This document shows positions 1 through 64,000 of a stretch of DNA of 64,000 bases, piece by piece (within the stretch, counting starts at the first letter, position 1; each line of letters begins with the position of its first letter). Below the pieces are notes generated by a model that was not told the DNA's origin, did no database searches, and saw only the letters and a list, made by a program, of their open reading frames with translations. The position numbers and the translations under genes were made by a program. The stretch is from Corynebacterium testudinoris (GTDB lineage Bacteria; Actinomycetota; Actinomycetes; Mycobacteriales; Mycobacteriaceae): the NCBI RefSeq assembly GCF_001021045.1, contig NZ_CP011545.1, positions 310,001 through 374,000 on the forward strand, given 5' to 3'.

Positions 1-3000
1 CATCAACGTCGCGGTAGCTGGACAGGTTGGCGGGCACCAACCACAGTGCCGCATCCACGGAGGCGTGGCCTGCGAAGAGCTGGCGGGCGAATTCCTTGCG
101 CGCTTGGCTGACGTTCGAGGCCGTCATGATGACGGTCGCACCACCGGCCAGCAGGCCCTCGACGAGGGCGGCGGCGATGGACCCCGGCGCCGCGCCGGTG
201 ACCAGGGCAACTTCGCCGAGGTAGCGCTGTTGCGGCTTATCGACGGCCGCGGTAGCAATCTCTTGCAGCAGCGCCGGGTCGGTGCCGCCGTTGGCGGCCC
301 ACCAGGTGGCCTGCTCCGCGATGACCTCACCGGTGCCCGCGAAGTCGGCGGGGGTGAGGGTTACTTCGCCCAGGGCGACCCGGGCGAGGTCCTCGCGGGC
401 GGATGCCCAGCGGTCGTCGAAAAGCACGGCGCGGGTGGCGTCGAAGGTGGGGGTGACGGTCTTGAGCCAGCCGGCGCCGAGTTCGGCTTCGACGGTGTCG
501 AGGAGGGTGGTGTCAGAGACGGCCACCTCGGCGACCTCATCGACGATGCCCAGCTGGGTGAGCGTCGTGCGGGCCAATGCGACGAGGATGCCGTCGGGGC
601 CGGTCACCGAGTCGGCGTAAGCGTTGAGCGCCGCGGAGTCGACGACGGAGCCAGCGCCTCCACCGGAGCCACCGGAGGTCAGGGACACGGAGACGCCGTG
701 GGCGGCGGCGACGGCCGCAACGGCGGCGTCGATAAGCGCATCAACCTCGGCCTTCGACGACGCGGAGGTGGGGATGGTGGAGAGGGAGCCGCCGCGAACG
801 GAGTCGCCCTCGCGGGAGCCGAGGAGGATTTCCGCCTCGACGTGGCCGACCCACCCGGCGGGCAGACCCCAGGTGCCGGTGACGCGCTCGGCGACGTGGG
901 CAGGCTTGTAGCCGGAAGCACCGGTGAGCTGGCGCAGGCGGGCCGTGACGGCCTCGCCCAGGACCGAACCGAAGGGGGCGTAGCCGGGGGCCGCGGTGCG
1001 CACCCGATCGCGCAGGGTGGTCACATCGGCGTCGGCCGCACCATCAATGGCGGGCACGCCCAGCTCGGCGGACATGTCCATGAGCAGCTGGTTGCGGCGC
1101 GAGGACACGCCGTTGGTCAGCTCCTCGACGGTGTCGGTGCCGTTGATCTGATCCGGGCGGATCTTGTTCTGGAAGGCGAAGAGGACCATGATGGCCTCGC
1201 CCGCGCTGAATGGCAGGTTGGGGGCGTCCTGGCCGCTGCCGCCGCTGGCCACAGGGGCCGGGGCTGGTGCCCGCTCAGGTGCGCTCTCCACTGGGGCAGA
1301 TGCCGCAGCCTCCACAGTTTCCTCGGCGACTTCTTCCACCGCCGGGGGCTGCTGCACGTCATTGAGCATGACGGCATCTTGGTCGCGTTCCACGTTGAAC
1401 ACCGGGCGATGAGTGCCCAGGATGTCCATCGTGCGGGAGGCCAGGTTGCTCAACGTGGGGGAGGCGGCGAGGCCGACCTCGATGATCTGCTCGACCTCGC
1501 TGATGAGCAGGGCCTGGGTCTCGATCCAGCGCACCGGGGAGGCGAACTGCCAGCTGAGCAGCTCGATGAGCAGGTCGCGGGCGAGCTGCTGCTCATCCGC
1601 AGTGGCCACGTCGATGCCCTGCAGGCGCTCGGAGGGGACGACTTCGAGAATGGAGTCGACGAAGGATTGCGTCAGCTCGAAGGGCCGGGCGACGAGGTTG
1701 GGCACGTAGCGGCCGATGAGCGCGTCCAGATCGACGGTGGTGGGCAGCAACTCGTCGAGCTTGGCGGCAAACGCCGGGACGCCCGGGCGCAGGACCCGCG
1801 AGTGGAAGGGAACATCGATGCCCGGCACCGTGACATAGGCGCGGGGAGTGATCGAGTTGGCGTGCTCGGACAGCGCCGCCAGGCCCTTGATGGTGCCGGC
1901 GATGGAGTATTGCTGGCCAGCGATGTTGTAGTTGACGATCTCGAGGTATTCGCCGGTCTCCGGGGCGACCCCGGCGAGGTAATCCTCCACGTCCTCGGCG
2001 GCGACGCCGATCATGTTGGGACGCAGCGCGCCCATGCCGTAGTTGGACCGACCCGCCTCGTCGCGGGGGACGAGGCCGTGCATGGCGGAGCCACGCGAGT
2101 AGACGATATCGATGACGTCTTCCAGGGCGAAGATGTTGGCCAGGGAAGCCAGGGCGGTGTACTCGCCGAGCGAGTGGCCGGCGTACATCGAATCGGAGCC
2201 GATGGCGTTGTTCTCCCGCAGGCGCTCGGTCTGCGCGTAAGCGACGACGGCGAGGGCGACCTGAGTGAATTGCGTGAGGTTGAGCACGCCCTTCGGGTGG
2301 CGGAAGGTCGTCCCACGCACGTTCAGTGCCGTGGGATTGTCATCGACGATGTGGCGGATGGAGAAGCCCAGGGTGGCGCGGGTGTGCTGATCGGCGCGAC
2401 GCCAGACCTCGCGGGCGGCGGGGGAGGAGTCACGGTCACCACGACCCATGCCGGCGGCTTGGATGCCCTGGCCGGGATAGACGTAGGCGGTGCGGGGCTG
2501 GGCCAGGAGGGCCTGGCCGCGGGAGACCACCTCGCCGTCGATCCGGCAGGTGACCTCGAGGGCGCGGTGGATGCCCTTGCGGCCGACGCGCTCGACGGTG
2601 ATTTCCACGGCGTCGTTGAGTTGGACCATGCCGAACATGGAGTAGGTCCAGCCGACGACGCGGCCGTGGCGGCCCGCGAGGTGCTGGGCGGTGGCCGAGA
2701 GCCACATGCCGTGAACCAGTGGGGCCTCCAGGCCGACGAGCCCGGCGGCGTTGGTAGAGGTGTGGATCGGGTTGTAGTCGCCCGAGACCAGCGCGAAGGG
2801 GGTCATGTCCGATGGGGCGTGGACGATGGCGCGGTCGACGAAGGAGCGGGCGGTGGCCTCGACCTTAGTGGCGGATTTCCCGCCACCCCACTCGGGCGCC
2901 GGCACGGGCATAACGGTGCCGTTGGCGCGGCCGCGGATGGCGAATCGCTGCATCTGGGTGGCCACGATCTCGCCCTCGGAGTAGAGGGTGAGTTCCACGG

Positions 3001-6000
3001 TGACGATGCGCCCGGAGACCGATTCCGCGATGGAGGCGCAGCGGGATTCGACGTCGATGCGGCGGCCGTTGGCTAGCTCCTCCAGCGGGACGCGCAGGTC
3101 AATGACGTGATCGAGGTGGACGGCGTTGAGCAGGCCTTCGATGACGGGGTAGCCATCGGACAGGCGGCCGGTTCCCAGGGCGGCGTAGATGGCCGGCCAG
3201 CAGGGGCCGACGAGCGCGTCCGGGGTGCCCGCCGCGACGGAGCCCAGCGCGGCGCCACTGACCGCGGAGTGCGCGGGCAGCAGGCTGGCGGGCAGGGTGA
3301 AGGAGTAATGAATGGTGCCATCGGCATCGGCGACGGGGAGTTCGGTGATCTCATCGCCGGTCTCCGAGGTGGAGCCGATGCCGGCCACGCCGGCGAGCAG
3401 GTCAAACACAGCCTTGGGGAGGCGTTCATCGGAGACGATGGGGCTCGCGCCGGTGGAAGTGGACGAAGGCAGGTCGATGGGGATGTCGACGTGCTCGACG
3501 TAGAAGGGGCGCTGCTCGGCGGGCAACTCATCCCAATAAGAATCGGAATGGACACGGATGACCCAGCCCTCATCGGTGTCGACGAGCTCGGTGGCGGCGT
3601 CGGGCAGCACGTGGGCGGGGTTGTCGATGAGGTGGCCGTGCCACTGGATGGTGGGGGCGGCGCGGAGGAACTCCGCGGCGTCCGCTGCTTCCGCCAAGCG
3701 GGAGAAGCGGGCGGTGGGGGTGACGGCGGCGTCGATTAGCGACGTGGTGCAGTCCGCCTCGAAGCGGGCCAACAGCTCAGCGACGGGCTCGTCGACGCGG
3801 TTGATACCGGCGACGGAGACGGGGCCGGGGATGACGCGGACGGCCTGCGCCGGGTAGCGCTCATCCTGGGCCTGCCACAGGGAATCGAGGCCGAACCAGG
3901 TTTTCAGATCGCCATCAATGGCGGTGACCCACGGCATGGGCTTGTGGTGCTTGCGGTTGAGGCCGACGAACCAGGCGGCGTCACGCGGGGTGACAACCAG
4001 GTCCACTGCCTGCGGGTATGCGTCCACCAGCTGGTCCACGCACGCCTGGGCGTCCTCGCAATCGTCAACGCTGTCGAACAACGTGGGGATCTGGCCGTGA
4101 TCGACTGGGTGCAGGCGGGCCTCGACGCGGTGCAGCAGATCGAGGAAACGATCCGGCCACGTCGGGTCCTTCCACGGGAAGGCCAGGTCGACGAAGCGCT
4201 GGAGCCACTGGGCGTACGTCATCGTATCCACGTCGCCGAAGTACGGCTTAGAGGTCTTGTTCAACGCCGCGATGAGCTCGTCGCGGTGCTCGGCGTACTC
4301 CTCGATGTCGAGGGAGGTGATGAGGCGCGAGGCAGCGGCGAAATCATTATCCACCTCGTGCATGTCGGCGAGCAGATGCGACTGCCCGGAGGTGACGCCA
4401 CCGGCGCATTGGAGGCGGCCGACCCACCCCTTGTTTTCCTCCGGGCTGATGCCGGGAGTGTTGACCAGGAGCTGTTTGACCTGCGGGGTTGTCGTCGCTT
4501 CCTTGGTGGCCATGGCAACCGTGCCGAGGATGACCGCGTCCACCGGCATGGACGGCAAGCCGTAGCGGTGCGCCCAGGAACCGGTGAGGTATTCGGTGGC
4601 GCGCTCGGGGGAGTGGATACCGCCGCCGACGGCGAGGTAGGCGTTGGGGCGCTGGCGGACCTCCGCGTAGGTGTCCACGAGCATGTCGCCGAGGTCGACC
4701 CAGGAGTGGTGGCCGCCGGAGTGGCCGTCTTCGACCTGGATGATGATGTCGGTGTCGGGGTTCGCATCGGCGATGGCCAGGGCATCGCGAATCTGCTTCG
4801 ACGTGCCCGGCTTGAAGGAGACGTAGGGGAAGCCATCGTCGTGGAGCTGTGCGATGAGTTCGGTGGCCTCCTCCACCTCCGGGATACCGGCGGAGACGGT
4901 GACGCCGTTGATGGCCGCACCGGCGGCGCGGGCCTTGGACACGATGCGGGTGACGCCGAATTGCAGGTTCCACATGTAGCGGTCGAAGAACATGGAGTTG
5001 AACTGCGCGGAACGGCCCGGCTCGAGCTGCTCAACCAGCCCATCCTTGTTGCGGGTGAACACCTCCTCCGAGTACTGGCCGCCGCCGCCCATTTCGGCCC
5101 AGAAGCCGGCGTTGGCGGCCGCGGCGACGATGCTTGGGTCGACGGTGGTGGGGGTCATGCCGCCGAGCATGATCGGGGACAAGCCGGTGAGGGTGGAAAA
5201 GCGCGTCTGCGTGACGGTCTCGCCGGTGGGCAAGGTGATGAGGCGGGGAGCGAAGTCGGCGTAGTTGGCCGCAGTGGGCAGCGTCGCACCGGGGGTGCCC
5301 AGGAGGTCGCGCTCGGCCGGGGACGTGGCGGGCACGATGGCGATGCCGGAGCCGGCTAGCAGCTTGGCGGTGATGGTGGACAGGGATCGGTCGAGGCTCA
5401 AGACCTCAGTGACACCCTTGGCGCGGAGGGCTGTGATCTCGGCCGGCCAGTCGTGGGGCTCGACGAGGATGGCGTCGGCGAGCTCCTGCGGCGTGACGTC
5501 GCCCAGGTCGAGTCCGCATTCCTTGGCCCAGGCGGCGGCGCGGTCAGCGGCGGCCTGCATCGAGGAGTGGTGGAAGAACCCGGCCACGGGCAGCTCATCG
5601 AAGCGGGCGGTGATCTCGTCGCCGCCGCGCTCCCGGGCTTGAAGGCTGGCATTGGCCTCATCGACGGCGGCGCTAATGTCGCGCCGGGCCGCAGCCAGCT
5701 GCTCGGGCGTCCCGGTGAGGACGAAGTGGCGTGGGCCATTGGTCACGGCCAGCTCGGCGCCGGCTGCATGCTTATCGACGATCGCGCGGTCTACCCCCCG
5801 CACACTCAGCATGCGCGGGCGATGGTCACTGGAGCCCACCTCCTGGCTGGCGGCCGTGCCCAGCAACAGGGCGAAGGCCAGCGCGTGCTCGGGGTGGCGG
5901 GCGGCGGCAACACCGAGGCTGCCCTGCGAATGGCCCACGAGCTCCACCTGATCGAGGTCGAGCCCCAGTTCTTTGAGCTGGTCCAGGGCGATGATCTGGC

Positions 6001-6292
6001 CCAGCACGATGCCCGGGATGGATACCGCGGGGTAGGCGTCGAGTTCACTCGGCTCGGGCGGGGTGTCCGAGGTTGCCAGGTGCTGTGCCAGTTCTTCGAG
6101 CCGGGCGAAGGCGCCGGGCACGGTGGAGGCGATCTGCCGGGCAACGGGTCCGGTCAGGGCGCGGGCACTGAGCAGGAGGCTGGTGAGGCGCCCTTCGTAG
6201 TGCGCGTGGCTGAGGGCGAGTTGCCAGTTGGAACCCTGGCCCGCGAACAAGACCGCGGGGTGGCGCAGGGACAGCAGGGGTGTCAAAGACAT
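1..6292 (-). CDS. fas: Type I fatty acid synthase, N-terminal two thirds (3' end outside window)
   Basis: Multifunctional cytosolic synthase that makes acyl-CoAs from acetyl- and malonyl-CoA. The frame stays open from the ATG at 6292 to the left edge, giving about 2097 codons of a protein that is usually near 3000 residues. Domains in order: acetyltransferase with GHSQG (Ser122), FMN enoyl reductase from about residue 375 (SPIMLGGMTPTTVD), MaoC-like dehydratase near 1171 (DYNPIH), malonyl/palmitoyl transferase with GHSLGEY (Ser1374), acyl carrier domain with NGVSSRRNQ (candidate phosphopantetheine Ser1730 or 1731), and the beginning of the ketoreductase near 2026 (ALVTGAAPGS). The ketosynthase lies beyond the window. 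A GAGAGG ribosome site precedes the start. Corynebacteria can carry two such genes, fasA and fasB; which one this is cannot be decided here. Confidence 0.96.
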   Translation of the reverse strand, partial: MSLTPLLSLRHPAVLFAGQGSNWQLALSHAHYEGRLTSLLLSARALTGPVARQIASTVPGAFARLEELAQHLATSDTPPEPSELDAYPAVSIPGIVLGQIIALDQLKELGLDLDQVELVGHSQGSLGVAAARHPEHALAFALLLGTAASQEVGSSDHRPRMLSVRGVDRAIVDKHAAGAELAVTNGPRHFVLTGTPEQLAAARRDISAAVDEANASLQARERGGDEITARFDELPVAGFFHHSSMQAAADRAAAWAKECGLDLGDVTPQELADAILVEPHDWPAEITALRAKGVTEVLSLDRSLSTITAKLLAGSGIAIVPATSPAERDLLGTPGATLPTAANYADFAPRLITLPTGETVTQTRFSTLTGLSPIMLGGMTPTTVDPSIVAAAANAGFWAEMGGGGQYSEEVFTRNKDGLVEQLEPGRSAQFNSMFFDRYMWNLQFGVTRIVSKARAAGAAINGVTVSAGIPEVEEATELIAQLHDDGFPYVSFKPGTSKQIRDALAIADANPDTDIIIQVEDGHSGGHHSWVDLGDMLVDTYAEVRQRPNAYLAVGGGIHSPERATEYLTGSWAHRYGLPSMPVDAVILGTVAMATKEATTTPQVKQLLVNTPGISPEENKGWVGRLQCAGGVTSGQSHLLADMHEVDNDFAAASRLITSLDIEEYAEHRDELIAALNKTSKPYFGDVDTMTYAQWLQRFVDLAFPWKDPTWPDRFLDLLHRVEARLHPVDHGQIPTLFDSVDDCEDAQACVDQLVDAYPQAVDLVVTPRDAAWFVGLNRKHHKPMPWVTAIDGDLKTWFGLDSLWQAQDERYPAQAVRVIPGPVSVAGINRVDEPVAELLARFEADCTTSLIDAAVTPTARFSRLAEAADAAEFLRAAPTIQWHGHLIDNPAHVLPDAATELVDTDEGWVIRVHSDSYWDELPAEQRPFYVEHVDIPIDLPSSTSTGASPIVSDERLPKAVFDLLAGVAGIGSTSETGDEITELPVADADGTIHYSFTLPASLLPAHSAVSGAALGSVAAGTPDALVGPCWPAIYAALGTGRLSDGYPVIEGLLNAVHLDHVIDLRVPLEELANGRRIDVESRCASIAESVSGRIVTVELTLYSEGEIVATQMQRFAIRGRANGTVMPVPAPEWGGGKSATKVEATARSFVDRAIVHAPSDMTPFALVSGDYNPIHTSTNAAGLVGLEAPLVHGMWLSATAQHLAGRHGRVVGWTYSMFGMVQLNDAVEITVERVGRKGIHRALEVTCRIDGEVVSRGQALLAQPRTAYVYPGQGIQAAGMGRGDRDSSPAAREVWRRADQHTRATLGFSIRHIVDDNPTALNVRGTTFRHPKGVLNLTQFTQVALAVVAYAQTERLRENNAIGSDSMYAGHSLGEYTALASLANIFALEDVIDIVYSRGSAMHGLVPRDEAGRSNYGMGALRPNMIGVAAEDVEDYLAGVAPETGEYLEIVNYNIAGQQYSIAGTIKGLAALSEHANSITPRAYVTVPGIDVPFHSRVLRPGVPAFAAKLDELLPTTVDLDALIGRYVPNLVARPFELTQSFVDSILEVVPSERLQGIDVATADEQQLARDLLIELLSWQFASPVRWIETQALLISEVEQIIEVGLAASPTLSNLASRTMDILGTHRPVFNVERDQDAVMLNDVQQPPAVEEVAEETVEAAASAPVESAPERAPAPAPVASGGSGQDAPNLPFSAGEAIMVLFAFQNKIRPDQINGTDTVEELTNGVSSRRNQLLMDMSAELGVPAIDGAADADVTTLRDRVRTAAPGYAPFGSVLGEAVTARLRQLTGASGYKPAHVAERVTGTWGLPAGWVGHVEAEILLGSREGDSVRGGSLSTIPTSASSKAEVDALIDAAVAAVAAAHGVSVSLTSGGSGGGAGSVVDSAALNAYADSVTGPDGILVALARTTLTQLGIVDEVAEVAVSDTTLLDTVEAELGAGWLKTVTPTFDATRAVLFDDRWASAREDLARVALGEVTLTPADFAGTGEVIAEQATWWAANGGTDPALLQEIATAAVDKPQQRYLGEVALVTGAAPGSIAAALVEGLLAGGATVIMTASNVSQARKEFARQLFAGHASVDAALWLVPANLSSYRDVD

Positions 6293-6314
6293 GTAGGTGG
6301 ACCTCTCGTGGGGA

Positions 6315-6348
6315 TTAGTTACCTATCCGTAACTTACGAGTTAGTAAC
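6315..6348. promoter_or_regulatory. Cluster of inverted repeats upstream of fas
   Basis: Three overlapping dyads lie 23-56 bases before the fas start: AGTTAC-N6-GTAACT (6317-6334, perfect), TAACT-TACG-AGTTA (6330-6343, perfect) and GTTA-G-TAAC (6340-6348). The tract is AT-rich inside GC-rich DNA and sits where the fas promoter should be. It is a candidate operator for a lipid regulator such as a TetR-type FasR; the binding protein is not shown by the sequence. Confidence 0.45.
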
Positions 6349-6476
6349 CTACGCCCGCGTTGGTTCCTGGTCTACATCCGGGGCGGAAGGGTAGTTAGAT
6401 TTGGAGGCCTAACCTGCGGGATCTACGGAGTGTGATTCCTGCCACTGGACCGTGGGGGTGAGGTCGTTCCTTCTGC

Positions 6477-6515
6477 TTGCCTTCGAGTGCGCTCACACCC
6501 CTACCGTGGGGGCCA
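6477..6515 (+). promoter_or_regulatory. MerR-type promoter with 19-bp spacer, leaderless start
   Basis: A -35-like TTGCCT (6477-6482) and a -10-like TACCGT (6502-6507) are separated by 19 bp, the overlong spacer typical of promoters activated by MerR proteins. The spacer holds GAG-TGCG-CTC (6485-6494), a typical MerR half-site arrangement. Transcription would start at about 6514-6515, exactly at the ATG of the regulator, so the mRNA would be leaderless and the operon self-regulated. Confidence 0.6.
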
Positions 6516-6979
6516 TGAGTAGCAAGCAGGCCCTGGACAATGCCCTCCGGCTGGCCATCGACCCGCCGGGAGGCGTCAACGTCGAGGCACTTAAGGAGCT
6601 AACGCGCCCCGATGGGTCGGCGGACTGGAGCATTGCGGAGACCGCCGATCATCTCGGCGTCAGCGCCCACACGCTGCGCTACTACGAACGAGTGGGCCTC
6701 GTTGCCATCCCGCGGGATCGCGCCGGGCACCGCCGCTTCGACGCCACCACCGTCCGGCGCCTTGTGTTTCTCACCCGGATGCGCACCTCGGGCATGAGCA
6801 TCCGGGATCTCACGCGCTACGTCGAGCTGGTCGATGCCGGCGCGGACACCATCCCCGACCGCGTCGAGCTGTTGCACCACCACCGAGACACCCTTCGTTC
6901 ACACATTGCCCAGCTCCAGCTCGCCCTGGCCGCCACGGAATACAAACTCGCCACCTATGAGGAAGGCCCCCAACCATGA
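6515..6979 (+). CDS. MerR family transcriptional regulator
   Basis: A 154-residue DNA-binding regulator. The winged helix-turn-helix is at about residues 38-61 (SIAETADHLGVSAHTLRYYE), followed by the usual GHRRF wing and a long C-terminal dimerisation helix. No cysteines suitable for metal binding are seen near the C-terminus, so an organic or redox-related signal is more likely than a metal. An in-frame ATG at 6452 would add 21 residues, but that extension overlaps the 19-bp-spacer promoter, so ATG 6515 is preferred. It overlaps the next gene by 4 bases (ATGA), so the two are one operon and the partner enzyme is the likely target. Confidence 0.88.
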   Translation: MSSKQALDNALRLAIDPPGGVNVEALKELTRPDGSADWSIAETADHLGVSAHTLRYYERVGLVAIPRDRAGHRRFDATTVRRLVFLTRMRTSGMSIRDLTRYVELVDAGADTIPDRVELLHHHRDTLRSHIAQLQLALAATEYKLATYEEGPQP

Positions 6980-7398
6980 GCACATCGCAGCACGACATCG
7001 ACTCCGCCGACAACCTGGTCCGCCGCCGGAAGGGCCTCGACGTGCTCTCCCGCATCGACGGCCACCAGGGCGACGCCGTCATCGATTCACTAGCCGACAT
7101 TAGTCCTGCCCTCGGCCACCACATCGCAGCATTCGCCTTCGGGGACATCTACGACCGCCCGGGCCTCGATCCCCGCAGCCGCCAACTCGTCACCCTGGGT
7201 GCGTTAAGTGCCCTCGGTGGATGCGAACCCCAGCTGCGAGTCCACATTGGGGCTGCCCTCAATGTCGGTATCAGCCGCGAAGAGATCATCGAGGCGCTCC
7301 TTCACTCAGCGGTCTACGCCGGCTTTCCCCGCGCCCTCAACGCCACCTTCGTCGCCCGGGAGGTCTTCGCGCAACGCGACAACCCCACTGCCGAATAG
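6976..7398 (+). CDS. Carboxymuconolactone decarboxylase family protein
   Basis: A 140-residue helical protein of the CMD/AhpD-like superfamily, with the core RQLVTLGALSALGGCEPQLR, HIGAALNVGISREEIIEALL and HSAVYAGFPRALNA. It resembles PcaC-type proteins rather than AhpD, since it lacks a CxxC pair; only one Cys (in GGCEPQ) is in the core. The start overlaps the stop of the MerR gene (ATGA), which implies co-transcription and co-translation. MerR plus CMD or oxidoreductase pairs are common in actinobacteria, but the substrate here is unknown. Confidence 0.88.
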   Translation: MSTSQHDIDSADNLVRRRKGLDVLSRIDGHQGDAVIDSLADISPALGHHIAAFAFGDIYDRPGLDPRSRQLVTLGALSALGGCEPQLRVHIGAALNVGISREEIIEALLHSAVYAGFPRALNATFVAREVFAQRDNPTAE

Positions 7399-7414
7399 TG
7401 CAGGCAGTGGGGTT
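7381..7414. terminator. Hairpin between convergent CMD and acyl-CoA ligase genes
   Basis: A perfect 12-bp stem, AACCCCACTGCC (7381-7392) with GGCAGTGGGGTT (7403-7414), and a 10-base loop that contains the CMD stop codon. There is no strong T tract, but the position between convergent genes suits a bidirectional terminator. Confidence 0.6.
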
Positions 7415-7431
7415 GGGGTGGGTAGCGCGAG

Positions 7432-9138
7432 TTAGCGGTCGAGCAGCTTCAGCAAATCCTGCTGCACCTCGCGGCGGCGAATCTTGCCCAGCTGATCGCG
7501 GGCGAGATCTTCGAAGTGATAGAAGGTGCGCGGAACCTTGTAGCGGGTGAGACGCTCGCGGGCGAAGTCCTTGAGGCCCTCCGGGTCCAAGGCGGCACCC
7601 TCGCTGAGGGTGACACACGCAACGACATCCTCGGAGCCATCGGGGCGGGGGCGCCCAACGACAGCCAGGTCGACGATGTCGGGGTGCTCGCGCATAGCCT
7701 CTTCGACCTCGATGGGATAGACGTTGAAGCCGCCGGTGATGATGACTTCCTTGATGCGGGCCACGAGGCGGATGAAGCCGTCTTCCTCCATCACTCCCAC
7801 ATCACCGGTGCGGTACCACCCGTCGTGGAAGCTGGCTTCCGTGGCTTCGGGCTGGTTGAGGTAGCCGGAGAACACCTGCGGGCCCTTGACCAGGATTTCG
7901 CCCTCGGTGCCATCAGGCTGAGTCTCATCGAGATTGTCGGGGTTGGCCACCCGGATCTCCGTGTCCGGGAAGGGGATACCCACGTAGCCCGGACGGCGGT
8001 TCTTATTCATCGGGTTACCGACGATGATCGGGGAGGTCTCCGTGAGGCCGTAGCCCTCAACGAGCAGGCCGCCGGTGAGGCGCTCCCACTTCTCCACCGT
8101 GGATACCGGCAGGGTCGCGGCACCACAGAAGGAGTTGCGGACGCCGGTGATGCTGATGTCCTCGGCTTCGGCGGCCTCGACGATTTTCTCGTAGAGCGTC
8201 GGCACACCCGGCACCCAGGTCGGGGTGTGCTTTTTCATCACGTCCATGATCAGCGGGATCTTCGGGGCCGGCAGCAGCACCATTTCGCCGCCGACGTAGA
8301 ACGCGAGGGTGCCCACCATGGTGAGGCCGTAGGCGTGGAACATCGGCAGGGCTGCGAGCATGCGCTCATCCTGCTCGCCGAGGCCCGGCACCCAGTTCTT
8401 GCCCTGGAGACAGTTGGCAAAGAGGTTGCCGTGGGACAGCTGAGCGCCCTTCGGGGTGCCCGTGGTTCCAGAGGTGTAGAGAATGAGGGCGGTCGTATCC
8501 TTGGTCACGCTCGGATCGGAGACAATGTCCTCCCCGTCGCCGCCAATGGCCGAACCGATGAGGGCTTCCCACGGCACCGTGTTCGGTGCGGGCGCGGTCA
8601 GCGCGTCCCGCGACTCGCGGATCCTCTTCAGCGGAAGGCTGAGCGCCAACTGCTTGAACTTGGGCATCGCCTCCACCATGTTGACGGAGATGATGGTTTC
8701 CAAAGCGGTGGTGCCACGCAGCTTCTCCAGCGTCGGAGCGGCCTTGTCCCAAGCGATAGCAACGCGAGCGCCGTGGTCAGCGAACGGCGCCTGCAACTCG
8801 TGAGAGGTGTAGAGCGGATTGTGCTCCACGACGGTCGCGCCCAGCTTGAGCACCGCATAGAAAGCGGCGATGTGCTGCGGGCAGTTCGGCAGGATGATGG
8901 CCACCCGGTCGCCGGGGCGAACACCGAAGGCGCGCAGGCCAGCGGCAGCGCGGCGGACCTGGCGGTCAAGCTCCCCGTATGTCTGGCTGCGGCCGAAGAA
9001 CCAGGTGGCTGACTTGTCTGCGTTGAGCGCGAGATTGTTGTCGTAGACATCCAGCAGGGTGGTGTCGTCGTACTCCAGCGAGTGGGGTGTCCACTCGTCG
9101 TAGTACTTAAGCCAAGCCTTGTCCTCGTATGCCGACAT
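7432..9138 (-). CDS. fadD: Long-chain fatty acid-CoA ligase (AMP-forming)
   Basis: A 568-residue adenylate-forming enzyme that activates fatty acids to acyl-CoA. Motifs: phosphate-binding YTSGTTGTPKG (221-231), GYGLTETSP (362-370), GWYRTGDVG (about 440-448), hinge IKEVIITGGFNVYP (about 463-476) and catalytic Lys552 in LGKIRRRE. Length and motif order fit FadD. A GAAGGGAA ribosome site lies 7 bases before ATG 9138. It stands alone, divergent from mshA and close to the fatty acid synthase, so a role in lipid activation fits; exact chain length is unknown. Confidence 0.92.
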   Translation of the reverse strand: MSAYEDKAWLKYYDEWTPHSLEYDDTTLLDVYDNNLALNADKSATWFFGRSQTYGELDRQVRRAAAGLRAFGVRPGDRVAIILPNCPQHIAAFYAVLKLGATVVEHNPLYTSHELQAPFADHGARVAIAWDKAAPTLEKLRGTTALETIISVNMVEAMPKFKQLALSLPLKRIRESRDALTAPAPNTVPWEALIGSAIGGDGEDIVSDPSVTKDTTALILYTSGTTGTPKGAQLSHGNLFANCLQGKNWVPGLGEQDERMLAALPMFHAYGLTMVGTLAFYVGGEMVLLPAPKIPLIMDVMKKHTPTWVPGVPTLYEKIVEAAEAEDISITGVRNSFCGAATLPVSTVEKWERLTGGLLVEGYGLTETSPIIVGNPMNKNRRPGYVGIPFPDTEIRVANPDNLDETQPDGTEGEILVKGPQVFSGYLNQPEATEASFHDGWYRTGDVGVMEEDGFIRLVARIKEVIITGGFNVYPIEVEEAMREHPDIVDLAVVGRPRPDGSEDVVACVTLSEGAALDPEGLKDFARERLTRYKVPRTFYHFEDLARDQLGKIRRREVQQDLLKLLDR

Positions 9139-9211
9139 AGAAAAGTTCCCTTCAATTGGTTATGAGGTGAAAACCAGTATAACGAGTACCCTGCCCACCC
9201 GGTTCGGCCTC

Positions 9212-9217
9212 TACTAT
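9212..9217 (+). promoter_or_regulatory. -10 element of mshA (leaderless)
   Basis: TACTAT lies 7 bases before ATG 9225. The in-frame ATG at 9216 overlaps this hexamer and so cannot be in the transcript, which fixes the mshA start at 9225. The assignment is by eye. Confidence 0.55.
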
Positions 9218-9224
9218 GAAAACC

Positions 9225-10490
9225 ATGCGAGTTGCCATGATCTCCATGCACACCTCCCCGCTGCAGCAGCCCGGAGTGGGCGACGCCGGGGGCATGAACG
9301 TCTACGTCCTCAACACGGCCCTCCAGCTTTCGCGCCAGGGCGTTGAGGTGGACATCTTCACCCGAGCGACCCGCCCGAGCCAGGGGGAAATCGTCGAGGT
9401 CGCGCCGGGCCTTCGCGTCATCAACGTCGTCGCGGGCCCTTATGACGGCCTAGCAAAAGAGGCCCTGCCCACCCAGCTGGCGGCGTTCGCGGGCGGCATC
9501 GTCCAATTCAAGAAGTGTCACCCCGTCGACTACGACCTCATCCATTCCCACTACTGGTTATCGGGCCAGGTCGGCTGGCTTCTTGCCGATCTGTGGGAGG
9601 TTCCGTTCGTGCACACCTCACACACCCTGGCCGCCGTGAAAAATGCCCACCGGAGCGAGGATGATTCCCCGGAGTCGGAGGCCCGCCGCATCTGTGAGCA
9701 GCAGCTGGTGGATAACGCTGACTTCCTGGTGGTGAATACCCACGAGGAGACCAATGACCTCGTCGGCCACTATGACGCCAACCGCGAGCGAGTCGTTGTT
9801 GTCCCGCCCGGGACTGACACGGATCTTTTCACCCCGGGAACCGAACGCAACACTGAGCTGTCCCGCCGCCAACTGGGCATCCCCCTCCACGCACAGGTCA
9901 TCGCCTTCGTTGGGCGTTTGCAGCAGTTCAAAGGCCCCCAGGTGCTCATCCGGGCGGCCGCGGAGTTGATGAACCGCAACCCCGAACGCAACCTGCGCGT
10001 CATCATCTGTGGTGGTGCCTCGGGGGCGTCGGCAAGCACCGAGATCTACGCTGACCTGGCGCGCGACCTCGGGGTCGCTCGCCGCATCCGCTTCCTCGAA
10101 CCGCGCCCGCCCTCAGAGCTGGTGACCATCTACCAAGCGGCGGACATCGTCGCGGTCCCCAGCTACAACGAGTCCTTCGGCCTCGTCGCCATGGAGGCAC
10201 AGGCCTGCGGCACCCCGGTGGTCGCCGCCCGCGTCGGCGGCCTGCCCATCGCCGTCGCGGAGGGCGAGACCGGAGTGCTTGTCGACGGCCACGGGACAGA
10301 AGAGTGGGCCGATGCCCTCGCGGCGCTCCTCGACGATGATGACACCCGGATGCGGATGGCCGAGGAAGCCGTCGCCCACGCCGCGAATTTTTCGTGGGCA
10401 TCCACGGCGTCTCAGTTGGCGGCCGTCTATGCAGAAGCCGTCACCGTGGAGATCTCCGACTGCCAGCCACGACACGCCTCAGCTCAGTAG
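9225..10490 (+). CDS. mshA: D-inositol-3-phosphate glycosyltransferase, mycothiol synthesis
   Basis: A 421-residue GT4 glycosyltransferase. It joins UDP-GlcNAc to 1L-inositol-1-phosphate, the first step of mycothiol formation in the cytosol. Seen: the N-terminal [17 protein letters not shown] and [12 protein letters not shown] loop that binds the acceptor, [30 protein letters not shown], and the C-terminal nucleotide-sugar motif [18 protein letters not shown]. The start at 9225 is favoured by the -10 hexamer just before it. In M. tuberculosis (Rv0486) the gene is followed by a YbjN-type gene and gpm1; here an accessory island fills that gap. Confidence 0.96.
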
Positions 10491-10515
10491 CGCAGTCGGG
10501 GAGCAGTCGCCCGTG

Positions 10516-10584
10516 TCATCCCCGTAGCGTGAAAGAGTCCACGACCTGCATCGTTTCCTTGTCATAGACCGGAATGTGTACAGA
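10516..10584 (-). pseudogene. Possible gene remnant downstream of immunity copy A
   Basis: A 22-codon open stretch without a start codon ends in TGA and reads SVHIPVYDKETMQVVDSFT and three more residues. Its ordinary amino acid composition suggests the tail of a lost gene. It sits between the mshA stop and the first immunity copy, on the strand of the nuclease island. The evidence is weak and no family is recognised. Confidence 0.2.
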
Positions 10585-10615
10585 TCATCCTTGCGTGCAT
10601 GTTCACATCTCCTTG

Positions 10616-11233
10616 TCATTTGATTACGTACTCAAGAAACTCCGGCGGCCTCAGCTCATCTTCACGCCAAAACTCTAGGTGGAGCTGACATGGCAACGAC
10701 TGCCACGAACGGCCCGACGTCGGAAATTCCGTCACCCCGACCGACTCTGGATGGGTACCGACAATCCCATCCCGAAGCTGTGTTTTGTCAAAGACAACCG
10801 AGCCTCGGACCCGCCACACACCAGTTGGCAGCCGCCAGTCCCTGATTTTCGGCTCGTACGTGATGTCGAAGTACCCCATCTCCACTGTCACCTCAGCCCC
10901 GGTGCCCTCGAGATACTCCACCGACACCTCAGCCCAGTTCAGATGCTCCTGTGGCTGCAGTGGTGGTGGCGGTGCATCCAGGATTGACAACGTCAAACCT
11001 GCCGCTTCATCAGTGGTCGGAGTGGCAACCCTGATGATGCTGACGCCCGCCTCCAGGAGGGGGATGGAGCGAGGGGGGAGAATTGGCGCACCGTTAGCGT
11101 CTGTTTCATACAGCGAATCAGGCCCCCACTCTGGTCCGTCATACTCCAGTGTGTCCCAGTTCGTGGGATAGTTCATGATGTCAAACCTCATTGCATCTAC
11201 CAACTGAATGGGCCCACTTGTTACTGATGCCAT
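10616..11233 (-). CDS. Putative nuclease immunity protein, copy A
   Basis: A 205-residue acidic protein with no signal peptide or membrane segment, so it should stay in the cytosol. I do not recognise a named domain. It is about 89% identical to copy B upstream. Copy B follows the secreted nuclease with a 1-base stop/start overlap, and copy A follows a 42-codon ORF ending in the same nuclease tail with the same TGATG junction. By analogy with NucA and its inhibitor Nin (ComJ) in Bacillus, and with polymorphic toxin operons, the best guess is an inhibitor of a NucA/NucB-type nuclease. This is inferred from context only. Confidence 0.75.
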   Translation of the reverse strand: MASVTSGPIQLVDAMRFDIMNYPTNWDTLEYDGPEWGPDSLYETDANGAPILPPRSIPLLEAGVSIIRVATPTTDEAAGLTLSILDAPPPPLQPQEHLNWAEVSVEYLEGTGAEVTVEMGYFDITYEPKIRDWRLPTGVWRVRGSVVFDKTQLRDGIVGTHPESVGVTEFPTSGRSWQSLPCQLHLEFWREDELRPPEFLEYVIK

Positions 11234-11361
11234 CAGGGAATCACCTCCACGACATAGTTATCACCGGACTGGATCTGATTGTTGCGATAAAAACCACTCA
11301 TGGTTGCCGGTCCTGAACCCTGGAAAGTTGACACGGGGTTCAGACCCTCCCTTGCACGCAT
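11233..11361 (-). CDS. 42-codon chimeric ORF ending in the nuclease tail
   Basis: The ORF begins at ATG 11361 after AAGGAG. Its first 20 residues (MRAREGLNPVSTFQGSGPAT) are unrelated to the nuclease as read here. The last 22 (from MSGFYRNNQ to VVEVIP) match the last 22 residues of the nuclease except at 2 positions. The stop overlaps the start of immunity copy A (TGATG). It looks like the junction product of the 760-bp duplication: the start of a former downstream gene joined to the nuclease tail. It may only serve to couple translation of copy A, or it may be non-functional. Confidence 0.4.
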   Translation of the reverse strand: MRAREGLNPVSTFQGSGPATMSGFYRNNQIQSGDNYVVEVIP

Positions 11362-11375
11362 GTTCCATCTCCTTG

Positions 11376-11993
11376 TCATTTGACCACGTACTCAAGAAAC
11401 TCCGGCGGGCGCAACTCATCTTCACGCCAAAACTCCAGATGGAGCTGACATGGCAACGACTGCCACGAACGGCCCGACGTCGGAAAATCCGTCACCCAGA
11501 CCGACTCCGGATGGGTACCGGCAATCCCATCTCGAAGCTGTGTCTCGTCAAAGACAACCGACCCTCGGACCCGCCACACACCAGTTGGCAGCCGCCAGTT
11601 CCTGACTTTCGGCTCGTACGTGATGTCGAAGTACCTCATGTCCACTGTCACCTCAGCACCGGTGCCCTCGAGATACTCCACCGACACCTCAGCCCAGTTC
11701 AGATGCTCCTGTGGCTGCAGTGTTGGTGGCGGTGCATCCAGGATCGACAACGTCAGACCTGCCGCTTCATCAGTGGTCGGGAGGACAACCCTGACGATGC
11801 TGACGCCCGCCTCCAGAAGAGGGAGAGACCTAGGTGCAATAATTGGGAAACCCTCCCCATCCTTTTCGTACAGCGAATCAGGCCCCCACTCCGGGCCGTC
11901 ATACTCCAACGTGTCCCAGTTCGTTGGATAGTTCATGATGTCAAAACCCATTCCATCGACCAACTGAATGGGCCCACTTGTTACTGATGCCAT
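11376..11993 (-). CDS. Putative nuclease immunity protein, copy B
   Basis: A 205-residue cytosolic acidic protein, nearly the same as copy A. The ATG at 11993 shares its A with the TGA stop of the nuclease frame (TGATG), so translation is probably coupled to the nuclease. That arrangement is typical of a toxin and its immunity protein. Differences from copy A cluster at residues 44-71, for example EKDGEGFPIIAP here against ETDANGAPILPP. The C-terminal half (LPTGVWRVRGSV, LPCQLHLEFWRED) is almost invariant. The family is not recognised; the function is inferred from position. Confidence 0.78.
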   Translation of the reverse strand: MASVTSGPIQLVDGMGFDIMNYPTNWDTLEYDGPEWGPDSLYEKDGEGFPIIAPRSLPLLEAGVSIVRVVLPTTDEAAGLTLSILDAPPPTLQPQEHLNWAEVSVEYLEGTGAEVTVDMRYFDITYEPKVRNWRLPTGVWRVRGSVVFDETQLRDGIAGTHPESVWVTDFPTSGRSWQSLPCQLHLEFWREDELRPPEFLEYVVK

Positions 11994-13203
11994 CAGGGAA
12001 TCACCTCCACGACATAGTTATCACCGGACTGGACCTGATTGTTGCGATAAAAAGCACTCATCTTTAGCCCTTGTTGGTCATTCTCCTTTTGCGGAACCCA
12101 CATGGTGTGGGCGCCTGCGCCGCCTTCTATAGAGGAAGCGAACGGATACTCATCGCACGAGGGCCGATCCATGTCGGCGGGCTTCGGCTGCTCTGCCTCC
12201 AACTGCCTACGCGCCGCACCTCGACACACCGCATCCCGGTTCGCTGTGATCTCACCACCAGTGACCCGCGTGAGCATGCTGGGTGCTCCGGACGCCAGCG
12301 CGGAACTGATGTTGTGTGCAATGAACGGATACTCGGCACGTGAATATGTCAAGGTCGGAGCAATCTTCGGATTCACACAGTTTAGTCTTGCGTTAGTCCA
12401 TGCCCTACTGCACCGGAGGTTGGCAACGCCTCCAATTAGCTGCGGCTCCCCTCCCGGGCTGGACCGGACCCTCAAAGACACACTGGTACCTGCAGCCCCA
12501 CCGCAGCCCGGGGCACCACCAGGAAATTTTGCCCCAAAGGCGCGTGCTCGTTAACCGCGTTTTCGAGGGAGACGCTGGTTGTACTGTCCTGGCCTAACTG
12601 TGAATAACTGTTTGCGTAAGGCGTATAGGTGTAGGACTCCGTTGCCGGTGGTGGAGTGCCTGTCTCCTTTAGGGGAAGGGCGTAACTTTGTGCCAATTTC
12701 CGGCTGTTTGTACTGTTCATCCCGTATTCATAGCGAATCAGTGCGGTCTGGGTGCCGGCGACACGTTCACACGCCGGCAGCCGGGTTGTCTGACAGTAAT
12801 CAGTAATGAACCTGAAATAGTCACACGTTCTGAACCGGCTGTAAATGCATGCGTACGGATCCTGAAGGATGTCGCCAGAGTGAGAGTGAACACCCCAAGA
12901 CTCTCCAGGGGTAGCTGGGCGGAGCCGCACGACGTACACAGGTTCGGCCAACTCGCCTCCTACGACTTCAGGGTCAGTGGCCTCATGAGGGTCTTCATCG
13001 GTGGTCGGGGCGATCAGTTCCTCGCTCTGGGCAATCCCGCGGTCGTCGTCGAGAAACTCCGGCGGGTCTTCCTGCGTTGCCTGCTTGGCTGGGCCTGAGC
13101 TGGAGAAATCGGCACTTCGGGCGTGAGTGGGGGTCCCGACAGGAACCACCACTGCTATAGCTGTGGCCACTGCCAGCGTGGCCACCCGGCTTCGGAAGCT
13201 CAT
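11993..13203 (-). pseudogene. Secreted NucA/NucB-type deoxyribonuclease, frameshifted
   Basis: Two overlapping frames together make one protein. The first runs from ATG 13203 (AGGGG 8 bases before it) to TGA 12472 and gives a signal peptide (MSFRSRVATLAVATAIAVVV, cut near THA-RS) and a Cys-rich N-terminal region. The second, in the -1 frame, is open from before 12481 to 11993 and gives NPKIAPTLTYSRAEYPFIAH, the catalytic CDEYPFASSIEGG and KENDQQG...FYRNNQ, the hallmarks of NucA/NucB nucleases. A one-base shift is needed somewhere before codon VPVCL-stop. It may be a real inactivating mutation, a sequencing error in one of several G/C runs, or a programmed -1 shift. The intact catalytic motif and coupled immunity gene argue for a recent change. 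Confidence 0.75.
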
Positions 13204-13505
13204 AATGCACCCCTGGTTAGTTTGCTTAGTTGTGACTAACAATCGACGGCAATTCGAACGTATCATGTCTGCGGGATTGTGGAGTGATGTGGATCATAAA
13301 TAGCCATCAATCCCCGTCACCACATTCCCGCAGCGTGACCCATCTGGCCTGGATCTCTTCTGGCAGCCAACGCAACGGCCCCAAAACTCTTACGCCACTC
13401 AACGTCGCGGCTGCCGGCCACGCCGGAGCGTAACTCCCCGAGAAAACTCGTGCGCTGTATCTCTTCCACCAGCGCTACGGCCCCAAAAGTGGCATATTAG
13501 GGGAC
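13204..13505. other. Intergenic region between nuclease and gpmA
   Basis: No gene is seen in these 302 bases. They contain a long inverted repeat (CTGCGGGATTGTGG at 13269-13282 with CCACATTCCCGCAG at 13320-13333, one mismatch). They also contain two imperfect copies of a segment with ATCTCTTC and CGCNACGGCCCCAAAA (about 13351-13385 and 13457-13490). The second copy leads into CATATTAG just before the gpmA start, where a -10 element would give a leaderless or nearly leaderless transcript. Confidence 0.5.
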
Positions 13506-14252
13506 ATGAGTAACGGAAAGCTGATTCTCCTACGCCACGGCCAGAGCCAGTGGAACGAGTCCAACCAATTCACCGGCTGGGTCGATGTCGACCTGACCAC
13601 CAAGGGAGAGGATGAAGCCAAGCGCGGCGGCGAGCTCCTCAAGGAAGCGGGCCTGCTGCCGGACGTGCTGTACACCTCGCTGTTGCGTCGTGCGATCCGC
13701 ACGGCGAACATCGCCCTCGATCACGCTGATCGCCACTGGATTCCCGTCGTCCGCGACTGGCGTCTCAACGAGCGCCATTATGGCGCCCTGCAGGGCCTGA
13801 ACAAGGCCGAGACCAAGGACAAGTACGGCGAGGAGCAGTTCATGTCCTGGCGCCGTTCCTACGACACTCCGCCGCCGGAGCTGGCCGATGACTCTGAGTA
13901 CTCGCAGTCCCAGGACGTGCGCTACGCAGACCTGCCGGCCGTGCCGCGCACCGAGTGCCTCAAGGACGTCGTCGATCGTTTCATCCCGTACTACACCGAG
14001 GAGATCCTCCCGCGGGTGAAGGCGGGCGAGACCGTCCTCATCGCCGCCCACGGCAACTCGCTGCGCGCGCTGGTCAAGCACCTGGACAACATCTCCGACG
14101 AGGACATCGCGGCGCTGAATATCCCCACCGGTATTCCGCTGGTCTACGAACTCTCCGCCGATGGCACGGTCCTCAACCCCGGTGGTACCTACCTTGATCC
14201 CGAGGCCGCTGCGGCCGGTGCTGCAGCAGTTGCGGCACAGGGTGGTAAGTAG
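13506..14252 (+). CDS. gpmA: 2,3-bisphosphoglycerate-dependent phosphoglycerate mutase
   Basis: A 248-residue glycolytic enzyme that interconverts 3- and 2-phosphoglycerate. The phosphohistidine motif [10 protein letters not shown] places His11, the second catalytic His182 is in [10 protein letters not shown], and the dPGM signature [14 protein letters not shown] is complete. Length is normal. The ATG is only a few bases after a CATATTAG -10 candidate, so the transcript may be leaderless. senX3 starts 10 bases after the stop, so read-through is likely, as in related genomes where gpm precedes senX3-regX3. Confidence 0.97.
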
Positions 14253-14262
14253 CCACTAGCGC

Positions 14263-15516
14263 GTGTCCGCTGTTCTCGCATTCCTGTTGGGCGTCGCCGT
14301 CACCGGCGTCGCCCTTCCGGTCTTGATCTGGGGTCGCAAGCGCCTGCAGCGCTATCGTTCTTCGGCGACGCTCGAGGACAATCAGGTCACCACCGTCAGT
14401 CAGGTTCTTCACCTGGCTATTCAGGGTTCGCCGACGGGTCTGGCGGTCCTCGACCGCGGGGGAGAGGTTATCCTTTCCAATGCCCGCGCGCACGAGATGA
14501 ATCTCGTCCATGATCGCACCGTCAACGCCACCGTGTGGCGGGTCGCGGAGGAGGTTTACTCCGACAAGGAGCCCCGCAACCTCGACATTTCCGTGCCGAA
14601 GCGGCGCACCGGCAACCGGGTATCCTCCGTCCGGGCGCTCATCAAGCCCCTCACGCTTGTCGACGATCGCTTCGTTATCGTCTACGGCAGCGACGAGAGC
14701 GAAAACGTGCGGATGGAATCCGCCCGCCGCGACTTCGTCGCGAACGTCTCCCACGAGCTGAAAACCCCCGTCGGAGGCATGGCTTTGCTGGCCGAGGCCC
14801 TCATGGAGGCCGTCGACGACCAAGAGCAGGTGGAGTATTTCGGTACCCGCTTGCACCGCGAGGCCCACCGCATGGCGGACATGATCAATGAGCTGATTTC
14901 CCTGTCCAAGCTGCAGGGGGCCGAGGCCCTGCCGGAGATGGAGCCGGTCCTCATCGACGATGTCGTCGCGGAGGCCTTCGCCCGCAACCAGGTCGCCGCG
15001 GATACCGCGGACATCACGTTGACTAAGGGCGCAGACTCCGGCGTCCTTGTGCTCGGCGACAAGTCCCTGCTGGTCACCGCCGTGTCTAATCTCATTTCTA
15101 ACGCTATTAACTACTCACCGCATTCGGTTCCGGTGTCCGTGTCTCAAAAGGTCACCAGCGATGATGTCGTGCTCATCCGGGTCACCGACCGAGGAATCGG
15201 CATGTCCCCGGAAGATCAAAAGCGCGTGTTTGAACGTTTCTTCCGGGTGGATAAGGCGCGTTCACGTTCCACCGGGGGGACGGGGCTGGGTTTGGCCATC
15301 GTCAAGCACGTCGTCGCTAACCACAGCGGTAACATCAAACTATGGTCCCGGCCCGGTACCGGCTCCACCTTCACCCTCGAACTGCCGATCTACCACCCTG
15401 ATGCTTCCCCGGACGTGCCGGCCGAAGTCGGGGAAGAAGAGAATCCGGCGGCCAACGGCCCGCTTCGCCAGGCGGTGTCGCGGGTGGCCACACGTCGAAA
15501 GGACAAAGCAACATGA
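14263..15516 (+). CDS. senX3: Two-component sensor histidine kinase SenX3
   Basis: A 417-residue membrane kinase starting at GTG. One N-terminal membrane helix (residues 3-23) is followed by a PAS-like region (LAIQGSPTGLAVLDRGGEVI), the HisKA box NVSHELKTPVGG with phosphorylated His164, and the ATPase boxes N (LISNAINYS), G1 (VTDRGIGMS), F (RVFERFFRVD) and G2 (GTGLGLAIVKH). The short extracytoplasmic part fits SenX3, whose signal comes through phosphate uptake components rather than a ligand pocket. It overlaps regX3 by 4 bases. The pair senses phosphate limitation in mycobacteria; the same role here is inferred. Confidence 0.94.
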   Translation: MSAVLAFLLGVAVTGVALPVLIWGRKRLQRYRSSATLEDNQVTTVSQVLHLAIQGSPTGLAVLDRGGEVILSNARAHEMNLVHDRTVNATVWRVAEEVYSDKEPRNLDISVPKRRTGNRVSSVRALIKPLTLVDDRFVIVYGSDESENVRMESARRDFVANVSHELKTPVGGMALLAEALMEAVDDQEQVEYFGTRLHREAHRMADMINELISLSKLQGAEALPEMEPVLIDDVVAEAFARNQVAADTADITLTKGADSGVLVLGDKSLLVTAVSNLISNAINYSPHSVPVSVSQKVTSDDVVLIRVTDRGIGMSPEDQKRVFERFFRVDKARSRSTGGTGLGLAIVKHVVANHSGNIKLWSRPGTGSTFTLELPIYHPDASPDVPAEVGEEENPAANGPLRQAVSRVATRRKDKAT

Positions 15517-16211
15517 CGACGACCATTCTCATTGTCGAAGATGAGGAATCGCTCGCCGATCCCTTGGCTTTTCTCCTGCGCAAGGAGGGATTCGACGTCA
15601 TCACCGCTGGTGATGGTCCGACGGCTTTGGTGGAGTTCGACAAAAACGACATCGACATCGTTCTCCTCGACCTTATGCTTCCCGGCATGTCAGGAACCGA
15701 CGTATGCAAGCAGCTGCGCACGTCGTCGTCTGTGCCGGTCATCATGGTCACGGCGCGGGACTCCGAGATCGACAAGGTTGTCGGGCTGGAACTCGGCGCC
15801 GACGACTACGTGACCAAGCCTTATTCTTCCCGCGAGCTCATCGCCCGGATCCGCGCCGTGCTGCGCCGCGGTACGGACACAGACAATGGCGGCTTCGACG
15901 AGCTCGAGGAGCGGATCCTCGAAGGCGGGCGCGTCCGCATGGATGTTCAACGCCACACCGTTACCGTCGCTGGCGAGCCGGTCCCCATGCCGCTCAAGGA
16001 GTTCGACCTGCTCGAATACCTGCTGCGCAACGCGGGCCGGGTGCTCACCCGTGGGCAGCTCATCGATCGGATCTGGGGGGCCGATTACGTCGGTGACACC
16101 AAGACGCTCGACGTCCATGTCAAACGCCTGCGCTCCAAGATCGAAGAGGAGCCCTCCCGCCCCCAGCACCTGGTCACTGTCCGTGGCCTGGGGTACAAGT
16201 TCGAGGCCTAG
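15513..16211 (+). CDS. regX3: Two-component response regulator RegX3 (OmpR family)
   Basis: A 232-residue cytosolic regulator. The receiver domain has acidic pair E9-D10, phosphorylated Asp53 in VLLDLMLPGMSG, and Lys in DDYVTKPYSSREL. The C-terminal OmpR winged helix spans about residues 130-230 (LKEFDLLEYLLRNAGRVLTR, DTKTLDVHVKRLRSKIEEEP). It is partner of SenX3 by ATGA overlap. Its stop overlaps, by 4 bases, the stop of the convergent permease gene, leaving no room for a conventional terminator. Confidence 0.95.
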   Translation: MTTTILIVEDEESLADPLAFLLRKEGFDVITAGDGPTALVEFDKNDIDIVLLDLMLPGMSGTDVCKQLRTSSSVPVIMVTARDSEIDKVVGLELGADDYVTKPYSSRELIARIRAVLRRGTDTDNGGFDELEERILEGGRVRMDVQRHTVTVAGEPVPMPLKEFDLLEYLLRNAGRVLTRGQLIDRIWGADYVGDTKTLDVHVKRLRSKIEEEPSRPQHLVTVRGLGYKFEA

Positions 16212-18850
16212 CGTTCGATTGCTTCCAGCGGTGGTGTGCGGGAGGCTTTGATGGCGGGGATGAGGGCGGCGATGACGCCGACCATCACCGACGCCGCCAC
16301 CATGATCATGATCTGCACCCACGGGATTTCGGGATTCGCCATTCCCTTGGTGCCCAGAACTCGGACCGCTGACCATCCGGCTGCGGTGCCGAGGACGATG
16401 CCCACGGCAGCACCGTGGATCGAGATGATGAGGGATTCGATCTGAATGATCTGCCTCAGCTGGTGACGCTGCAGACCCACCGCCCGCAGCATGCCGAGCT
16501 CGCGGGTGCGTTCTGCCACCGATAGCAGCAGCGTGTTGATGATTCCTAGGGTGGCGATGACCACCGCCAGCGCTAGCAGCGCGTAGATGATCAGCAGGAG
16601 CTGGTTGATTTGGGTTCCCAGCGTGTTGCCGTACTCGTCTTTGGACTTGACCTGGACCACCAACAGGGACGAGGTGGAGGCCATCAGGTTGTTTAGCAAC
16701 TGGGAATCAGATACGGATTTGTCACTGGCGACGAAGATCGCCTGACGGTGAACGACGGATGGCAGGTTATCCATCACCCTCAGTGCGGCCGGCAGGCTGA
16801 CCGCGATATGGCCCAAGGTGGAGTAGTCGGTGTAGACGGCGGTGATCGGAACGTAAATCTGGGTGGACGTGTCCCCTTGGTAGGAATTCAGTTTGATGTA
16901 GTTTCCGACCCCCTTTTTGGATTGGGAAGCATATTCCGCGGAGATGGCCACGCCCTTGAGATCGGGGTCCATCGAGCCCTCGACAACGCCGAGTTGAATG
17001 TACTGGGAGAAGTCATCGTCGACGATGGTGGTGGTGAGGTTGTCCCAGGTGTCGGCGCGCAGTGGGGCGGACATGAGGGTGGCGGCTTGAGCGACTCCGC
17101 GGGTGGCCATCACCCTCGACATGGTTTGCTCCGGTAGCCCCAGGCTCGAACTGCCCGCCTGGGTGGAGAAGTTGTTTCCGCCGAGGCTGTCGAGGACCAC
17201 TGGCACCGTGACATTGGATTCGAGCATTCCGAATACGCTTGCTCGCGTCGTCGCGCCGATGGTGCCCACGCAGGCGACGAGCCCGACTCCTAGTGCCAGC
17301 GCCAGAGCTGAGGACGCGGAGCGTCGAGGATTGCGCACGGCATTGCGTCGCGCCAAGGTGCCGATGGCCCCCAAGGGCGCGGTCAACGCGCGTCCGAGAG
17401 TTTGGCCGGCGGCTACCACGAGGGTGGGGCCCATGAGCGCCAGGGCGAGGAACACCAAGACGATACCGATGCCGGTGAGGACCAGTCGTTGTTCCACCTC
17501 CGTGGCAACTCCGTTGATGGAATTGACCATGGCGGAGGCTGCCACCACCACGCAGCCGAGGGCCATGAGGACCCCGGCGAGGATGAGGCGAAGGCGCGGT
17601 GCTGGGGAACGGCGGGCGTCGGAAAGGTCGAAGGCCTGGACGGGAGGCAGCATCCCGGCCCGGCGTGCGGGGGCCAGCGCCGAGGCCATCGTGATGATGA
17701 CGCCGAAGGCGAGGGGCAGCGCGATCGCCTCGTTCGTCCAAATGAAGTCAATCGAGGCGAGCTCCCCGCCGACATAATTGAAGGCGGCCAAGATGCCGGC
17801 AACGATGGCGAAGGCTGCCGCGATCCCCACCAATGATCCGATGAGCCCGACGAGGAAGGCCTCGGTGAGAACGGAGAAGGCCACTTGGGCGGTGGATACG
17901 CCGATGGAACGCAGGAGGGCGAACTCGCGCGTGCGCTGACCGACCACCATCGCGAAGGTGTTGGTGATGTTGAACGCTCCGACGAGCAGAGCCACGGCGC
18001 CGAAGATGACAAGTACGTAGCGGACGAACTCCATCTGCTGCAGGACGGGGCCGCTGATGTTTTCCACGATTTGTTCCGGCAGTAGGGGAGTGAGGTCTCG
18101 CCAGGTCAGCCCGATACGGTTGCGCACGACCATGGGATCAACGCCCGGCTGGGTCGCAATGACCATCTGTGATGCGTGATCGAATTCGGTGAACAGCTGC
18201 AGGTAGCGGTCAGCTTGGAACATGACGCTGATCCATCCGGCGGTGTCGCGGGAGGATTCGAACACCCCGGATACTCTGACGTGCAGGTGGTCGGTGGGAG
18301 TGATCACTTGGAGGCGATCTCCGACGCGGATGTGTGCGCGTTCGGCGGCGGAGGAATTGAGCAGGACCTCGTTGTCCGTGCGGGGTAGCTGACCGGCGAT
18401 GAGTTGGGGGCTGGGGCCGACGACCTCTTCTGTGGGGTAGACGGCCGCGGGGTGGGCACCCGAGGAACCCGCCTGCAAGGGGGTGCCGTTGGGTGGAATG
18501 ACGATGATTCCGGAATTGCCCGCGGCGCGGATGCCTCCGGGTGGGCCGGGCCCATCGCCCACGACGTTCACGGCTCGCACCTCGGGCCAGGACTCGATCT
18601 CAGAGATGACGTGGAAGGGCACGCCGTCCGGAGAGGTGGAACTGCCGACTAGTCCGATGTCCACCCCGTCGACACCGGCGTCGACAATCGCATCAAAGGA
18701 ACGCTCCATAGCGTTGGTGAGCAGGAGTGATCCTGAGATGAAGGCCGTGCCCAGCACCACGGAGATGAAGGTCAGCACCATGCGCCCCCGGTAGGTGACA
18801 GCTGATCGCCACGAAACTTTCAGCATCGTGGCATGAGAGTGCCTCATCAC
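16208..18850 (-). CDS. ABC transporter permease, FtsX/MacB type
   Basis: An 880-residue membrane protein with two FtsX units. There is an N-terminal helix ([20 protein letters not shown]), a large extracytoplasmic domain, three helices near residues 275-400, a repeat of the same plan after about 500, and three C-terminal helices ending [16 protein letters not shown]. This fits permeases that move lipids or lipoproteins, or act as mechanical transmitters, with a separate ATPase. No ATPase gene is next to it in this window, which is unusual. The start is GTG 18850 or ATG 18847, overlapping the stop of the Cys-rich protein upstream, so the two are co-transcribed. Confidence 0.9.
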
Positions 18851-19725
18851 GCCTCACTACTGGGATGAGGGGCGGAGGCGAACCCGGCATCGGCGCGGCG
18901 TTGGCAATGCTGTGCCAACAGGTCATAAGACGGTCGGCCCATGAGAGCCACCAACTCTTGCTCGTAGGACTGCCACATCGGCACCGGGCTGGTGTGGCAT
19001 GAGGCGTCCTCGGTGCAGTACCAATCGAAGTCCTCGCCGCCGCTTCCCCACGTCCGACGGTGGTATTCACCGATGACGGTGCGCAACACCTCGACGCCGT
19101 CGGTGCGATCCTCGTAGGCTTCATCCCGGTGCAGGGGAACCTGCCAACAGACTTCTGGCTTTTCGACGGTCAGGTCACGCCCCTCCGCCATCGCCCACTG
19201 GTGGATGGCGCATCCAGCGCCAGTCGGCCACCCTTGACGGTTGGCAAACAAGCATGCCCCGTCTACCACCTTGGTTTTGAGGGCCGGTTCGGGCTCACCG
19301 TTGTCATCATCGAGCTCATCCCACACCAACCACGGCTCCAGCTGCACGGGGTCAGCCTCAGCGAGGAAGGTATCCACCCCGGCGGGACGATTCTGCCAAT
19401 AGTGAGCCGGCATCTCCGCGACAGCGTTGTACAGCTGGTCCCGGTCCGTTTCATCGGCGAGGTAGGCGCCGTGGACGCAGCAGCCCACATCCGGTTGGGA
19501 GGCATCGATCCCGGGGCAGAGCTCGGTGCCGAACTGGCATGCCCAGCGAGACTCCAGCCACGTCAGATCGATCTGAAAGATGTGGTGGGGGTCGTCGGGG
19601 TTGTAAAACTCAAACCATTCGCGAGGGAAATCGGGCGCCACTTCGCGGCCGCTTAAGATTTGGCGGCCGGCGGGAGAGGCTTCAGGAAATCCCAGAAAAA
19701 CCTGGGTCGGGCGCAGGCGGTTCAC
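18847..19725 (-). CDS. Conserved cysteine-rich protein (YkgJ-like metal-binding pattern)
   Basis: A 292-residue soluble protein rich in Cys, His and Trp: [51 protein letters not shown] and [10 protein letters not shown]. The clustered Cys suggest a bound metal or Fe-S centre, similar in style to YkgJ-type proteins, but the exact family is not certain. GTG 19725 is chosen because TATAGC (19741-19736) lies just upstream; a longer reading to 19824 would run into ppx. It is translationally coupled to the permease that follows and divergent from ppx. Confidence 0.75.
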
Positions 19726-19735
19726 ACTTGAACAC

Positions 19736-19752
19736 GCTATACCGTCTACCCT
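19736..19752. promoter_or_regulatory. Divergent promoters of ppx and the Cys-rich gene
   Basis: On the plus strand TACCCT (19747-19752) lies 7 bases before GTG 19760. On the minus strand TATAGC (19741-19736) lies 10 bases before GTG 19725. The two -10 elements are 5 bp apart, so the promoters must share DNA and may exclude each other. Confidence 0.45.
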
Positions 19753-19759
19753 GATAGTT

Positions 19760-20728
19760 GTGCGACTAGGTGTATTGGATGTGGGCAGCAACACTGTCCA
19801 CCTCGTGGCAGTGGATGCCCGCAATGGCGGTCACCCTACCCCCATGAGTGACTGGAAGACGACGCTACGGCTCGTGGAGCTCATCGACAGCGATGGGGCC
19901 ATCGATGACAAAGGCCTACGCAAACTGACCAAAGCGGTCGGTGAGGCGGCGGATCTGGCGAGCACCCTCGGGTGCAAAGAGATCATGCCTTTTGCGACGT
20001 CGGCGGTGCGTTCCGCGTCCAACTCCGACGAGGTGCTCGACCACGTGGAGAAGGAAACCGGCGTCCGGCTGGAGGTTTTATCCGGCGAGGACGAGGCGCG
20101 TTTAACCTTCCTGGCGGTGCGCCGCTGGTACGGGTGGTCGGCCGGTCGCATCACCAACCTCGACATCGGCGGCGGTTCTCTCGAGCTGTCCACCGGCTCT
20201 GATGAGACCCCTGATGTGGCCATTTCCCTGGACTTGGGTGCGGGGCGATTGACTCACCAGTGGTTTGATACGGATCCGCCGGAGCGCAAGAGGATCAACC
20301 TCCTGCGCGATTACATTGATGCCGAGCTGGTTGATCCCGCCCGGCAGATTCGCGTCTACGGCACTGCCGGCGTCGCGGTGGGTACTTCCAAGACCTTCCG
20401 CACGTTGGCCCGCCTCACGGGTGCGGCCCCCAGTGCGGAGGGACCTTACGTCAAGCGCACTCTCACGGCACCTGGTTTACGCCAGCTCATCGCCTTCATT
20501 TCCCGCATGACCGCCGCTGATCGCGCCGAGTTGGAAGGCATCAGCTCGGACCGATCGCACCAGATTGTCGCGGGTGCGCTGGTCGCGGAGGCCAGCATGC
20601 GTGCCCTCGGGCTGGAGAAGATTGAGATCTGTCCGTGGGCTCTGCGGGAAGGCGTTATCTTACGTCGAATAGATAAGGGACTCACCCAGGAAGACCTGGG
20701 ATCTTCGGCTGACCAGGATAGGATGTGA
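19760..20728 (+). CDS. ppx: Exopolyphosphatase / pppGpp phosphohydrolase (Ppx/GppA)
   Basis: A 322-residue enzyme of the ASKHA fold that removes phosphate from polyphosphate ends or from pppGpp. Motifs: [16 protein letters not shown] (phosphate 1), [19 protein letters not shown] and [14 protein letters not shown] (phosphate 2). It is short, like the actinobacterial Ppx1 type that lacks the C-terminal domains of E. coli Ppx. It starts with GTG, likely leaderless. The next gene's start overlaps its end region. Its position close to senX3-regX3 and the VTC cluster fits a phosphate or polyphosphate role. Confidence 0.93.
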
Positions 20729-20730
20729 CC

Positions 20731-21429
20731 ATGAGCGACAAACAACTGACCGTCGCCGAGCTGCTTGCGCGCGCGGCCAATGAGGGTCCCACGACCGATG
20801 TACCACGTCGTCGTCGGCGCCGGAGCCTCGAAGATGGTGGCATTTCGGTCGCTGAACTGACCGGTTCTATCCCCGCGGTCAAGGAGAAGCCGGCCGAGTC
20901 CAAGCACTCGTCCGTGCCGATCGATCCGCCAGAGGCTGAGCCAACACCTGAGCCGGATGTTGTCGTCACCGAAGAGGTCGTGGTGGAGGAACCGCAGGTT
21001 CCGACCCCGGCGACCGATCAGACTGTCATCTTCCAGAAGATTGATGCGGACGATGAGGACGCGGACGTCGATAAGCAGGAAGAAGAAGAGGCCGCCACCG
21101 GCGAGATTCCGGCGCTTGAGGCCCCGGAACCTGAGGCCGAGCTGGAGATCGTAGAGGAAGCCGAGGTCGAGGAGAAGACCTCCCTGACCGGAATCATCCT
21201 CATGACGATCATTGGTGTCGTGCTCGGCGTCGTCGTGTTCAAGGGCTTTGAGCTGCTGTGGGAGAACCTCAGCCGCCCGATCGTTGCCGCCCTGGCCGTC
21301 GTCGTGACCGGCGTCATGGTGGGCGTGGTCAAGGCCCTGCGGACGTCGAACGATGGGCTGTCGATGTTCCTGGCGGCCGTGGTGGGTCTCGTGATGACCT
21401 TCGGCCCGCTGCTCGTCGTCATGTTGTAA
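20731..21429 (+). CDS. Conserved membrane protein with long acidic N-terminal region
   Basis: A 232-residue protein. Residues 1-40 are basic with an RRRRR stretch and motif SVAELTG. Residues 55-150 are very acidic and Pro-rich and probably disordered. The C-terminal third has three hydrophobic helices (SLTGIILMTIIGVVLGVVVF, a middle IVAALAVVVTGVMVGVV, and FLAAVVGLVMTFGPLLVVML). It probably exposes the acidic part to the cytosol. The equivalent gene follows ppx1 in M. tuberculosis (Rv0497). The function is unknown. GTG 20725 is an alternative start; ATG 20731 is favoured because AGGA lies about 8 bases before it. Confidence 0.8.
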   Translation: MSDKQLTVAELLARAANEGPTTDVPRRRRRRSLEDGGISVAELTGSIPAVKEKPAESKHSSVPIDPPEAEPTPEPDVVVTEEVVVEEPQVPTPATDQTVIFQKIDADDEDADVDKQEEEEAATGEIPALEAPEPEAELEIVEEAEVEEKTSLTGIILMTIIGVVLGVVVFKGFELLWENLSRPIVAALAVVVTGVMVGVVKALRTSNDGLSMFLAAVVGLVMTFGPLLVVML

Positions 21430-21435
21430 GTTCCA

Positions 21436-21480
21436 CGCAAAAACTGCTCCTCCAGTGACCTGGGGGAGCAGTTTTTTGCG
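21436..21480 (+). terminator. Rho-independent terminator
   Basis: A strong stem AAAAACTGCTCC (21440-21451) pairs with the GGGAGCAGTTTTTT segment, followed by a T run. It ends the ppx operon and, read on the other strand with its A/T flanks, can also end the convergent lipoprotein gene. Confidence 0.9.
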
Positions 21481-21482
21481 TT

Positions 21483-23195
21483 CTACGAGGTGGCCGGTGG
21501 GGTGCCGGGCATCGCCGGGCGCTGACCGCCATTGCGCATCATGCCGCCGCCCATGCCGCCGGGACCTCCACCTGTTACGCCTTGACCAGCGGTGACAGCC
21601 GTGTCTGTGCTGTTGACGGTGACGGTGTACTGCTCACCATTGGTGATCGCGGCGCTGGAGTATTGGACCAATCCGAAGTCCTTCACCGCGGTGAAGGAGG
21701 CGATGGTGGCGCCGGAGGAGTCCTTGACGGTGATGAGATCTCCGGCCTGGCCGCTCGCGGTGGCAGCGATCCAGCCCTGTCCGTCGGTGGAGGTGGGGTT
21801 GACGGGCATGCCGTTGGAGCCGACTGCGATGAGCTCGCCACCCGTGAGGGTGAATTCGCCGTCCGTATCCAGCGAGCCGTTTCCATCGTCCGTGGGGCCC
21901 CACACGGTGGTCGTGCCGCCGCTGATGTGGAGGTCGCCGTTGGAATCGAGACCATCGCCACCGGCATTGACGGTGAGGTCACCGCCCGTGATGGTCACCT
22001 GTTCCCCGGTGCTACCCATGGGCTGCCGATTGTTCTGGGTGGTGGACGTGGACTCCTCCGAGGTGGCGGCAAGCCCCGCCTCCGCGGTGGTGGAGCCGGA
22101 CCCGTTGATGCCATCGTCGTCAGACGTGACATTGATGGCGCCGGCGGAAATGGTGACCAGCCCGCCTTCGATGCCCTCGTTGGACTCGGTGATGGTGAGG
22201 TTGCTGCCGTCGAGGACGGCGGCGACCTCGGCGTGGACGCCATCGTCGCCAGTCTTCGCTGTGATCTCGCCGCCGCTCAGGCGCACGGCACCCTTCGAAT
22301 GGACAGCGTCATCGCCGGTATCGATGGTGGTGGTGCCACCTTCGACGATGACATAGGTGCCCGCCTTCAACCCCTTGGCGGAGGTGTCGGTCTTGCCTGC
22401 CGACGCCCCGCCACCCGCCGTCAGCGTGAGGTCACCGCCGCTGACAATGAGGTCAGTGGAGGCGTCGATGGCGTCACCCTGAGACGTCACCGTGAGGCTG
22501 CCGCCCTGGATCTCGACGTAGCCCTTGGTGGCATCGTCGTCCTTGTCGGACTTGAGGCCATCACCACCCGATTCGACGGCGAGGGTGCCACCCTTGATCA
22601 CCAGCGCATCGTTGCCCTGGATGCCATCATCGCTGGCGTTGACCACGTAGGTACCGGAGAGGACGACGAGGTCATCCTTGGCGGTAATGCCGTCTGCACC
22701 CTCCTCGCTGGCAGTGACGTTGAGGGTGCCGGGGCCAGACAGCGTGAGGTCGGCGGCGATATCAATGGAGCCGTTGACGGTGTTCGTCCCGGTGGAGTCG
22801 ATGGCCACATCATCGGCCTGGCTCGCGGTGATGCCCTGAGCGATCGTGGTGTCGTTGAGAAGGAGGACGACCTGGGCATCGGGGGCATCAATAGTCACTG
22901 AGTCATAGGCGCCGGTGAGCTGGTACACGCCACCGGCGGTGATGCGGACATCACTACCCGTGACGTCCTGGGCGTCATCAGCGTTCCACTCGTCGTAGGT
23001 GGAGGCGTCGTGGTTCTCGGACAGGGCCTGCGTCGCCGTCGGGGGATTGACGGTGCTGAAGGAACTGGCGGCCGTCGCCGCGCTGGTGGCGGTTGCGCCG
23101 GTGGTGCTGCTTCCTCCCGTGCCGGTGGAGCAGGCGGCGAGCGAGAGGCTCAGGCCTAAGACGGCAGCGGTGAGGACGGGTTTGACGGTGTTCAT
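21483..23195 (-). CDS. Secreted beta-helix lipoprotein (Cthe_2159-like carbohydrate-binding family)
   Basis: A 570-residue lipoprotein. The signal ends in LSLSLAACSTG with lipidated Cys22, followed by a Ser/Thr/Ala-rich linker. The body is made of many short repeats of the type GG-x-VTI-x-S-x-DDGI, such as ASDDGIQGNDALVIKGGT and VTSQGDAIDASTDLIVSGG. This is typical of a parallel beta-helix with acidic turns, as in the Cthe_2159 polygalacturonate- and calcium-binding protein. The C-terminus is Gly/Met/Pro-rich. It is the last gene of the DUF4956-VTC cluster. The ligand is unknown; a cell-surface anionic polymer would suit both the fold and the neighbours. Confidence 0.88.
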   Translation of the reverse strand: MNTVKPVLTAAVLGLSLSLAACSTGTGGSSTTGATATSAATAASSFSTVNPPTATQALSENHDASTYDEWNADDAQDVTGSDVRITAGGVYQLTGAYDSVTIDAPDAQVVLLLNDTTIAQGITASQADDVAIDSTGTNTVNGSIDIAADLTLSGPGTLNVTASEEGADGITAKDDLVVLSGTYVVNASDDGIQGNDALVIKGGTLAVESGGDGLKSDKDDDATKGYVEIQGGSLTVTSQGDAIDASTDLIVSGGDLTLTAGGGASAGKTDTSAKGLKAGTYVIVEGGTTTIDTGDDAVHSKGAVRLSGGEITAKTGDDGVHAEVAAVLDGSNLTITESNEGIEGGLVTISAGAINVTSDDDGINGSGSTTAEAGLAATSEESTSTTQNNRQPMGSTGEQVTITGGDLTVNAGGDGLDSNGDLHISGGTTTVWGPTDDGNGSLDTDGEFTLTGGELIAVGSNGMPVNPTSTDGQGWIAATASGQAGDLITVKDSSGATIASFTAVKDFGLVQYSSAAITNGEQYTVTVNSTDTAVTAGQGVTGGGPGGMGGGMMRNGGQRPAMPGTPPATS

Positions 23196-23220
23196 GGAAG
23201 ATTCTGCTTTCTAGAAGTAT

Positions 23221-23976
23221 TTAGGAAAAGAACTCGTTAAGAACGCGGTTCCACCGATTCCGGGGAAGGTGATGATGAAGTGCGGACATTCCCGTGCCGA
23301 ACTTGGATATCTTCGCGGGACGGTGCCCGGAGGCCCACAGCAATCGATCGACCTCGGAGGGGCGGGAACCCGACTTGGTTTCAACGACGACCATGTCGGG
23401 GCGTTCGAGGTAGCTGTCGTGGGACGCCCAATCCAGGTCCGTATCCACGGTCGCGCGACCCGACCCATCCGCCATGAGCAAGGTGGTGCGGTGGTAGCTG
23501 CCCCACATCACCGGCGCGAGCTGGGCTCCGGTGCCGGGCGGCTGGCCGGCAGCCCGCAAGCGCTCTTCGAGCCAGTTGGACGTTCCCTCGCTGAGACGGG
23601 CGTGCATCGCGTCGTCATAGTCGTAGGGAATGCGCTCCTTGACGGTGATCCCGCGGGCACCCACTGCCTTGACCTCGAGAAAAGAAGTTCGGGAGGCGAG
23701 ATAGGTGCGGGTGCGGATCTTGAACTTGCGACGCCGCGGGTGGGCGGCCACGTAGAAGCTGCGCAGGTCCGGGGTGTCGAAGTAGGTGGAGCGATAGGGC
23801 TGGGGGACGCGGGCGTCGATACGCAATACCCTCGTGTGAGGATCGAGACCGCCGAGGGCGGTGTCGAGATCGCGCCGATGGAGGACGTATTTGCGATCAA
23901 CCCGGGTGAGCATCTCGGCCTCCGCCACCAACTCATCAAGGGAGATGGGTGCGAGGTCGGCGTAGAAACTAGGCAT
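23221..23976 (-). CDS. VTC-domain protein (polyphosphate polymerase-like)
   Basis: A 251-residue protein of the VTC/CYTH tunnel fold. It shows the basic and acidic strand motifs lining the tunnel: RVDRKYVLHRRDLD, PYRSTYFDTPDLRSFY, RRRKFKIRTRTYL, FLEVKA, VKERIPY, RATVDTDLDW and VVVETKSG. In yeast Vtc4 this domain makes polyphosphate from ATP. Bacterial homologues often sit with DUF4956 proteins, as here. ATG 23976 lies inside the last codons of the DUF4956 gene (8-base overlap), so the two are translated together. Catalysis is inferred from fold only. Confidence 0.88.
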   Translation of the reverse strand: MPSFYADLAPISLDELVAEAEMLTRVDRKYVLHRRDLDTALGGLDPHTRVLRIDARVPQPYRSTYFDTPDLRSFYVAAHPRRRKFKIRTRTYLASRTSFLEVKAVGARGITVKERIPYDYDDAMHARLSEGTSNWLEERLRAAGQPPGTGAQLAPVMWGSYHRTTLLMADGSGRATVDTDLDWASHDSYLERPDMVVVETKSGSRPSEVDRLLWASGHRPAKISKFGTGMSALHHHLPRNRWNRVLNEFFS

Positions 23977-24580
23977 CGATGGCCTCCCGCAGCGGGTTTT
24001 CCACCGGCGCCGGAGCTGGCTCAGTGTGCCCGGCCGGGCGGGGCTGCAGACCAACCTCGACGAGGGTGAGGTCGTTGACCAGGTCCAGCTTGAGCACACT
24101 CAACGTCAATACCTGCTGGCCGATGAGGTTTTCCACCTCAGCGCGGAGCTCTGGCTCATGCGCAATGGCCCGATCGAGCTGGATCTGTTGCCGCTGCACG
24201 CCACGCTTGGACACCAGGGAGGTATCCGCGAGGGCGATGACGGCGATGATCAACCCGATCATCGTCGTGCTCAGCATGGACACCGTGGCCAAACCGGAGA
24301 TCAAACCAATGGCGAGGGAAGCGAAATAATAAGCGACCTCACGCTGGCTGATCTCGGAGGAGCGCAGCCGGATGATCGACAGCACACCGAACAGTCCGAG
24401 GCCCAGGCCCGCGCCCACCGAGGACGTGGCCAAGATTTGGGAGACCGCCAGGACGCCAATATTGACGCCTAAGAACGCGACCGCCAAGTCACTGCGGCGG
24501 TGGCGGGGAAAGTAAATAGCAAAGACAAGAATCAAGATGGCAGCCAGATCGACGAGGATCATCATCGCGGGGGAAGACAT
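23969..24580 (-). CDS. DUF4956 membrane protein
   Basis: A 203-residue protein with four to five membrane helices (ILVDLAAILILVFAIYF, LAVAFLGVNIGVLAVSQILA, GAGLGLGLFGVLSIIRLRS, YYFASLAIGLISGLATV, IGLIIAVIALADTSL) and a cytosolic C-terminal domain of about 80 residues. The segment LFGVLSIIRLRSSEISQREVA is the family signature. It is the first gene of a three-gene operon with the VTC protein and the beta-helix lipoprotein; GAAAGG lies before ATG 24580. It probably forms the membrane part of a VTC-linked system, but its molecular role is not established. Confidence 0.88.
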   Translation of the reverse strand: MSSPAMMILVDLAAILILVFAIYFPRHRRSDLAVAFLGVNIGVLAVSQILATSSVGAGLGLGLFGVLSIIRLRSSEISQREVAYYFASLAIGLISGLATVSMLSTTMIGLIIAVIALADTSLVSKRGVQRQQIQLDRAIAHEPELRAEVENLIGQQVLTLSVLKLDLVNDLTLVEVGLQPRPAGHTEPAPAPVENPLREAIDA

Positions 24581-24889
24581 GGAATAGGGTTTCCTTTCAA
24601 AGAGAGTTCACGCGCTTTTGTAGTGATCGATGAGATTGAGTATGGAAACTCAAGTTGTAAAAAGGCTGGAATGCTCTGGGAGGGAGGGTGGCAGATTTCG
24701 CAAAGAAGAGCCGGGTTTCTGGAAGGTTCCTGTATGCGATGACGGGCGATGATGGGCCAAACTAACCGTTAACGAATATAGAGCTGAGAAACAATTAAGT
24801 TCCAAACCCTGGTTTCCCTTAGTGGTTTCCGGTCGCTCACTCCGGTCCAGCATGGGGACCTGGAGCTCGGTTGTGGCAGGGTGGAAGCC
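24581..24889. other. Intergenic region between DUF4956 cluster and proC
   Basis: No gene is supported in these 309 bases. The AT-richer left part should hold the promoter of the minus-strand cluster. It includes a perfect inverted repeat TTGAGT-ATGGAA-ACTCAA (24636-24653), about 56 bases before the DUF4956 start, which is a candidate operator. The right end leads to proC without an obvious -10 element. Confidence 0.45.
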
Positions 24890-25717
24890 ATGAGCAATCT
24901 CGCAGTCCTAGGCGGCGGCAAAATCGGCGAGGCCCTGATCTCCGGCCTCATCAATGCCGGGGCCGACCCGCAGTCCATCACGGTGACCAATCGACGTCCG
25001 CAGCGAGGCGCGGAACTCCGCGACACGTACGGAGTGCGCGATCTCACCGACAACCGCCAAGCAGTCGAAGGCGCCTCCGTCGTCTTCCTCTGCGTCAAAC
25101 CCAAAGGCATCACCGCACTCATCGGAGAAATCTCCGACTCGCTCGAAGACAACGATGACACCACCGTCCTCGTCTCCATGGCCGCGGGCATCCCGATTGC
25201 CGCCATGGAAGATGCCGCCGTCGCCGGTACCCCCATCGTCCGCGTTATGCCCAACACCCCCATGCTCGTCGGCCGTGGCATGAACGCCGTCGCCCCCGGC
25301 CGCTTCGTCACCGACGAGCAGCTGGCCGAGGTCACCCGCCTGCTGGGCACCGTCGGCGAGGTCGTCCCCGTGGCGGAATCCGACATGGACGCTGTCACGG
25401 CGGTAGCGGGCTCCTCGCCCGCCTACTTCTTCCTCGTTGCGGAAGCGCTTATCGACGCCGGGGTATCCCTCGGCCTCACCAGGGACGTCGCCGAAAAGCT
25501 CGTCACCACCACCGCCGCCGGGGCGGGAATCATGCTGGCAGAATCCGGCGTTGATCCCGCCACCCTGCGAGCCAACGTCTCCTCCCCGGCGGGCACCACC
25601 GTCGCTGCCCTTCGTGAGCTGGAGGAATCTGGAATCCGCGGGGCATTCTTCCGCGCCACCGAGGCGTGTGCCGAACGCTCCGCTGAGCTGGGAGCCCCGA
25701 AGAATGATCCCCAGTAG
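24890..25717 (+). CDS. proC: Pyrroline-5-carboxylate reductase
   Basis: A 275-residue NADPH-dependent enzyme for the last step of proline synthesis. The Rossmann motif is [14 protein letters not shown] (residues 7-20). Further family motifs are [31 protein letters not shown] and the C-terminal signature [29 protein letters not shown] at 24881 could add three residues; ATG 24890 gives the usual N-terminus ([10 protein letters not shown]). It stands alone, between a divergent cluster and a small HTH gene, as in M. tuberculosis (Rv0500). Confidence 0.97.
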
Positions 25718-25854
25718 GGGGATGGCGAAGAAATTTCTGGCACTTAAGTCGCAACAGTCACACAATTCACGCTAAGCTTGTTCAAGCACGTGCGTGACCG
25801 AACTGCGGGAGGGGAAGCCTGCAGCGCGCCACCTGCTTGAAGGGTTAGATAAAT

Positions 25855-26046
25855 ATGGCTAATGCAGACAAGGGATCGTTCCAGACTGTCGCCGAGGTCG
25901 CGGAGATCATGCGCGTATCGAAGATGACTGTCTACCGTCTCGTTCACTCCGGTGAATTGCCCGCCGTTCGCGTCGGGCGTTCCTTCCGCGTGCACGAGCA
26001 AGCGGTCAAGGACTACCTGGACTCCTCGTACTACGAGGCTGGTTAG
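25855..26046 (+). CDS. Small excisionase-type helix-turn-helix protein
   Basis: A 63-residue protein consisting of one MerR/excisionase winged HTH: FQTVAEVAEIMRVSKMTVYR, then LVHSGELPAVRVGRSFRVHE. GAAGGG precedes the ATG by about 10 bases. Despite the excisionase label given to such proteins, no integrase or phage gene is near. The same protein follows proC throughout the corynebacteria and mycobacteria (Rv0500A), so it is core rather than mobile. DNA target unknown. Confidence 0.88.
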   Translation: MANADKGSFQTVAEVAEIMRVSKMTVYRLVHSGELPAVRVGRSFRVHEQAVKDYLDSSYYEAG

Positions 26047-26120
26047 ACCTAGATCCCCGCACCATCGTCAGCGGCACCCGATTCTCCTCGGAGGGTGGGG
26101 TGCCGTTGGTGATTCGGTTG

Positions 26121-26200
26121 GCGAAACCCGCTTTGCCTAACAACTTCGTGTCCTCGCGACACCTAAATCCGGCGAAGTTGTTAGCGAACGAGGGTTTTGG
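26121..26200 (-). repeat. Palindromic intergenic repeat, single copy
   Basis: The inner arms CTAACAACTT (26137-26146) and AAGTTGTTAG (26175-26184) pair perfectly. Outer arms GAAACCCGC and GAGGGTTTT pair with mismatches. The loop has TCCTCGCGACACC, the reverse complement of the loop of the 59.5-kb array, so this copy lies in the opposite orientation. Confidence 0.8.
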
Positions 26201-26232
26201 AGCGGGTACACCGCCCATGGGGCACCAGGTTT

Positions 26233-26261
26233 TTGGCCCAACTAGACCCTGTCGGTATGAT
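26233..26261 (+). promoter_or_regulatory. Promoter of bS22
   Basis: TTGGCC (26233-26238) and TATGAT (26256-26261) are separated by exactly 17 bp, close to the consensus for a primary sigma factor. Transcription would begin near 26268, giving a leader of about 120 bases. Confidence 0.65.
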
Positions 26262-26387
26262 GGACCGCATTCGTGCCGACGATCTATTTGCGCTGAGCGT
26301 GCACCTCGGTCGCTGCGATCCCCGTAGGGGGTCCGTGGAAAAGTCGGTAGGTCATGTACGTACATCAATCCGAATTGAGGAAACCCC

Positions 26388-26489
26388 ATGGGTTCTGTCA
26401 TCAAGAAGCGCCGCAAGCGCATGTCCAAGAAGAAGCACCGCAAGATGCTGCGCCGTACCCGCGTGCAGCGTCGTAAATTGGGCAAGTAA
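26388..26489 (+). CDS. Small ribosomal subunit protein bS22 (AURKAIP1/COX24 type)
   Basis: A 33-residue, very basic protein ([20 protein letters not shown], then [13 protein letters not shown]). It is easily missed because of its size. Such proteins are bound near the decoding region of the 30S subunit in mycobacteria, and the gene follows the small HTH protein there too (Rv0500B). A TTGAGGAAA ribosome site precedes the ATG and a strong terminator follows. About 20 of 33 residues are Lys or Arg. Confidence 0.92.
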
Positions 26490-26497
26490 GCCTCGCA

Positions 26498-26549
26498 GCA
26501 AACCGCCTTCCGCTTCCCCGAACCAGGGGAGAGCAGGAGGCGGTTTCGC
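26498..26549 (+). terminator. Terminator after bS22
   Basis: AAACCGCCT (26500-26508) pairs with AGGCGGTTT (26538-26546), with an inner CCCC/GGGG pair. It lies between convergent genes: the HAD gene stop is at 26550. Confidence 0.85.
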
Positions 26550-27614
26550 TTATGCGTCCTTGGGTGCCCTGCGCCCGTGGAATACCCGCCAGCTGCTCAG
26601 GCTGAAGGCGGCGGTGGCCAGGGCGGGCAGGCCGAAAGTGCGCACGGCGCGGCGGAGGTTACGGTAGTCGCGCACCTGCCAGCCGCGCTTGACGGCTTCC
26701 TTGCGCAGTTTGGAATCCGGATTGATCGCCACGGCGGTGCCCACCATGGACAGCATGGGGACGTCATTGATGGAGTCGGAGTACGCCGTGCACCGCGCGA
26801 GGTCGAGTTGTTCGATGGCGGCCAGGGCCGCGACGGCGTGCATTTTGCCGGGGCCGTGGAGGATATCGCCGACGAGTCGGCCGGTGAATTTCCCGTCCAC
26901 GACCTCTGCAACGGTGCCCAGCGCGCCGGTGAATCCGAAGCGTTTGGCCAGGATCTGCGCCAGTTGAACGGGGGTGGCGGAGACGAGCCAGACCTGGTGG
27001 CCGGCCGCGAGGTGCATCTGCGCGAGGTCCCGGGTGCCGGGCCACGCTTTGTCGATCATGGTGCTGTCCACGATCTCTTCGCACAGTTCGACCAGTTCGG
27101 CCACGCTTTTGCCCTTGATAAATTCCAGGGCCTGGTTGCGCCCCACGGCGACGTCGTTGGCATTTTCGGAGCCGGTGACGCGGAACTTGATCTGCTTCCA
27201 CGCGATGGGCAGGACTTCCCGGAGGCGGAAGTAGCGTTTGCGTGCCAGGCCGAGGGCGAAGACGACGAGCGAGGAACCCTGGATGAGGGTGTTGTCGACG
27301 TCGAAAAAGGCGGCCGCGCCGATGTCTTGGGGGATGTCGGGGTCGGGCACGCTGATGTGGAAACCGCCAGCGGCTTCGATGGATCCCGAGACGGAATCCA
27401 CGCCGGAGGAGAATGCGTCGAGCTCGATGCCGAAGGTTTCTTGCACGGCGGCGGCAGCGGAGGCTTCGCCGGCGGCGCGCTGGTGTTCCTCGCCCAGGGG
27501 TGGGAGGGCTCGTTCTTCGAGGAAGCGGCGGAGGTTGCCGCGGGTGGCACTCCAGCTGGCGAGGAATTCTCGCGGGGAACCGGGGAATACTGGTTCGCTG
27601 TTAGGCGGGGTCAC
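26550..27614 (-). CDS. HAD-IB family phosphatase (SerB-like)
   Basis: A 354-residue protein. The HAD motifs are [25 protein letters not shown], and [16 protein letters not shown] with the preceding Lys in [11 protein letters not shown]. The cap region and C-terminal helix ([14 protein letters not shown]) fit the membrane-associated HAD-IB subfamily found beside hemA in actinobacteria (SerB1-like, Rv0505c). The substrate is unproven; phosphoserine or a lysophospholipid are possible. GTG 27614 is preferred: AAAGGAAGG lies upstream and a TACGAT -10 candidate (27671-27666) lies downstream of the alternative ATG 27683. Confidence 0.85.
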
Positions 27615-27691
27615 GGCGGTGTTCGTGCCTTCCTTTGGGTGCGTTGCCTGCTCTGTATCGTGTCTATCGTAGGCGCGTTGCATCGGTGGCG

Positions 27692-27727
27692 CTGGGCAAG
27701 AAGCTGGGCAAGAAGCTGGGCAAGAAA
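27692..27727 (+). repeat. Three tandem copies of CTGGGCAAGAAG
   Basis: A 12-bp unit repeats three times at 27692, 27704 and 27716, just before the ribosome site of the glutaredoxin-like gene. In the frame of that gene it would encode LGKK repeats, but the start at 27740 leaves it outside the coding region. Confidence 0.8.
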
Positions 27728-27739
27728 AGGAGTCAGGCT

Positions 27740-27979
27740 GTGGCGCAGGTAGTGGAGCTGATGGTGCGGACTGCGTGTGGTTCGTGCGCGCGGGTGGAGC
27801 GGCAGATTGCGCCGATCGTGGCGGCGGCGGGGGCGCGGTTGGTGGTGCGCAACGTTGACCATGATGGTGAGCTGGCGGTGGAGTTTGGGGATCGGGTGCC
27901 GGTGGTGGTCATCGATGAGGAGGAATTTGCCTGTTGGGAAGTCGATGATGAGGAGTTGGCTGCGGCGTTGGCCCACTAG
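27740..27979 (+). CDS. Glutaredoxin-like protein (DUF836)
   Basis: A 79-residue thioredoxin-fold protein with redox motif [11 protein letters not shown] and cis-Pro region [16 protein letters not shown] 27740 is chosen because AAGGAG lies 7 bases before it; a longer frame to 27635 would include the LGKK repeats and overlap the divergent gene. The same small protein lies upstream of hemA in mycobacteria (Rv0508). Partner unknown. It could be linked to heme or Fe-S metabolism by position only. Confidence 0.85.
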
Positions 27980-28107
27980 CTCGGGGGTGGATACGGACTT
28001 TTCTTCACTCGGGGGTATCCTTTTGTTTGATCCGCCCCGAGGTGCGCGCGCTAGCCACGCCCCGGGGCATGAAATTGTGATCCAGGTCGAAAGCGGTGAA
28101 GGTAAAC

Positions 28108-29454
28108 GTGAGTGTGCTCGTCGTGGGAATGTCGCACCGATCGGCGCCGGTGGCGTTGCTCGAGCGACTGAGCATGGACGAGACGGTACGGGAAGATACC
28201 ACCACCAAGCTGGTCAATTGTGATGCGCTCAGTGAGGCGATGATTGTCTCCACGTGTAACCGGCTGGAGATTTATTCGGTCACCAATTCCTTCCACTCCG
28301 GGGTGCAAGATGTGGTGGAGGTGCTGCATGAGATCTCGGATGTGGATATCGATACGCTGCGGGGATACCTCTATGTTCGCTACGCCGATGCCGCCGCGGA
28401 GCACATGATGGTGGTGGCCTCTGGCCTGGATTCCATGGTGGTGGGGGAGCAGCAGATTATTGGCCAGGTGCGCACGGCGTATCAGGAGGCCAGTGAGAAG
28501 GGCACGGTTGGTCCGGCGTTGCATTCGCTGGCGCAGTCGGCGTTGCACACCGGTAAGCGGGTGCATTCGGAGACTGATATTGATGATGCGGGGGCCTCGA
28601 TGGTCTCCGTTGCTGTTGATGAGGCGTTGGAGCATCTCGGGACGGAGCAGTTGGCGGGCCGCACCGCTTTGGTGTTGGGTGCTGGGGCGATGGCCTCGTT
28701 GGCTGCTACGCACTTGGGGAAGCTGGGCGTCGATAAGCTGATCATCGCTAACCGGACGCGTTCGCGGGCGGAGCGTCTCGCGGAGCATTCGCGGGAGGCG
28801 GGGGTCCCGGCGGATGTCGTGGATTTCGCTGACCGTGCCGCCGTGCTCTCCCGCGTTGACCTGGCCGTCTCGGCTACGGGGGCGGATGATTTCACCATCA
28901 CCCCGGCGGATATTCCGCGCGATCGGGTGGATAATCTCACGCTCATTGATCTGTCGATGCCGCGTGATATCGACGATGCCACTGCGGAGCTGCAGGGTGT
29001 GCACCTGGTCAACATCGAGCGGTTGCATAAGACGATGTCGGGGCGCGGCGATCATGCGACGGGGCACCAGGAGGCGCTGGGGATAGTCGCTGAGGAGCTG
29101 CATGCCTATAGCTCTGAGCAGCGGGTTCGGGATGTGGTTCCGGCGGTGGCCGCATTGCGCAAGCACGCTTCGGAGTTGGTGGACACGGAGTTGGAGCGCC
29201 TGCGGGCGCGGACCCCGGCGATTGATGTGCCGGAGTTTGAGGAGGTGACGCGGACGGTGCGTCGCGTCGTCGATAAGCTGTTGCACCAGCCGACGGTGCG
29301 GGTGAAGAAGTTGGCCGCCGAGTCCGGTGTCGTGTCCTATGAGTCGGCGTTGCAGGAGCTGTTTGGTTTGGCCTCCGAGGGGCCGTCGGTGGCGATTGAT
29401 GTCGCTGACCTGCCGGAAGGCAAGGTTGGAATCAACGAGAAGGAACAGAAATGA
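28108..29454 (+). CDS. hemA: Glutamyl-tRNA reductase
   Basis: A 448-residue NADPH enzyme that reduces glutamyl-tRNA to glutamate-1-semialdehyde, the committed step of heme synthesis. Catalytic Cys50 is in [22 protein letters not shown] and the Rossmann [17 protein letters not shown] are followed by the C-terminal dimerisation helix. The GTG at 28108 is preferred over GTG 28096: GAAGG lies 5 bases before it, and [14 protein letters not shown] is the usual N-terminus. A GGATAC/GTATCC dyad lies in the region upstream (about 27990-28020), around a TATCCT -10 candidate. hemC overlaps its stop by 4 bases. Confidence 0.97.
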
Positions 29455-30338
29455 CCTTGAAGATCGGTACGCGCGGCTCGACATTGGCCACGACCCAGTC
29501 CGGCCATGTGCGCGATGCGTTGGCCGCCAACGGCTTTGACGCCGAGCTTCACATTGTCACCACCGCGGGTGACGTCAACATGGCGCCGGTCGAGCGCATT
29601 GGCGTCGGCGTGTTCACCCAGGCGTTGCGCGAGTCCCTGGTGGCCGGTGAGTGCGACATTGCGGTGCATTCTTTCAAAGATTTGCCGACGGCCCCGGATG
29701 AGCGATTCCACCTCATCGTTCCGGTGCGTGCCGACGCCCGCGAGGCCCTCATCGCCCGCGATGGCCTCACCCTCGCCACCCTCCCGGAGGGTGCGAAGGT
29801 GGGCACCTCCGCGCCGCGCCGCATCTCCCAGCTCCGCGCGCACCGCCCTGACCTGGAGATATTGCCCCTGCGAGGCAACATCGACACCCGCATGGGCAAG
29901 GTCACTTCCGGCGAGCTCGATGCCGTCGTCCTCGCGTACGCCGGGCTGTCCCGCGTCGAGCAGGGCTTCCGCGCCACCGAGGTCTTTTCCCCCGAGGTCA
30001 TCCTGCCCGCCCCCGCCCAGGGGGCGCTGGCCATCGAGTGCCGTGCAGATGACGCCGAGGCTCGCCGCGCCATCGATTCGCTTATCGACGCCGCCGCGTA
30101 CACCTGCGCCATCGCCGAGCGCATCGTCCTCAACCGGCTGGAGGCCGGTTGCACCGCCCCTGTCGCGGCACATTCCACCCTCGATGGTGACACCATCACG
30201 TTGACCGCCGGGGTGTTCGCCCTCGACGGATCAGCCCAGCTCAAGCACAGTGCCACGGGCACTGACCCCGTGGAGTTGGGGGAGCGGATCGCCCGCCTGC
30301 TCATCGAGGAAGGCGCCGCCGAGATCATGGCGAGGTAA
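29451..30338 (+). CDS. hemC: Hydroxymethylbilane synthase
   Basis: A 295-residue enzyme that joins four porphobilinogen units into hydroxymethylbilane. The dipyrromethane cofactor Cys234 is in [12 protein letters not shown]. Substrate-binding Arg and Asp lie in [26 protein letters not shown] and [10 protein letters not shown]. It is translationally coupled to hemA (ATGA). Its TAA stop begins a TAAACT hexamer upstream of the next gene. Confidence 0.97.
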
Positions 30339-30351
30339 ACTCAACCGGATT

Positions 30352-30720
30352 ATGGCCGAACTGAAGATCGACGAGCGTCAGGTCACCGTCACCCTCAATT
30401 GGTGGGAAAAGATCGCCGCCCACCGCTCCCACCTCACCGTCCCCGCCCGTGCCATCTCCGGGGTGCGCGTTGTCGACGATGCCCTGGCTTTCGCCGCCGC
30501 GCAGGAACGGGACAAACGCTCCCCCGGCACGCGCCTGAGGGGACTCACCGACACCGGTACCTTTGTCACCCGCTACGGCACCCGCGCCAGCGTGCTGTCG
30601 GTGTGCCACGGAACTGGCCCCGGCGTGGTCATTGATTTAGAGTCGGGCACCATTGGCCGCATCATCATCTCCACCGCCCGGGCGCCGGAGTATGCCCGCG
30701 AACTTGGCCGATTCCTCTGA
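30352..30720 (+). CDS. Conserved hypothetical protein in the heme cluster
   Basis: A 122-residue soluble protein, predicted mainly beta with a last helix. It contains WWEKIAAHRSHLTVPARAIS, GTRLRGLTDTGTFVTRYGTR and GVVIDLESGTIGRIIIS. The pattern resembles small PH-like domain proteins, but I cannot confirm a family. ATG 30352 lies 10 bases after TAAACT, which includes the hemC stop codon. Its position between hemC and hemD suggests co-expression with heme genes; no function is known to me. Confidence 0.7.
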   Translation: MAELKIDERQVTVTLNWWEKIAAHRSHLTVPARAISGVRVVDDALAFAAAQERDKRSPGTRLRGLTDTGTFVTRYGTRASVLSVCHGTGPGVVIDLESGTIGRIIISTARAPEYARELGRFL

Positions 30721-30908
30721 ACATCACGCTGAGGGCGGGGTCGGGTGTTTTCGTAATCCGGCCTCGTTAATTTAAGGTGTAGATACCACACGGTGGACGC
30801 CCCGCATGCGATATGGCCCCCTTTATGGGAACGGCGGTTGCAGCGAAGGGCGCGCATTTGTGTCTTGACCTGTTGTGATTGTAACCATCGACTGTAGAAA
30901 AGATCCGT

Positions 30909-32597
30909 ATGAGCATGGCTCCCCAGACCTCCCAGCCGGGAAAGGTCGTCTTCGTTGGCGCTGGCCCTGGCAACCCCGATCTACTCACCATCCGTGCCCG
31001 CGAGGTGCTCTCTTCGGCGATCATCGCCGTGACAGATGCAGCCGTCCTCCCAGGCGTGCGTGAAGTCGTGGCTGCCGGACTGCCAGTACCCCAAGAGAAG
31101 CTGGATGCCGCGGAGAAGGAATACGAGCGCATCTGCGCGGAAGCTAAGGAGGCCGGTGCGCGTCGTCGTCCGGCGCGCCCGGCTGAGCCCACGGCTGCTG
31201 ATATTCGTGAGCCCGTCGGCTCTACCCCCGATGAGGTGGCCGCGCAGTTGCGGGATGCCCTCGCCGAGGACAAGGGCGATGTGATCCGCCTGGTCACGGG
31301 CAACCCGTTGACCCGGGATCAGACGATGGCGGAGATCGCCGCGGTCGCTGGTCTGGGCCTGGAGTTTCAGGTCGTGCCGGGGATGTCCTTGCCGTCGACG
31401 GTGCCGTCCTTCGCGGGTATCGCGCTGGGGTCGACGTACACGGAAACCGATGTCACCGAAAACAATGTTGATTGGGATCAGCTGGCCAGCGCACCGCAGC
31501 CTTTGGTGCTGCAGGCCGCTGATGAGAACCTGACCACGATTGCGTCGGAGTTCATTTCCCGGGGCATGAGCCCGGACACTCCAGTGTCCGTCACGGTCAA
31601 CGGCACGACCCGCCTGCAGCGCACCCATGATGCCACGCTGGCTACCTTGGGCCGCCTGGATGTGGAGCTGGGCGGACAGCTGGTGGTCACGTTGGGCAAG
31701 GGGGTGGATGATCGCACCAAGTATTCCTGGTGGGAGAACCGCCCGCTGTACGGCTGGCGTGTCCTCGTGCCGCGCACGAAGGAGCAGGCGGCGTCGATGA
31801 GCGCGCGGCTGTCCTCCTACGGCGCGATCCCGCAGTCGGTGCCCACGATCTCGGTCGAGCCGCCGCGCAACCCCGCCCAGATGGAGCGGGCGATCAAGGG
31901 CATCGTTGAGGGCCGCTACCAGTGGGTCGTGTTCACTTCGGTCAACGCGGTCGCTGCGGTGTGGGAGAAGATCAACGAGTTCGGGCTCGATGCCCGTTCC
32001 TTCGCTGGTGTGCATCTCGCCGCCGTCGGTTCGAAGACCGCGGAGGCGATCCGTGAGCTGGGGATGACGCCGGAGCTGCTGCCGCCGTCGACGAAGCAGA
32101 ACGCCGCCGGGCTGGTCGAGGTGTTCCCCGACTATGTTGAGGAGCTGGACCCGGTGGGTCGGGTGTTGCTGCCGCGCGCTGACATCGCCACCGATGTGCT
32201 TGTCGACGGCCTCGTGGAGGCCGGTTGGGAGGTCGACGATGTCGTCGCCTACCGGACCGTCCGCGCCGCCCCGCCGTCGGCGGAGATCCGCGAGATGATC
32301 AAGTCCGGTGGCTTCGACGCCGTCTGCTTCACCTCTTCCTCCACGGTGAAAAACCTCGTGGGTATTGCAGGAAAGCCGCACCAGCGCACCATCATCGCCT
32401 GCATCGGTCCCATGACGGAGGCCACTGCCAAGGAGATGGGTCTGCGCGTTGACGTTGTTCCCGCTACCGCCGAGGTCCCCGATCTGGTCGACGCCCTGGC
32501 CCACCACGTGGCCAACCTCCGTGCCGCCGGCCAGCTGCCGCCGCCGAAGAAGAAGCGCCGGGCGCGTCGCAAGCCGGTGGCCGTAGAGCAGGACTGA
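30909..32597 (+). CDS. hemD: Uroporphyrinogen-III synthase fused to degenerate methyltransferase domain
   Basis: 562 residues in two parts. The N-terminal 270 resemble siroheme-type SUMT methyltransferase (VGAGPGNPDLLTIRA at 15-29, QVVPGMSLPSTVPSFAGI), but the GDPFxFGRG-type loop reads TGNPLTRDQTM and the usual YMG is absent. The rest is a HemD domain (VLVPRTKEQAASMSARLSSY, WVVFTSVNAV, DAVCFTSSSTVKNL). HemD closes hydroxymethylbilane to uroporphyrinogen III. The basic tail (KKKRRARRK) is notable. An insert at about 70-105 carries many charged residues. A TTGACC -35 candidate lies near 30863. This fusion is also seen in mycobacteria (Rv0511). Confidence 0.92.
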   Translation: MSMAPQTSQPGKVVFVGAGPGNPDLLTIRAREVLSSAIIAVTDAAVLPGVREVVAAGLPVPQEKLDAAEKEYERICAEAKEAGARRRPARPAEPTAADIREPVGSTPDEVAAQLRDALAEDKGDVIRLVTGNPLTRDQTMAEIAAVAGLGLEFQVVPGMSLPSTVPSFAGIALGSTYTETDVTENNVDWDQLASAPQPLVLQAADENLTTIASEFISRGMSPDTPVSVTVNGTTRLQRTHDATLATLGRLDVELGGQLVVTLGKGVDDRTKYSWWENRPLYGWRVLVPRTKEQAASMSARLSSYGAIPQSVPTISVEPPRNPAQMERAIKGIVEGRYQWVVFTSVNAVAAVWEKINEFGLDARSFAGVHLAAVGSKTAEAIRELGMTPELLPPSTKQNAAGLVEVFPDYVEELDPVGRVLLPRADIATDVLVDGLVEAGWEVDDVVAYRTVRAAPPSAEIREMIKSGGFDAVCFTSSSTVKNLVGIAGKPHQRTIIACIGPMTEATAKEMGLRVDVVPATAEVPDLVDALAHHVANLRAAGQLPPPKKKRRARRKPVAVEQD

Positions 32598-32660
32598 TTT
32601 GCGGCGGGCACTATGATGGCGGTCTAAGTACTCGCCTTCCGGAAAGGTCAAGCCCTAGCT

Positions 32661-33686
32661 GTGACTGACCAGCATTCTTCCTCACTGCCCGTCCCCACTC
32701 CCGCCCGTCGGCCGCGTCGCTTACGGCTCAATCCGGCGATGCGGGAGTTCGTCGCCGAGACGACCCTGCGCCCCGCCGACCTCATCTTGCCGATGTTCAT
32801 CGCCGATGGGCTCGGCACCCCGCGGGAGATCTCGTCGATGCCGGGGGTCCAACAGCACACCTTTGATTCCTTGAAGGCTGCCGCCCATGAGGCGCTCGAT
32901 GTCGGGGTGCGCTGCGTGGACCTCTTCGGAGTCCCGCTCGACGCCGACAAAGACGCGGATGGTTCGCAGGCCTGGAACCCGAAGGGCATCCTCAACCGCG
33001 CCCTGCACGAACTGCGCGCGGAGTTCGGTGATGACTTGCTCATCATGGCCGACACCTGCCTCGATGAATTCACTGACCACGGGCACTGCGGCGTGGTGGG
33101 GCAGGACCGGTGGGGACGGACGGTCGTCGATAATGATGCGACGCTGACCCGGTACCAACAGATGGCGGTGGCCCAGGCCGACGCCGGGGCACACATCGTC
33201 TCCCCGTCGGGGATGATGGACGGCCAGGTCCTGGCCATCCGGGAGGCGCTGGATGATGCCGGTCACCAGGATGTGTCCATCATGGCGTATTCGGCCAAGT
33301 ACGCCTCCGCCTTCTACGGTCCCTTCCGCGAGGCGGTCGGTTCCTCCCTGGAGGGCGATCGCCGGACGTACCAGCAAGACCCCGCCAACCTCCGCGAGTC
33401 CCTCCTCGAGGTCGAGCTTGATATCGATGAGGGCGCCGACTTCGTCATGGTCAAGCCCGCCCTGCCGTACCTCGATGTGCTGCGCGCCGTCGCCGATGTT
33501 TCCCCGGTGCCCGTCGCCGCCTATCAAGTCTCCGGTGAATACGCGATGATCCAGGCCGCTGGCCGCAACGGGTGGATCGACCTCGACGCCGTGATGATGG
33601 AATCACTGACCTCCATCAAGCGGGCCGGGGCGAACCAGATCCTCACCTACTTCGCCACCGACGCCGCTAAGGTGCTTCATGTCTGA
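32661..33686 (+). CDS. hemB: Delta-aminolevulinic acid dehydratase
   Basis: A 341-residue enzyme that condenses two 5-aminolevulinate molecules to porphobilinogen. Schiff-base lysines are Lys213 ([15 protein letters not shown]) and Lys265 ([11 protein letters not shown]). [14 protein letters not shown] has two of the three Cys of zinc-type enzymes, the third position being Asp131, so the metal may be Mg or Zn. It starts with GTG 32661. The next gene overlaps its end by 8 bases. Confidence 0.97.
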
Positions 33687-34215
33687 CGCCGATAAGCCCA
33701 CCCAACCAGAGTCCGTGCGGCTCATGGTGTGGCTGTTTTCCTTCGCCGTCGGCGGGGAAGTGCTCCACCAGATCCTCACCGTCATCATCACCTTCATCGA
33801 CCCCTCGGCGCTCATCGCCACCGCCAAGGACCGGATGGACCCCCAGCAACTCGAAACGATCGGGGACACCGGCGTGCGCGTCGCGGCGTATGGCTCGGTG
33901 CTGCTCATGGGCGCGGTAAGCCTGGGCATCATGGGCCTGCTCGTGTGGATGATCTTTGCCCTCTGGCGCCAATCCCGCTTCGCCGCCACCGCCCGCCGCA
34001 TGCTGCTGGTCTTCGGCTTCTACTTCGGCTTCCGCGTCATGATGCTGTTTTTGGTCACACCGGGCGGAACGGACGTACCCGTGGCACTGTATGTCGTAGA
34101 TGGCATCGTGCAGATCCTCGTCGGTGTCGCCGCCGTCATGGGAGTGTTCCTGACATTCAAGGAAGACACGCTCACGTGGACCCGCGAGTTGCCCACGGCT
34201 AAAGACAGGAGCTGA
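33679..34215 (+). CDS. Conserved membrane protein
   Basis: 178 residues with four membrane helices: [60 protein letters not shown] and [25 protein letters not shown] 33679 lies inside the hemB coding end, so it is translated with hemB. A similar pair of small membrane proteins follows hemB in mycobacteria. No domain with known function is visible. Confidence 0.78.
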
Positions 34216-34224
34216 GACACGACC

Positions 34225-34725
34225 ATGCCCAGCATGTTCCCCGGAATGTACCGTTCGCCGGATGACCCCAACCGGCGCCTGCGTGGCGGCGACGCCTCCG
34301 ATCCGGCTGATGGATCCTGGCCGTCGGTGCTGCGCTGGGGCTACTGGGTATGCGTCGCGGCGGCGATCCTCATGATCTTCTCCGGCCTGGTGATGGTCGC
34401 CGTGCCAGATGGGGATCGGGTGGGAGCTGCGCCGGAGGTCATCGAGGCTTTCCACCGCAACGTCCGCTTCGTCGCCATCTTCAACATCGTCGCCGGCGTG
34501 CTCGTCGCGGCGCTGGCCGCGCAGCTGAAATCCGGGGGACTCATCTCGCGCCGGGTACTTATCGTGGTCATCGCCCTGGCCGTGTTCTGCAACGTGGCGG
34601 CCTTTGCCATTCAGGTCGGCGGATTGGCCATGATCCTCATCGTTATCCTCCTCGCCGTGGCCGCGTTCTTGGTTTTCCGCCCGGCCGCCAATCGCTACTT
34701 TGCCCGCGCCAACGGCCGAAACTAG
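34225..34725 (+). CDS. Conserved membrane protein
   Basis: 166 residues with four membrane helices (YWVCVAAAILMIFSGLVMVA, FVAIFNIVAGVLVAALAA, VLIVVIALAVFCNVAAFAIQ, LAMILIVILLAVAAFLVF) after a polar N-terminal region of about 30 residues. It is 9 bases after the previous membrane gene, with AGGAGCTGAGACACG carrying the ribosome site, so the two are one operon with hemB. The topology resembles its neighbour, and they may form a pair. Function unknown. Confidence 0.78.
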   Translation: MPSMFPGMYRSPDDPNRRLRGGDASDPADGSWPSVLRWGYWVCVAAAILMIFSGLVMVAVPDGDRVGAAPEVIEAFHRNVRFVAIFNIVAGVLVAALAAQLKSGGLISRRVLIVVIALAVFCNVAAFAIQVGGLAMILIVILLAVAAFLVFRPAANRYFARANGRN

Positions 34726-34748
34726 CCGAGCCTACTAGTCTTCGAATC

Positions 34749-37376
34749 ATGAACAACCGCTATGACGATGACGTTTCCTCGGCGATCGCCGAGGCACGGA
34801 CCGCTGCCCGCGCAGCCGGGTTCAACGACATCGATGACGAGCGCACCCGCCCCACCGACCCTTCTGAGCGCCCCAAGGTCTCCTACGCCTTCGACCTCAC
34901 CGGATTAGACAACGCCCCTGACATCGCAAACATCGAGGCCGCCCTGGAACAGATCCCCGGGGTGCGGGCCCGCCTGGTGTATCCCAACGCCACCGCCTGG
35001 GTCACTGCCCCCGACACCGTCGATCCGAACGACCTCGTGCGCGTCATCGAGGGTTTTGACATCGGCGCGGTCCTCACCGATGGCTCCCTGCGCCGCCGAA
35101 TCATGCACTCCCACTCGGGGGAGGGGCCGCTGACGCAGCGACCGGAACTTCGTCCCACGCGCCGACGCTCTTCAATGTCGTGGAAGTTCCGCCGCCACCT
35201 GGAGGAGGAAGCCAGGATTCAGGAGCGGGCCCGTCTCGCCGGGTTTTTGAACAATTCCCCCGAAAGCCTGCGGGACCCCGATGCCCGGGGGCGCCAAGAC
35301 ATCCTGTTCACCGCGCGAGACCTGCTCACCCCCACCCGGTTGATCATCACCATCGTGCTCACCGTGCCGGTGCTGGCGCTCACCTATTTTCAGTCGTTGC
35401 AATTCGACGGTTGGCAGTGGCTGACCCTCGGCTTGGCGTTGCCGGTGGTGACGTGGGGGGCGTGGCCCTTCCACCGGGCGATGGTCGGAGGTGTGCGCCG
35501 CGGGCTCACCGCGCTTGATGCGGCCAGCTCTGTCGCGATTATTGCTGCCACCATCTGGTCGTTGATGATGCTCATCTTCACCCCAGCCGGGGATCTTGGC
35601 TGGCAGACAACACCATCGTGGTTTGCGTTCAACCAAAACCGCATTGTCGACGGCGAGTTGTTCCTCGACGTCGCCTGCGGCATGACGGTGCTGCTGCTGG
35701 TGGGCCGACTGCTCACCATGCGCAGCCGCGTCAGCCTGCTGGATGAGCTGGACGCCCGCCGACCCAGCCCCCACGAGCTGGTCGAAGTGGTGCAGAAGAA
35801 GGGCTCCGGCGGCGAACCCGGAGGCGGGTCAAGGGAGAAGATTCCGCTGCAGGAGGTCAATGTCGGCGACGACATCATGATTGAGCAGGGGCAGATCGTT
35901 CCCGTCGACGGCCAGGTAGTGGGCGGGTCGTGCATGGCCTCGCCCGGATTGTTCGGCTCGGGGCCCGAAGATGTTCAGGACGTCAAGGTCAATTCCTACG
36001 TCTACGCCGGCACGAAGAACCTGCAGGGGCGCATCAAAGTTCGGGCCGCCTACACCGGGCACGGCACGCGCCTCACCGCGATCCGTCGCTGGGTGTCCGC
36101 CGCGAACCAGAAGCAGATCCAGTCAACGCTGCTGTCTACTCGCACGGCCGCAATGCTCATCCCCGCGGCGTTTGGTATCGCCATCCTGGACTTCATGTTG
36201 TGGACGCTTATCGCCGGTAACTTCAACGCCGCGTTTGCCACGTCGTTGGCGGTGCTCGCCTCCGTTGCGCCGGTGGCGATCGCGTTGTCGCCGGCGTTGG
36301 CGATCCGCAATGGTATTGAATCCGCGGCTCGTAACGGTGTGCTCATTCGTGATGGCAGCATCGTGCGGGTGATCGAAAACATCGATACGGTGATTTTCAA
36401 TCGCGTGGGCACCCTCGCGGAGACGGCCATGGCAATTGAGACGGTGACGGCCGACCGGGGGGAGAACCCCGAACTGGTGCTGCGGGTGGCGGGTGCCCTC
36501 GCCATGGAGTCGGATCACCCGGTCTCCCGCGCCCTGGTCAAAGCGGCCCGCGAGGCCCGCGACTTTGGTACCGGTGGCGAAGAAGTTCCCCATTGGATCG
36601 ATGTCAGCCACTTCGAGATCGGCCCGGAGGGCGACTTCCGGGGCCTCATCGAGCTGCCGGTCACCGACGACAACGGGCACGTGAGCATGCAGCAGATGGA
36701 GGCCCGGTTGTGGCGCCCGCTCAACATGTCTCAGCTCCACGGCCGGTTGGCGGCGGCAGCCATTTCGGGCGGTACGCCACTGGTCGTGCGCTGGAAGGGC
36801 CGCGATCGGGGAGTGATCACCCTGCGCGATACGGTCAAGGATGATGCGGAGATTGCGATCCAGGAGCTCAGTGACATGGGCGTGGAAACGATGATGCTTT
36901 CCCGCGACACCTATCCCGTTGCGCGTCGGATCGCCGACCGCATCGGCATCGATCACGTTCTTGCGGGCATCGCCCCCGGCAAGAAGGCCCAGGCGGTGCG
37001 CTCGGTGCATACTCGCGGGGCGACTGTCGGCATGGTCGGTGATGTGTCGGTGCTCAGTTCCCTGCGGGTAGCCGATGTGGGCATCCTCATGGGCACTGAC
37101 TCGCAGGTTGATCGGATCGCCCATTCGGAGCACCCGGACGTTGATGCCATCGTGTTGCGCCCGGACGTCACGGGAGTCCCACAGCTCATCGTCCACTGTC
37201 GCCGCATCTGCCGGATCATTGACCGCAATATCGTCTTCGCCTGGACGTATAACGGCTTGGCAGTGCTGGCGTCGATCGCGGGCGTGCTGCATCCGATGGC
37301 GGCGACGGTGCTCATGCTTGGTTCCTCGCTCATCATCGAGGCCCGCTCCAACCGGGCGCGAGTCTTCCGCCGCTAG
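34749..37376 (+). CDS. Degenerate P1B-type ATPase homologue (probable pseudoenzyme)
   Basis: 875 residues with the plan of a heavy-metal P-type ATPase: an HMA-like N-terminal fold (VSYAFDLTGLDN to DIGAVLTD) without CxxC, eight hydrophobic segments, actuator, P and N domains. The key residues are gone. DKTGT reads NRVGT (Asn551 in place of the phosphorylated Asp), the CPC of helix 6 reads SPA (514-516), the actuator TGES is absent (GSCMASPGLFGSGP), and GDGxND reads GDVSVLS (Asp765). The N-domain HP motif is kept (SDHPVSRAL). The frame is intact and well conserved in composition, so it is not decaying DNA. TAGTCT 7 bases before ATG 34749 suggests a leaderless transcript. It cannot pump by the normal mechanism; a regulatory or binding role in heme or metal handling is an inference. 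Confidence 0.88.
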   Translation: MNNRYDDDVSSAIAEARTAARAAGFNDIDDERTRPTDPSERPKVSYAFDLTGLDNAPDIANIEAALEQIPGVRARLVYPNATAWVTAPDTVDPNDLVRVIEGFDIGAVLTDGSLRRRIMHSHSGEGPLTQRPELRPTRRRSSMSWKFRRHLEEEARIQERARLAGFLNNSPESLRDPDARGRQDILFTARDLLTPTRLIITIVLTVPVLALTYFQSLQFDGWQWLTLGLALPVVTWGAWPFHRAMVGGVRRGLTALDAASSVAIIAATIWSLMMLIFTPAGDLGWQTTPSWFAFNQNRIVDGELFLDVACGMTVLLLVGRLLTMRSRVSLLDELDARRPSPHELVEVVQKKGSGGEPGGGSREKIPLQEVNVGDDIMIEQGQIVPVDGQVVGGSCMASPGLFGSGPEDVQDVKVNSYVYAGTKNLQGRIKVRAAYTGHGTRLTAIRRWVSAANQKQIQSTLLSTRTAAMLIPAAFGIAILDFMLWTLIAGNFNAAFATSLAVLASVAPVAIALSPALAIRNGIESAARNGVLIRDGSIVRVIENIDTVIFNRVGTLAETAMAIETVTADRGENPELVLRVAGALAMESDHPVSRALVKAAREARDFGTGGEEVPHWIDVSHFEIGPEGDFRGLIELPVTDDNGHVSMQQMEARLWRPLNMSQLHGRLAAAAISGGTPLVVRWKGRDRGVITLRDTVKDDAEIAIQELSDMGVETMMLSRDTYPVARRIADRIGIDHVLAGIAPGKKAQAVRSVHTRGATVGMVGDVSVLSSLRVADVGILMGTDSQVDRIAHSEHPDVDAIVLRPDVTGVPQLIVHCRRICRIIDRNIVFAWTYNGLAVLASIAGVLHPMAATVLMLGSSLIIEARSNRARVFRR

Positions 37377-37430
37377 GTCGTGCCCGCTTCCGTTTAGGCC
37401 CCATCCAACTTATGGACCACAATGGACGGT

Positions 37431-38495
37431 ATGACTCGCCGCACCCTCAACGACGCCCCGCTTCTCGACGCCGCTGTCCCCGGCCGCACCCCCTCCCGCA
37501 CGCCCGTCTGGTTCATGCGCCAGGCCGGCCGCTCCCTGCCGGAGTACCGGCAGGTGAGGGAAGGGATCGACATGCTCGATTCCTGTTTCATGCCGGAACT
37601 GTTGGCGGAGATCACCATGCAGCCGGTGCGCCGCCACGATGTTGACGCCGCGATCTTGTTCTCCGACATCGTCGTGCCGCTGAAAGCGGCCGGCGTCGGA
37701 GTGGAGATTGTGGCCGGGCGCGGACCGGTGATGGATGAAGCCATCCGGAGTCGGGCGGACGTCGATAAGCTGGCAATCCTGGAGTCGGACGTGCCGGAAG
37801 TGACCGCTGGCATTGAGATCATCCTTGATGAGTTGACTGATTCGCAGGCGCTCATCGGATTCGTGGGCGCGCCGTTTACGCTGGCCAGCTACCTGGTGGA
37901 GGGTGGGCCGAGCAAGAACCACGAGAAGACGAAAGCCATGATGCACGGCGAGCCCGAGACGTGGCACGCCCTCATGCAGCGGCTGACGCCGACGATTATT
38001 CGCTTCCTGCAGCTGCAGATCGACGCCGGTATTGACGCCATGCAGCTGTTCGATTCCTGGGCGGGGTTCCTCACCGAGCGCGATTACCGCGAGTTTGTGC
38101 TGCCCTATTCGACGGAGATTCTTGGCGCTATCGAGGACGCCGGCATTCCCCGCATCCACTTCGGGGTGGGCACCGGCGAGCTGCTCGGCGCGATGAGCGA
38201 GGCCGGTTCCGAGGTCATGGGCGTGGATTGGCGCGTCCCGCTAGACACCGCTGCCGCGCGGATCAACGCCGTGAGCGGGCCGAAGGTGCTGCAGGGCAAC
38301 CTCGATCCGGCGATGCTCTTTGCCGGGCGTAGCGTGGTGGAGCAGGAGGTCGCGCGCATCACGTCCGAAGCCGCCGCCGCCATTGCTGCCGGTCATGCCA
38401 CCGGCCACATTTTCAATCTCGGCCACGGCGTCCTGCCCAACACCCCGGCGGAGGCCATCACCGAGGCCGTCGCCATCGTTCACGGAGAAAACTAG
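37431..38495 (+). CDS. hemE: Uroporphyrinogen decarboxylase
   Basis: A 354-residue enzyme that converts uroporphyrinogen III to coproporphyrinogen III. Signature PVWFMRQAGRSLPEYR and the second signature GFVGAPFTLASYLVEGG are present, with catalytic Asp in ILFSDIVVPL. The in-frame ATG at 37422 is part of a CACAATGG -10 candidate (CACAAT 37418-37423). The ATG at 37431 lies 7 bases after it and is taken as a leaderless start. The stop TAG shares its G with the GTG of hemY. Confidence 0.95.
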   Translation: MTRRTLNDAPLLDAAVPGRTPSRTPVWFMRQAGRSLPEYRQVREGIDMLDSCFMPELLAEITMQPVRRHDVDAAILFSDIVVPLKAAGVGVEIVAGRGPVMDEAIRSRADVDKLAILESDVPEVTAGIEIILDELTDSQALIGFVGAPFTLASYLVEGGPSKNHEKTKAMMHGEPETWHALMQRLTPTIIRFLQLQIDAGIDAMQLFDSWAGFLTERDYREFVLPYSTEILGAIEDAGIPRIHFGVGTGELLGAMSEAGSEVMGVDWRVPLDTAAARINAVSGPKVLQGNLDPAMLFAGRSVVEQEVARITSEAAAAIAAGHATGHIFNLGHGVLPNTPAEAITEAVAIVHGEN

Positions 38496-39880
38496 TGCGC
38501 TACGCCATCATCGGAGCCGGCTTGGCCGGCCTCGTCACTGCTACTGAGATCCGCCGCGCGGACGCTGACGCCACGATCGACGTCTTCGAAGCCGACGACC
38601 GCATTGGCGGCAAGCTGTTCACCGTGCCCTTCGCCTCCGGGCCGACGGACATGGGCGCGGAGGCCTACCTCGCTTTCCGGGCGGACGCGACCGCCTACTT
38701 TGAGGAGCTGGGGCTGGGCGAGCTGCTGCGCTATCCCTCGGGGTTGCGCTCGCTGGTGTACTCCGGCGGCCAGACGCACCCCCTGCCCGCCGTGGGCGTC
38801 ATGGGTATTCCGTCGAGCTCGGAGCCGGTCGCGCACCTCGTGTCCGCCGAGTCCGCCGCGCGTATCGACGCCGAGGGGGACCAGGACACCATCGCCTGGC
38901 CCGTCGGTGGGGACCTCAACCTCGGCGCCTTGGTGCGCGAACGCTACGGGGATGAGGTCGTTGACCGCGTCGTGTCCTCCCTCCTCGGTGGCGTGTACTC
39001 CTGCCTGGCCGATGACCTCGGCGTGCGCGCGACGGTGCCGCAGCTGGCGGCGGCCTTTGATGCGCTGGCCACGGCGGGGGAGAAGGTCACCTTGTCCGGG
39101 GCGGTGGCGCGGGTGGAGTCGCAGCGACCGGCTCCCAGCGGCGATCCGAAGCCGGTGTTCGCCTCCTTCGACGGCGGGTACGCCGTGGTCTACGAGGCCC
39201 TCGCGGAGGCATCCGGCGCCGACATTCACCTCGATGCTTTCGTCTCCGGCGTGACCCGCGGGGTCGGCGGCTTCACCATCACCGGGGCGGGCGAGGGAAC
39301 CTACGACCGCGTTGTCTTTGCCACCCCGGCCCCGACGACCGCGATGCTCCTGCGTTCGTTATCCCCAGAGGCCTCGGTTGCGTTGAAGTCCATCAAGCTG
39401 GCTTCGTCCGTCGTCGTGGGCATGAAGTTCGATTCTTCCGCAGGACTGCCGGATAACTCCGGCGTGCTCGTCGCGGCCGATGAGCCGGATGTGCGGGCGA
39501 AGGCCTTCACGTTGTCGTCGAAAAAGTGGCCCCACCTCGGGGAGCGTGGCGGAGCCCTCGTGCGCGCCAGCTTCGGTCGCTTCGGCGAGGACGAGATCGT
39601 GCGCGCCGACGAAGATGACCTGGTTGATTGGGCCCTCGATGACTTGCAGACGGTCACTGGGTTCGACGGCCGGGAGGCCGGGCTGGCGGAAATCTACGTC
39701 CAGCGCTGGTTCGGCGGGCTACCCCGCTACGACGAGACCCACCTGGCCACCGTGGAGGCGGTGCGCTCCGAGCTCGCCTCAGTGCCGGGGGTTGAGGTCA
39801 CCGGGGCCTGGGCCGGGGGAGTGGGAGTTCCGGCCGTTATTGCGGACGCCCGCGCTGCCGTCGCCCGTTTGCTAGGCTGA
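38495..39880 (+). CDS. hemY: Coproporphyrinogen III oxidase, HemY/CgoX family
   Basis: A 461-residue FAD enzyme: dinucleotide motif IIGAGLAGLVTATEIRR at residues 5-21, FEADDRIGGK, and C-terminal FAD motif VTGAWAGGVGVPAVIADA. In Gram-positive bacteria this protein makes coproporphyrin III within the coproporphyrin-dependent heme route. Older names call it protoporphyrinogen oxidase. The GTG start overlaps the hemE stop by one base. The downstream enzymes of that route (HemH, ChdC) are not in this window. Confidence 0.93.
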   Translation: MRYAIIGAGLAGLVTATEIRRADADATIDVFEADDRIGGKLFTVPFASGPTDMGAEAYLAFRADATAYFEELGLGELLRYPSGLRSLVYSGGQTHPLPAVGVMGIPSSSEPVAHLVSAESAARIDAEGDQDTIAWPVGGDLNLGALVRERYGDEVVDRVVSSLLGGVYSCLADDLGVRATVPQLAAAFDALATAGEKVTLSGAVARVESQRPAPSGDPKPVFASFDGGYAVVYEALAEASGADIHLDAFVSGVTRGVGGFTITGAGEGTYDRVVFATPAPTTAMLLRSLSPEASVALKSIKLASSVVVGMKFDSSAGLPDNSGVLVAADEPDVRAKAFTLSSKKWPHLGERGGALVRASFGRFGEDEIVRADEDDLVDWALDDLQTVTGFDGREAGLAEIYVQRWFGGLPRYDETHLATVEAVRSELASVPGVEVTGAWAGGVGVPAVIADARAAVARLLG

Positions 39881-39913
39881 TCTGATACCACAGCCTCGCC
39901 ACCATGGTGGGGC

Positions 39914-39953
39914 CCGGACGAGGGAGCCGTACCCGGAGTCGCGACAAGACGGC
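39914..39953 (+). ncRNA. Guanidine-III (ykkC-III) riboswitch
   Basis: The three conserved blocks CCGGACGAGG (39914-39923), GCCGTACCCGG (39926-39936) and GACAAGACGGC (39943-39953) occur in the right order and spacing. They form the two helices (CCGG with CCGG, GCCGT with ACGGC) of the compact pseudoknot known from the Thermobifida fusca guanidine-III aptamer. It ends 15 bases before the start of an SMR transporter, so it probably frees the ribosome site when guanidinium binds. Confidence 0.9.
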
Positions 39954-39968
39954 CAGAAAGATGTTGTC

Positions 39969-40289
39969 GTGACTATGTCCTGGATCATTCTGCTCGTCTC
40001 CGGTGCCTTCGAGGCTGTCTGGGCCATCGCCCTGGACAGGTCGGCTGGTTTCAGTCGCCTTGGGCCGTCCCTCGTGTTCGTTGTTGCCCTGGTGATTTCC
40101 ATGGGCGGGCTCGCGTGGGCCCTCAAGACCCTCCCCCTGGGCACCGCGTACGCGGTGTGGGTCGGCGTCGGCGCCACACTCGCGGTCGTTTACTCCTTTG
40201 CCACTGGCCAGGAGGCTGTCAGCGTGCTCAAGGTGCTCTTCCTGCTCATGGTCGTAGGCGGCATCATCGGCCTCAAGGTGGTGGGGTAG
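39969..40289 (+). CDS. SMR-family guanidinium exporter (SugE/Gdx type)
   Basis: A 106-residue protein with four membrane helices. The essential Glu is in SGAFEAVWAIALD (Glu15 here, Glu13 if the ATG at 39975 is used, which matches family numbering), and LPLGTAYAVWVGVGA is the SugE-type signature. These proteins exchange guanidinium for protons as antiparallel dimers. The guanidine-III riboswitch directly upstream strongly supports this substrate. GTG 39969 is chosen by distance from AGAAAG. It sits among heme genes without evident relation to them. Confidence 0.92.
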   Translation: MTMSWIILLVSGAFEAVWAIALDRSAGFSRLGPSLVFVVALVISMGGLAWALKTLPLGTAYAVWVGVGATLAVVYSFATGQEAVSVLKVLFLLMVVGGIIGLKVVG

Positions 40290-40336
40290 CCCCCACCATA
40301 TGGATTACCCCGCCTTACCCCCTACAATGAGTACCC

Positions 40337-41653
40337 ATGACTACCGCCGATGTGACCTCAGCCCACACCACCGCGTCTGCCCAGTCTTTTGAGCGCGCCC
40401 GCGCCCTCATCCCCGGCGGCGTGAACTCCCCGGTGCGGGCCTTCGGTTCCGTCGGCGGCCAAACCCGGTTCATTGAGTCCGCCTCGGGGTCCCGCCTACG
40501 GGATGTTGACGGCAACGAGTACGTGGATCTGGTGTGCTCGTGGGGCCCGATGATCCACGGCAACGCCCACCCGGAGGTGGTGGAAGCCGTGCAGCAGGCC
40601 GTGACCAAGGGGCTGTCCTTCGGCGCGCCCACCAACGCTGAAACCGAATTGGCGCAGATGATCGTCGATCGCACCAGCGTCGAGGAGGTGCGGTTGGTCA
40701 ACTCCGGCACCGAGGCCACCATGTCGGCCGTGCGCCTGGCGCGCGGCTTTACCGGCCGGGCCAAGATCATCAAGTTTGATGGCTGCTATCACGGGCACGT
40801 TGATGCGCTCCTCGCTTCCGCGGGCTCCGGGGTCGCGACCTTCGCGCTGCCCGACTCCCCGGGCGTCACCGGGGCATCGGCGGCGGACACCATCGTTGTG
40901 CCTTACAACGACCTCGCGGCCGTGCAACGCGCCTTCGATGACCACCCGGGTGAGATCGCCTGCATCATCACGGAAGCCTCCGCCGGCAACATGGGGACGG
41001 TCGCCCCGCAGGACGGCTTCAATGCCGCGCTCAAGGAGTTGGCCCATGCCAACGGCGCCCTGCTCATCCTCGATGAGGTGATGACCGGCTTCCGTACCTC
41101 GTACTCTGGTTGGTTCGGCGTCGATGGTGTGGCCGGTGACCTCACCACCTTTGGCAAAGTCGTCTCCGGTGGCCTACCCGCCGCAGCGTTTGGTGGCCGG
41201 CGCGACATCATGGAGCACCTCGCTCCCAACGGCCCCGTCTACCAGGCCGGCACCCTCTCCGGGAACCCGGTGGCGATGGCCGCCGGAATGGCTTCGCTAC
41301 GCCTGGCCAGCGAGGACATCTACCCGGTGCTCAACGCCAACGCTGACCGCCTGGCGGGGCTCATCTCCAGCGCGTTGGACAAGGAGGGCGTGGCCCACCA
41401 CATCCAGCGCGCCGCCACGATGTTCTCCATCCGTTTCGCCGAAGGGCCGGGGCATAACTTCGATGAGATGAAGGCAGCGGACACGTTCCGCTTCCCGCCC
41501 TTCTTCCACGCGCTGCTGGACCACGGGGTCTACGCCCCGCCGAGCGTGTTTGAAACCTGGTTTGTGTCCACCGCCCTGACCGACGATGATTTCAAGAGGA
41601 TTGAGAGCGCCCTCGTCCCCGCCTCGCAGGCCGCCGCCGCAGCAACTGCCTAA
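40337..41653 (+). CDS. hemL: Glutamate-1-semialdehyde 2,1-aminomutase
   Basis: A 438-residue PLP enzyme that makes 5-aminolevulinate, the product feeding HemB. PLP Lys274 is in [46 protein letters not shown] and [12 protein letters not shown] are present. TACAAT (40323-40328) lies 8 bases before ATG 40337, so the transcript is nearly leaderless and separate from the riboswitch gene. hemA and hemL act in sequence though 11 kb apart. Confidence 0.97.
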
Positions 41654-41664
41654 GGAACCCCTCC

Positions 41665-42267
41665 ATGAGCACCACGATCGTCCACCTTGTCCGTCACGGC
41701 GAGGTCCATAATCCCGAGAAGATCCTGTACGGAACGATCCCCGGCTATCACCTGTCCTCGCGGGGGCGTTCCCAGGCTGCCCGCACGGCCCGTTCCTTTG
41801 AGGGCCACGACGTCACCTACCTGGGTGCTTCGCCCCTGCAGCGGGCGCAGGAGACCTCCGAGCCCTTCGCTGAGATCACCGGGCTCGAGGTAGACACGGT
41901 CGAGGACATCGTCGAGGCGGGCAACCGCTTCGAGGGCCTGCGCACCAAAGGCTGGCGTTCCCAGTTGTGGAACCCGGTGCGGTGGCCGCTCATGCTCAAC
42001 CCCATTGAACCGAGTTGGGGGGAGGCTTACGTCGACATCGCTGATCGCATGATGAAGGCCGTCGAGCGGGCGCGGGCCCAGGCCGAGGGGCACGAGGCCA
42101 TCCTCATCAGCCACCAGCTGCCCATCGTCATGGTTCAACGCAGTGCGCGTGACCTGCCGTTGGCGCACGCCGGGCGGGAATGCGACCTCGCCTCCGTCAC
42201 CTCCTTGGTGTTCGATGGTGACCAGCTCACTGACATTTTCTACTCCACACCCGCGAAGGAAATCTGA
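41665..42267 (+). CDS. Histidine phosphatase (phosphoglycerate mutase-like)
   Basis: A 200-residue cytosolic protein of the histidine phosphatase superfamily: HLVRHGEVHNPEKI with phospho-His12, SPLQRAQETSEP, and the second His in ILISHQLPIVMVQRS. The acid loop VEAGNRFEGL takes the place of the mutase signature, so this is a phosphatase and not a glycolytic mutase. It lies between hemL and the cytochrome c genes, as in mycobacteria (Rv0525). AAGGA precedes the ATG. The substrate is unknown. Confidence 0.88.
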   Translation: MSTTIVHLVRHGEVHNPEKILYGTIPGYHLSSRGRSQAARTARSFEGHDVTYLGASPLQRAQETSEPFAEITGLEVDTVEDIVEAGNRFEGLRTKGWRSQLWNPVRWPLMLNPIEPSWGEAYVDIADRMMKAVERARAQAEGHEAILISHQLPIVMVQRSARDLPLAHAGRECDLASVTSLVFDGDQLTDIFYSTPAKEI

Positions 42268-42272
42268 CGAGG

Positions 42273-42866
42273 ATGCGCCTGAAAACCGTGTCCGTGGTGA
42301 TCGCCGCGGCTTTGACCCTGAGCGCCTGCACCGCTGATAGTGACGCTGCGAAGAATGCCGTCGCCGTCGGGGGGACCTTCCAATTCCACTCCCCGGGCGG
42401 CCAGGTAGAGATCTTCTACCCGGAGTCCGAGCGCGCCCCGCTGCCCACCTTCACTGGTGCCTCCCTGACGGAGGAGGGCCAAGAGATCAGCCTCGACGAT
42501 TACGCCGGGGAAGTCGTGGTCCTCAACGCGTGGGGGCAGTGGTGCGCACCGTGCCGTTCCGAGGCCGATGATTTGCAGATCGCCCACGAGGAGCTGCAGA
42601 AGGTGGGCGGCACCGTCCTGGGCATCAACGTGCGCGATTACAACCAGACGATCGCGCAGGACTTCCTCACCGACAACGGCCTGACCTACCCGTCGATCTA
42701 TGACCCGCCGTTTAGGACCGCCGCTGTCCTCGGTGGCGTACCGGCCTCAGTCATCCCGACGACGATTGTGTTGGATAAGCAGCATCGCCCGGCGGCCGTC
42801 TTCCTCCGGGAGGTCACCTCCAGCGACATTCTCGATGTCGCGCTACCCCTGGCCCAGGAGGCCTAA
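42273..42866 (+). CDS. TlpA/ResA-like thiol-disulfide lipoprotein
   Basis: A 197-residue extracytoplasmic thioredoxin. The signal peptide ends in the lipobox LSAC (Cys19). The redox motif is [14 protein letters not shown] (Cys91, Cys94), with cis-Pro in [14 protein letters not shown]. Such proteins keep apocytochrome c thiols reduced for heme attachment, using electrons from CcdA. It is 5 bases after the phosphatase gene and overlaps ccdA (TAATG), forming an operon tlpA-ccdA-resB. Confidence 0.93.
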
Positions 42867-43678
42867 TGGTGGAGGTTGTACTGGCCCAGGGAGTGGGACA
42901 ACAATTTGCCGACGCCGCCGCCTCCGGCCCACTGTTGTTGGGCATCCTCGCCGCCGCAGCGGCGGGATTGGTGTCGTTCGCCTCCCCCTGCGTCGTCCCC
43001 CTCGTGCCGGGGTACATGTCGTACCTGGCGGGCATCGTCGGCGGTGAGATGACCATGGACAGCAAGCATGGGCCGGTCGTCGCTAAGAAAAGGCAATGGG
43101 CGGTGGCCAGTGCCGCATTGTTGTTCATCCTCGGCTTCACCGTGGTGTTCGTCCTGGCCACGGTCACGGTGTTCGGGGCGATCAGCGCGCTGACGCTCAA
43201 CGCCGAGACCCTCATGCGGGTCGGCGGAGTCATCACCATCCTCATGGGGATCGTGTTCATGGGAATGGTGCCCATGCTCCAGCGCGATACCCGCATGGCC
43301 CCGAAACGCTGGACCACCTGGCTCGGGGCCCCACTCCTCGGCGGAGTCTTCGCCCTCGGCTGGACCCCGTGCCTCGGGCCGACGCTGGCCGCCATCATCT
43401 CGGTATCCGCCGGTACGCAAGGCATGACCGCGGCCCGAGGAGTCATCCTCATCGTCGGCTACTGCCTCGGATTGGGATTGCCCTTCCTGCTCGTGGCGCT
43501 GGGCTCAGCCCGAGCGATGCGCACCGTCGGATGGATGAGCAAGCACTCCCGCGCCATCCAGATCACCGGCGGAGTGCTCATGATCCTCGTCGGCCTGGCC
43601 CTGGTCACCGGCGCCTGGGCGGAGTTCATCAACTGGGTGCGACAGTGGACCGTGGAGTACGGTGCAACCTTGATCTAG
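42866..43678 (+). CDS. ccdA: Cytochrome c biogenesis protein CcdA
   Basis: A 270-residue membrane protein with six helices. The two conserved membrane Cys lie in [18 protein letters not shown] and [14 protein letters not shown]. It carries electrons from cytosolic thioredoxin to the outside TlpA/ResA protein. The ATG shares its A with the stop of the TlpA gene. Family motifs and length are normal. Confidence 0.95.
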
Positions 43679-43708
43679 CCGGATGGCGGATCAACAATCA
43701 ATCTAGGA

Positions 43709-45370
43709 ATGGAACACAACCCGATGCGGATCGTAGTCACCTACCTCAACAAGGCCTGGCACTGGCTCACCAGCATGCGCACCGCCCTCGTCTTGCTGTT
43801 CCTCCTGGCCATCGCCGCCATCCCCGGCGCCCTGCTGCCGCAGCGCAGCCTCAACGAAGAAAACGTCACCGAGTACATCGCCAACAATGGCCGTCTCGCT
43901 GAGATCTACGACAAACTACAGCTTTTCGACGTCTTCTCCTCCGTCTGGTTCGTCGCCATCTTCGTCCTCCTCACCATCTCCCTCGTCGGCTGCATCCTTC
44001 CGCGCACCTGGGATCATTGGAAAGCAATGAACACCCCGCCCACCCGGGCGCCGAAAAACCTTCACCGCCTGCCACTGCACGCCACCGGTGTTTCCGACAA
44101 GCCCCTCGACGAGGTGGCCACCGATGCCCGCCGCCTGTTAAAGAAGTGGCACGTTTCGGAGTACCAGCCGTCGGAGGACCGGGCGGGCGCCTTCTCCCTC
44201 GCCGCCGAACGAGGCTACGGCCGGGAGGTAGCCAACCTCCTCTTCCACCTCGGGTTGGTGGGCATGCTCATCACCATCGCCGCCGGCCGCCTGGTCTACT
44301 ACGAAGGCCAGGTCATCGTCGTGACCGAGTCCGGCAACTATGAGACCCCGGAGATCACCCAAAACACGGAGTTCTGCAACACCTCCACCGCTAACTTCGA
44401 CTCCTTCCGCGCCGGGGCGCTGTTCGACGGCACCGGGCTCACCACCTTCTGCTTCGACGCCCACGACTTCTCCGCGGACTACCTCCCCAACGGCCAGGCC
44501 GAGATGTTCACCTCGAACATTTCCTGGGCGGCCGGGGATGACATCCTCACGCCGAAGGACCAGTGGGAGGACTACCAGCTCAAGGTCAACCACCCGCTGC
44601 GCATCGAGGGTGACCGCATCTACCTCCAAGGCCACGGCTACGCCCCGAGCTTCACCGTCACCTGGCCGGACGGCGAATCCCGCACCCAGACCATCCAGTG
44701 GCGCCCCGACGATCCGACCTTCTTCCTCTCCTCCGGCGTCATGCGTTTCGATCCCCCCGCCGGCATGTACCCCGACCTCTATGAGCGCCGCCAGAACCAA
44801 ATCGCCATCCAGGGCCTGTTTGCCCCCACGGCGCAGTGGGATGGCGAACAAGGCGAGCTGCTCACCTCCCAGTACCCGGCGATGCGCGACCCGGCCGTGG
44901 CCATCGACATCTACCGCGGCGATGCCGGCCTGGATACCGGCCGCGCCCAGTCCATCTTCAGCCTCGACCCCTCGCTCATGCACTCCGGTCAGCTGCAAAA
45001 AATCGAAAGAGTCAACCTCAGCCAGGGCGATTCCGTCACCCTCGATGACGGCACCGTGGTCACCTTCGACGGCGCCAGCGAATTCGCCAACTACCAAATC
45101 TCCCGCGACCCCTTCCAACCGTGGGTGCTGGTCACCGCAACAATCATGTTGGCCTCCCTCGTTGGGTCCCTGGTGATCAAGCGCCGCCGCATCTGGGTGC
45201 GCCTGCGCCCGGCTGACGATGGCACCACGCTCGTCGAGCTCGGTGGCCTCGCCCGGACCGACCGCGCCGGATGGGGCAGCGAGTTCGAGGCGATCCACCG
45301 GGAGCTCCTCGGCCTGCCCGATCCCGACGAGTTGGACGACGAAGATGGGCTGTACGATGACCGCGATTAA
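43709..45370 (+). CDS. resB: Cytochrome c synthesis protein ResB (Ccs1)
   Basis: A 553-residue membrane protein. Three N-terminal helices begin at LTSMRTALVLLFLLAIAAIP, with the signature PGALLPQRSLNEENV. A helix at LLFHLGLVGMLITIAAGRLV and a large extracytoplasmic domain follow. The final helix is WVLVTATIMLASLVGSLVI and the tail is acidic. With CcsB it forms the system II heme lyase that attaches heme to apocytochrome c. ATG 43709 or 43724 could start; no clear ribosome site decides between them. Confidence 0.93.
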   Translation: MEHNPMRIVVTYLNKAWHWLTSMRTALVLLFLLAIAAIPGALLPQRSLNEENVTEYIANNGRLAEIYDKLQLFDVFSSVWFVAIFVLLTISLVGCILPRTWDHWKAMNTPPTRAPKNLHRLPLHATGVSDKPLDEVATDARRLLKKWHVSEYQPSEDRAGAFSLAAERGYGREVANLLFHLGLVGMLITIAAGRLVYYEGQVIVVTESGNYETPEITQNTEFCNTSTANFDSFRAGALFDGTGLTTFCFDAHDFSADYLPNGQAEMFTSNISWAAGDDILTPKDQWEDYQLKVNHPLRIEGDRIYLQGHGYAPSFTVTWPDGESRTQTIQWRPDDPTFFLSSGVMRFDPPAGMYPDLYERRQNQIAIQGLFAPTAQWDGEQGELLTSQYPAMRDPAVAIDIYRGDAGLDTGRAQSIFSLDPSLMHSGQLQKIERVNLSQGDSVTLDDGTVVTFDGASEFANYQISRDPFQPWVLVTATIMLASLVGSLVIKRRRIWVRLRPADDGTTLVELGGLARTDRAGWGSEFEAIHRELLGLPDPDELDDEDGLYDDRD

Positions 45371-45476
45371 TCCCCGCTGATCTCATCCATCAAAAGTTGG
45401 AAGCGGCCGGTAGCGTGGGGTAGCCTCACAAAGGTATCTGCCTAGCTCCACCGACTGTGAGGGTGTTTAAGAGTCC

Positions 45477-46493
45477 ATGCCTGTCAATCAGACTCTCGCC
45501 AGTTTTTCCGACACCGCGTTCATCACGGCGCTCATCATCTACCTGGCCGCCCTCGTGCTGTCCATGGTCTACTACGTCAAGATGCTCGGGGTCGTTGACG
45601 CCCGCCGGGCACTGAGTGATGTCGAATCCAAGCAGCTGGTCACCGTCGGTGCGGGGAGCTCGGACTCCGCCGAGGAAAGCGCCGAGGTTGCTACTGAGGC
45701 CATCACCGAGGACGAGCTCCATCGCCGCGAAGCCTCCGCCAACAAGTGGGGCGGCATGACCCAATCTCTCGTGTGGCTCGGCGTCGTGGTCCACGTGGCC
45801 TCCGCGGTCATGCGCGGTCTGGCCACCGATCGTTTCCCCTTCGGCAACCTTTACGAGTACGTCCTCGTCATCACCGGCTTCACCATGGTCGGCGCCGCCA
45901 TCGTTATCCAACGCAAAGAATGGCGCATCGTCTGGCCCTGGCTGCTGGTCCCGGTCTTGGCCCTCATGTTCTTCGGCGGCACCAAGCTCTACTCCGACGC
46001 TGCCCCCGTCGTGCCAGCCCTCCAGTCCTTCTGGTTCCCGATCCACGTGTCCACCGTCTCCATCGGCGCCTCGATCGGCATGCTCTCCGGCATCGCCTCC
46101 CTGCTGTACCTGCTGCGCATTTGGCAGCCGCGTGGCCAAGAACGTGGATTCTTCGGCGCCCTGGCTAAGCCACTCCCCAGCGCCAAGAAGCTCGACGCCC
46201 TGGCCTACAAGTCCGCCATCTTCACCCTCCCCATCTTCGGACTTGGTGTCGTCCTCGGCGCGATCTGGGCCGAAGCCGCCTGGGGTCGGTTCTGGGGCTG
46301 GGACCCCAAGGAAACGGTCTCCTTCATCACCTGGATCCTCTACGCCGCCTACCTCCATGCCCGCGCTACGGCCGGTTGGCGCGACTACAAGGCCGCTTGG
46401 ATCAACATCCTGGCCCTGGCCACGATGATCTTCAACCTTTTCTTCATCAACATGGTGGTCTCTGGCCTGCACTCTTACGCCGGGCTGAATTAG
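45477..46493 (+). CDS. ccsB: Cytochrome c synthesis protein CcsB (heme handling)
   Basis: A 338-residue membrane protein with about eight helices. The heme-binding WWD-type motif WGRFWGWDPKETVSFITW lies near residue 270, and conserved His include FPIHVSTVSIG, the region before WWD and LHARATAGW. It partners ResB in the heme lyase. A TAGCCT -10 candidate about 50 bases upstream (45421-45426) may give it its own promoter, but it lies directly after resB. The acidic loop near residues 55-85 is typical for actinobacteria. Confidence 0.95.
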   Translation: MPVNQTLASFSDTAFITALIIYLAALVLSMVYYVKMLGVVDARRALSDVESKQLVTVGAGSSDSAEESAEVATEAITEDELHRREASANKWGGMTQSLVWLGVVVHVASAVMRGLATDRFPFGNLYEYVLVITGFTMVGAAIVIQRKEWRIVWPWLLVPVLALMFFGGTKLYSDAAPVVPALQSFWFPIHVSTVSIGASIGMLSGIASLLYLLRIWQPRGQERGFFGALAKPLPSAKKLDALAYKSAIFTLPIFGLGVVLGAIWAEAAWGRFWGWDPKETVSFITWILYAAYLHARATAGWRDYKAAWINILALATMIFNLFFINMVVSGLHSYAGLN

Positions 46494-46549
46494 GCCAGGT
46501 CAGGACAGGTAAGCGGTAGCAACCAGCACGCTGCCCGGCGCGGATCTAG

Positions 46550-46936
46550 GTCCGAAATCCCGCAAATATTCCGCAGGCGCTTGCTCGTTGGTGGGCTGAG
46601 GCTCTGGAGTGGGCGTTGGTCTATGACACACCTGAGGAGGCAGTCATCCTCCCGCCCCACGTGAGCGAAGAGCCGGTCGAGGATGTGGCCATCTGGCGGG
46701 AGCGAGCCCAGGCCTGGGTGTTTGTGCCCGTCCCAGAGCCCAAGGCCGTCAAGAATCGTCTTCACCTCGATCTTGCGGCGCACGTCTCGCAGGATCGGGA
46801 GGCGGAGATTGATCGGCTGCTTCGGTTGGGGGCCACGCGGGTCAATGTTGGTCAGGACGAAGAGGCCGTGACGTGGACGGTGCTGGCGGACCCGGAGGGA
46901 AATGAGTTCTGTGTTCTTTCCTCGCGTGATCGTTAA
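46550..46936 (+). pseudogene. VOC/glyoxalase-like protein lacking its N-terminus
   Basis: The open frame from 46550 reads PQALARWWAEALEWALVYDT, then AWVFVPVPEPKAVKNRLHLD and ATRVNVGQDEEAVTWTVLAD with PEGNEF. This is the glyoxalase-like VOC fold. The expected first strand and a start codon before WWAEAL are missing: a TAG lies at 46547-46549, and the first ATG (46616) would begin after the first helix. It is either a remnant or a truncated protein. Its TAA stop begins the TAACAT hexamer in front of the next gene. Confidence 0.55.
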
Positions 46937-46945
46937 CATGGCCCT

Positions 46946-47308
46946 ATGACTGATTTCCGCGTCAAGAGAATCTACGAAGCCCCCAGCGCCGACGACGGGT
47001 TACGCGTGTTGGTGGATCGGTTGTGGCCGCGGGGGATGTCCAAGGTGCGGGCCCATCTGGTTCTATGGGAGAAGGAGCTGACTCCCTCAAGCGAACTACG
47101 GTCGTCTTTTCATCATGGGGAGATCACCTATGAGGAGTTTGCTCATCGTTATCGGCAGGAGCTCAAGGCGTCCCACGCTGCGGAGAATTTCGTCGCTGGC
47201 CTCAGCGCCGCAACCGTGACACTGTTGACCGCCGTGTCGGACGAGGAGCACAGCCACATCCCGGTTTTGTTGGCGGCCCTAGAGGCGGCCAGCAGTACGG
47301 CTACATAG
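46946..47308 (+). CDS. DUF488 family protein
   Basis: A 120-residue soluble protein with family motifs VKRIYEAPSADDGLRVLVDR, LWPRGMSK and FHHGEITYEEFAHRYRQEL. The cellular role of the family is not established. TAACAT (46934-46939) ends 6 bases before the ATG, so the mRNA is probably leaderless and independent of the broken VOC gene in front. The length is normal for the short DUF488 type. Confidence 0.88.
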   Translation: MTDFRVKRIYEAPSADDGLRVLVDRLWPRGMSKVRAHLVLWEKELTPSSELRSSFHHGEITYEEFAHRYRQELKASHAAENFVAGLSAATVTLLTAVSDEEHSHIPVLLAALEAASSTAT

Positions 47309-47338
47309 AACGCCCTAGAACTTTTCAGGCAAAAACTA

Positions 47339-47352
47339 GTAGAGCGGTCTAC
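47339..47352. promoter_or_regulatory. Palindrome upstream of XRE regulator
   Basis: GTAGA-GCGG-TCTAC is a perfect dyad about 90 bases before the XRE gene, in an AT-richer tract. It is a candidate operator for that regulator. No binding data. Confidence 0.3.
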
Positions 47353-47442
47353 GCTCGGAGGTATCAAAGGTCTCCACGTTGTGTGGCGAATCTTCGCTGG
47401 CCATCAGCTCGTCGAAGCATGTCTACCTCTAAGGAGGAGCGA

Positions 47443-47727
47443 ATGACTGGAAAATCCGTCCCCCGGAAGAAGATTGGCAAGCCTGCGGGCGATGACCCGG
47501 AACTCATCGCCCTGGGTGCCGTTCTGGCGGAGAAGCGACGTGCTTCGGGTCGGCTCCAGCAGGAAGTGGCCAAGTCGGCTGGGGTATCGCGGTCGACCCT
47601 GCACACGATTGAGCACGGCGGCGCGGGCGTCCGCTGGGAGATTGTGTCCGCCGTGGCGCACGCTCTTGGTCTGCGCCTCACCTTCGTTGACAATGGCGCT
47701 GTCAACGGCCAGCCAACGTCCAATTAG
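47443..47727 (+). CDS. XRE-family helix-turn-helix regulator (HipB-like)
   Basis: A 94-residue DNA-binding protein. The HTH covers about residues 25-80: LGAVLAEKRRASGRLQQEVA, KSAGVSRSTLHTIEHGG, and WEIVSAVAHALGLRLTFVD. The short tail after the last helix recalls HipB antitoxins, but no HipA kinase gene is next to it. AAGGAGG lies 7 bases before ATG 47443, a near-perfect ribosome site, which rules out the longer frame from 47383. It is convergent with the next gene. Confidence 0.87.
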   Translation: MTGKSVPRKKIGKPAGDDPELIALGAVLAEKRRASGRLQQEVAKSAGVSRSTLHTIEHGGAGVRWEIVSAVAHALGLRLTFVDNGAVNGQPTSN

Positions 47728-47733
47728 TCCAGG

Positions 47734-48057
47734 CTATTTTTCTCCCGAGTTGTCGCTGGGTTCATCGCTGCTGTCGCTGTCCGGCTTGGGGTCGGGTGAA
47801 TCGTCCTCGTGCTCGAGGTAGCGTTCCCGGGCGCGCTTCATCCGCTCTTCTTCCTCTTTGGAGGCGGCCTCTTGGGCGCGGCGGCGTTTGAAGCGGTTTT
47901 TCTCGATGTTCCACAAGAACTCTTCGTCATCGTCCGGGCCCTTGATCTGGCGGGGCGGCGCGGCGACTTGGTTGCGGTTCCAGGTGGAGGGTCGGAAGGC
48001 CCGCCACACCAAAATGACAGCGGCAACGATGAGCAGGAGCAGTAGTAGACGTCCCAT
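47734..48057 (-). CDS. Hypothetical single-pass membrane protein
   Basis: 107 residues: one N-terminal membrane helix (GRLLLLLLIVAAVILVWRAF), then a charged cytosolic region with FLWNIEKNRFKRRRAQEAAS and a long Glu/Lys helix, ending in an Asp/Ser/Pro-rich acidic tail. GAGGAACTC-type ribosome site lies before ATG 48057. No domain is recognised. It is divergent from the DUF4229-like gene. Confidence 0.7.
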   Translation of the reverse strand: MGRLLLLLLIVAAVILVWRAFRPSTWNRNQVAAPPRQIKGPDDDEEFLWNIEKNRFKRRRAQEAASKEEEERMKRARERYLEHEDDSPDPKPDSDSSDEPSDNSGEK

Positions 48058-48143
48058 GAGTTCCTCCTTCTTTGTTCTCCACTCTACGGTGCCACGACAG
48101 TTGGCTGCCTGCCGCCCCAGGATCGTTGAGTAAGCTCATGGGT

Positions 48144-48467
48144 GTGACTGACCAGGACAACTCGAACCAGCCTCCAGCCCTCGACCCGGAGGTTTCGCGC
48201 CGCGCCAATATGGCCCTGCTTAAGTACGGTGGGGCGCGCTTGTTGCTGTTTTTGGGCCTCACGGTGCTCATTCAGCTGGCGGCGGTGGCGATTGATGCCC
48301 CGGTGCCGCTCATGATGTCGGCGTTGTTGGCGTTGTTGGTGGCGTTCCCGCTGTCCATGCTCGTGTTCAAGAATCTGCGCATTGAGGCGACGGCGTCGGT
48401 GGCGGCGCGGTCGCAGGAGCGGAAGGCTCGGAAGGAGTGGGTGAAGCGGGAGCTCGAATCCCGCTAG
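48144..48467 (+). CDS. DUF4229-like small membrane protein
   Basis: 107 residues with two membrane helices (GGARLLLFLGLTVLIQLAAVA and LMMSALLALLVAFPLSMLVF) and a basic C-terminal helix (RSQERKARKEWVKRELESR). GTG 48144 is favoured over ATG 48138: TAAGCT (48131-48136) lies 7 bases before it, giving a leaderless mRNA, and the ATG would be too near the -10. It is adjacent to menA genes in related species; the role is unknown. Its end overlaps the convergent AEC gene by 4 bases. Confidence 0.75.
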   Translation: MTDQDNSNQPPALDPEVSRRANMALLKYGGARLLLFLGLTVLIQLAAVAIDAPVPLMMSALLALLVAFPLSMLVFKNLRIEATASVAARSQERKARKEWVKRELESR

Positions 48468-49399
48468 CGCCCGAAGAGTAGCGCGATGGCCAGCATCACG
48501 GGCAAGGACCCGAAGGTGGTGAGGAAGACGGTGTCGCGCGCCATGATCATTCCGCGTTGGTAGGTTGCCGCGTAGTTGTAGACGTTCTGGGCGGTCGGTA
48601 GCGCGGCGAGGATGACGGCGGCGTAGAGCTGCGTGTCATCCAGCCCGAGGCCAAGTCCGATGAGCCAGGCGAGCACGGGCATCCCTAAGAGCTTGAGGCT
48701 CGTAGCCACGACGGTGCCCGGTCGATCCGCCGGTGATGCCAGGGGTGCCGTATTGCGCAGGGAGGCACCGAAGCTGATGAGGATCATGGGGATGGATGCC
48801 CCGCCGAGGATCACCAGGGGAGTCATCACCGGGGTTGGGATGTTGATGTCCGCCACCGCCACGATGAGGCCCAGCAGGGAACCGAGCACGATGGGGGAGA
48901 GCAGCGCCGAGCGCATCGACGCCCCGATCTTTGCCGCTAAGGATCGGCCGCCGGCATCCGCGGACCCCAGCCCGGCGAGCACGAACGGGGTAAACACCAC
49001 CATCTGCAGCACCAACACCGGCACCACGTAGGTCGCCTCCCCGAGGACGTACACGCTCACGGGCAGGCCGATGTTGACGGAATTAAAATAGCTTGCCGAC
49101 GCCGCGCCCATCGTCGTCGTCGGCACATCCTGCCGGAAGAACGCCGCTGAAGCGGCGAGATAGACGGCGGATGTCGCGAGCGTCGATAAGCCGATGACCG
49201 CAATGACCGGTGACACCAGTGTCGATGCATCGGAGTTGGCCACCGAGGTGAACAGCAGCGCCGGGGAGGCGGCGTAGAACGCCACCCGATTGAGCACCAG
49301 GCGCTCCCGGTCGTCCTTGATCACGCCGAAGCGCGCGAGCAGCATGCCGGTGGCAATGACCGCCAGGATGATGGCGAAGCCCGTGATCACGCCCGTCAT
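48464..49399 (-). CDS. AEC family transporter (auxin efflux carrier-type)
   Basis: A 311-residue membrane protein with about ten helices in two inverted halves: VITGFAIILAVIATGMLLARFGVI, ASASYFNSVNIGLPVSVYVLGE in the first half and ASIPMILISFGASLRN, AALPTAQNVYNYAATYQRG in the second. The family exports organic anions such as malate; the substrate here is unknown. ATG 49399 shares its A with the menA stop (TAATG), so it is translationally coupled to menA even though no metabolic link is evident. Confidence 0.88.
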   Translation of the reverse strand: MTGVITGFAIILAVIATGMLLARFGVIKDDRERLVLNRVAFYAASPALLFTSVANSDASTLVSPVIAVIGLSTLATSAVYLAASAAFFRQDVPTTTMGAASASYFNSVNIGLPVSVYVLGEATYVVPVLVLQMVVFTPFVLAGLGSADAGGRSLAAKIGASMRSALLSPIVLGSLLGLIVAVADINIPTPVMTPLVILGGASIPMILISFGASLRNTAPLASPADRPGTVVATSLKLLGMPVLAWLIGLGLGLDDTQLYAAVILAALPTAQNVYNYAATYQRGMIMARDTVFLTTFGSLPVMLAIALLFGR

Positions 49400-50295
49400 T
49401 AGGAATTCAAAGCCAGGACGACGGCGGTGATGACGGCCCACATGAGCATGGCCTGGCCGGTGGTTTTGATGAGCGGAATGAGCTCCATTCCGCGCGCCCC
49501 GCGCAGCGCGAGGACAACTCCGCTCAGCGCCAGAGGGAGGGCGAGGATGGCCAGGAGGAGGGGAAGCAGTTCCGCGGCCATGACCAGGGACATGACAAAC
49601 GGGGTGAGGGCCAACGCGGAGTAAAGGTAGCGGGTTGTTCGATCACCGAGGCGCACCGCCAGGGTGATCTTTCCGGACGCCGTATCGGTGGGGATATCGC
49701 GCAGGTTGTTGGCCAGGTTCACGGAGGAGGAGATCGCCCCAATGGATATCGCGCAAGCCAGGCCGATCCAGCTCACGGAGCCGGATTGGGTGTACTCGGT
49801 GCCCAGCACAGCGACCAGGCCGAAGAAGATGAACACCGCCACCTCGCCGAGACCCTGGTAGCCGTAGGGGTTTTTCCCACCGGTGTAAAACCACGCTCCC
49901 GCGATGCAGAGCGCGCCAACGAGGATGAGCCACCAGGCGCTGGACAGCGATAGCGCGATGCCGGCCACGCCCGCGACGCCGAAGGCGAGGAACGCGGCCA
50001 TCTTGACGTGCTGCGGCTTCGCCAGGCGCCCACCCGTGAGGCGGGTCGGCCCGGTCCGGTCCTCATCGGTGCCGCGGATGCCGTCGGAATAGTCGTTGGC
50101 GTAGTTGACGCCCACGATGAGCGCCCACGCCACGATGAGCGCCAGGGAGGCTCGCCACCACGAAAAACCACCGGCGTAGGCTGCAGCACCCGAGCCCACG
50201 ATGACGGGGGCGAAGGCGTTGGGCCAGGTGTGCGGGCGGGCGGCCTGCCACCAATCCCGCGGCGTGGCTGTTGGCGAGGAATGATCTTCGAGCAT
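49399..50295 (-). CDS. menA: 1,4-dihydroxy-2-naphthoate polyprenyltransferase
   Basis: A 298-residue UbiA-type membrane enzyme that attaches the polyprenyl chain in menaquinone synthesis. First Asp-rich motif NYANDYSDGIRGTDEDR, the second near SVNLANNLRDIPTD, and about eight helices are seen. The GACAATGG sequence (GACAAT 50308-50303) contains a decoy in-frame ATG (50304). ATG 50295 lies 7 bases after the hexamer and is preferred as a leaderless start. It is divergent from a glycosyltransferase-like gene. Confidence 0.95.
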   Translation of the reverse strand: MLEDHSSPTATPRDWWQAARPHTWPNAFAPVIVGSGAAAYAGGFSWWRASLALIVAWALIVGVNYANDYSDGIRGTDEDRTGPTRLTGGRLAKPQHVKMAAFLAFGVAGVAGIALSLSSAWWLILVGALCIAGAWFYTGGKNPYGYQGLGEVAVFIFFGLVAVLGTEYTQSGSVSWIGLACAISIGAISSSVNLANNLRDIPTDTASGKITLAVRLGDRTTRYLYSALALTPFVMSLVMAAELLPLLLAILALPLALSGVVLALRGARGMELIPLIKTTGQAMLMWAVITAVVLALNS

Positions 50296-50423
50296 GCGCC
50301 CCATTGTCCTTCATGGGCCGAGCTTTTCCTATCCGGGTGCCTGGGCTCGGCAGGCGCAGGGGCCGCTCCGGACGTAGGGTTGGGACCAGTCTGAGCACCG
50401 AAGTAGAAGGGTTGAGCGCAGGG

Positions 50424-51290
50424 ATGTGGTTGACGTACGTGTTGGGCCAGGTGGTGAGCTTCCTGTTCACCCTGCTGCGGATGATCCCGTTGACGTGGCG
50501 TAATCGCTTTTCTCGGGATCCCATTCCCCACAGCGGAGACGTCGTTATCTCCCTGACGTCGCATGGGGATCGCCTGAAGCGCGCGCACTTCACGGTGGAA
50601 TCCATTGCCCGCGGCGATGCCCGGGCGCCGATCGTGTTGTGGTTGGACCAGGGGGACTTCGACAAAGAGCTGCCCGCTGGCCTGAAACGGCTGGTCAGGC
50701 GGGGCTTGCAGGTGCGGTGTTCGGATGGCAATTACGGGCCGCACACCAAGTATTGGAATCAGTTCCGCGCGGTCGCTGGCACCACCACCCGCGTGGTCAC
50801 CGTCGATGACGACATGATCTACCCGGAGTGGTTCCTCCAGCGACTGTTGTTTATCGGCGAGCTGCGCAACGATGTGGTCATCGCCTATCGCGCGCATCGC
50901 ATCGAGCTTCGGCACGGTCGCCTGCTGCCCTACGTTAAGTGGAGCGCCGCCGATACCAGCCGGGCGTCTTTCCTCCACTTCGCCACGGGTGTCTCCGGCG
51001 TGCTCTACCCCAGCTCCTACATTTCCTACGTCGTTGAGCAGGGGGATCAGTTCCAGCAGCTCACGCCCCGCGCCGATGATGTGTGGTTGCATGTGTGCGC
51101 GCTGCGCTCAGGCCACCCCATCCGGCAGGTCTATGCGCATCCCCGCAACTTTGCGGTCGTGCCCAGCACGCAGGGCGGCGCGCTCGTCATCGGCAATACC
51201 CTCATGGGCGGCAACGATGAGCAGATCGCCCGGGTGTACACGCCCGAGGACATCGCCCGGTTGGTGGCTGCCTCGGCGGAAGAGGATTAA
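50424..51290 (+). CDS. Glycosyltransferase-like protein
   Basis: A 288-residue protein with an N-terminal hydrophobic segment (WLTYVLGQVVSFLFTLLRMI) and a GT-A-like domain: VVISLTSHGDRLKRAHFTVE, PIVLWLDQGDFDKEL, GNYGPHTKYWNQFRAV and the metal-binding VTVDDDMIYPEWFL. The DDD motif and KYW region are those of capsule-type or family 2-like transferases. Acceptor unknown. ATG 50424 is chosen because it begins the hydrophobic segment; a longer frame back to 50271 runs into the menA promoter. It stands between menA and menE, as a minus-strand interruption. Confidence 0.78.
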   Translation: MWLTYVLGQVVSFLFTLLRMIPLTWRNRFSRDPIPHSGDVVISLTSHGDRLKRAHFTVESIARGDARAPIVLWLDQGDFDKELPAGLKRLVRRGLQVRCSDGNYGPHTKYWNQFRAVAGTTTRVVTVDDDMIYPEWFLQRLLFIGELRNDVVIAYRAHRIELRHGRLLPYVKWSAADTSRASFLHFATGVSGVLYPSSYISYVVEQGDQFQQLTPRADDVWLHVCALRSGHPIRQVYAHPRNFAVVPSTQGGALVIGNTLMGGNDEQIARVYTPEDIARLVAASAEED

Positions 51291-52405
51291 AACAGCTTTT
51301 CGACGCCCCGCCGGTCCACCTTCCCCGGCCCCGCCAGCGGCAGGTCCGCAACATGCCGAAGTTCCTTCGGCACCTGCCAGCGGGGCAGGTCATCCAGCCC
51401 CTCAAGGACCTCGGCCACCGTCGCCGTCCCGGAGTATGCCGCCACGATGGCCTGCCCCAGGCGGGGGTGCGGGACCCCGACGACACAGGCCCCCGACACC
51501 CCGGGGATCCGCAGCATCGCCTGCTCCAGCACCTCCGGGTGGAGTTTTAAACCACCGGAATCGATGACGGTGTCGAGGCGACCGGTGACGGTGAGCCGGC
51601 CGTCGATAAGCATCCCAGTATCGGAGGTGGCGAACCAGCCCTCCTCCGCGAATGCCGGGTGCTGCGGGTGATTGCGGTAGCCGCGGGCGATCGTCGGCCC
51701 GCCGAGGTGGATTCGACCCTGCGTGACGCGGACCTGCGCGCCGGGCAGCGGGCGGCCATCGTAGACGCAACCGCCCGAGGTCTCCGAGGAGCCATACGTG
51801 GTCACCAGCGTGATCTGCATGTCGGCCGCCGCCTTCGCCAACTGCGGGTTGAGCGGCGCACCGCCGATGAGGATTGCGTCGAAGACCCGCAGTGCCTCGA
51901 TGCCCTGCAGAGAATCCATCGCCTTGGCCAGCTGCAGGGGAGTGAGCGCCGTGTAGGCCCGTCCCCGCACCTGAGCGGCCGCCCGGGCGAAGCCGCCGAT
52001 GTGGAACCCGGTGCTCAGATCTACACAAATGGGATCCCACCCGGCGACGAGCGAACGCATCAGCACCTGCAGACCCGCGATGTGGTGGGCCGGCATCGCC
52101 AACATCCACTGGCCCTCACCGCCCAAGAATTGGTGCGTGGCATCGGCGCTGGCCACGAGGTTGAGGGGGCTAAGCTGCGCGCCCTTCGGGGTGCCCGTCG
52201 ACCCGGACGTGGCCACCACCACGGCGATGTCCGGGGAAATGGGGCGGCCCGCCCGCTGCGAATCCTGGAGCAGCGCGGCCCGAGCCGGATCATCGGCGGG
52301 CACCGGCAAAAGGGTGCGCTGCCCGGCGATAGCCGCCTCCAGCGACGGCAGAATGGCGCGGGGGTCGCGCGGATCGACGACGAGGGGTTCCAGGCGGTGG
52401 GTCAC
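51287..52405 (-). CDS. menE: O-succinylbenzoate-CoA ligase
   Basis: A 372-residue adenylate-forming enzyme, short as usual for actinobacterial MenE. P-loop VVVATSGSTGTPKGAQLS, TTYGSSETSGGCVYDG, FATSDTGML and the C-terminal Lys in LAGPGKVDRRG. It activates o-succinylbenzoate for ring closure by MenB. TAGTAT (52419-52414) ends 8 bases before GTG 52405, which indicates a leaderless start there rather than at ATG 52438. Confidence 0.93.
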   Translation of the reverse strand: MTHRLEPLVVDPRDPRAILPSLEAAIAGQRTLLPVPADDPARAALLQDSQRAGRPISPDIAVVVATSGSTGTPKGAQLSPLNLVASADATHQFLGGEGQWMLAMPAHHIAGLQVLMRSLVAGWDPICVDLSTGFHIGGFARAAAQVRGRAYTALTPLQLAKAMDSLQGIEALRVFDAILIGGAPLNPQLAKAAADMQITLVTTYGSSETSGGCVYDGRPLPGAQVRVTQGRIHLGGPTIARGYRNHPQHPAFAEEGWFATSDTGMLIDGRLTVTGRLDTVIDSGGLKLHPEVLEQAMLRIPGVSGACVVGVPHPRLGQAIVAAYSGTATVAEVLEGLDDLPRWQVPKELRHVADLPLAGPGKVDRRGVEKLF

Positions 52406-52478
52406 GTGCGTTGATACTAGCGGGAAACCTGTGACCACCTGGGCAGGGACATCTCTGACATCTCCGAAATCTCCTCAG

Positions 52479-53009
52479 TCATCGGCCTACAATGAGATCG
52501 GCGCGATCCCAGGGCCGGTGCTGGTTCAGGAAGGGGATCTCCTCAGCCATCCACTCGTCCCAGAAGCGTTCGGCCTCCTCCCGGGTGCCGTTGACACCGC
52601 TGTCGACATCTCGCGCCAGGCCGCGCTCGCGGGCGACATCCAGGTCGACGTCCACCCAGATGAGCGCGTCGACGTACTCGGCGGCCTCGAGGCGGCCTGC
52701 CCCGGTGCCCTCGACGATGAGCAGTTGAGTATCTGCCGGGACCTCGATCGACCCTGCCCTGTCCATAGTTACCCATCCCGGTGGGCGGTAGGACACCGCG
52801 TGGCCGGCGCGGTAGGGGATAAGGATGGCGTCGATAAGCAGGTCAGCCCAGTCGAAGAATGAGTGGTGCCAGGCGAGATCATCGGTGCCCACCACGCATG
52901 CCGCGCCATGTTTGGTGGCCAGCTGACGGGCCAGCGTGGTCTTGCCGCTGGCCCCGTGGCCGTCAATCGCTAGCACGGCGCGGGGAGGGAGGGATAGACG
53001 GGTCAGCAT
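52479..53009 (-). CDS. P-loop kinase, uridine kinase-like
   Basis: A 176-residue cytosolic NTPase: Walker A IDGHGASGKTTLARQ at residues 15-29, VVGTDDLAWHHSF as the acceptor-site loop, and VEGTGAGRLEAAEYVDALIW as Walker B. The fold is that of uridine/pantothenate-type kinases; the substrate is not clear. The ATG at 53009 overlaps the menB stop, so it is translated with menB. This may be accidental operon membership. Confidence 0.85.
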   Translation of the reverse strand: MLTRLSLPPRAVLAIDGHGASGKTTLARQLATKHGAACVVGTDDLAWHHSFFDWADLLIDAILIPYRAGHAVSYRPPGWVTMDRAGSIEVPADTQLLIVEGTGAGRLEAAEYVDALIWVDVDLDVARERGLARDVDSGVNGTREEAERFWDEWMAEEIPFLNQHRPWDRADLIVGR

Positions 53010-53944
53010 CAGTAATAGAAGGGGAACTGGTCCCAGTCCGGGTCGCGCTTGTGCAGGAAAGCCTCCTTGCCCTCGACGGCCTCGTCGGTCATGTACGCCA
53101 AGCGGGTGGCCTCACCCGCGAACACCTGCTGGCCCATGAGACCATCGTCGGTGAGGTTGAAGGCGAACTTGAGCATGCGCTGCGCTGTCGGGGACTTGCC
53201 GTTGATCTCCCGCGCGACCTGGATGGCCTCCTTCTCCAGGTCAGCATGATCGGCGACGATGTTGACCGCGCCCATCCGCTGCATCGTCTCCGCATCGTAG
53301 GTCCGGCCGAGGAAGAAGATCTCCCGCGCGAACTTCTGGCCTACCTGCTTGGCGAGGTAGGCGGAGCCATAACCGGCATCGAAAGACCCCACATCGGCAT
53401 CAGTCTGCTTGAAGCGGGCCTCCTGGCGGGACGCGATGGTGAGATCACAAATCACATGCAGCGAATGCCCGCCACCGGCCGCCCACCCATTAACCACGGC
53501 GATGACCACCTTCGGCATCGTGCGGATGAGCCGCTGCACCTCAAGGATGTGCAGCCGCCCACCCTCCACCTTCGTGCGGGCCTCATCGACGGTATCGGCC
53601 GTCTCCCCGGATGCGTACCGGTACCCCGACCGGCCCCGAATCCGCTGGTCACCCCCCGAACAAAACGCCCACCCGCCGTCCTTCACGCTCGGCCCATTGC
53701 CGGTGATGAGCACCACGCCCACATCCGGAGTCCGCCTCGCGTGATCGAGCGTGCGGTAGAGCTCATCCACCGTGTGCGGCCGGAACGCATTGCGCACCTC
53801 AGGCCGATCGAAAGCGATCCGCACGATGCCATCTTTGCGTTCCCCGCCCACGTGCCGGTGATACGTAATGTCGCTTAAGTCCTCGAAGCCCTCGAGGGGC
53901 TCCCACTGCGCGGCGTCGAAAGGATTGTCTGTGCTGTAAGCCAT
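53009..53944 (-). CDS. menB: 1,4-dihydroxy-2-naphthoyl-CoA synthase
   Basis: A 311-residue crotonase-fold enzyme that closes the naphthoate ring. Motifs: IAFDRPEVRNAFRPHTVDEL, FCSGGDQRIRG, VVNGWAAGGGHSLHVICD and FDAGYGSAYLAKQVGQ with the catalytic Asp and Tyr, plus the C-terminal DPDWDQFPFYY. TAGGCT (53956-53951) ends 6 bases before ATG 53944, so it is leaderless, and its promoter faces that of menC in a 37-bp gap. Confidence 0.97.
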   Translation of the reverse strand: MAYSTDNPFDAAQWEPLEGFEDLSDITYHRHVGGERKDGIVRIAFDRPEVRNAFRPHTVDELYRTLDHARRTPDVGVVLITGNGPSVKDGGWAFCSGGDQRIRGRSGYRYASGETADTVDEARTKVEGGRLHILEVQRLIRTMPKVVIAVVNGWAAGGGHSLHVICDLTIASRQEARFKQTDADVGSFDAGYGSAYLAKQVGQKFAREIFFLGRTYDAETMQRMGAVNIVADHADLEKEAIQVAREINGKSPTAQRMLKFAFNLTDDGLMGQQVFAGEATRLAYMTDEAVEGKEAFLHKRDPDWDQFPFYY

Positions 53945-53950
53945 GCCCCT

Positions 53951-53975
53951 AGCCTACGGCCCGTCCACCTACTCT
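53951..53975. promoter_or_regulatory. Back-to-back leaderless promoters of menB and menC
   Basis: Minus strand: TAGGCT (53956-53951), 6 bases before the menB ATG. Plus strand: TACTCT (53970-53975), 6 bases before the menC ATG. Only 13 bp separate the two -10 elements, so each -35 region lies in or near the other gene's -10 region. Confidence 0.6.
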
Positions 53976-53981
53976 TAAGCC

Positions 53982-54980
53982 ATGCACATCGATGACATCC
54001 TCGACCGCGCCCACGTCGTCGCCCTGCCCATGGCAGTGCGATTCCGCGGGGTAGACACTCGGGAAGCACTGCTTATCGACGGCCCCGCAGGCTGGGGCGA
54101 GTTCGCCCCCTTCCTCGACTACGGCCCCCAAGAGTCCGCCGCGTGGCTGCGCGCCGGGCTGGAAGCCGCCTACGACGGCTTCCCCGCGCCCGTGCGCTCG
54201 TCGGTGGAAGTCAACGCAACCATCCCCGCGGTGCCGGCCGGGGAGGTGGCGGCGGTGCTCGAACGCTTCCCCGGCTGCCGCGTGGTCAAGGTCAAAGTTG
54301 CCGAGCCCGGGCAGACGCTGGCTGATGATGTCGCCCGCGTGGCCGCCGTCCGCGACGCCCGGCCCGGCGCCGTCATCCGCGTCGACGCCAACCGCGGCTG
54401 GAGCGTGACCCAAGCCATCGAGGCCGCCCGAGCACTTGGCCCCCTCGACTACCTCGAACAACCCTGCGCCACGGTGGAAGAACTCGCCCAGGTGCGCCGC
54501 GAACTCATGCGCTCCGGGATCTTCGCCCGCGTCGCCGCCGACGAATCCATCCGCCGCGCCGACGACCCCTACCGCGTGGCCTCGCTGCAGGCTGCGGACG
54601 TCGCGGTGGTGAAAGTCGCTCCGCTCGGCGGAGTGCGCCGGGTGCTCGACCTGGCTCGAGATCTGCGCGCCCGACACATGGACATCACCGTCGCCTCCGC
54701 CCTCGACACCGCCGTGGGCATGAACGCTGGCCTAGCAGCCGTCGCCGCGCTACCCCTCCTCAACGACGACGATGAGATGGACGTCCCACCCGCCGCCGCC
54801 GGCCTGGCCACCCAACAACTCTTCGTCGAGGACGTCGCCCCACCCCGCTCCATCATCGACGGCCACCTGTCCGTCGCCCTCGTCCACCCTGACAACGACC
54901 GCCTGGCAGCCTTGGCAGTCCCTGTGACCCGCCGCGACTGGTGGTTCGAGCACCTCCGGGAGGCTCACCAGTACCTGTAA
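53982..54980 (+). CDS. menC: o-Succinylbenzoate synthase
   Basis: A 332-residue enolase-superfamily enzyme that dehydrates SHCHC to o-succinylbenzoate. Catalytic Lys pair region [10 protein letters not shown], metal ligands in [23 protein letters not shown] and AADESI, and the second Lys in [11 protein letters not shown]. The short actinobacterial type lacks a long capping domain. Its TAA stop begins TAACCT, the -10 candidate of the next gene. Confidence 0.95.
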
Positions 54981-54989
54981 CCTGGCCGC

Positions 54990-55451
54990 ATGACTCCGCG
55001 CAACCCCGACGACGAGACCCGCTACCTGGGCCCCACCGGCTCCTCCCCTCGGCCGGAGCGACCGCGCCAGTACTTCCCCGGCGAGAACGATCCGGAGTAC
55101 CGCTACGAGCCACCTGCTCCACCTGTTCCTCCTGCACCGTTGGTCGAGGAGAAACAATCGGGCGGCTTCTCCATGCTCCTGGGCATCCTCTTCGGCATCG
55201 CCGTCCTCGCCGCCGTGGCGTTTTTCTTCCTGTGGCGCTCCGCAGCCGGAAACCTCGCCGAGGAGCGCGCCACCGTCCCCACCACCCCGCCACCGGTGAC
55301 GGTGACCAGCGTGGTCACCCAGACTCAAACGTCCACCGTCACGGAAACCTCACGCGTGCTGCCCACCGCCATCCCCTCCCAGCTCCCCGACATCGGCGGC
55401 TGGCTCGATTCGCTCACCGGCGGGGAGGCCGAGCCAGCGCCCGCTCAGTAG
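54990..55451 (+). CDS. Hypothetical Pro-rich single-pass membrane protein
   Basis: 153 residues: a polar Pro/Arg-rich cytosolic part (about 1-55), one membrane helix ([21 protein letters not shown]) and a Thr/Val-rich outside region with [20 protein letters not shown], ending Pro/Ala-rich. The shape recalls surface-exposed linker proteins of actinobacteria. TAACCT (54978-54983) ends 6 bases before the ATG, so it is leaderless. Its stop TAG begins the TAGACT hexamer of menD. Function unknown. Confidence 0.75.
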
Positions 55452-55462
55452 ACTTGACCACC

Positions 55463-57088
55463 ATGTCGATCAATCCTCCGTCCATGGAACTGGCCCAGCG
55501 GGTCGCAGAGCAACTATCCCGTCACCTCAGTGACGTGGTGATCTGCCCCGGATCGAGGAACTCCCCGCTCAGCCTGGCCCTGCTAGCGCGCCCGGACATC
55601 AGGGTCCACGTCCGTCTGGACGAGCGCTCGGCCGCGTTCCTGGCGCTCGGGATGGCCCGAGTGCAGGGACGTCACGTCGGCGTGGTCATGACCTCCGGGA
55701 CCGCCGTGGCCAACGCTCTGCCCGCGATGATCGAAGCCCACTACGCCCACGTCCCGCTCGCGGTGATCAGTGCCGATCGCCCCCGCCGCCTCCAGGGGAC
55801 CGGGGCGAGCCAGACCATCGACCAGGTCGGCCTCTTCGGTGTCTATGCTCCGACCGTCACCGTCGCGCAGGGCGAGGACGTCCCCGAGATCGCTTCGGCC
55901 TTTACCTCGCAGGGCCAGGTCCACCTCAACGTCGAGCTGGACAATCCATTGGTGGGCGAGCAGCTCCCCGAGCCCGCCCAGAGCCGCACCCTGCACCGCG
56001 CCCCATTGCCCTCCCCGGTTAACCACGGGGAGGTGGCGGTGGACCTCAGCCGGAACACGCTCGTCATCGCTGGCGATGAGGCCTGGGCCGTCGACGGACT
56101 CGAGGACATCCCCACCTTTGCCGAGCCGACCGCCCCCGCCCCCTACCGCCCCATCCACCCGCTCGCGGCCGCCATCTTCCGCAAGACCCAGGTCAGCGCC
56201 AACGACTACGTCGTGCAGACCAAGCCCGAGCAAGTCATCGTGGTGGGTCACCCGACCATGCACCGCGATGTGTTGGCGCTGATGAGCGACCCGGACATCG
56301 AGCTCATCACCTTGAGCCGCACCCCGGATTTCACCGATCCGCGCCCCACTTCCCGGCGCGGCACCACCGTGAAGGCCTCCGGCCAACCCAGCAAGCAGTG
56401 GTTGAAGATCTGCGAGGCCGCCTCCGATCTCGCCGCCGACGCCGTCCGCACCGCGCTGGAGGACCCCGAGCACGGCTTCACGGGGCTGCACGCGGCCGCC
56501 GCCGTCGCTGACACGCTCGGCACCGATGACTACCTGCTGCTCGGCGCGTCCAACCCGGTCCGCGATGCGTCCTTCGTGGGCCTGCCCTTCGACGGGGTCA
56601 CCACCTACGCCCCCCGTGGCGCCGCCGGCATCGACGGCACCGTCTCCCAAGCCATCGGCGTCGCCCTGGCCACACAGGCCGCCCACCCCGATGAGCCCCG
56701 CGCCCCCCGCACCATCGCCCTGATCGGCGACGTCACCTTTCTTCACGACGTCGGCGGTCTCCTCATCGGCCCCAACGAGCCGCACCCGGAAAACCTCACC
56801 ATCGTCGTGGCCAACGACGATGGCGGCGGCATCTTCGAAACCTTGGAAATCGGCGCTGAGCCGTTCCGCGCCTCCTTTGAACGTGCCTTCGGTACGCCCC
56901 ACGGGGCGTCGATAAGCGATCTGTGCGCCGGTTACGGCGTCAACCACCAGCTGGCCACCACCACCCAAGAGCTTATCGACGCCCTCCTGGACACCACCGA
57001 CACCCCCGCCGGGTTGAGCGTCATCGAGGCCCGCACCACGCGCGCCTCCCGGCGCGCCCTGCACGCCGCGCTCCAGGTCGGACTGTGA
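55463..57088 (+). CDS. menD: SEPHCHC synthase (menaquinone synthesis)
   Basis: A 541-residue thiamine diphosphate enzyme that joins 2-oxoglutarate and isochorismate. The substrate motif [15 protein letters not shown] is at residues 26-40, the catalytic Glu follows in [16 protein letters not shown], then [17 protein letters not shown]. The cofactor motif is [17 protein letters not shown] with [21 protein letters not shown], which includes the stop of the upstream gene, lies 8 bases before ATG 55463. The stop overlaps the GTG of the DUF3592-type gene. Confidence 0.96.
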
Positions 57089-57513
57089 GGGCCACCCTTC
57101 GCCGACGGCTGCGCCAACTCGTCATGGCGCTGTTCATCGCCGCCATGCTCGGCTGCGCCAGCCTCATCACGGGCGCCTGGCTCAACGACCGCGCCATCGA
57201 CGACAACCCCGGCCGCGCCCTGGCCACCGTCACCGGAATCTCCACCTTCCGCACAACCGTCGACTTCCGCGACAGCGACGGCATCTACCACTCCCCACCA
57301 ACCGGACTGCTCTATCCCACCGGCCTCGGCGAAGGCCAGCGCGTCTGGGTCAACTACTCCACCGCGGACCCTGACCTGGTCAAAGTGGAAGGCCGCGCAT
57401 GGACCCTCGCCATCATCCCCGCCCTCAGCCTGGCCGTGGTATCGGTCATCATCGCCGGACTATTGTGGTGGGCAGTGAGCTTCTTCACCCGACCCCGGTT
57501 CACCGAAAGTTAG
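57085..57513 (+). CDS. DUF3592-type membrane protein
   Basis: 142 residues with an N-terminal helix ([21 protein letters not shown]), an outside beta domain ([20 protein letters not shown], then [20 protein letters not shown]) and a second helix ([21 protein letters not shown]). GTG 57085 overlaps the menD stop. A similar small membrane gene lies between menD and mgtA in mycobacteria (Rv0556). Function unknown. Confidence 0.83.
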
Positions 57514-57570
57514 CCAAGAATAAACTCCCCGATCAATGCCACGTTGCCTGAGGAAGGAACCATTGCCCGC

Positions 57571-58770
57571 ATGCGAGTTGCGATAGTTGCCGAGTCCTTC
57601 CTCCCCAACGTCAACGGAGTCACCAACTCCGTCCTCCGGGTCCTAGAACACCTCCACCGGGAAGGCCACGACGCCGTTGTCATCGCCCCCGGCGCCCGAG
57701 AATTCCAAGAAGAAATCGGCGACTACCTCGGCTTCGAGATCATCCGCGTACCCACCGTCCGCATCCCCCTCATCGATTCCCTGCCCATCGGGATCCCCAA
57801 CACCACCGTCGCCGACGAACTCCGCGCTTTCCAACCCGACATCGTCCACCTCGCCAGCCCCTTCGTCCTCGGGGCCGCCGGAGCCTTTGCCGCCCGCCAA
57901 CTCCGCGTCCCGGCCGTGGCCGTCTACCAAACCGACATCGCCGGCTTCGCCACCAAATACCACCTCACCCCCCTCGCCACCGCCGCATGGGACTGGACCC
58001 GCACCATCCACAACACCTGCCAACGCACCCTCGCCCCCTCATCCCTCACCATCGCGGAGCTGCGCAAACACGGCATCCACCACGTCCGCCACTGGGGGCG
58101 CGGCGTCGATGCCGTTCGCTTTGACCCAAAGAAGCGATCCAACCGGCTACGCCGCGCATGGGACCCCAGCGGACGCCGAAACATCGTCGGCTTCGTGGGG
58201 CGCCTGGCCTCCGAAAAGGGCGTCCACCGCCTGGTCAGCCTCGCCAACCGACGCGACATCCAACTCGTGATCATCGGCGACGGACCCTCCCGCGAAGAAC
58301 TGGAATCGCTCATGCCCTCCGCCGTCTTCACCGGAGCCCTCGAGGGCGAGGAGCTAGCCCAGGCCTACGCCTCCCTCGACCTCTTCGTGCACACCGGCGA
58401 ATTCGAAACGTTCTGCCAGACGATCCAAGAAGCCCAGGCCTCCGGCGTTCCCACCATCGGCCCCCGAGCCGGCGGCCCCGTCGACCTCATCCAGGAACGC
58501 TACAACGGCCTGCTCCTCGACGTCGATACGTTCACCGCCAACCTACCCGCCGCCGCCGAATGGCTCCTCAACCCACAGCGACACGCACAACTTCGAACCA
58601 ACGCCCGCACCTCCGTGCGCTCCAAGACCTGGGAATCTCTCTGCGACCAGCTCATGGGCTACTACACAGACGTACTCGAGGAATCCCAGCGCGTCCCGCT
58701 GACCTTCTTCGGCCCCCGCCCCGAACTTCCCCTCTGGGCCGCGAAGGCCCTGGGCGCGCGAGTGGCTTAA
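57571..58770 (+). CDS. mgtA: GDP-mannose-dependent mannosyltransferase MgtA
   Basis: A 399-residue GT4 enzyme: N-terminal VAESFLPNVNGVTNSVLRVL, WGRGVDAVRFDP, NIVGFVGRLASEKGVHRLV and the EX7E motif FETFCQTIQEAQASGVP. In C. glutamicum the protein encoded near menD and menG adds mannose to glucuronosyl-diacylglycerol in lipoglycan synthesis; it was earlier called PimB. The order menD, small membrane protein, mgtA, menG is the same in M. tuberculosis (Rv0555-Rv0558). ATG 57571 is the likely start; AGGAAGGA lies 13 bases upstream. Confidence 0.9.
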   Translation: MRVAIVAESFLPNVNGVTNSVLRVLEHLHREGHDAVVIAPGAREFQEEIGDYLGFEIIRVPTVRIPLIDSLPIGIPNTTVADELRAFQPDIVHLASPFVLGAAGAFAARQLRVPAVAVYQTDIAGFATKYHLTPLATAAWDWTRTIHNTCQRTLAPSSLTIAELRKHGIHHVRHWGRGVDAVRFDPKKRSNRLRRAWDPSGRRNIVGFVGRLASEKGVHRLVSLANRRDIQLVIIGDGPSREELESLMPSAVFTGALEGEELAQAYASLDLFVHTGEFETFCQTIQEAQASGVPTIGPRAGGPVDLIQERYNGLLLDVDTFTANLPAAAEWLLNPQRHAQLRTNARTSVRSKTWESLCDQLMGYYTDVLEESQRVPLTFFGPRPELPLWAAKALGARVA

Positions 58771-58796
58771 AGCAAGCTCTCGCCTAGACTCACAGT

Positions 58797-59498
58797 GTGG
58801 CTAAGGCAGACCTAGACAAAAATCCCTTCGACGTGGCCTCGATGTTCGACGCCGTCGGGGAAAAGTACGACCTCACCAACACCGTCCTCTCCTTCGGACA
58901 AGACCGCCGGTGGCGCCGCCGCACCCGCGAGCGACTCAACCTCAAACCAGGAGAAAAGGTCCTGGACCTCGCGGCCGGCACAGCTGTCTCGACCGTCGAG
59001 CTCTCCAAATCCGGCGCCTGGTGCGTGGCCTGCGACTTCTCCCAAGGCATGCTGGCGGCAGGGCGCGATCGGAACGTGCCCAAGGTCGTCGGCGATGGCA
59101 TGAACCTACCCTTCGAGGACAATTCCTTCGACGCCGTCACCATCTCGTACGGCCTGCGCAACATCCACGACCACGAGGCCGCCTTGCGAGAAATGGCCCG
59201 CGTGACCAAGCCCGGAGGGCGACTCACCATCGCGGAGTTCTCCACCCCGGTCGTCCCGGTGTTTTCCACGGTCTACAAGGAATACCTCATGCGCCTCATT
59301 CCGCCGATGGCGCGAGCAGTCTCCTCCAACCCGGAGGCCTACATCTACCTGGCGGAATCCATCCGGGCCTGGCCGGGACAGGAAGAACTCGCCCGGCGCA
59401 TCAATGCCAACGGCTGGTCGGAGGCGGGGTGGCAGAACCTAAGCCTCGGCATCGTGGCGATGCACTCGGCGCTAAAGCCGCATTCGCTAACAACTTAG
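58797..59498 (+). CDS. menG: Demethylmenaquinone methyltransferase
   Basis: A 233-residue SAM-dependent methyltransferase for the last step of menaquinone synthesis (also named ubiE or menH). Signature [17 protein letters not shown] [23 protein letters not shown] motif [17 protein letters not shown], and [26 protein letters not shown] (58784-58789) ends 7 bases before GTG 58797, so it is leaderless. Its last codons (ending HSLTT-stop) are made by the left arm of the first palindromic repeat of the array that follows. Confidence 0.96.
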
Positions 59499-59796
59499 GG
59501 TTCTGGGGGTGTCGCGAGGAGTCGGAGTTGTTAGCCAACGCGGGTTTCGGAGGGCAAACCCGCACTTCCTAACAACTCGAGGCTCCGGGGGTGTCGCGAG
59601 GAGTCAGAGTTGTTAGCCAACGCGGGTTTCGAAGGGCAAACCTGCACTTCCTAACAACTCGAGGCTCCGGGGGTGTCGCGAGGAGTCAGAGTTGTTAGCC
59701 AACGCGGGTTTCGAAGGGCAAACCTGCACTTCCTAACAACTCGAGGCTCTGGGGGTGTCGCGAGGAGTCGGAGTTGTTAGCCAACGCGGGTTTCGG
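59474..59796. repeat. Tandem array of four palindromic repeats, 82-bp period
   Basis: The marker GTCGCGAGGA occurs at 59511, 59593, 59675 and 59757, exactly 82 bp apart. Each unit is a hairpin: left arm AACCCGCACTTCCTAACAAC, loop with GGGGTGTCGCGAGGAG, right arm GAGTTGTTAGCCAACGCGGG. The first left arm overlaps the end of menG and the last right arm encodes the final ETRVG-stop of menJ. Copies 2 and 3 are practically the same, so the array is young or kept uniform. Strong hairpins between convergent genes could stop transcription from both sides. Confidence 0.92.
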
Positions 59797-61033
59797 CCCC
59801 GGCCCACAGCGGCGTATCGCGACGCACCTTGGACACTCCCCAGCCGGCGAGGCGCCAGGCGCGGGCGATGAGGTCGCGGTCGTCGTCAGTGACGAGGTTG
59901 CCCATGAGGCGAGCCGCCGCGGGCATGATCAGCGCGCCGATGGGTCCACGCAGGCCGAGCGGGCCGACGAGGGGGAGGAATCGGGGGTAGGTCAGTAGGC
60001 GGGCGGCGGTTCGGGCGAGGAGGAAGGCTTCGCCGTATTGTTCGCGGAGCAGGGCGGGCCAGGCGTGCGTGAGTGGGGCGGGGCCGAGGAGGTTGATGGC
60101 GAGTTCGGCGGTTTCGAGGCCGTAGTCGATTCCTTCGCCGTTGAGGGGGTTGACGCAGGCAGCGGCGTCGCCGATGAGTATCCAGTTGGGTCCGGCGACG
60201 TTGGAGACGGCCCCGCCGAGTGGGAGGAGGGCGGAGGCGACGGATTGTTCGGGGCCGAGTTGCCAGGTGTCGCGCTGTTGGGCGGCGTAGTGGGCGAGGA
60301 GTTTTTTGGTGTTCACTTTGGCGGGGCGCGCATCGGTGGAGAGGGCGCCGGCGCCGAGGTTGACGCGGCCGTCGCCGAGCGGGAAGATCCAGCCGTATCC
60401 GGGCTGGACTTCGCCGGTTTCGTCGCGGAGTTCGACGTGGGAGTGGATCCACGGTTCGGTGGAGTGGGGGGTGTCGCAGTAGGAGCGTGCTGCGATGCCG
60501 TAGACCTCGCCTTTGTGCCATTGGCGGCCGAGGAGTTTGCCGAAGGTGGAGCGCACGCCATCGGCGACGATGATCCACCGTGGGTGGACATGCTTATCGA
60601 CGCCCCCGTGACTCACCGTCACCATCTCTACCGCACCGTCGGCCGCCCGTTGGGCGGCGACCGCCGTGGCACCCTCCCACAGGTGGGCGCCGCGTTGGAC
60701 GGCGGTGCGGGCGAGGAGGGCGTCGAAAAGCTGACGGGGCATGGCGGAACCGACGGTGCCGAAGTGGCCCGCGGGCCACGGTGCGGTGACGGAACCGCCG
60801 AAGCCGTGCAACTTGAGGCCCTTGTTGTGATAATTGCCGGTGACCTGCTCGGATAGGCCGAGTCGGGTGAGCTGATGGATCGCGCGGGGAGTGAGCCCAT
60901 CGCCGCAGGTTTTGTCGCGGGGGAAGGAGGCGGAGTCGATGAGGAGGACCTCATGGCCTGCCTCTGCGGCGTGAATCGCGGCCGCGGAACCCGCCGGGCC
61001 CGCGCCGATAACGAGGACATCACAGTCAATCAC
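59777..61033 (-). CDS. menJ: Menaquinone reductase MenJ (geranylgeranyl reductase family)
   Basis: A 418-residue FAD enzyme: VLVIGAGPAGSAAAIHAAEAG, the CGDGLTPRAI motif, and the second FAD motif LIGDAAACVNPLNGEGIDYG. Homologous Rv0561c saturates one isoprene unit of menaquinone. GTG 61033 is preferred: CACAAT (61046-61041) lies 7 bases before it, while the ATG at 61042 is inside that hexamer. The last five codons come from the repeat array. It is divergent from the polyprenyl diphosphate synthase that supplies the side chain. Confidence 0.9.
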   Translation of the reverse strand: MIDCDVLVIGAGPAGSAAAIHAAEAGHEVLLIDSASFPRDKTCGDGLTPRAIHQLTRLGLSEQVTGNYHNKGLKLHGFGGSVTAPWPAGHFGTVGSAMPRQLFDALLARTAVQRGAHLWEGATAVAAQRAADGAVEMVTVSHGGVDKHVHPRWIIVADGVRSTFGKLLGRQWHKGEVYGIAARSYCDTPHSTEPWIHSHVELRDETGEVQPGYGWIFPLGDGRVNLGAGALSTDARPAKVNTKKLLAHYAAQQRDTWQLGPEQSVASALLPLGGAVSNVAGPNWILIGDAAACVNPLNGEGIDYGLETAELAINLLGPAPLTHAWPALLREQYGEAFLLARTAARLLTYPRFLPLVGPLGLRGPIGALIMPAAARLMGNLVTDDDRDLIARAWRLAGWGVSKVRRDTPLWAGAETRVG

Positions 61034-61146
61034 GCACCCCATTGTGGCATGTCGCCCGACCCCGGAGTGTGGTGGGAGGCATCTTTGGACTACGGTTGAA
61101 TGCGATTATTTATCACCCTCTTACACGCGCGCAAGGACACTCGACA

Positions 61147-62163
61147 ATGACCCACGGCACTACCCATCAGCCCCGTACCGCCGGGCACGTGGACCTGGGT
61201 GACGCCGAGCTCAACCAGCGCATCTCCGTCGGCCTGGGGGCTGTGGAGGAGCTGTTGGACGTCGAGCTGGCGAAGGGCGAGGACTTCCTCGTCGATAAGG
61301 TCATGCACCTGACCAAAGCCGGTGGCAAACGCTTCCGACCGATGATGGCGCTGCTGGCCTCCGAATACGGGCCGCACGCAGGCTCGGAAAACGTGGTCAA
61401 GGCCGCCACCGTCCTCGAACTGGTTCACCTGGCCACCCTCTACCACGACGACGTCATGGACGAGGCTGACCTGCGACGAGGCGTGCCCTCGGCGAATGCC
61501 CGCTGGACCAACTCGGTGGCAATCCTCGCCGGAGATATCCTCTTCGCCCACGCCTCCCGCCTCATGAGCGAGCTTGACGTGGCCACCGTCGCCCACTTCG
61601 CGCAGACATTCCAGGACCTGGTCACCGGACAAATGCGCGAGACCATCGGCGCCGAAGACGGTGACCCGATCGAGCACTACATGAAGGTCATCCACGAAAA
61701 GACCGGCGTGCTCATCGCCTCGGCTGGGCATTTGGGAGCCGTCCACGGTGGGGCATCTGCAGAACACGTCGATGCGCTGACCAGGCTCGGTGGTGCGATC
61801 GGCATGATTTTCCAGATCGTCGACGACATCATCGATATCTTCTCCGACCCCGCCGAATCCGGAAAAACCCCCGGCACCGACCTGCGCGAGGGCGTATTCA
61901 CCCTCCCGGTGCTCTACGCGCTCGCCGAGGACAGCCCCGTGGGCGACCAGCTGCGCGCGCTGCTCGTCGGCCCGCTGACCACCGACGAAGACGTCGCCCT
62001 GGCATTGGAATTGCTGGAGCAGTCCACCGGACGCGCGCGAGCTCTAGCGGAAGTTCAGCGCTACCTCACGGAGGCCGAGACACAGATCGCCCGCCTACCC
62101 GAGGGGCGTGCCACCGAAGCCCTCAAATTGCTCACCGCCTACACCATGCGACGAGTAGGATAG
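61147..62163 (+). CDS. ispB: Polyprenyl diphosphate synthase for menaquinone side chain
   Basis: A 338-residue trans-prenyltransferase: KAGGKRFRPMMALL, first Asp-rich motif LYHDDVMDEADLRRG and second FQIVDDIIDIFSD. Small residues before the first motif suit a long-chain product such as octa- or nonaprenyl diphosphate. The neighbours menG and menJ indicate use in menaquinone (compare Rv0562). A longer frame to 61042 overlaps menJ; ATG 61147 gives a normal N-terminus. Confidence 0.93.
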   Translation: MTHGTTHQPRTAGHVDLGDAELNQRISVGLGAVEELLDVELAKGEDFLVDKVMHLTKAGGKRFRPMMALLASEYGPHAGSENVVKAATVLELVHLATLYHDDVMDEADLRRGVPSANARWTNSVAILAGDILFAHASRLMSELDVATVAHFAQTFQDLVTGQMRETIGAEDGDPIEHYMKVIHEKTGVLIASAGHLGAVHGGASAEHVDALTRLGGAIGMIFQIVDDIIDIFSDPAESGKTPGTDLREGVFTLPVLYALAEDSPVGDQLRALLVGPLTTDEDVALALELLEQSTGRARALAEVQRYLTEAETQIARLPEGRATEALKLLTAYTMRRVG

Positions 62164-62246
62164 CGCCCGGAATTGGTAGCTGAGCTGCCGATTTGCCTCG
62201 GGAGTGGTGCGGCATAGTAGAGTATTCAACGCACCTTCTGGTGCGC

Positions 62247-62331
62247 GCCAGGTTGCCCGAGCGGCCAAAGGGAGCGGACTGTAAATCCGTCGGCATTGCC
62301 TACAGAAGTTCGAATCTTCTACCTGGCACCA
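62247..62331 (+). tRNA. tRNA-Tyr (GTA)
   Basis: Acceptor stem GCCAGGT with ACCTGGC, anticodon GTA at 62281-62283 in CGGACT-GTA-AATCCG, a long variable arm as in bacterial tRNA-Tyr, T arm AGAAG-TTCGAAT-CTTCT, and CCA encoded at 62329-62331. Confidence 0.96.
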
Positions 62332-62333
62332 CA

Positions 62334-62375
62334 AGAAAACCCATCATCCAGATAATTCTGGGCGGTGGGTTTTCT
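62334..62375 (+). terminator. Terminator after tRNA-Tyr
   Basis: AGAAAACCCA (62334-62343) pairs with TGGGTTTTCT (62366-62375), with a small inner CCAG/CTGG pair and a T-rich 3' side. Confidence 0.88.
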
Positions 62376-62460
62376 GCTGCGTGCCGGGTAGGTACCACAA
62401 TGTGTCTGGCCCCGGCGTGCCGCACGGGTCATCTCTGTTGGATACCCACTGAGTCGATGA

Positions 62461-62536
62461 AAACCCGCACTTCCTAACAACTCGGGGGAGTTGGAGGGGC
62501 GATTTACCCCGGAGTTGTTAGGAAGTGCTGGTTTTG
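62461..62536. repeat. Palindromic intergenic repeat, long-armed copy
   Basis: Arms of 24 bases (62461-62484 and 62513-62536) pair with one mismatch. The arms carry the family core CTAACAACTC / GAGTTGTTAG and the outer AACCCGC. The 28-base loop differs from the other copies and lacks the GTCGCGAGGA block. Confidence 0.85.
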
Positions 62537-62599
62537 GGTTTCTCGTCGCTGTGCGCAGGCGTGGTGACGAGGGAATCGGACACCTTTGCTACTTAACTC

Positions 62600-62715
62600 G
62601 TGATCGCGACGCCCTGATCGCGACCGGAACGCCATTTCAGGGCAGTGGCGGCGCCAAAAGCCCAGGTCGCAATTGTGGGAGCGGCCAAAAGTCGCGAGGA
62701 GGGCGTCGCGATCAC
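62600..62715. repeat. 116-bp element with 16-bp perfect inverted ends
   Basis: GTGATCGCGACGCCCT (62600-62615) and AGGGCGTCGCGATCAC (62700-62715) are exact complements. The centre has a GGCGCC-centred palindrome and the right part contains GTCGCGAGGAG, also present in the 82-bp array. Its right end lies 10 bp before the -10 of the VOC gene. It may be a MITE or REP-type element or a large operator. Confidence 0.6.
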
Positions 62716-62737
62716 ACAGCGCACGTATCGTGTGGAC

Positions 62738-63148
62738 ATGCCCGTCAACGTCAGCAGGATCGACCACCTCGTTCTCAATTGCGCCGATGTTGCCGTGACG
62801 GCCGCTTGGTTCCAGAGGGCGCTGGGAATGCAGGTCCAGCAGTACGGCGAGGGGCGGACTGCTCTGGTGTTCGGCGGGCAAAAGATCAACCTGCGGACCA
62901 CAGGGGCCACCAATTGGGGAACGGCGAAGGTGGACGCTCCTGGCACCCTCGATATCTGCTTTGTTACGGAGCTGACGGTGGAGGAGTCGCTGGCGGCGTG
63001 GGAGGCGGCCGGGATTGAGATCCACGAGGGTCCTATCCAGCGCTCTGGGGCACTGGGGCCGATCACGTCCTTGTATGCCCGTGATCCAGATGGCAACCTC
63101 ATCGAGGTGGCGCACTATGGCGCTGGGAGCACCGATGAAGTGCTTTAA
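62738..63148 (+). CDS. VOC family (glyoxalase/dioxygenase-like) protein
   Basis: A 136-residue single-unit VOC protein: RIDHLVLNCADVAVTAAWFQ, GMQVQQYGEGRTALVFGGQK, DICFVTELTVEE and GPITSLYARDPDGNLIEVAH. Metal ligands would be His9, Glu in EGRTAL region and the Glu of NLIEV. The substrate is unknown. ATG 62738 lies 6 bases after TATCGT, so it is leaderless; the longer frame from 62645 runs through the inverted-repeat element. Confidence 0.87.
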   Translation: MPVNVSRIDHLVLNCADVAVTAAWFQRALGMQVQQYGEGRTALVFGGQKINLRTTGATNWGTAKVDAPGTLDICFVTELTVEESLAAWEAAGIEIHEGPIQRSGALGPITSLYARDPDGNLIEVAHYGAGSTDEVL

Positions 63149-63284
63149 AAGTACCCGACAATGAACTAGCAAAAACCGGCCTTAAGCTGGCGATTTGTGT
63201 AACTATTGTCGATCGGGTTAACCTTTGTGAGGCTTCAACGGAGCGGGGCAAGAGAAATCTGGCCCACAATTCCACAGAGGCTGT

Positions 63285-63357
63285 GCCCCCTTAGCTCAGT
63301 CGGCAGAGCGTTTCCATGGTAAGGAAAAGGTCGTCAGTTCGATTCTGACAGGGGGCT
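63285..63357 (+). tRNA. tRNA-Thr (GGT)
   Basis: Acceptor GCCCCCT with AGGGGGC, D arm GCTC...GAGC, anticodon stem TTTCC / GGAAA with loop ATGGTAA (anticodon GGT), T arm GTCAG-TTCGATT-CTGAC. CCA is not encoded. Confidence 0.96.
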
Positions 63358-63417
63358 CTGTTGTTTTTATCCCGCGGTTGTCCGCCTGTGGCACAGGGGT
63401 GGAAGCGACGGCCATCT

Positions 63418-63492
63418 GGCGGTGTAGCTCAGTGGTAGAGCAAGCGACTCATAATCGCTGTGTCGCGAGTTCAATTCTCGCCATCGCTACCA
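63418..63492 (+). tRNA. tRNA-Met (CAT)
   Basis: Acceptor GGCGGTG pairs with CATCGCT (including G-T pairs), D arm GCTC...GAGC, anticodon stem AGCGA / TCGCT with loop CTCATAA (anticodon CAT), T arm GCGAG-TTCAATT-CTCGC, and encoded CCA at 63490-63492. It looks like the elongator form. Confidence 0.95.
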
Positions 63493-63571
63493 GGGAGATC
63501 ACTCCCACGATCACGCCGGAATTTGCGTTCTGGTAAGGTCACAACCGTGCTGCTGACAAGGCAGCCGTCCA

Positions 63572-63644
<73 letters not shown>

Positions 63645-63655
63645 CACTTGGAAGG

Positions 63656-63690
63656 TGGGCCGGTTCTGAGGTTTTCTCAGAGCCGGCCCA
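63656..63690 (+). terminator. Terminator between tRNA-Trp and secE
   Basis: TGGGCCGGTTCTGAG pairs with CTCAGAGCCGGCCCA around GTTTT: a 15-bp stem with one G-T pair. Confidence 0.85.
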
Positions 63691-63781
63691 TCTGCGTTAG
63701 TTCTTAATTTCGGGGTCTCTGGTAGGCTCTGGAAGGTCTTAATCACCAGAAACACCAGTGAAGTATTTTTCGAGGAGAGCT

Positions 63782-64000
63782 GTGGCTGAAGAACTGTCGA
63801 ACCCGACCGGCGCTGGGGCAGCCCGCCCGACGGGCAAGCGTCAGCTGACCGGCAGCGGTGCTGGGACGACGACTACTTCTTCTTTCGAGGCGAAGAATGT
63901 TGCCAAGCCGGCGACGGATGATAGCGGCAAGCCGGGTGGCGGCGTTGCGGCGTTCCTTCCGGAGGTTGTCTCTGAGGTGCGCAAGGTCATTTGGCCGACG
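63782..64000 (+). CDS. secE: Preprotein translocase subunit SecE, N-terminal part
   Basis: 73 codons from GTG 63782 to the right edge. The N-terminal 55 residues are polar and low in complexity (Gly, Thr, Ala), typical for actinobacterial SecE. Then FLPEVVSEVRKVIWPT appears, the family signature just before the membrane helix, which lies outside the window. SecE holds together the SecYEG channel. GAGGAG lies 7 bases before the start. nusG and ribosomal genes are expected next. Confidence 0.93.
   Translation, partial: MAEELSNPTGAGAARPTGKRQLTGSGAGTTTTSSFEAKNVAKPATDDSGKPGGGVAAFLPEVVSEVRKVIWPT

What the first reader, a model, noticed from the sequence alone, without database searches (positions are those of the whole stretch)
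10592..13203. Secreted nuclease with duplicated immunity genes inserted between mshA and gpmA
A signal-peptide NucA/NucB-type nuclease (CDEYPF...EN..QG motif) is followed, with a 1-base stop/start overlap, by a cytosolic 205-residue protein, and a second copy of that protein follows with a copy of the nuclease tail. This is the layout of a toxin with an immunity protein and an extra, diverged immunity copy, as in polymorphic toxin loci. I do not recognise the immunity family. The island looks lower in GC than its flanks and takes the place of the gene found between mshA and gpm1 in M. tuberculosis.
Basis: partly seen in the sequence, partly recalled or inferred. Interest (0 to 1): 0.78.

Follow-up and report, generated by a model that had tools for sequence, protein, structure and literature searches.

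The report
Secreted DNase with duplicate inhibitor genes
A small acquired DNA island in a tortoise-mouth bacterium carries a secreted DNA-cutting enzyme gene, broken by a frame change in this sequence, and two copies of a gene from an unnamed protein family that probably protects cells against such enzymes.

Summary
The window is from Corynebacterium testudinoris DSM 44614. The layout is real: a NucA/NucB (PF14040) nuclease, a 205-aa gene overlapping its stop by one base, a copied nuclease tail, and a second 205-aa copy (89% identical, dN/dS 0.26). The island is acquired: the sister genome has about 75 nt between mshA and gpmA.

The 205-aa family has no significant match in Pfam, NCBIfam, PADLOC or PDB and is rare (4 of 242 Corynebacterium genomes). 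G200, another Corynebacterium, repeats the layout with an intact nuclease: nuclease, family gene, secreted protein, second family copy. In Williamsia a distant member overlaps a NucA/NucB gene. A wider superfamily occurs within 2 kb of 14 of 32 NucA/NucB loci (9 of them in the training set); 6 of 25 hits outside that set lie so close, 0.023 expected.

Best reading: cognate inhibitor (immunity) of a Sec-exported DNase, analogous to ComJ/Nin but not matching it by sequence. Against: intact secreted nucleases without it, degenerate orphan copies, and superfamily members in 22 of 80 genomes lacking NucA/NucB. Inhibition is untested; structure prediction was off.

The parts
12472..13203 (-). N-terminal piece of the nuclease gene: signal peptide and N-terminal region, ending in a stop in its own frame
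   Evidence: ORF 12472-13266, start near 13203 and signal peptide judged by eye; its residues 143-238 match the N-terminal part of the intact G200 nuclease, 32% over 96 aa, E 1.1e-8; no Pfam match
12482..12552 (-). interval in which the reading frame of the nuclease gene changes
   Evidence: G200 nuclease residues 124-216 match 12840-12553 and residues 240-399 match 12481-12002 in another frame
11993..12481 (-). catalytic piece of the nuclease, NucA/NucB domain with CDEYPF...EN..QG
   Evidence: PF14040 E 1.9e-22; 54% identical over 160 aa to the intact G200 nuclease; D, E, N aligned with NucB 5omt in a weak match, E 0.44
11376..11993 (-). first 205-aa gene, putative inhibitor/immunity protein
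   Evidence: one-base overlap with the nuclease stop
11233..11361 (-). 42-aa ORF holding a copied nuclease tail (22 codons at 11236-11301), ending in TGATG before the second 205-aa gene
   Evidence: sequence
10616..11233 (-). second 205-aa gene, 89% identical to the first, dN/dS 0.26
10519..10584 (-). possible remnant of the last ~20 codons of a secreted partner protein that follows such nucleases elsewhere
   Evidence: profile positions 240-257 of 258; E 0.011 when only the 125-nt region is searched, E 2.1 to 2.3 in the whole window, where four other stretches scored better: suggestive only
13407..13432 (+). displaced native 3' end of mshA on the far side of the island
   Evidence: alignment to the empty site in G029

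Best explanation
The island carries a module made of a Sec-exported NucA/NucB-type DNase and its cognate cytosolic inhibitor (the 205-aa family), translated as a coupled pair. The nuclease leaves the cell through its signal peptide and cuts DNA outside or in neighbouring cells; the 205-aa protein stays inside, binds the NucA/NucB domain and blocks it, so that the producer and relatives carrying the gene are protected. The second 205-aa gene with its leftover nuclease tail is a tail-plus-immunity cassette, duplicated or acquired from another allele and kept as extra immunity. In the deposited C. testudinoris sequence the nuclease is frame-broken while the 205-aa copies diverge under constraint, so this strain may now be immune but not a producer. 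Shown: gene order, overlap, duplication, frame break, recurrence of the pair in another Corynebacterium and of a distant member in Williamsia, a dN/dS of 0.26 between the copies. Inferred: export, binding, inhibition, competition.
For: Intact nuclease plus two 205-family genes in G200. The 205-family profile A2 matched 3 of 401 family genomes; the one match outside Corynebacterium, in G118, E 1.6e-6, overlaps a NucA/NucB ORF by 4 nt; hhalign probability 96, E 3e-9. A2 against six other proteins encoded beside NucA/NucB (A4): probability 95, E 1.7e-8; against three of those six alone (A5): 69, E 4.5e-5; the control A6 (neighbours of Rhs-like NucA/NucB proteins): probability 0.2. Superfamily A7: 6 of 25 hits outside the training set lie within 2 kb of NucA/NucB, 0.023 expected; 14 of 32 NucA/NucB loci have a member within 2 kb, of which 9 are training loci. 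Superfamily in 15 of 21 genomes with PF14040 (6 training genomes dropped from 21 of 27) against 22 of 80 without it, Fisher p 3.3e-4, relatedness not corrected; 24 of the 80 in which one search had scored only part of the candidates were searched again and gave 0 of 24. dN/dS 0.26. Precedent: Nin inhibits NucA and NucB of B. subtilis (PMC5758888, passages); Tox-ComI is listed with Imm-ComJ and Imm-SUKH (PMC3482391, passages).
Against: 18 of 32 NucA/NucB loci have no superfamily member within 2 kb; leaving out the 9 training loci, 5 of 23 have one. Six of the 18 are full-length nucleases, secreted by eye (G343 twice, G410, G258, G214, G424; some near-identical), followed instead by a secreted partner, and G258 has no detectable member at all, so the nuclease can be tolerated without it. 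22 of 80 PF14040-negative genomes carry superfamily members; no consistent toxin was seen upstream of the loci inspected. Narrow-family copies in G044 and G526 are broken or truncated with no nuclease remnant found. No structure and no binding data.
Confidence: 0.62

Rival explanations
1. Housekeeping pair: the nuclease serves feeding on extracellular DNA or biofilm turnover, and the 205-aa protein only protects the producer's own chromosome from nuclease that is not exported, as barstar does for barnase. No competition between cells is involved.
For: Stand-alone secreted nuclease with no delivery module known to Pfam; in genomes of genus g32 the nuclease is followed by a secreted partner and no inhibitor gene; Nin/NucA precedent.
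Against: Second inhibitor copies in both Corynebacterium loci, a copied nuclease tail, patchy island-like distribution (4 of 242 genomes) and retention of inhibitor genes beside a broken nuclease fit conflict better.
Confidence: 0.25
2. The 205-aa protein is not an inhibitor but a chaperone, pilot or regulator needed to make or export the nuclease.
For: Tight overlap with the nuclease stop; relatives encode similar nucleases with other neighbours.
Against: It follows the nuclease gene, is kept when the nuclease is broken, and is duplicated; a genome with such a nuclease and no superfamily member exists (G258).
Confidence: 0.08
3. The frame break is an assembly or sequencing error, or a programmed frameshift, and the nuclease is fully made (a question about the window's copy, compatible with each explanation above).
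For: The motif residues are intact; the break lies in a stretch with short runs of G and A; the genome was built from MiSeq reads with Newbler (whole text).
Against: Illumina data rarely err in runs of four (recalled); the G200 relative has one uninterrupted frame.
Confidence: 0.3

Closest known systems
NucA/ComJ (Nin) of Bacillus subtilis: DNase and nuclease inhibitor, PF14040 and PF11033
   Same: Same nuclease family; inhibitor candidate encoded next to it; a small protein without signal peptide (by eye).
   Different: The 205-aa family and its superfamily do not match the ComJ model; duplicated inhibitor copies; no competence context was looked for beyond the immediate neighbours.
Polymorphic toxin systems with Tox-ComI domains (Zhang et al. 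2012, PMC3482391)
   Same: C-terminal NucA/NucB domain on different N-terminal parts (plain secreted, LGFP, Rhs-like), neighbouring putative immunity gene, extra immunity copies, orphan tail cassette.
   Different: The table passage read lists Imm-ComJ and Imm-SUKH for Tox-ComI (passages only); the window protein is a short Sec-type secreted protein, not a large delivery protein.
Rhs-like NucA/NucB proteins of other Corynebacterium (G522 tested; G605 and G586 by eye)
   Same: Same genus, same nuclease family, putative immunity gene next to it.
   Different: Their neighbour family (A6, four sequences of 145-155 aa) shows no similarity to the 205-aa family.

Membership tests
DNase NucA/NucB (PF14040) | domain above the curated cut-off | tested here: met
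   80.1 bits against 23.8
DNase NucA/NucB (PF14040) | metal-site D, E and N | tested here: met
   aligned with NucB 5omt in a weak match, E 0.44; roles from PMC5758888 passages; the NucB histidine lies outside that alignment and was not tested
DNase NucA/NucB (PF14040) | one intact gene with secretion signal in this genome | tested here: not met
   two pieces in different frames
ComJ/Nin (PF11033) | match to the ComJ model | tested here: not met
   0 of 10 family members, 0 of 10 proteins encoded beside NucA/NucB, no hit in G000, G200, G118 or G228 and only E 0.3 elsewhere in G275
ComJ/Nin (PF11033) | same fold as PDB 4MQD | not testable with these tools
   structure prediction switched off; sequence profiles A2, A4, A7 do not find it
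ComJ/Nin (PF11033) | inhibits NucA/NucB | not testable with these tools
   needs an assay
Polymorphic toxin/immunity system | putative immunity gene beside the toxin, recurring in unrelated loci | tested here: met
   window, G200, G118, G275 and others; 14 of 32 NucA/NucB loci within 2 kb, 5 of 23 without the training loci
Polymorphic toxin/immunity system | same toxin domain on different N-terminal modules | tested here: met
   plain secreted and LGFP, Rhs-like with a sub-threshold RHS match, E 0.0045
Polymorphic toxin/immunity system | known immunity family | tested here: not met
   no match in Pfam or PADLOC; NCBIfam only E 0.15 in 1 of 10 members, an unrelated enzyme family
Polymorphic toxin/immunity system | toxicity to other cells and rescue by immunity gene | not testable with these tools
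   bench test

The most novel reading that the evidence does not exclude
The 205-aa family is a strongly diverged branch of a large, unnamed immunity superfamily of the Mycobacteriales. Its members neutralise NucA/NucB nucleases carried on plain secreted, LGFP cell-wall or other modules, and probably other toxins too, so that mycolic-acid bacteria wage a nuclease-based conflict whose immunity family has not been named.
Probability: 0.4. Interest if true: 0.68.

Novelty: new variant of a known kind. Interest (0 to 1): 0.5.

Why it matters
If right, it names a new inhibitor family for a known DNase family and makes a specific test possible: does each superfamily member block the NucA/NucB domain next to it? 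It also suggests that mycolic-acid bacteria, where few interbacterial toxins are known (recalled), use exported NucA/NucB nucleases against each other, with orphan immunity genes left as footprints. NucB is of interest for biofilm dispersal (PMC5758888, passages), so a protein inhibitor would be a useful tool.

Tried and rejected
ComJ membership: rejected by the Pfam model. Two comparisons meant as a ComJ test are not valid, because the locus used, L087, was below the family cut-off and by eye looks like another kind of protein; a piece of the better hit L086 gave nothing, and that piece found no ComJ structure either. Plasmid and phage origin: no match for P0006 in either collection. Pattern-based scans of genome contigs and viral contigs gave no confirmed relative; the genome contigs miss says little, because the genome search does find relatives. 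Replacement of a mycobacterial gene: rejected. Nuclease remnants beside the orphan copies of G044 and G526: none found by a profile built from relatives. A weak profile match of A7 to PDB 6i86, E 0.35, was not pursued. Upstream ORFs of superfamily members far from NucA/NucB were listed by script; the ORF choice was crude and no consistent toxin emerged, so this is not a real test. Paper searches were seen as listings only, most of them capped (20 of 34, 20 of 3,197, 12 of 167,121, 10 of 10, 2 of 2, 10 of 15 papers shown), apart from passages of two papers read; no listed title or abstract start deals with this family, and most subscription papers are not in that library, so absence from print is not shown. 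One search scored at most 7 candidates per genome and at most 12, so their counts are lower bounds.

Full report
Setting. The window lies in a complete genome of 2,721,226 bases, the length reported for Corynebacterium testudinoris DSM 44614 (PMC4520890, found, whole text read).

What is there. On the minus strand, between mshA (9216-10490 +) and gpmA (13506-14252 +), lie four main pieces: an N-terminal nuclease piece with a signal peptide judged by eye (start near 13203, stop at 12472), a NucA/NucB catalytic piece (12481 to 11993), a 205-aa gene (11993 to 11376) and a second 205-aa gene (11233 to 10616). PF14040 matches the catalytic piece at 1.9e-22; nothing in Pfam or NCBIfam matches the window's two 205-aa proteins. 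The nuclease stop and the first 205-aa start share one base (TGATG); the second 205-aa gene has the same junction with a 42-aa ORF that holds a copied nuclease tail, 20 of 22 residues alike. Upstream of that tail the two copies show no evident likeness (printed, by eye), so the orphan tail may stem from another allele. The two 205-aa genes are 89% identical; dS 0.237, dN 0.062, ratio 0.26 by a Nei-Gojobori script.

The frame break. It is not one open frame. The intact relative in G200 matches the window over residues 124-216 in one frame and 240-399 in another, with the change between 12552 and 12482. Whether this is a true pseudogene, an error (MiSeq reads, Newbler assembly) or programmed frameshifting cannot be told here.

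An acquired island. G029, with an identical GpmA, has a gap of 76 nt between mshA and gpmA. Of the 30 loci fetched as best matches from 61 genomes, 18 have 52-166 nt, 4 have 650-825 nt, and 8 (including the window) have no mshA within 1500 nt (gaps run from the end of the protein alignment). mshA is 90-100% identical to G029 in 60-nt steps until its last ~70 nt and then 61-67%, and the native mshA 3' end stands at 13407-13432 on the far side. So the island entered at the mshA 3' end with a new 3' end. GC is 0.569 against 0.647 for the window.

Relatives of the 205-aa protein. The word-based protein search found one relative with a single query and 9 with alignment A1, from unnamed assemblies and C. 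glutamicum; one of these, P0007, is a 92-aa piece identical to the start of the first copy. In whole genomes: 4 of 242 in the genus. G200 carries an intact 400-aa secreted nuclease, a 212-aa family member 3 nt after it, a 238-aa secreted protein, and a second family member. G044 has a frame-broken copy and G526 a truncated one, both in other places by their neighbours and without nuclease remnants found; an unbroken relative with the same N-terminus as the G044 copy exists (P0004). No match in PDB sequences or PADLOC, none below E 0.2 in PHROGs, and one NCBIfam hit at E 0.15 in 1 of 10 members, taken as chance.

Outside the genus. Profile A2 matched 3 of 401 family genomes, one of them outside Corynebacterium: G118, E 1.6e-6 (at most 7 candidates per genome were scored), a Williamsia by the record of its identical protein. 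That 184-aa gene overlaps by 4 nt a 99-aa ORF that has only the NucA/NucB domain, again a tail-plus-partner cassette. Listing what follows other NucA/NucB loci showed G275 (201 aa) and G118 contig 3 (148 aa) with the same 4-nt overlap, and similar proteins near NucA/NucB in G228, G232, G173 and G147; in G228, G173 and G147 the nuclease has LGFP repeats (G232 not tested). hhalign: A2 against the G118 protein, probability 96, E 3e-9; against alignment A4, 95, E 1.7e-8; against three of its members alone, 69; against the control A6, 0.2.

How tight is the link. With superfamily profile A7, 21 of 27 PF14040-positive genomes outside the genus have a match, 15 of 21 after dropping 6 training genomes, against 22 of 80 PF14040-negative ones; Fisher p 3.3e-4, not corrected for relatedness. 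One search scored at most 43 candidates per genome; the 24 genomes without a match in which this cut candidates were searched again in full: 0 of 24. Of 25 hits outside the training set 6 lie within 2 kb of a NucA/NucB domain, 0.023 expected. Of 32 NucA/NucB loci 14 have a member within 2 kb and 18 do not; 9 of the 14 are training loci, so without them it is 5 of 23. Neighbours in G105, G270, G308 and G313 are on the opposite strand rather than downstream. The superfamily is thus linked to NucA/NucB but not confined to it. The window genome has no other member.

A secreted partner. In five genus g32 genomes (G343, G410, G258, G214, G424; six loci, some near-identical) the nuclease is followed by a secreted 237-279 aa protein related to the 238-aa protein of G200, which has no Pfam match. 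The window may keep its last ~20 codons at 10519-10584 (E 0.011 in that region alone, 2.1 to 2.3 in the whole window). These six loci lack a family gene within 2 kb (in G424 one lies 4.3 kb away), and G258 lacks any superfamily member, which speaks against a strict need for it.

Mechanism. The best reading is a secreted DNase with a cytosolic cognate inhibitor and an extra inhibitor copy. Known parallels are B. subtilis NucA with Nin/ComJ (PMC5758888, passages) and Tox-ComI with Imm-ComJ or Imm-SUKH (PMC3482391, passages). By sequence it is not ComJ. 8 of 242 genomes of the genus carry PF14040; besides the window and G200, the loci looked at have Rhs-like or fragmentary NucA/NucB with a different neighbour family (G523 was not looked at), so one genus seems to use two unrelated partners for one nuclease family.

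Noticed in passing
window 10415-10490 and 13407-13432: The last ~70 nt of mshA differ from the sister species (61-67% against 90-100% before), and the native mshA 3' end sits on the far side of the island: insertion at a gene 3' end with a replacement end; no integrase ORF was seen in the island (by eye).
   Followed up: partly
L035:6282-6998, L008, L009, L010, L011, L012, L033: A secreted protein family of 237-279 aa, without Pfam match in the one tested (G200), follows secreted NucA/NucB nucleases.
   Followed up: partly
L075, L077, L078, L079, L080, L081: Rhs-like or fragmentary NucA/NucB proteins in Corynebacterium are followed by 143-155 aa proteins; the four in A6 have no Pfam family above cut-off. 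Probably another unnamed immunity family.
   Followed up: partly
L014, L019, L020, L028: NucA/NucB domains fused behind LGFP repeats; in G147, G228 and G173 with superfamily genes within 2 kb, in G352 without.
   Followed up: partly
window 11300-11345 (-): Before the copied nuclease tail an imperfect inverted repeat (GGTCTGAACCC / GGGTTCAGGACC), seen by eye, stands where the rest of the nuclease domain would be.
   Followed up: no
L034:5386-5996 and L074:6840-7193: Degenerate copies of the 205-aa family in two unnamed Corynebacterium genomes, at different places: in G044 between ORFs that look like proteasome-system genes, in G526 beside ORFs that look like methylmalonyl-CoA mutase genes (names by eye; G526 has the size of C. 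glutamicum, recalled).
   Followed up: partly
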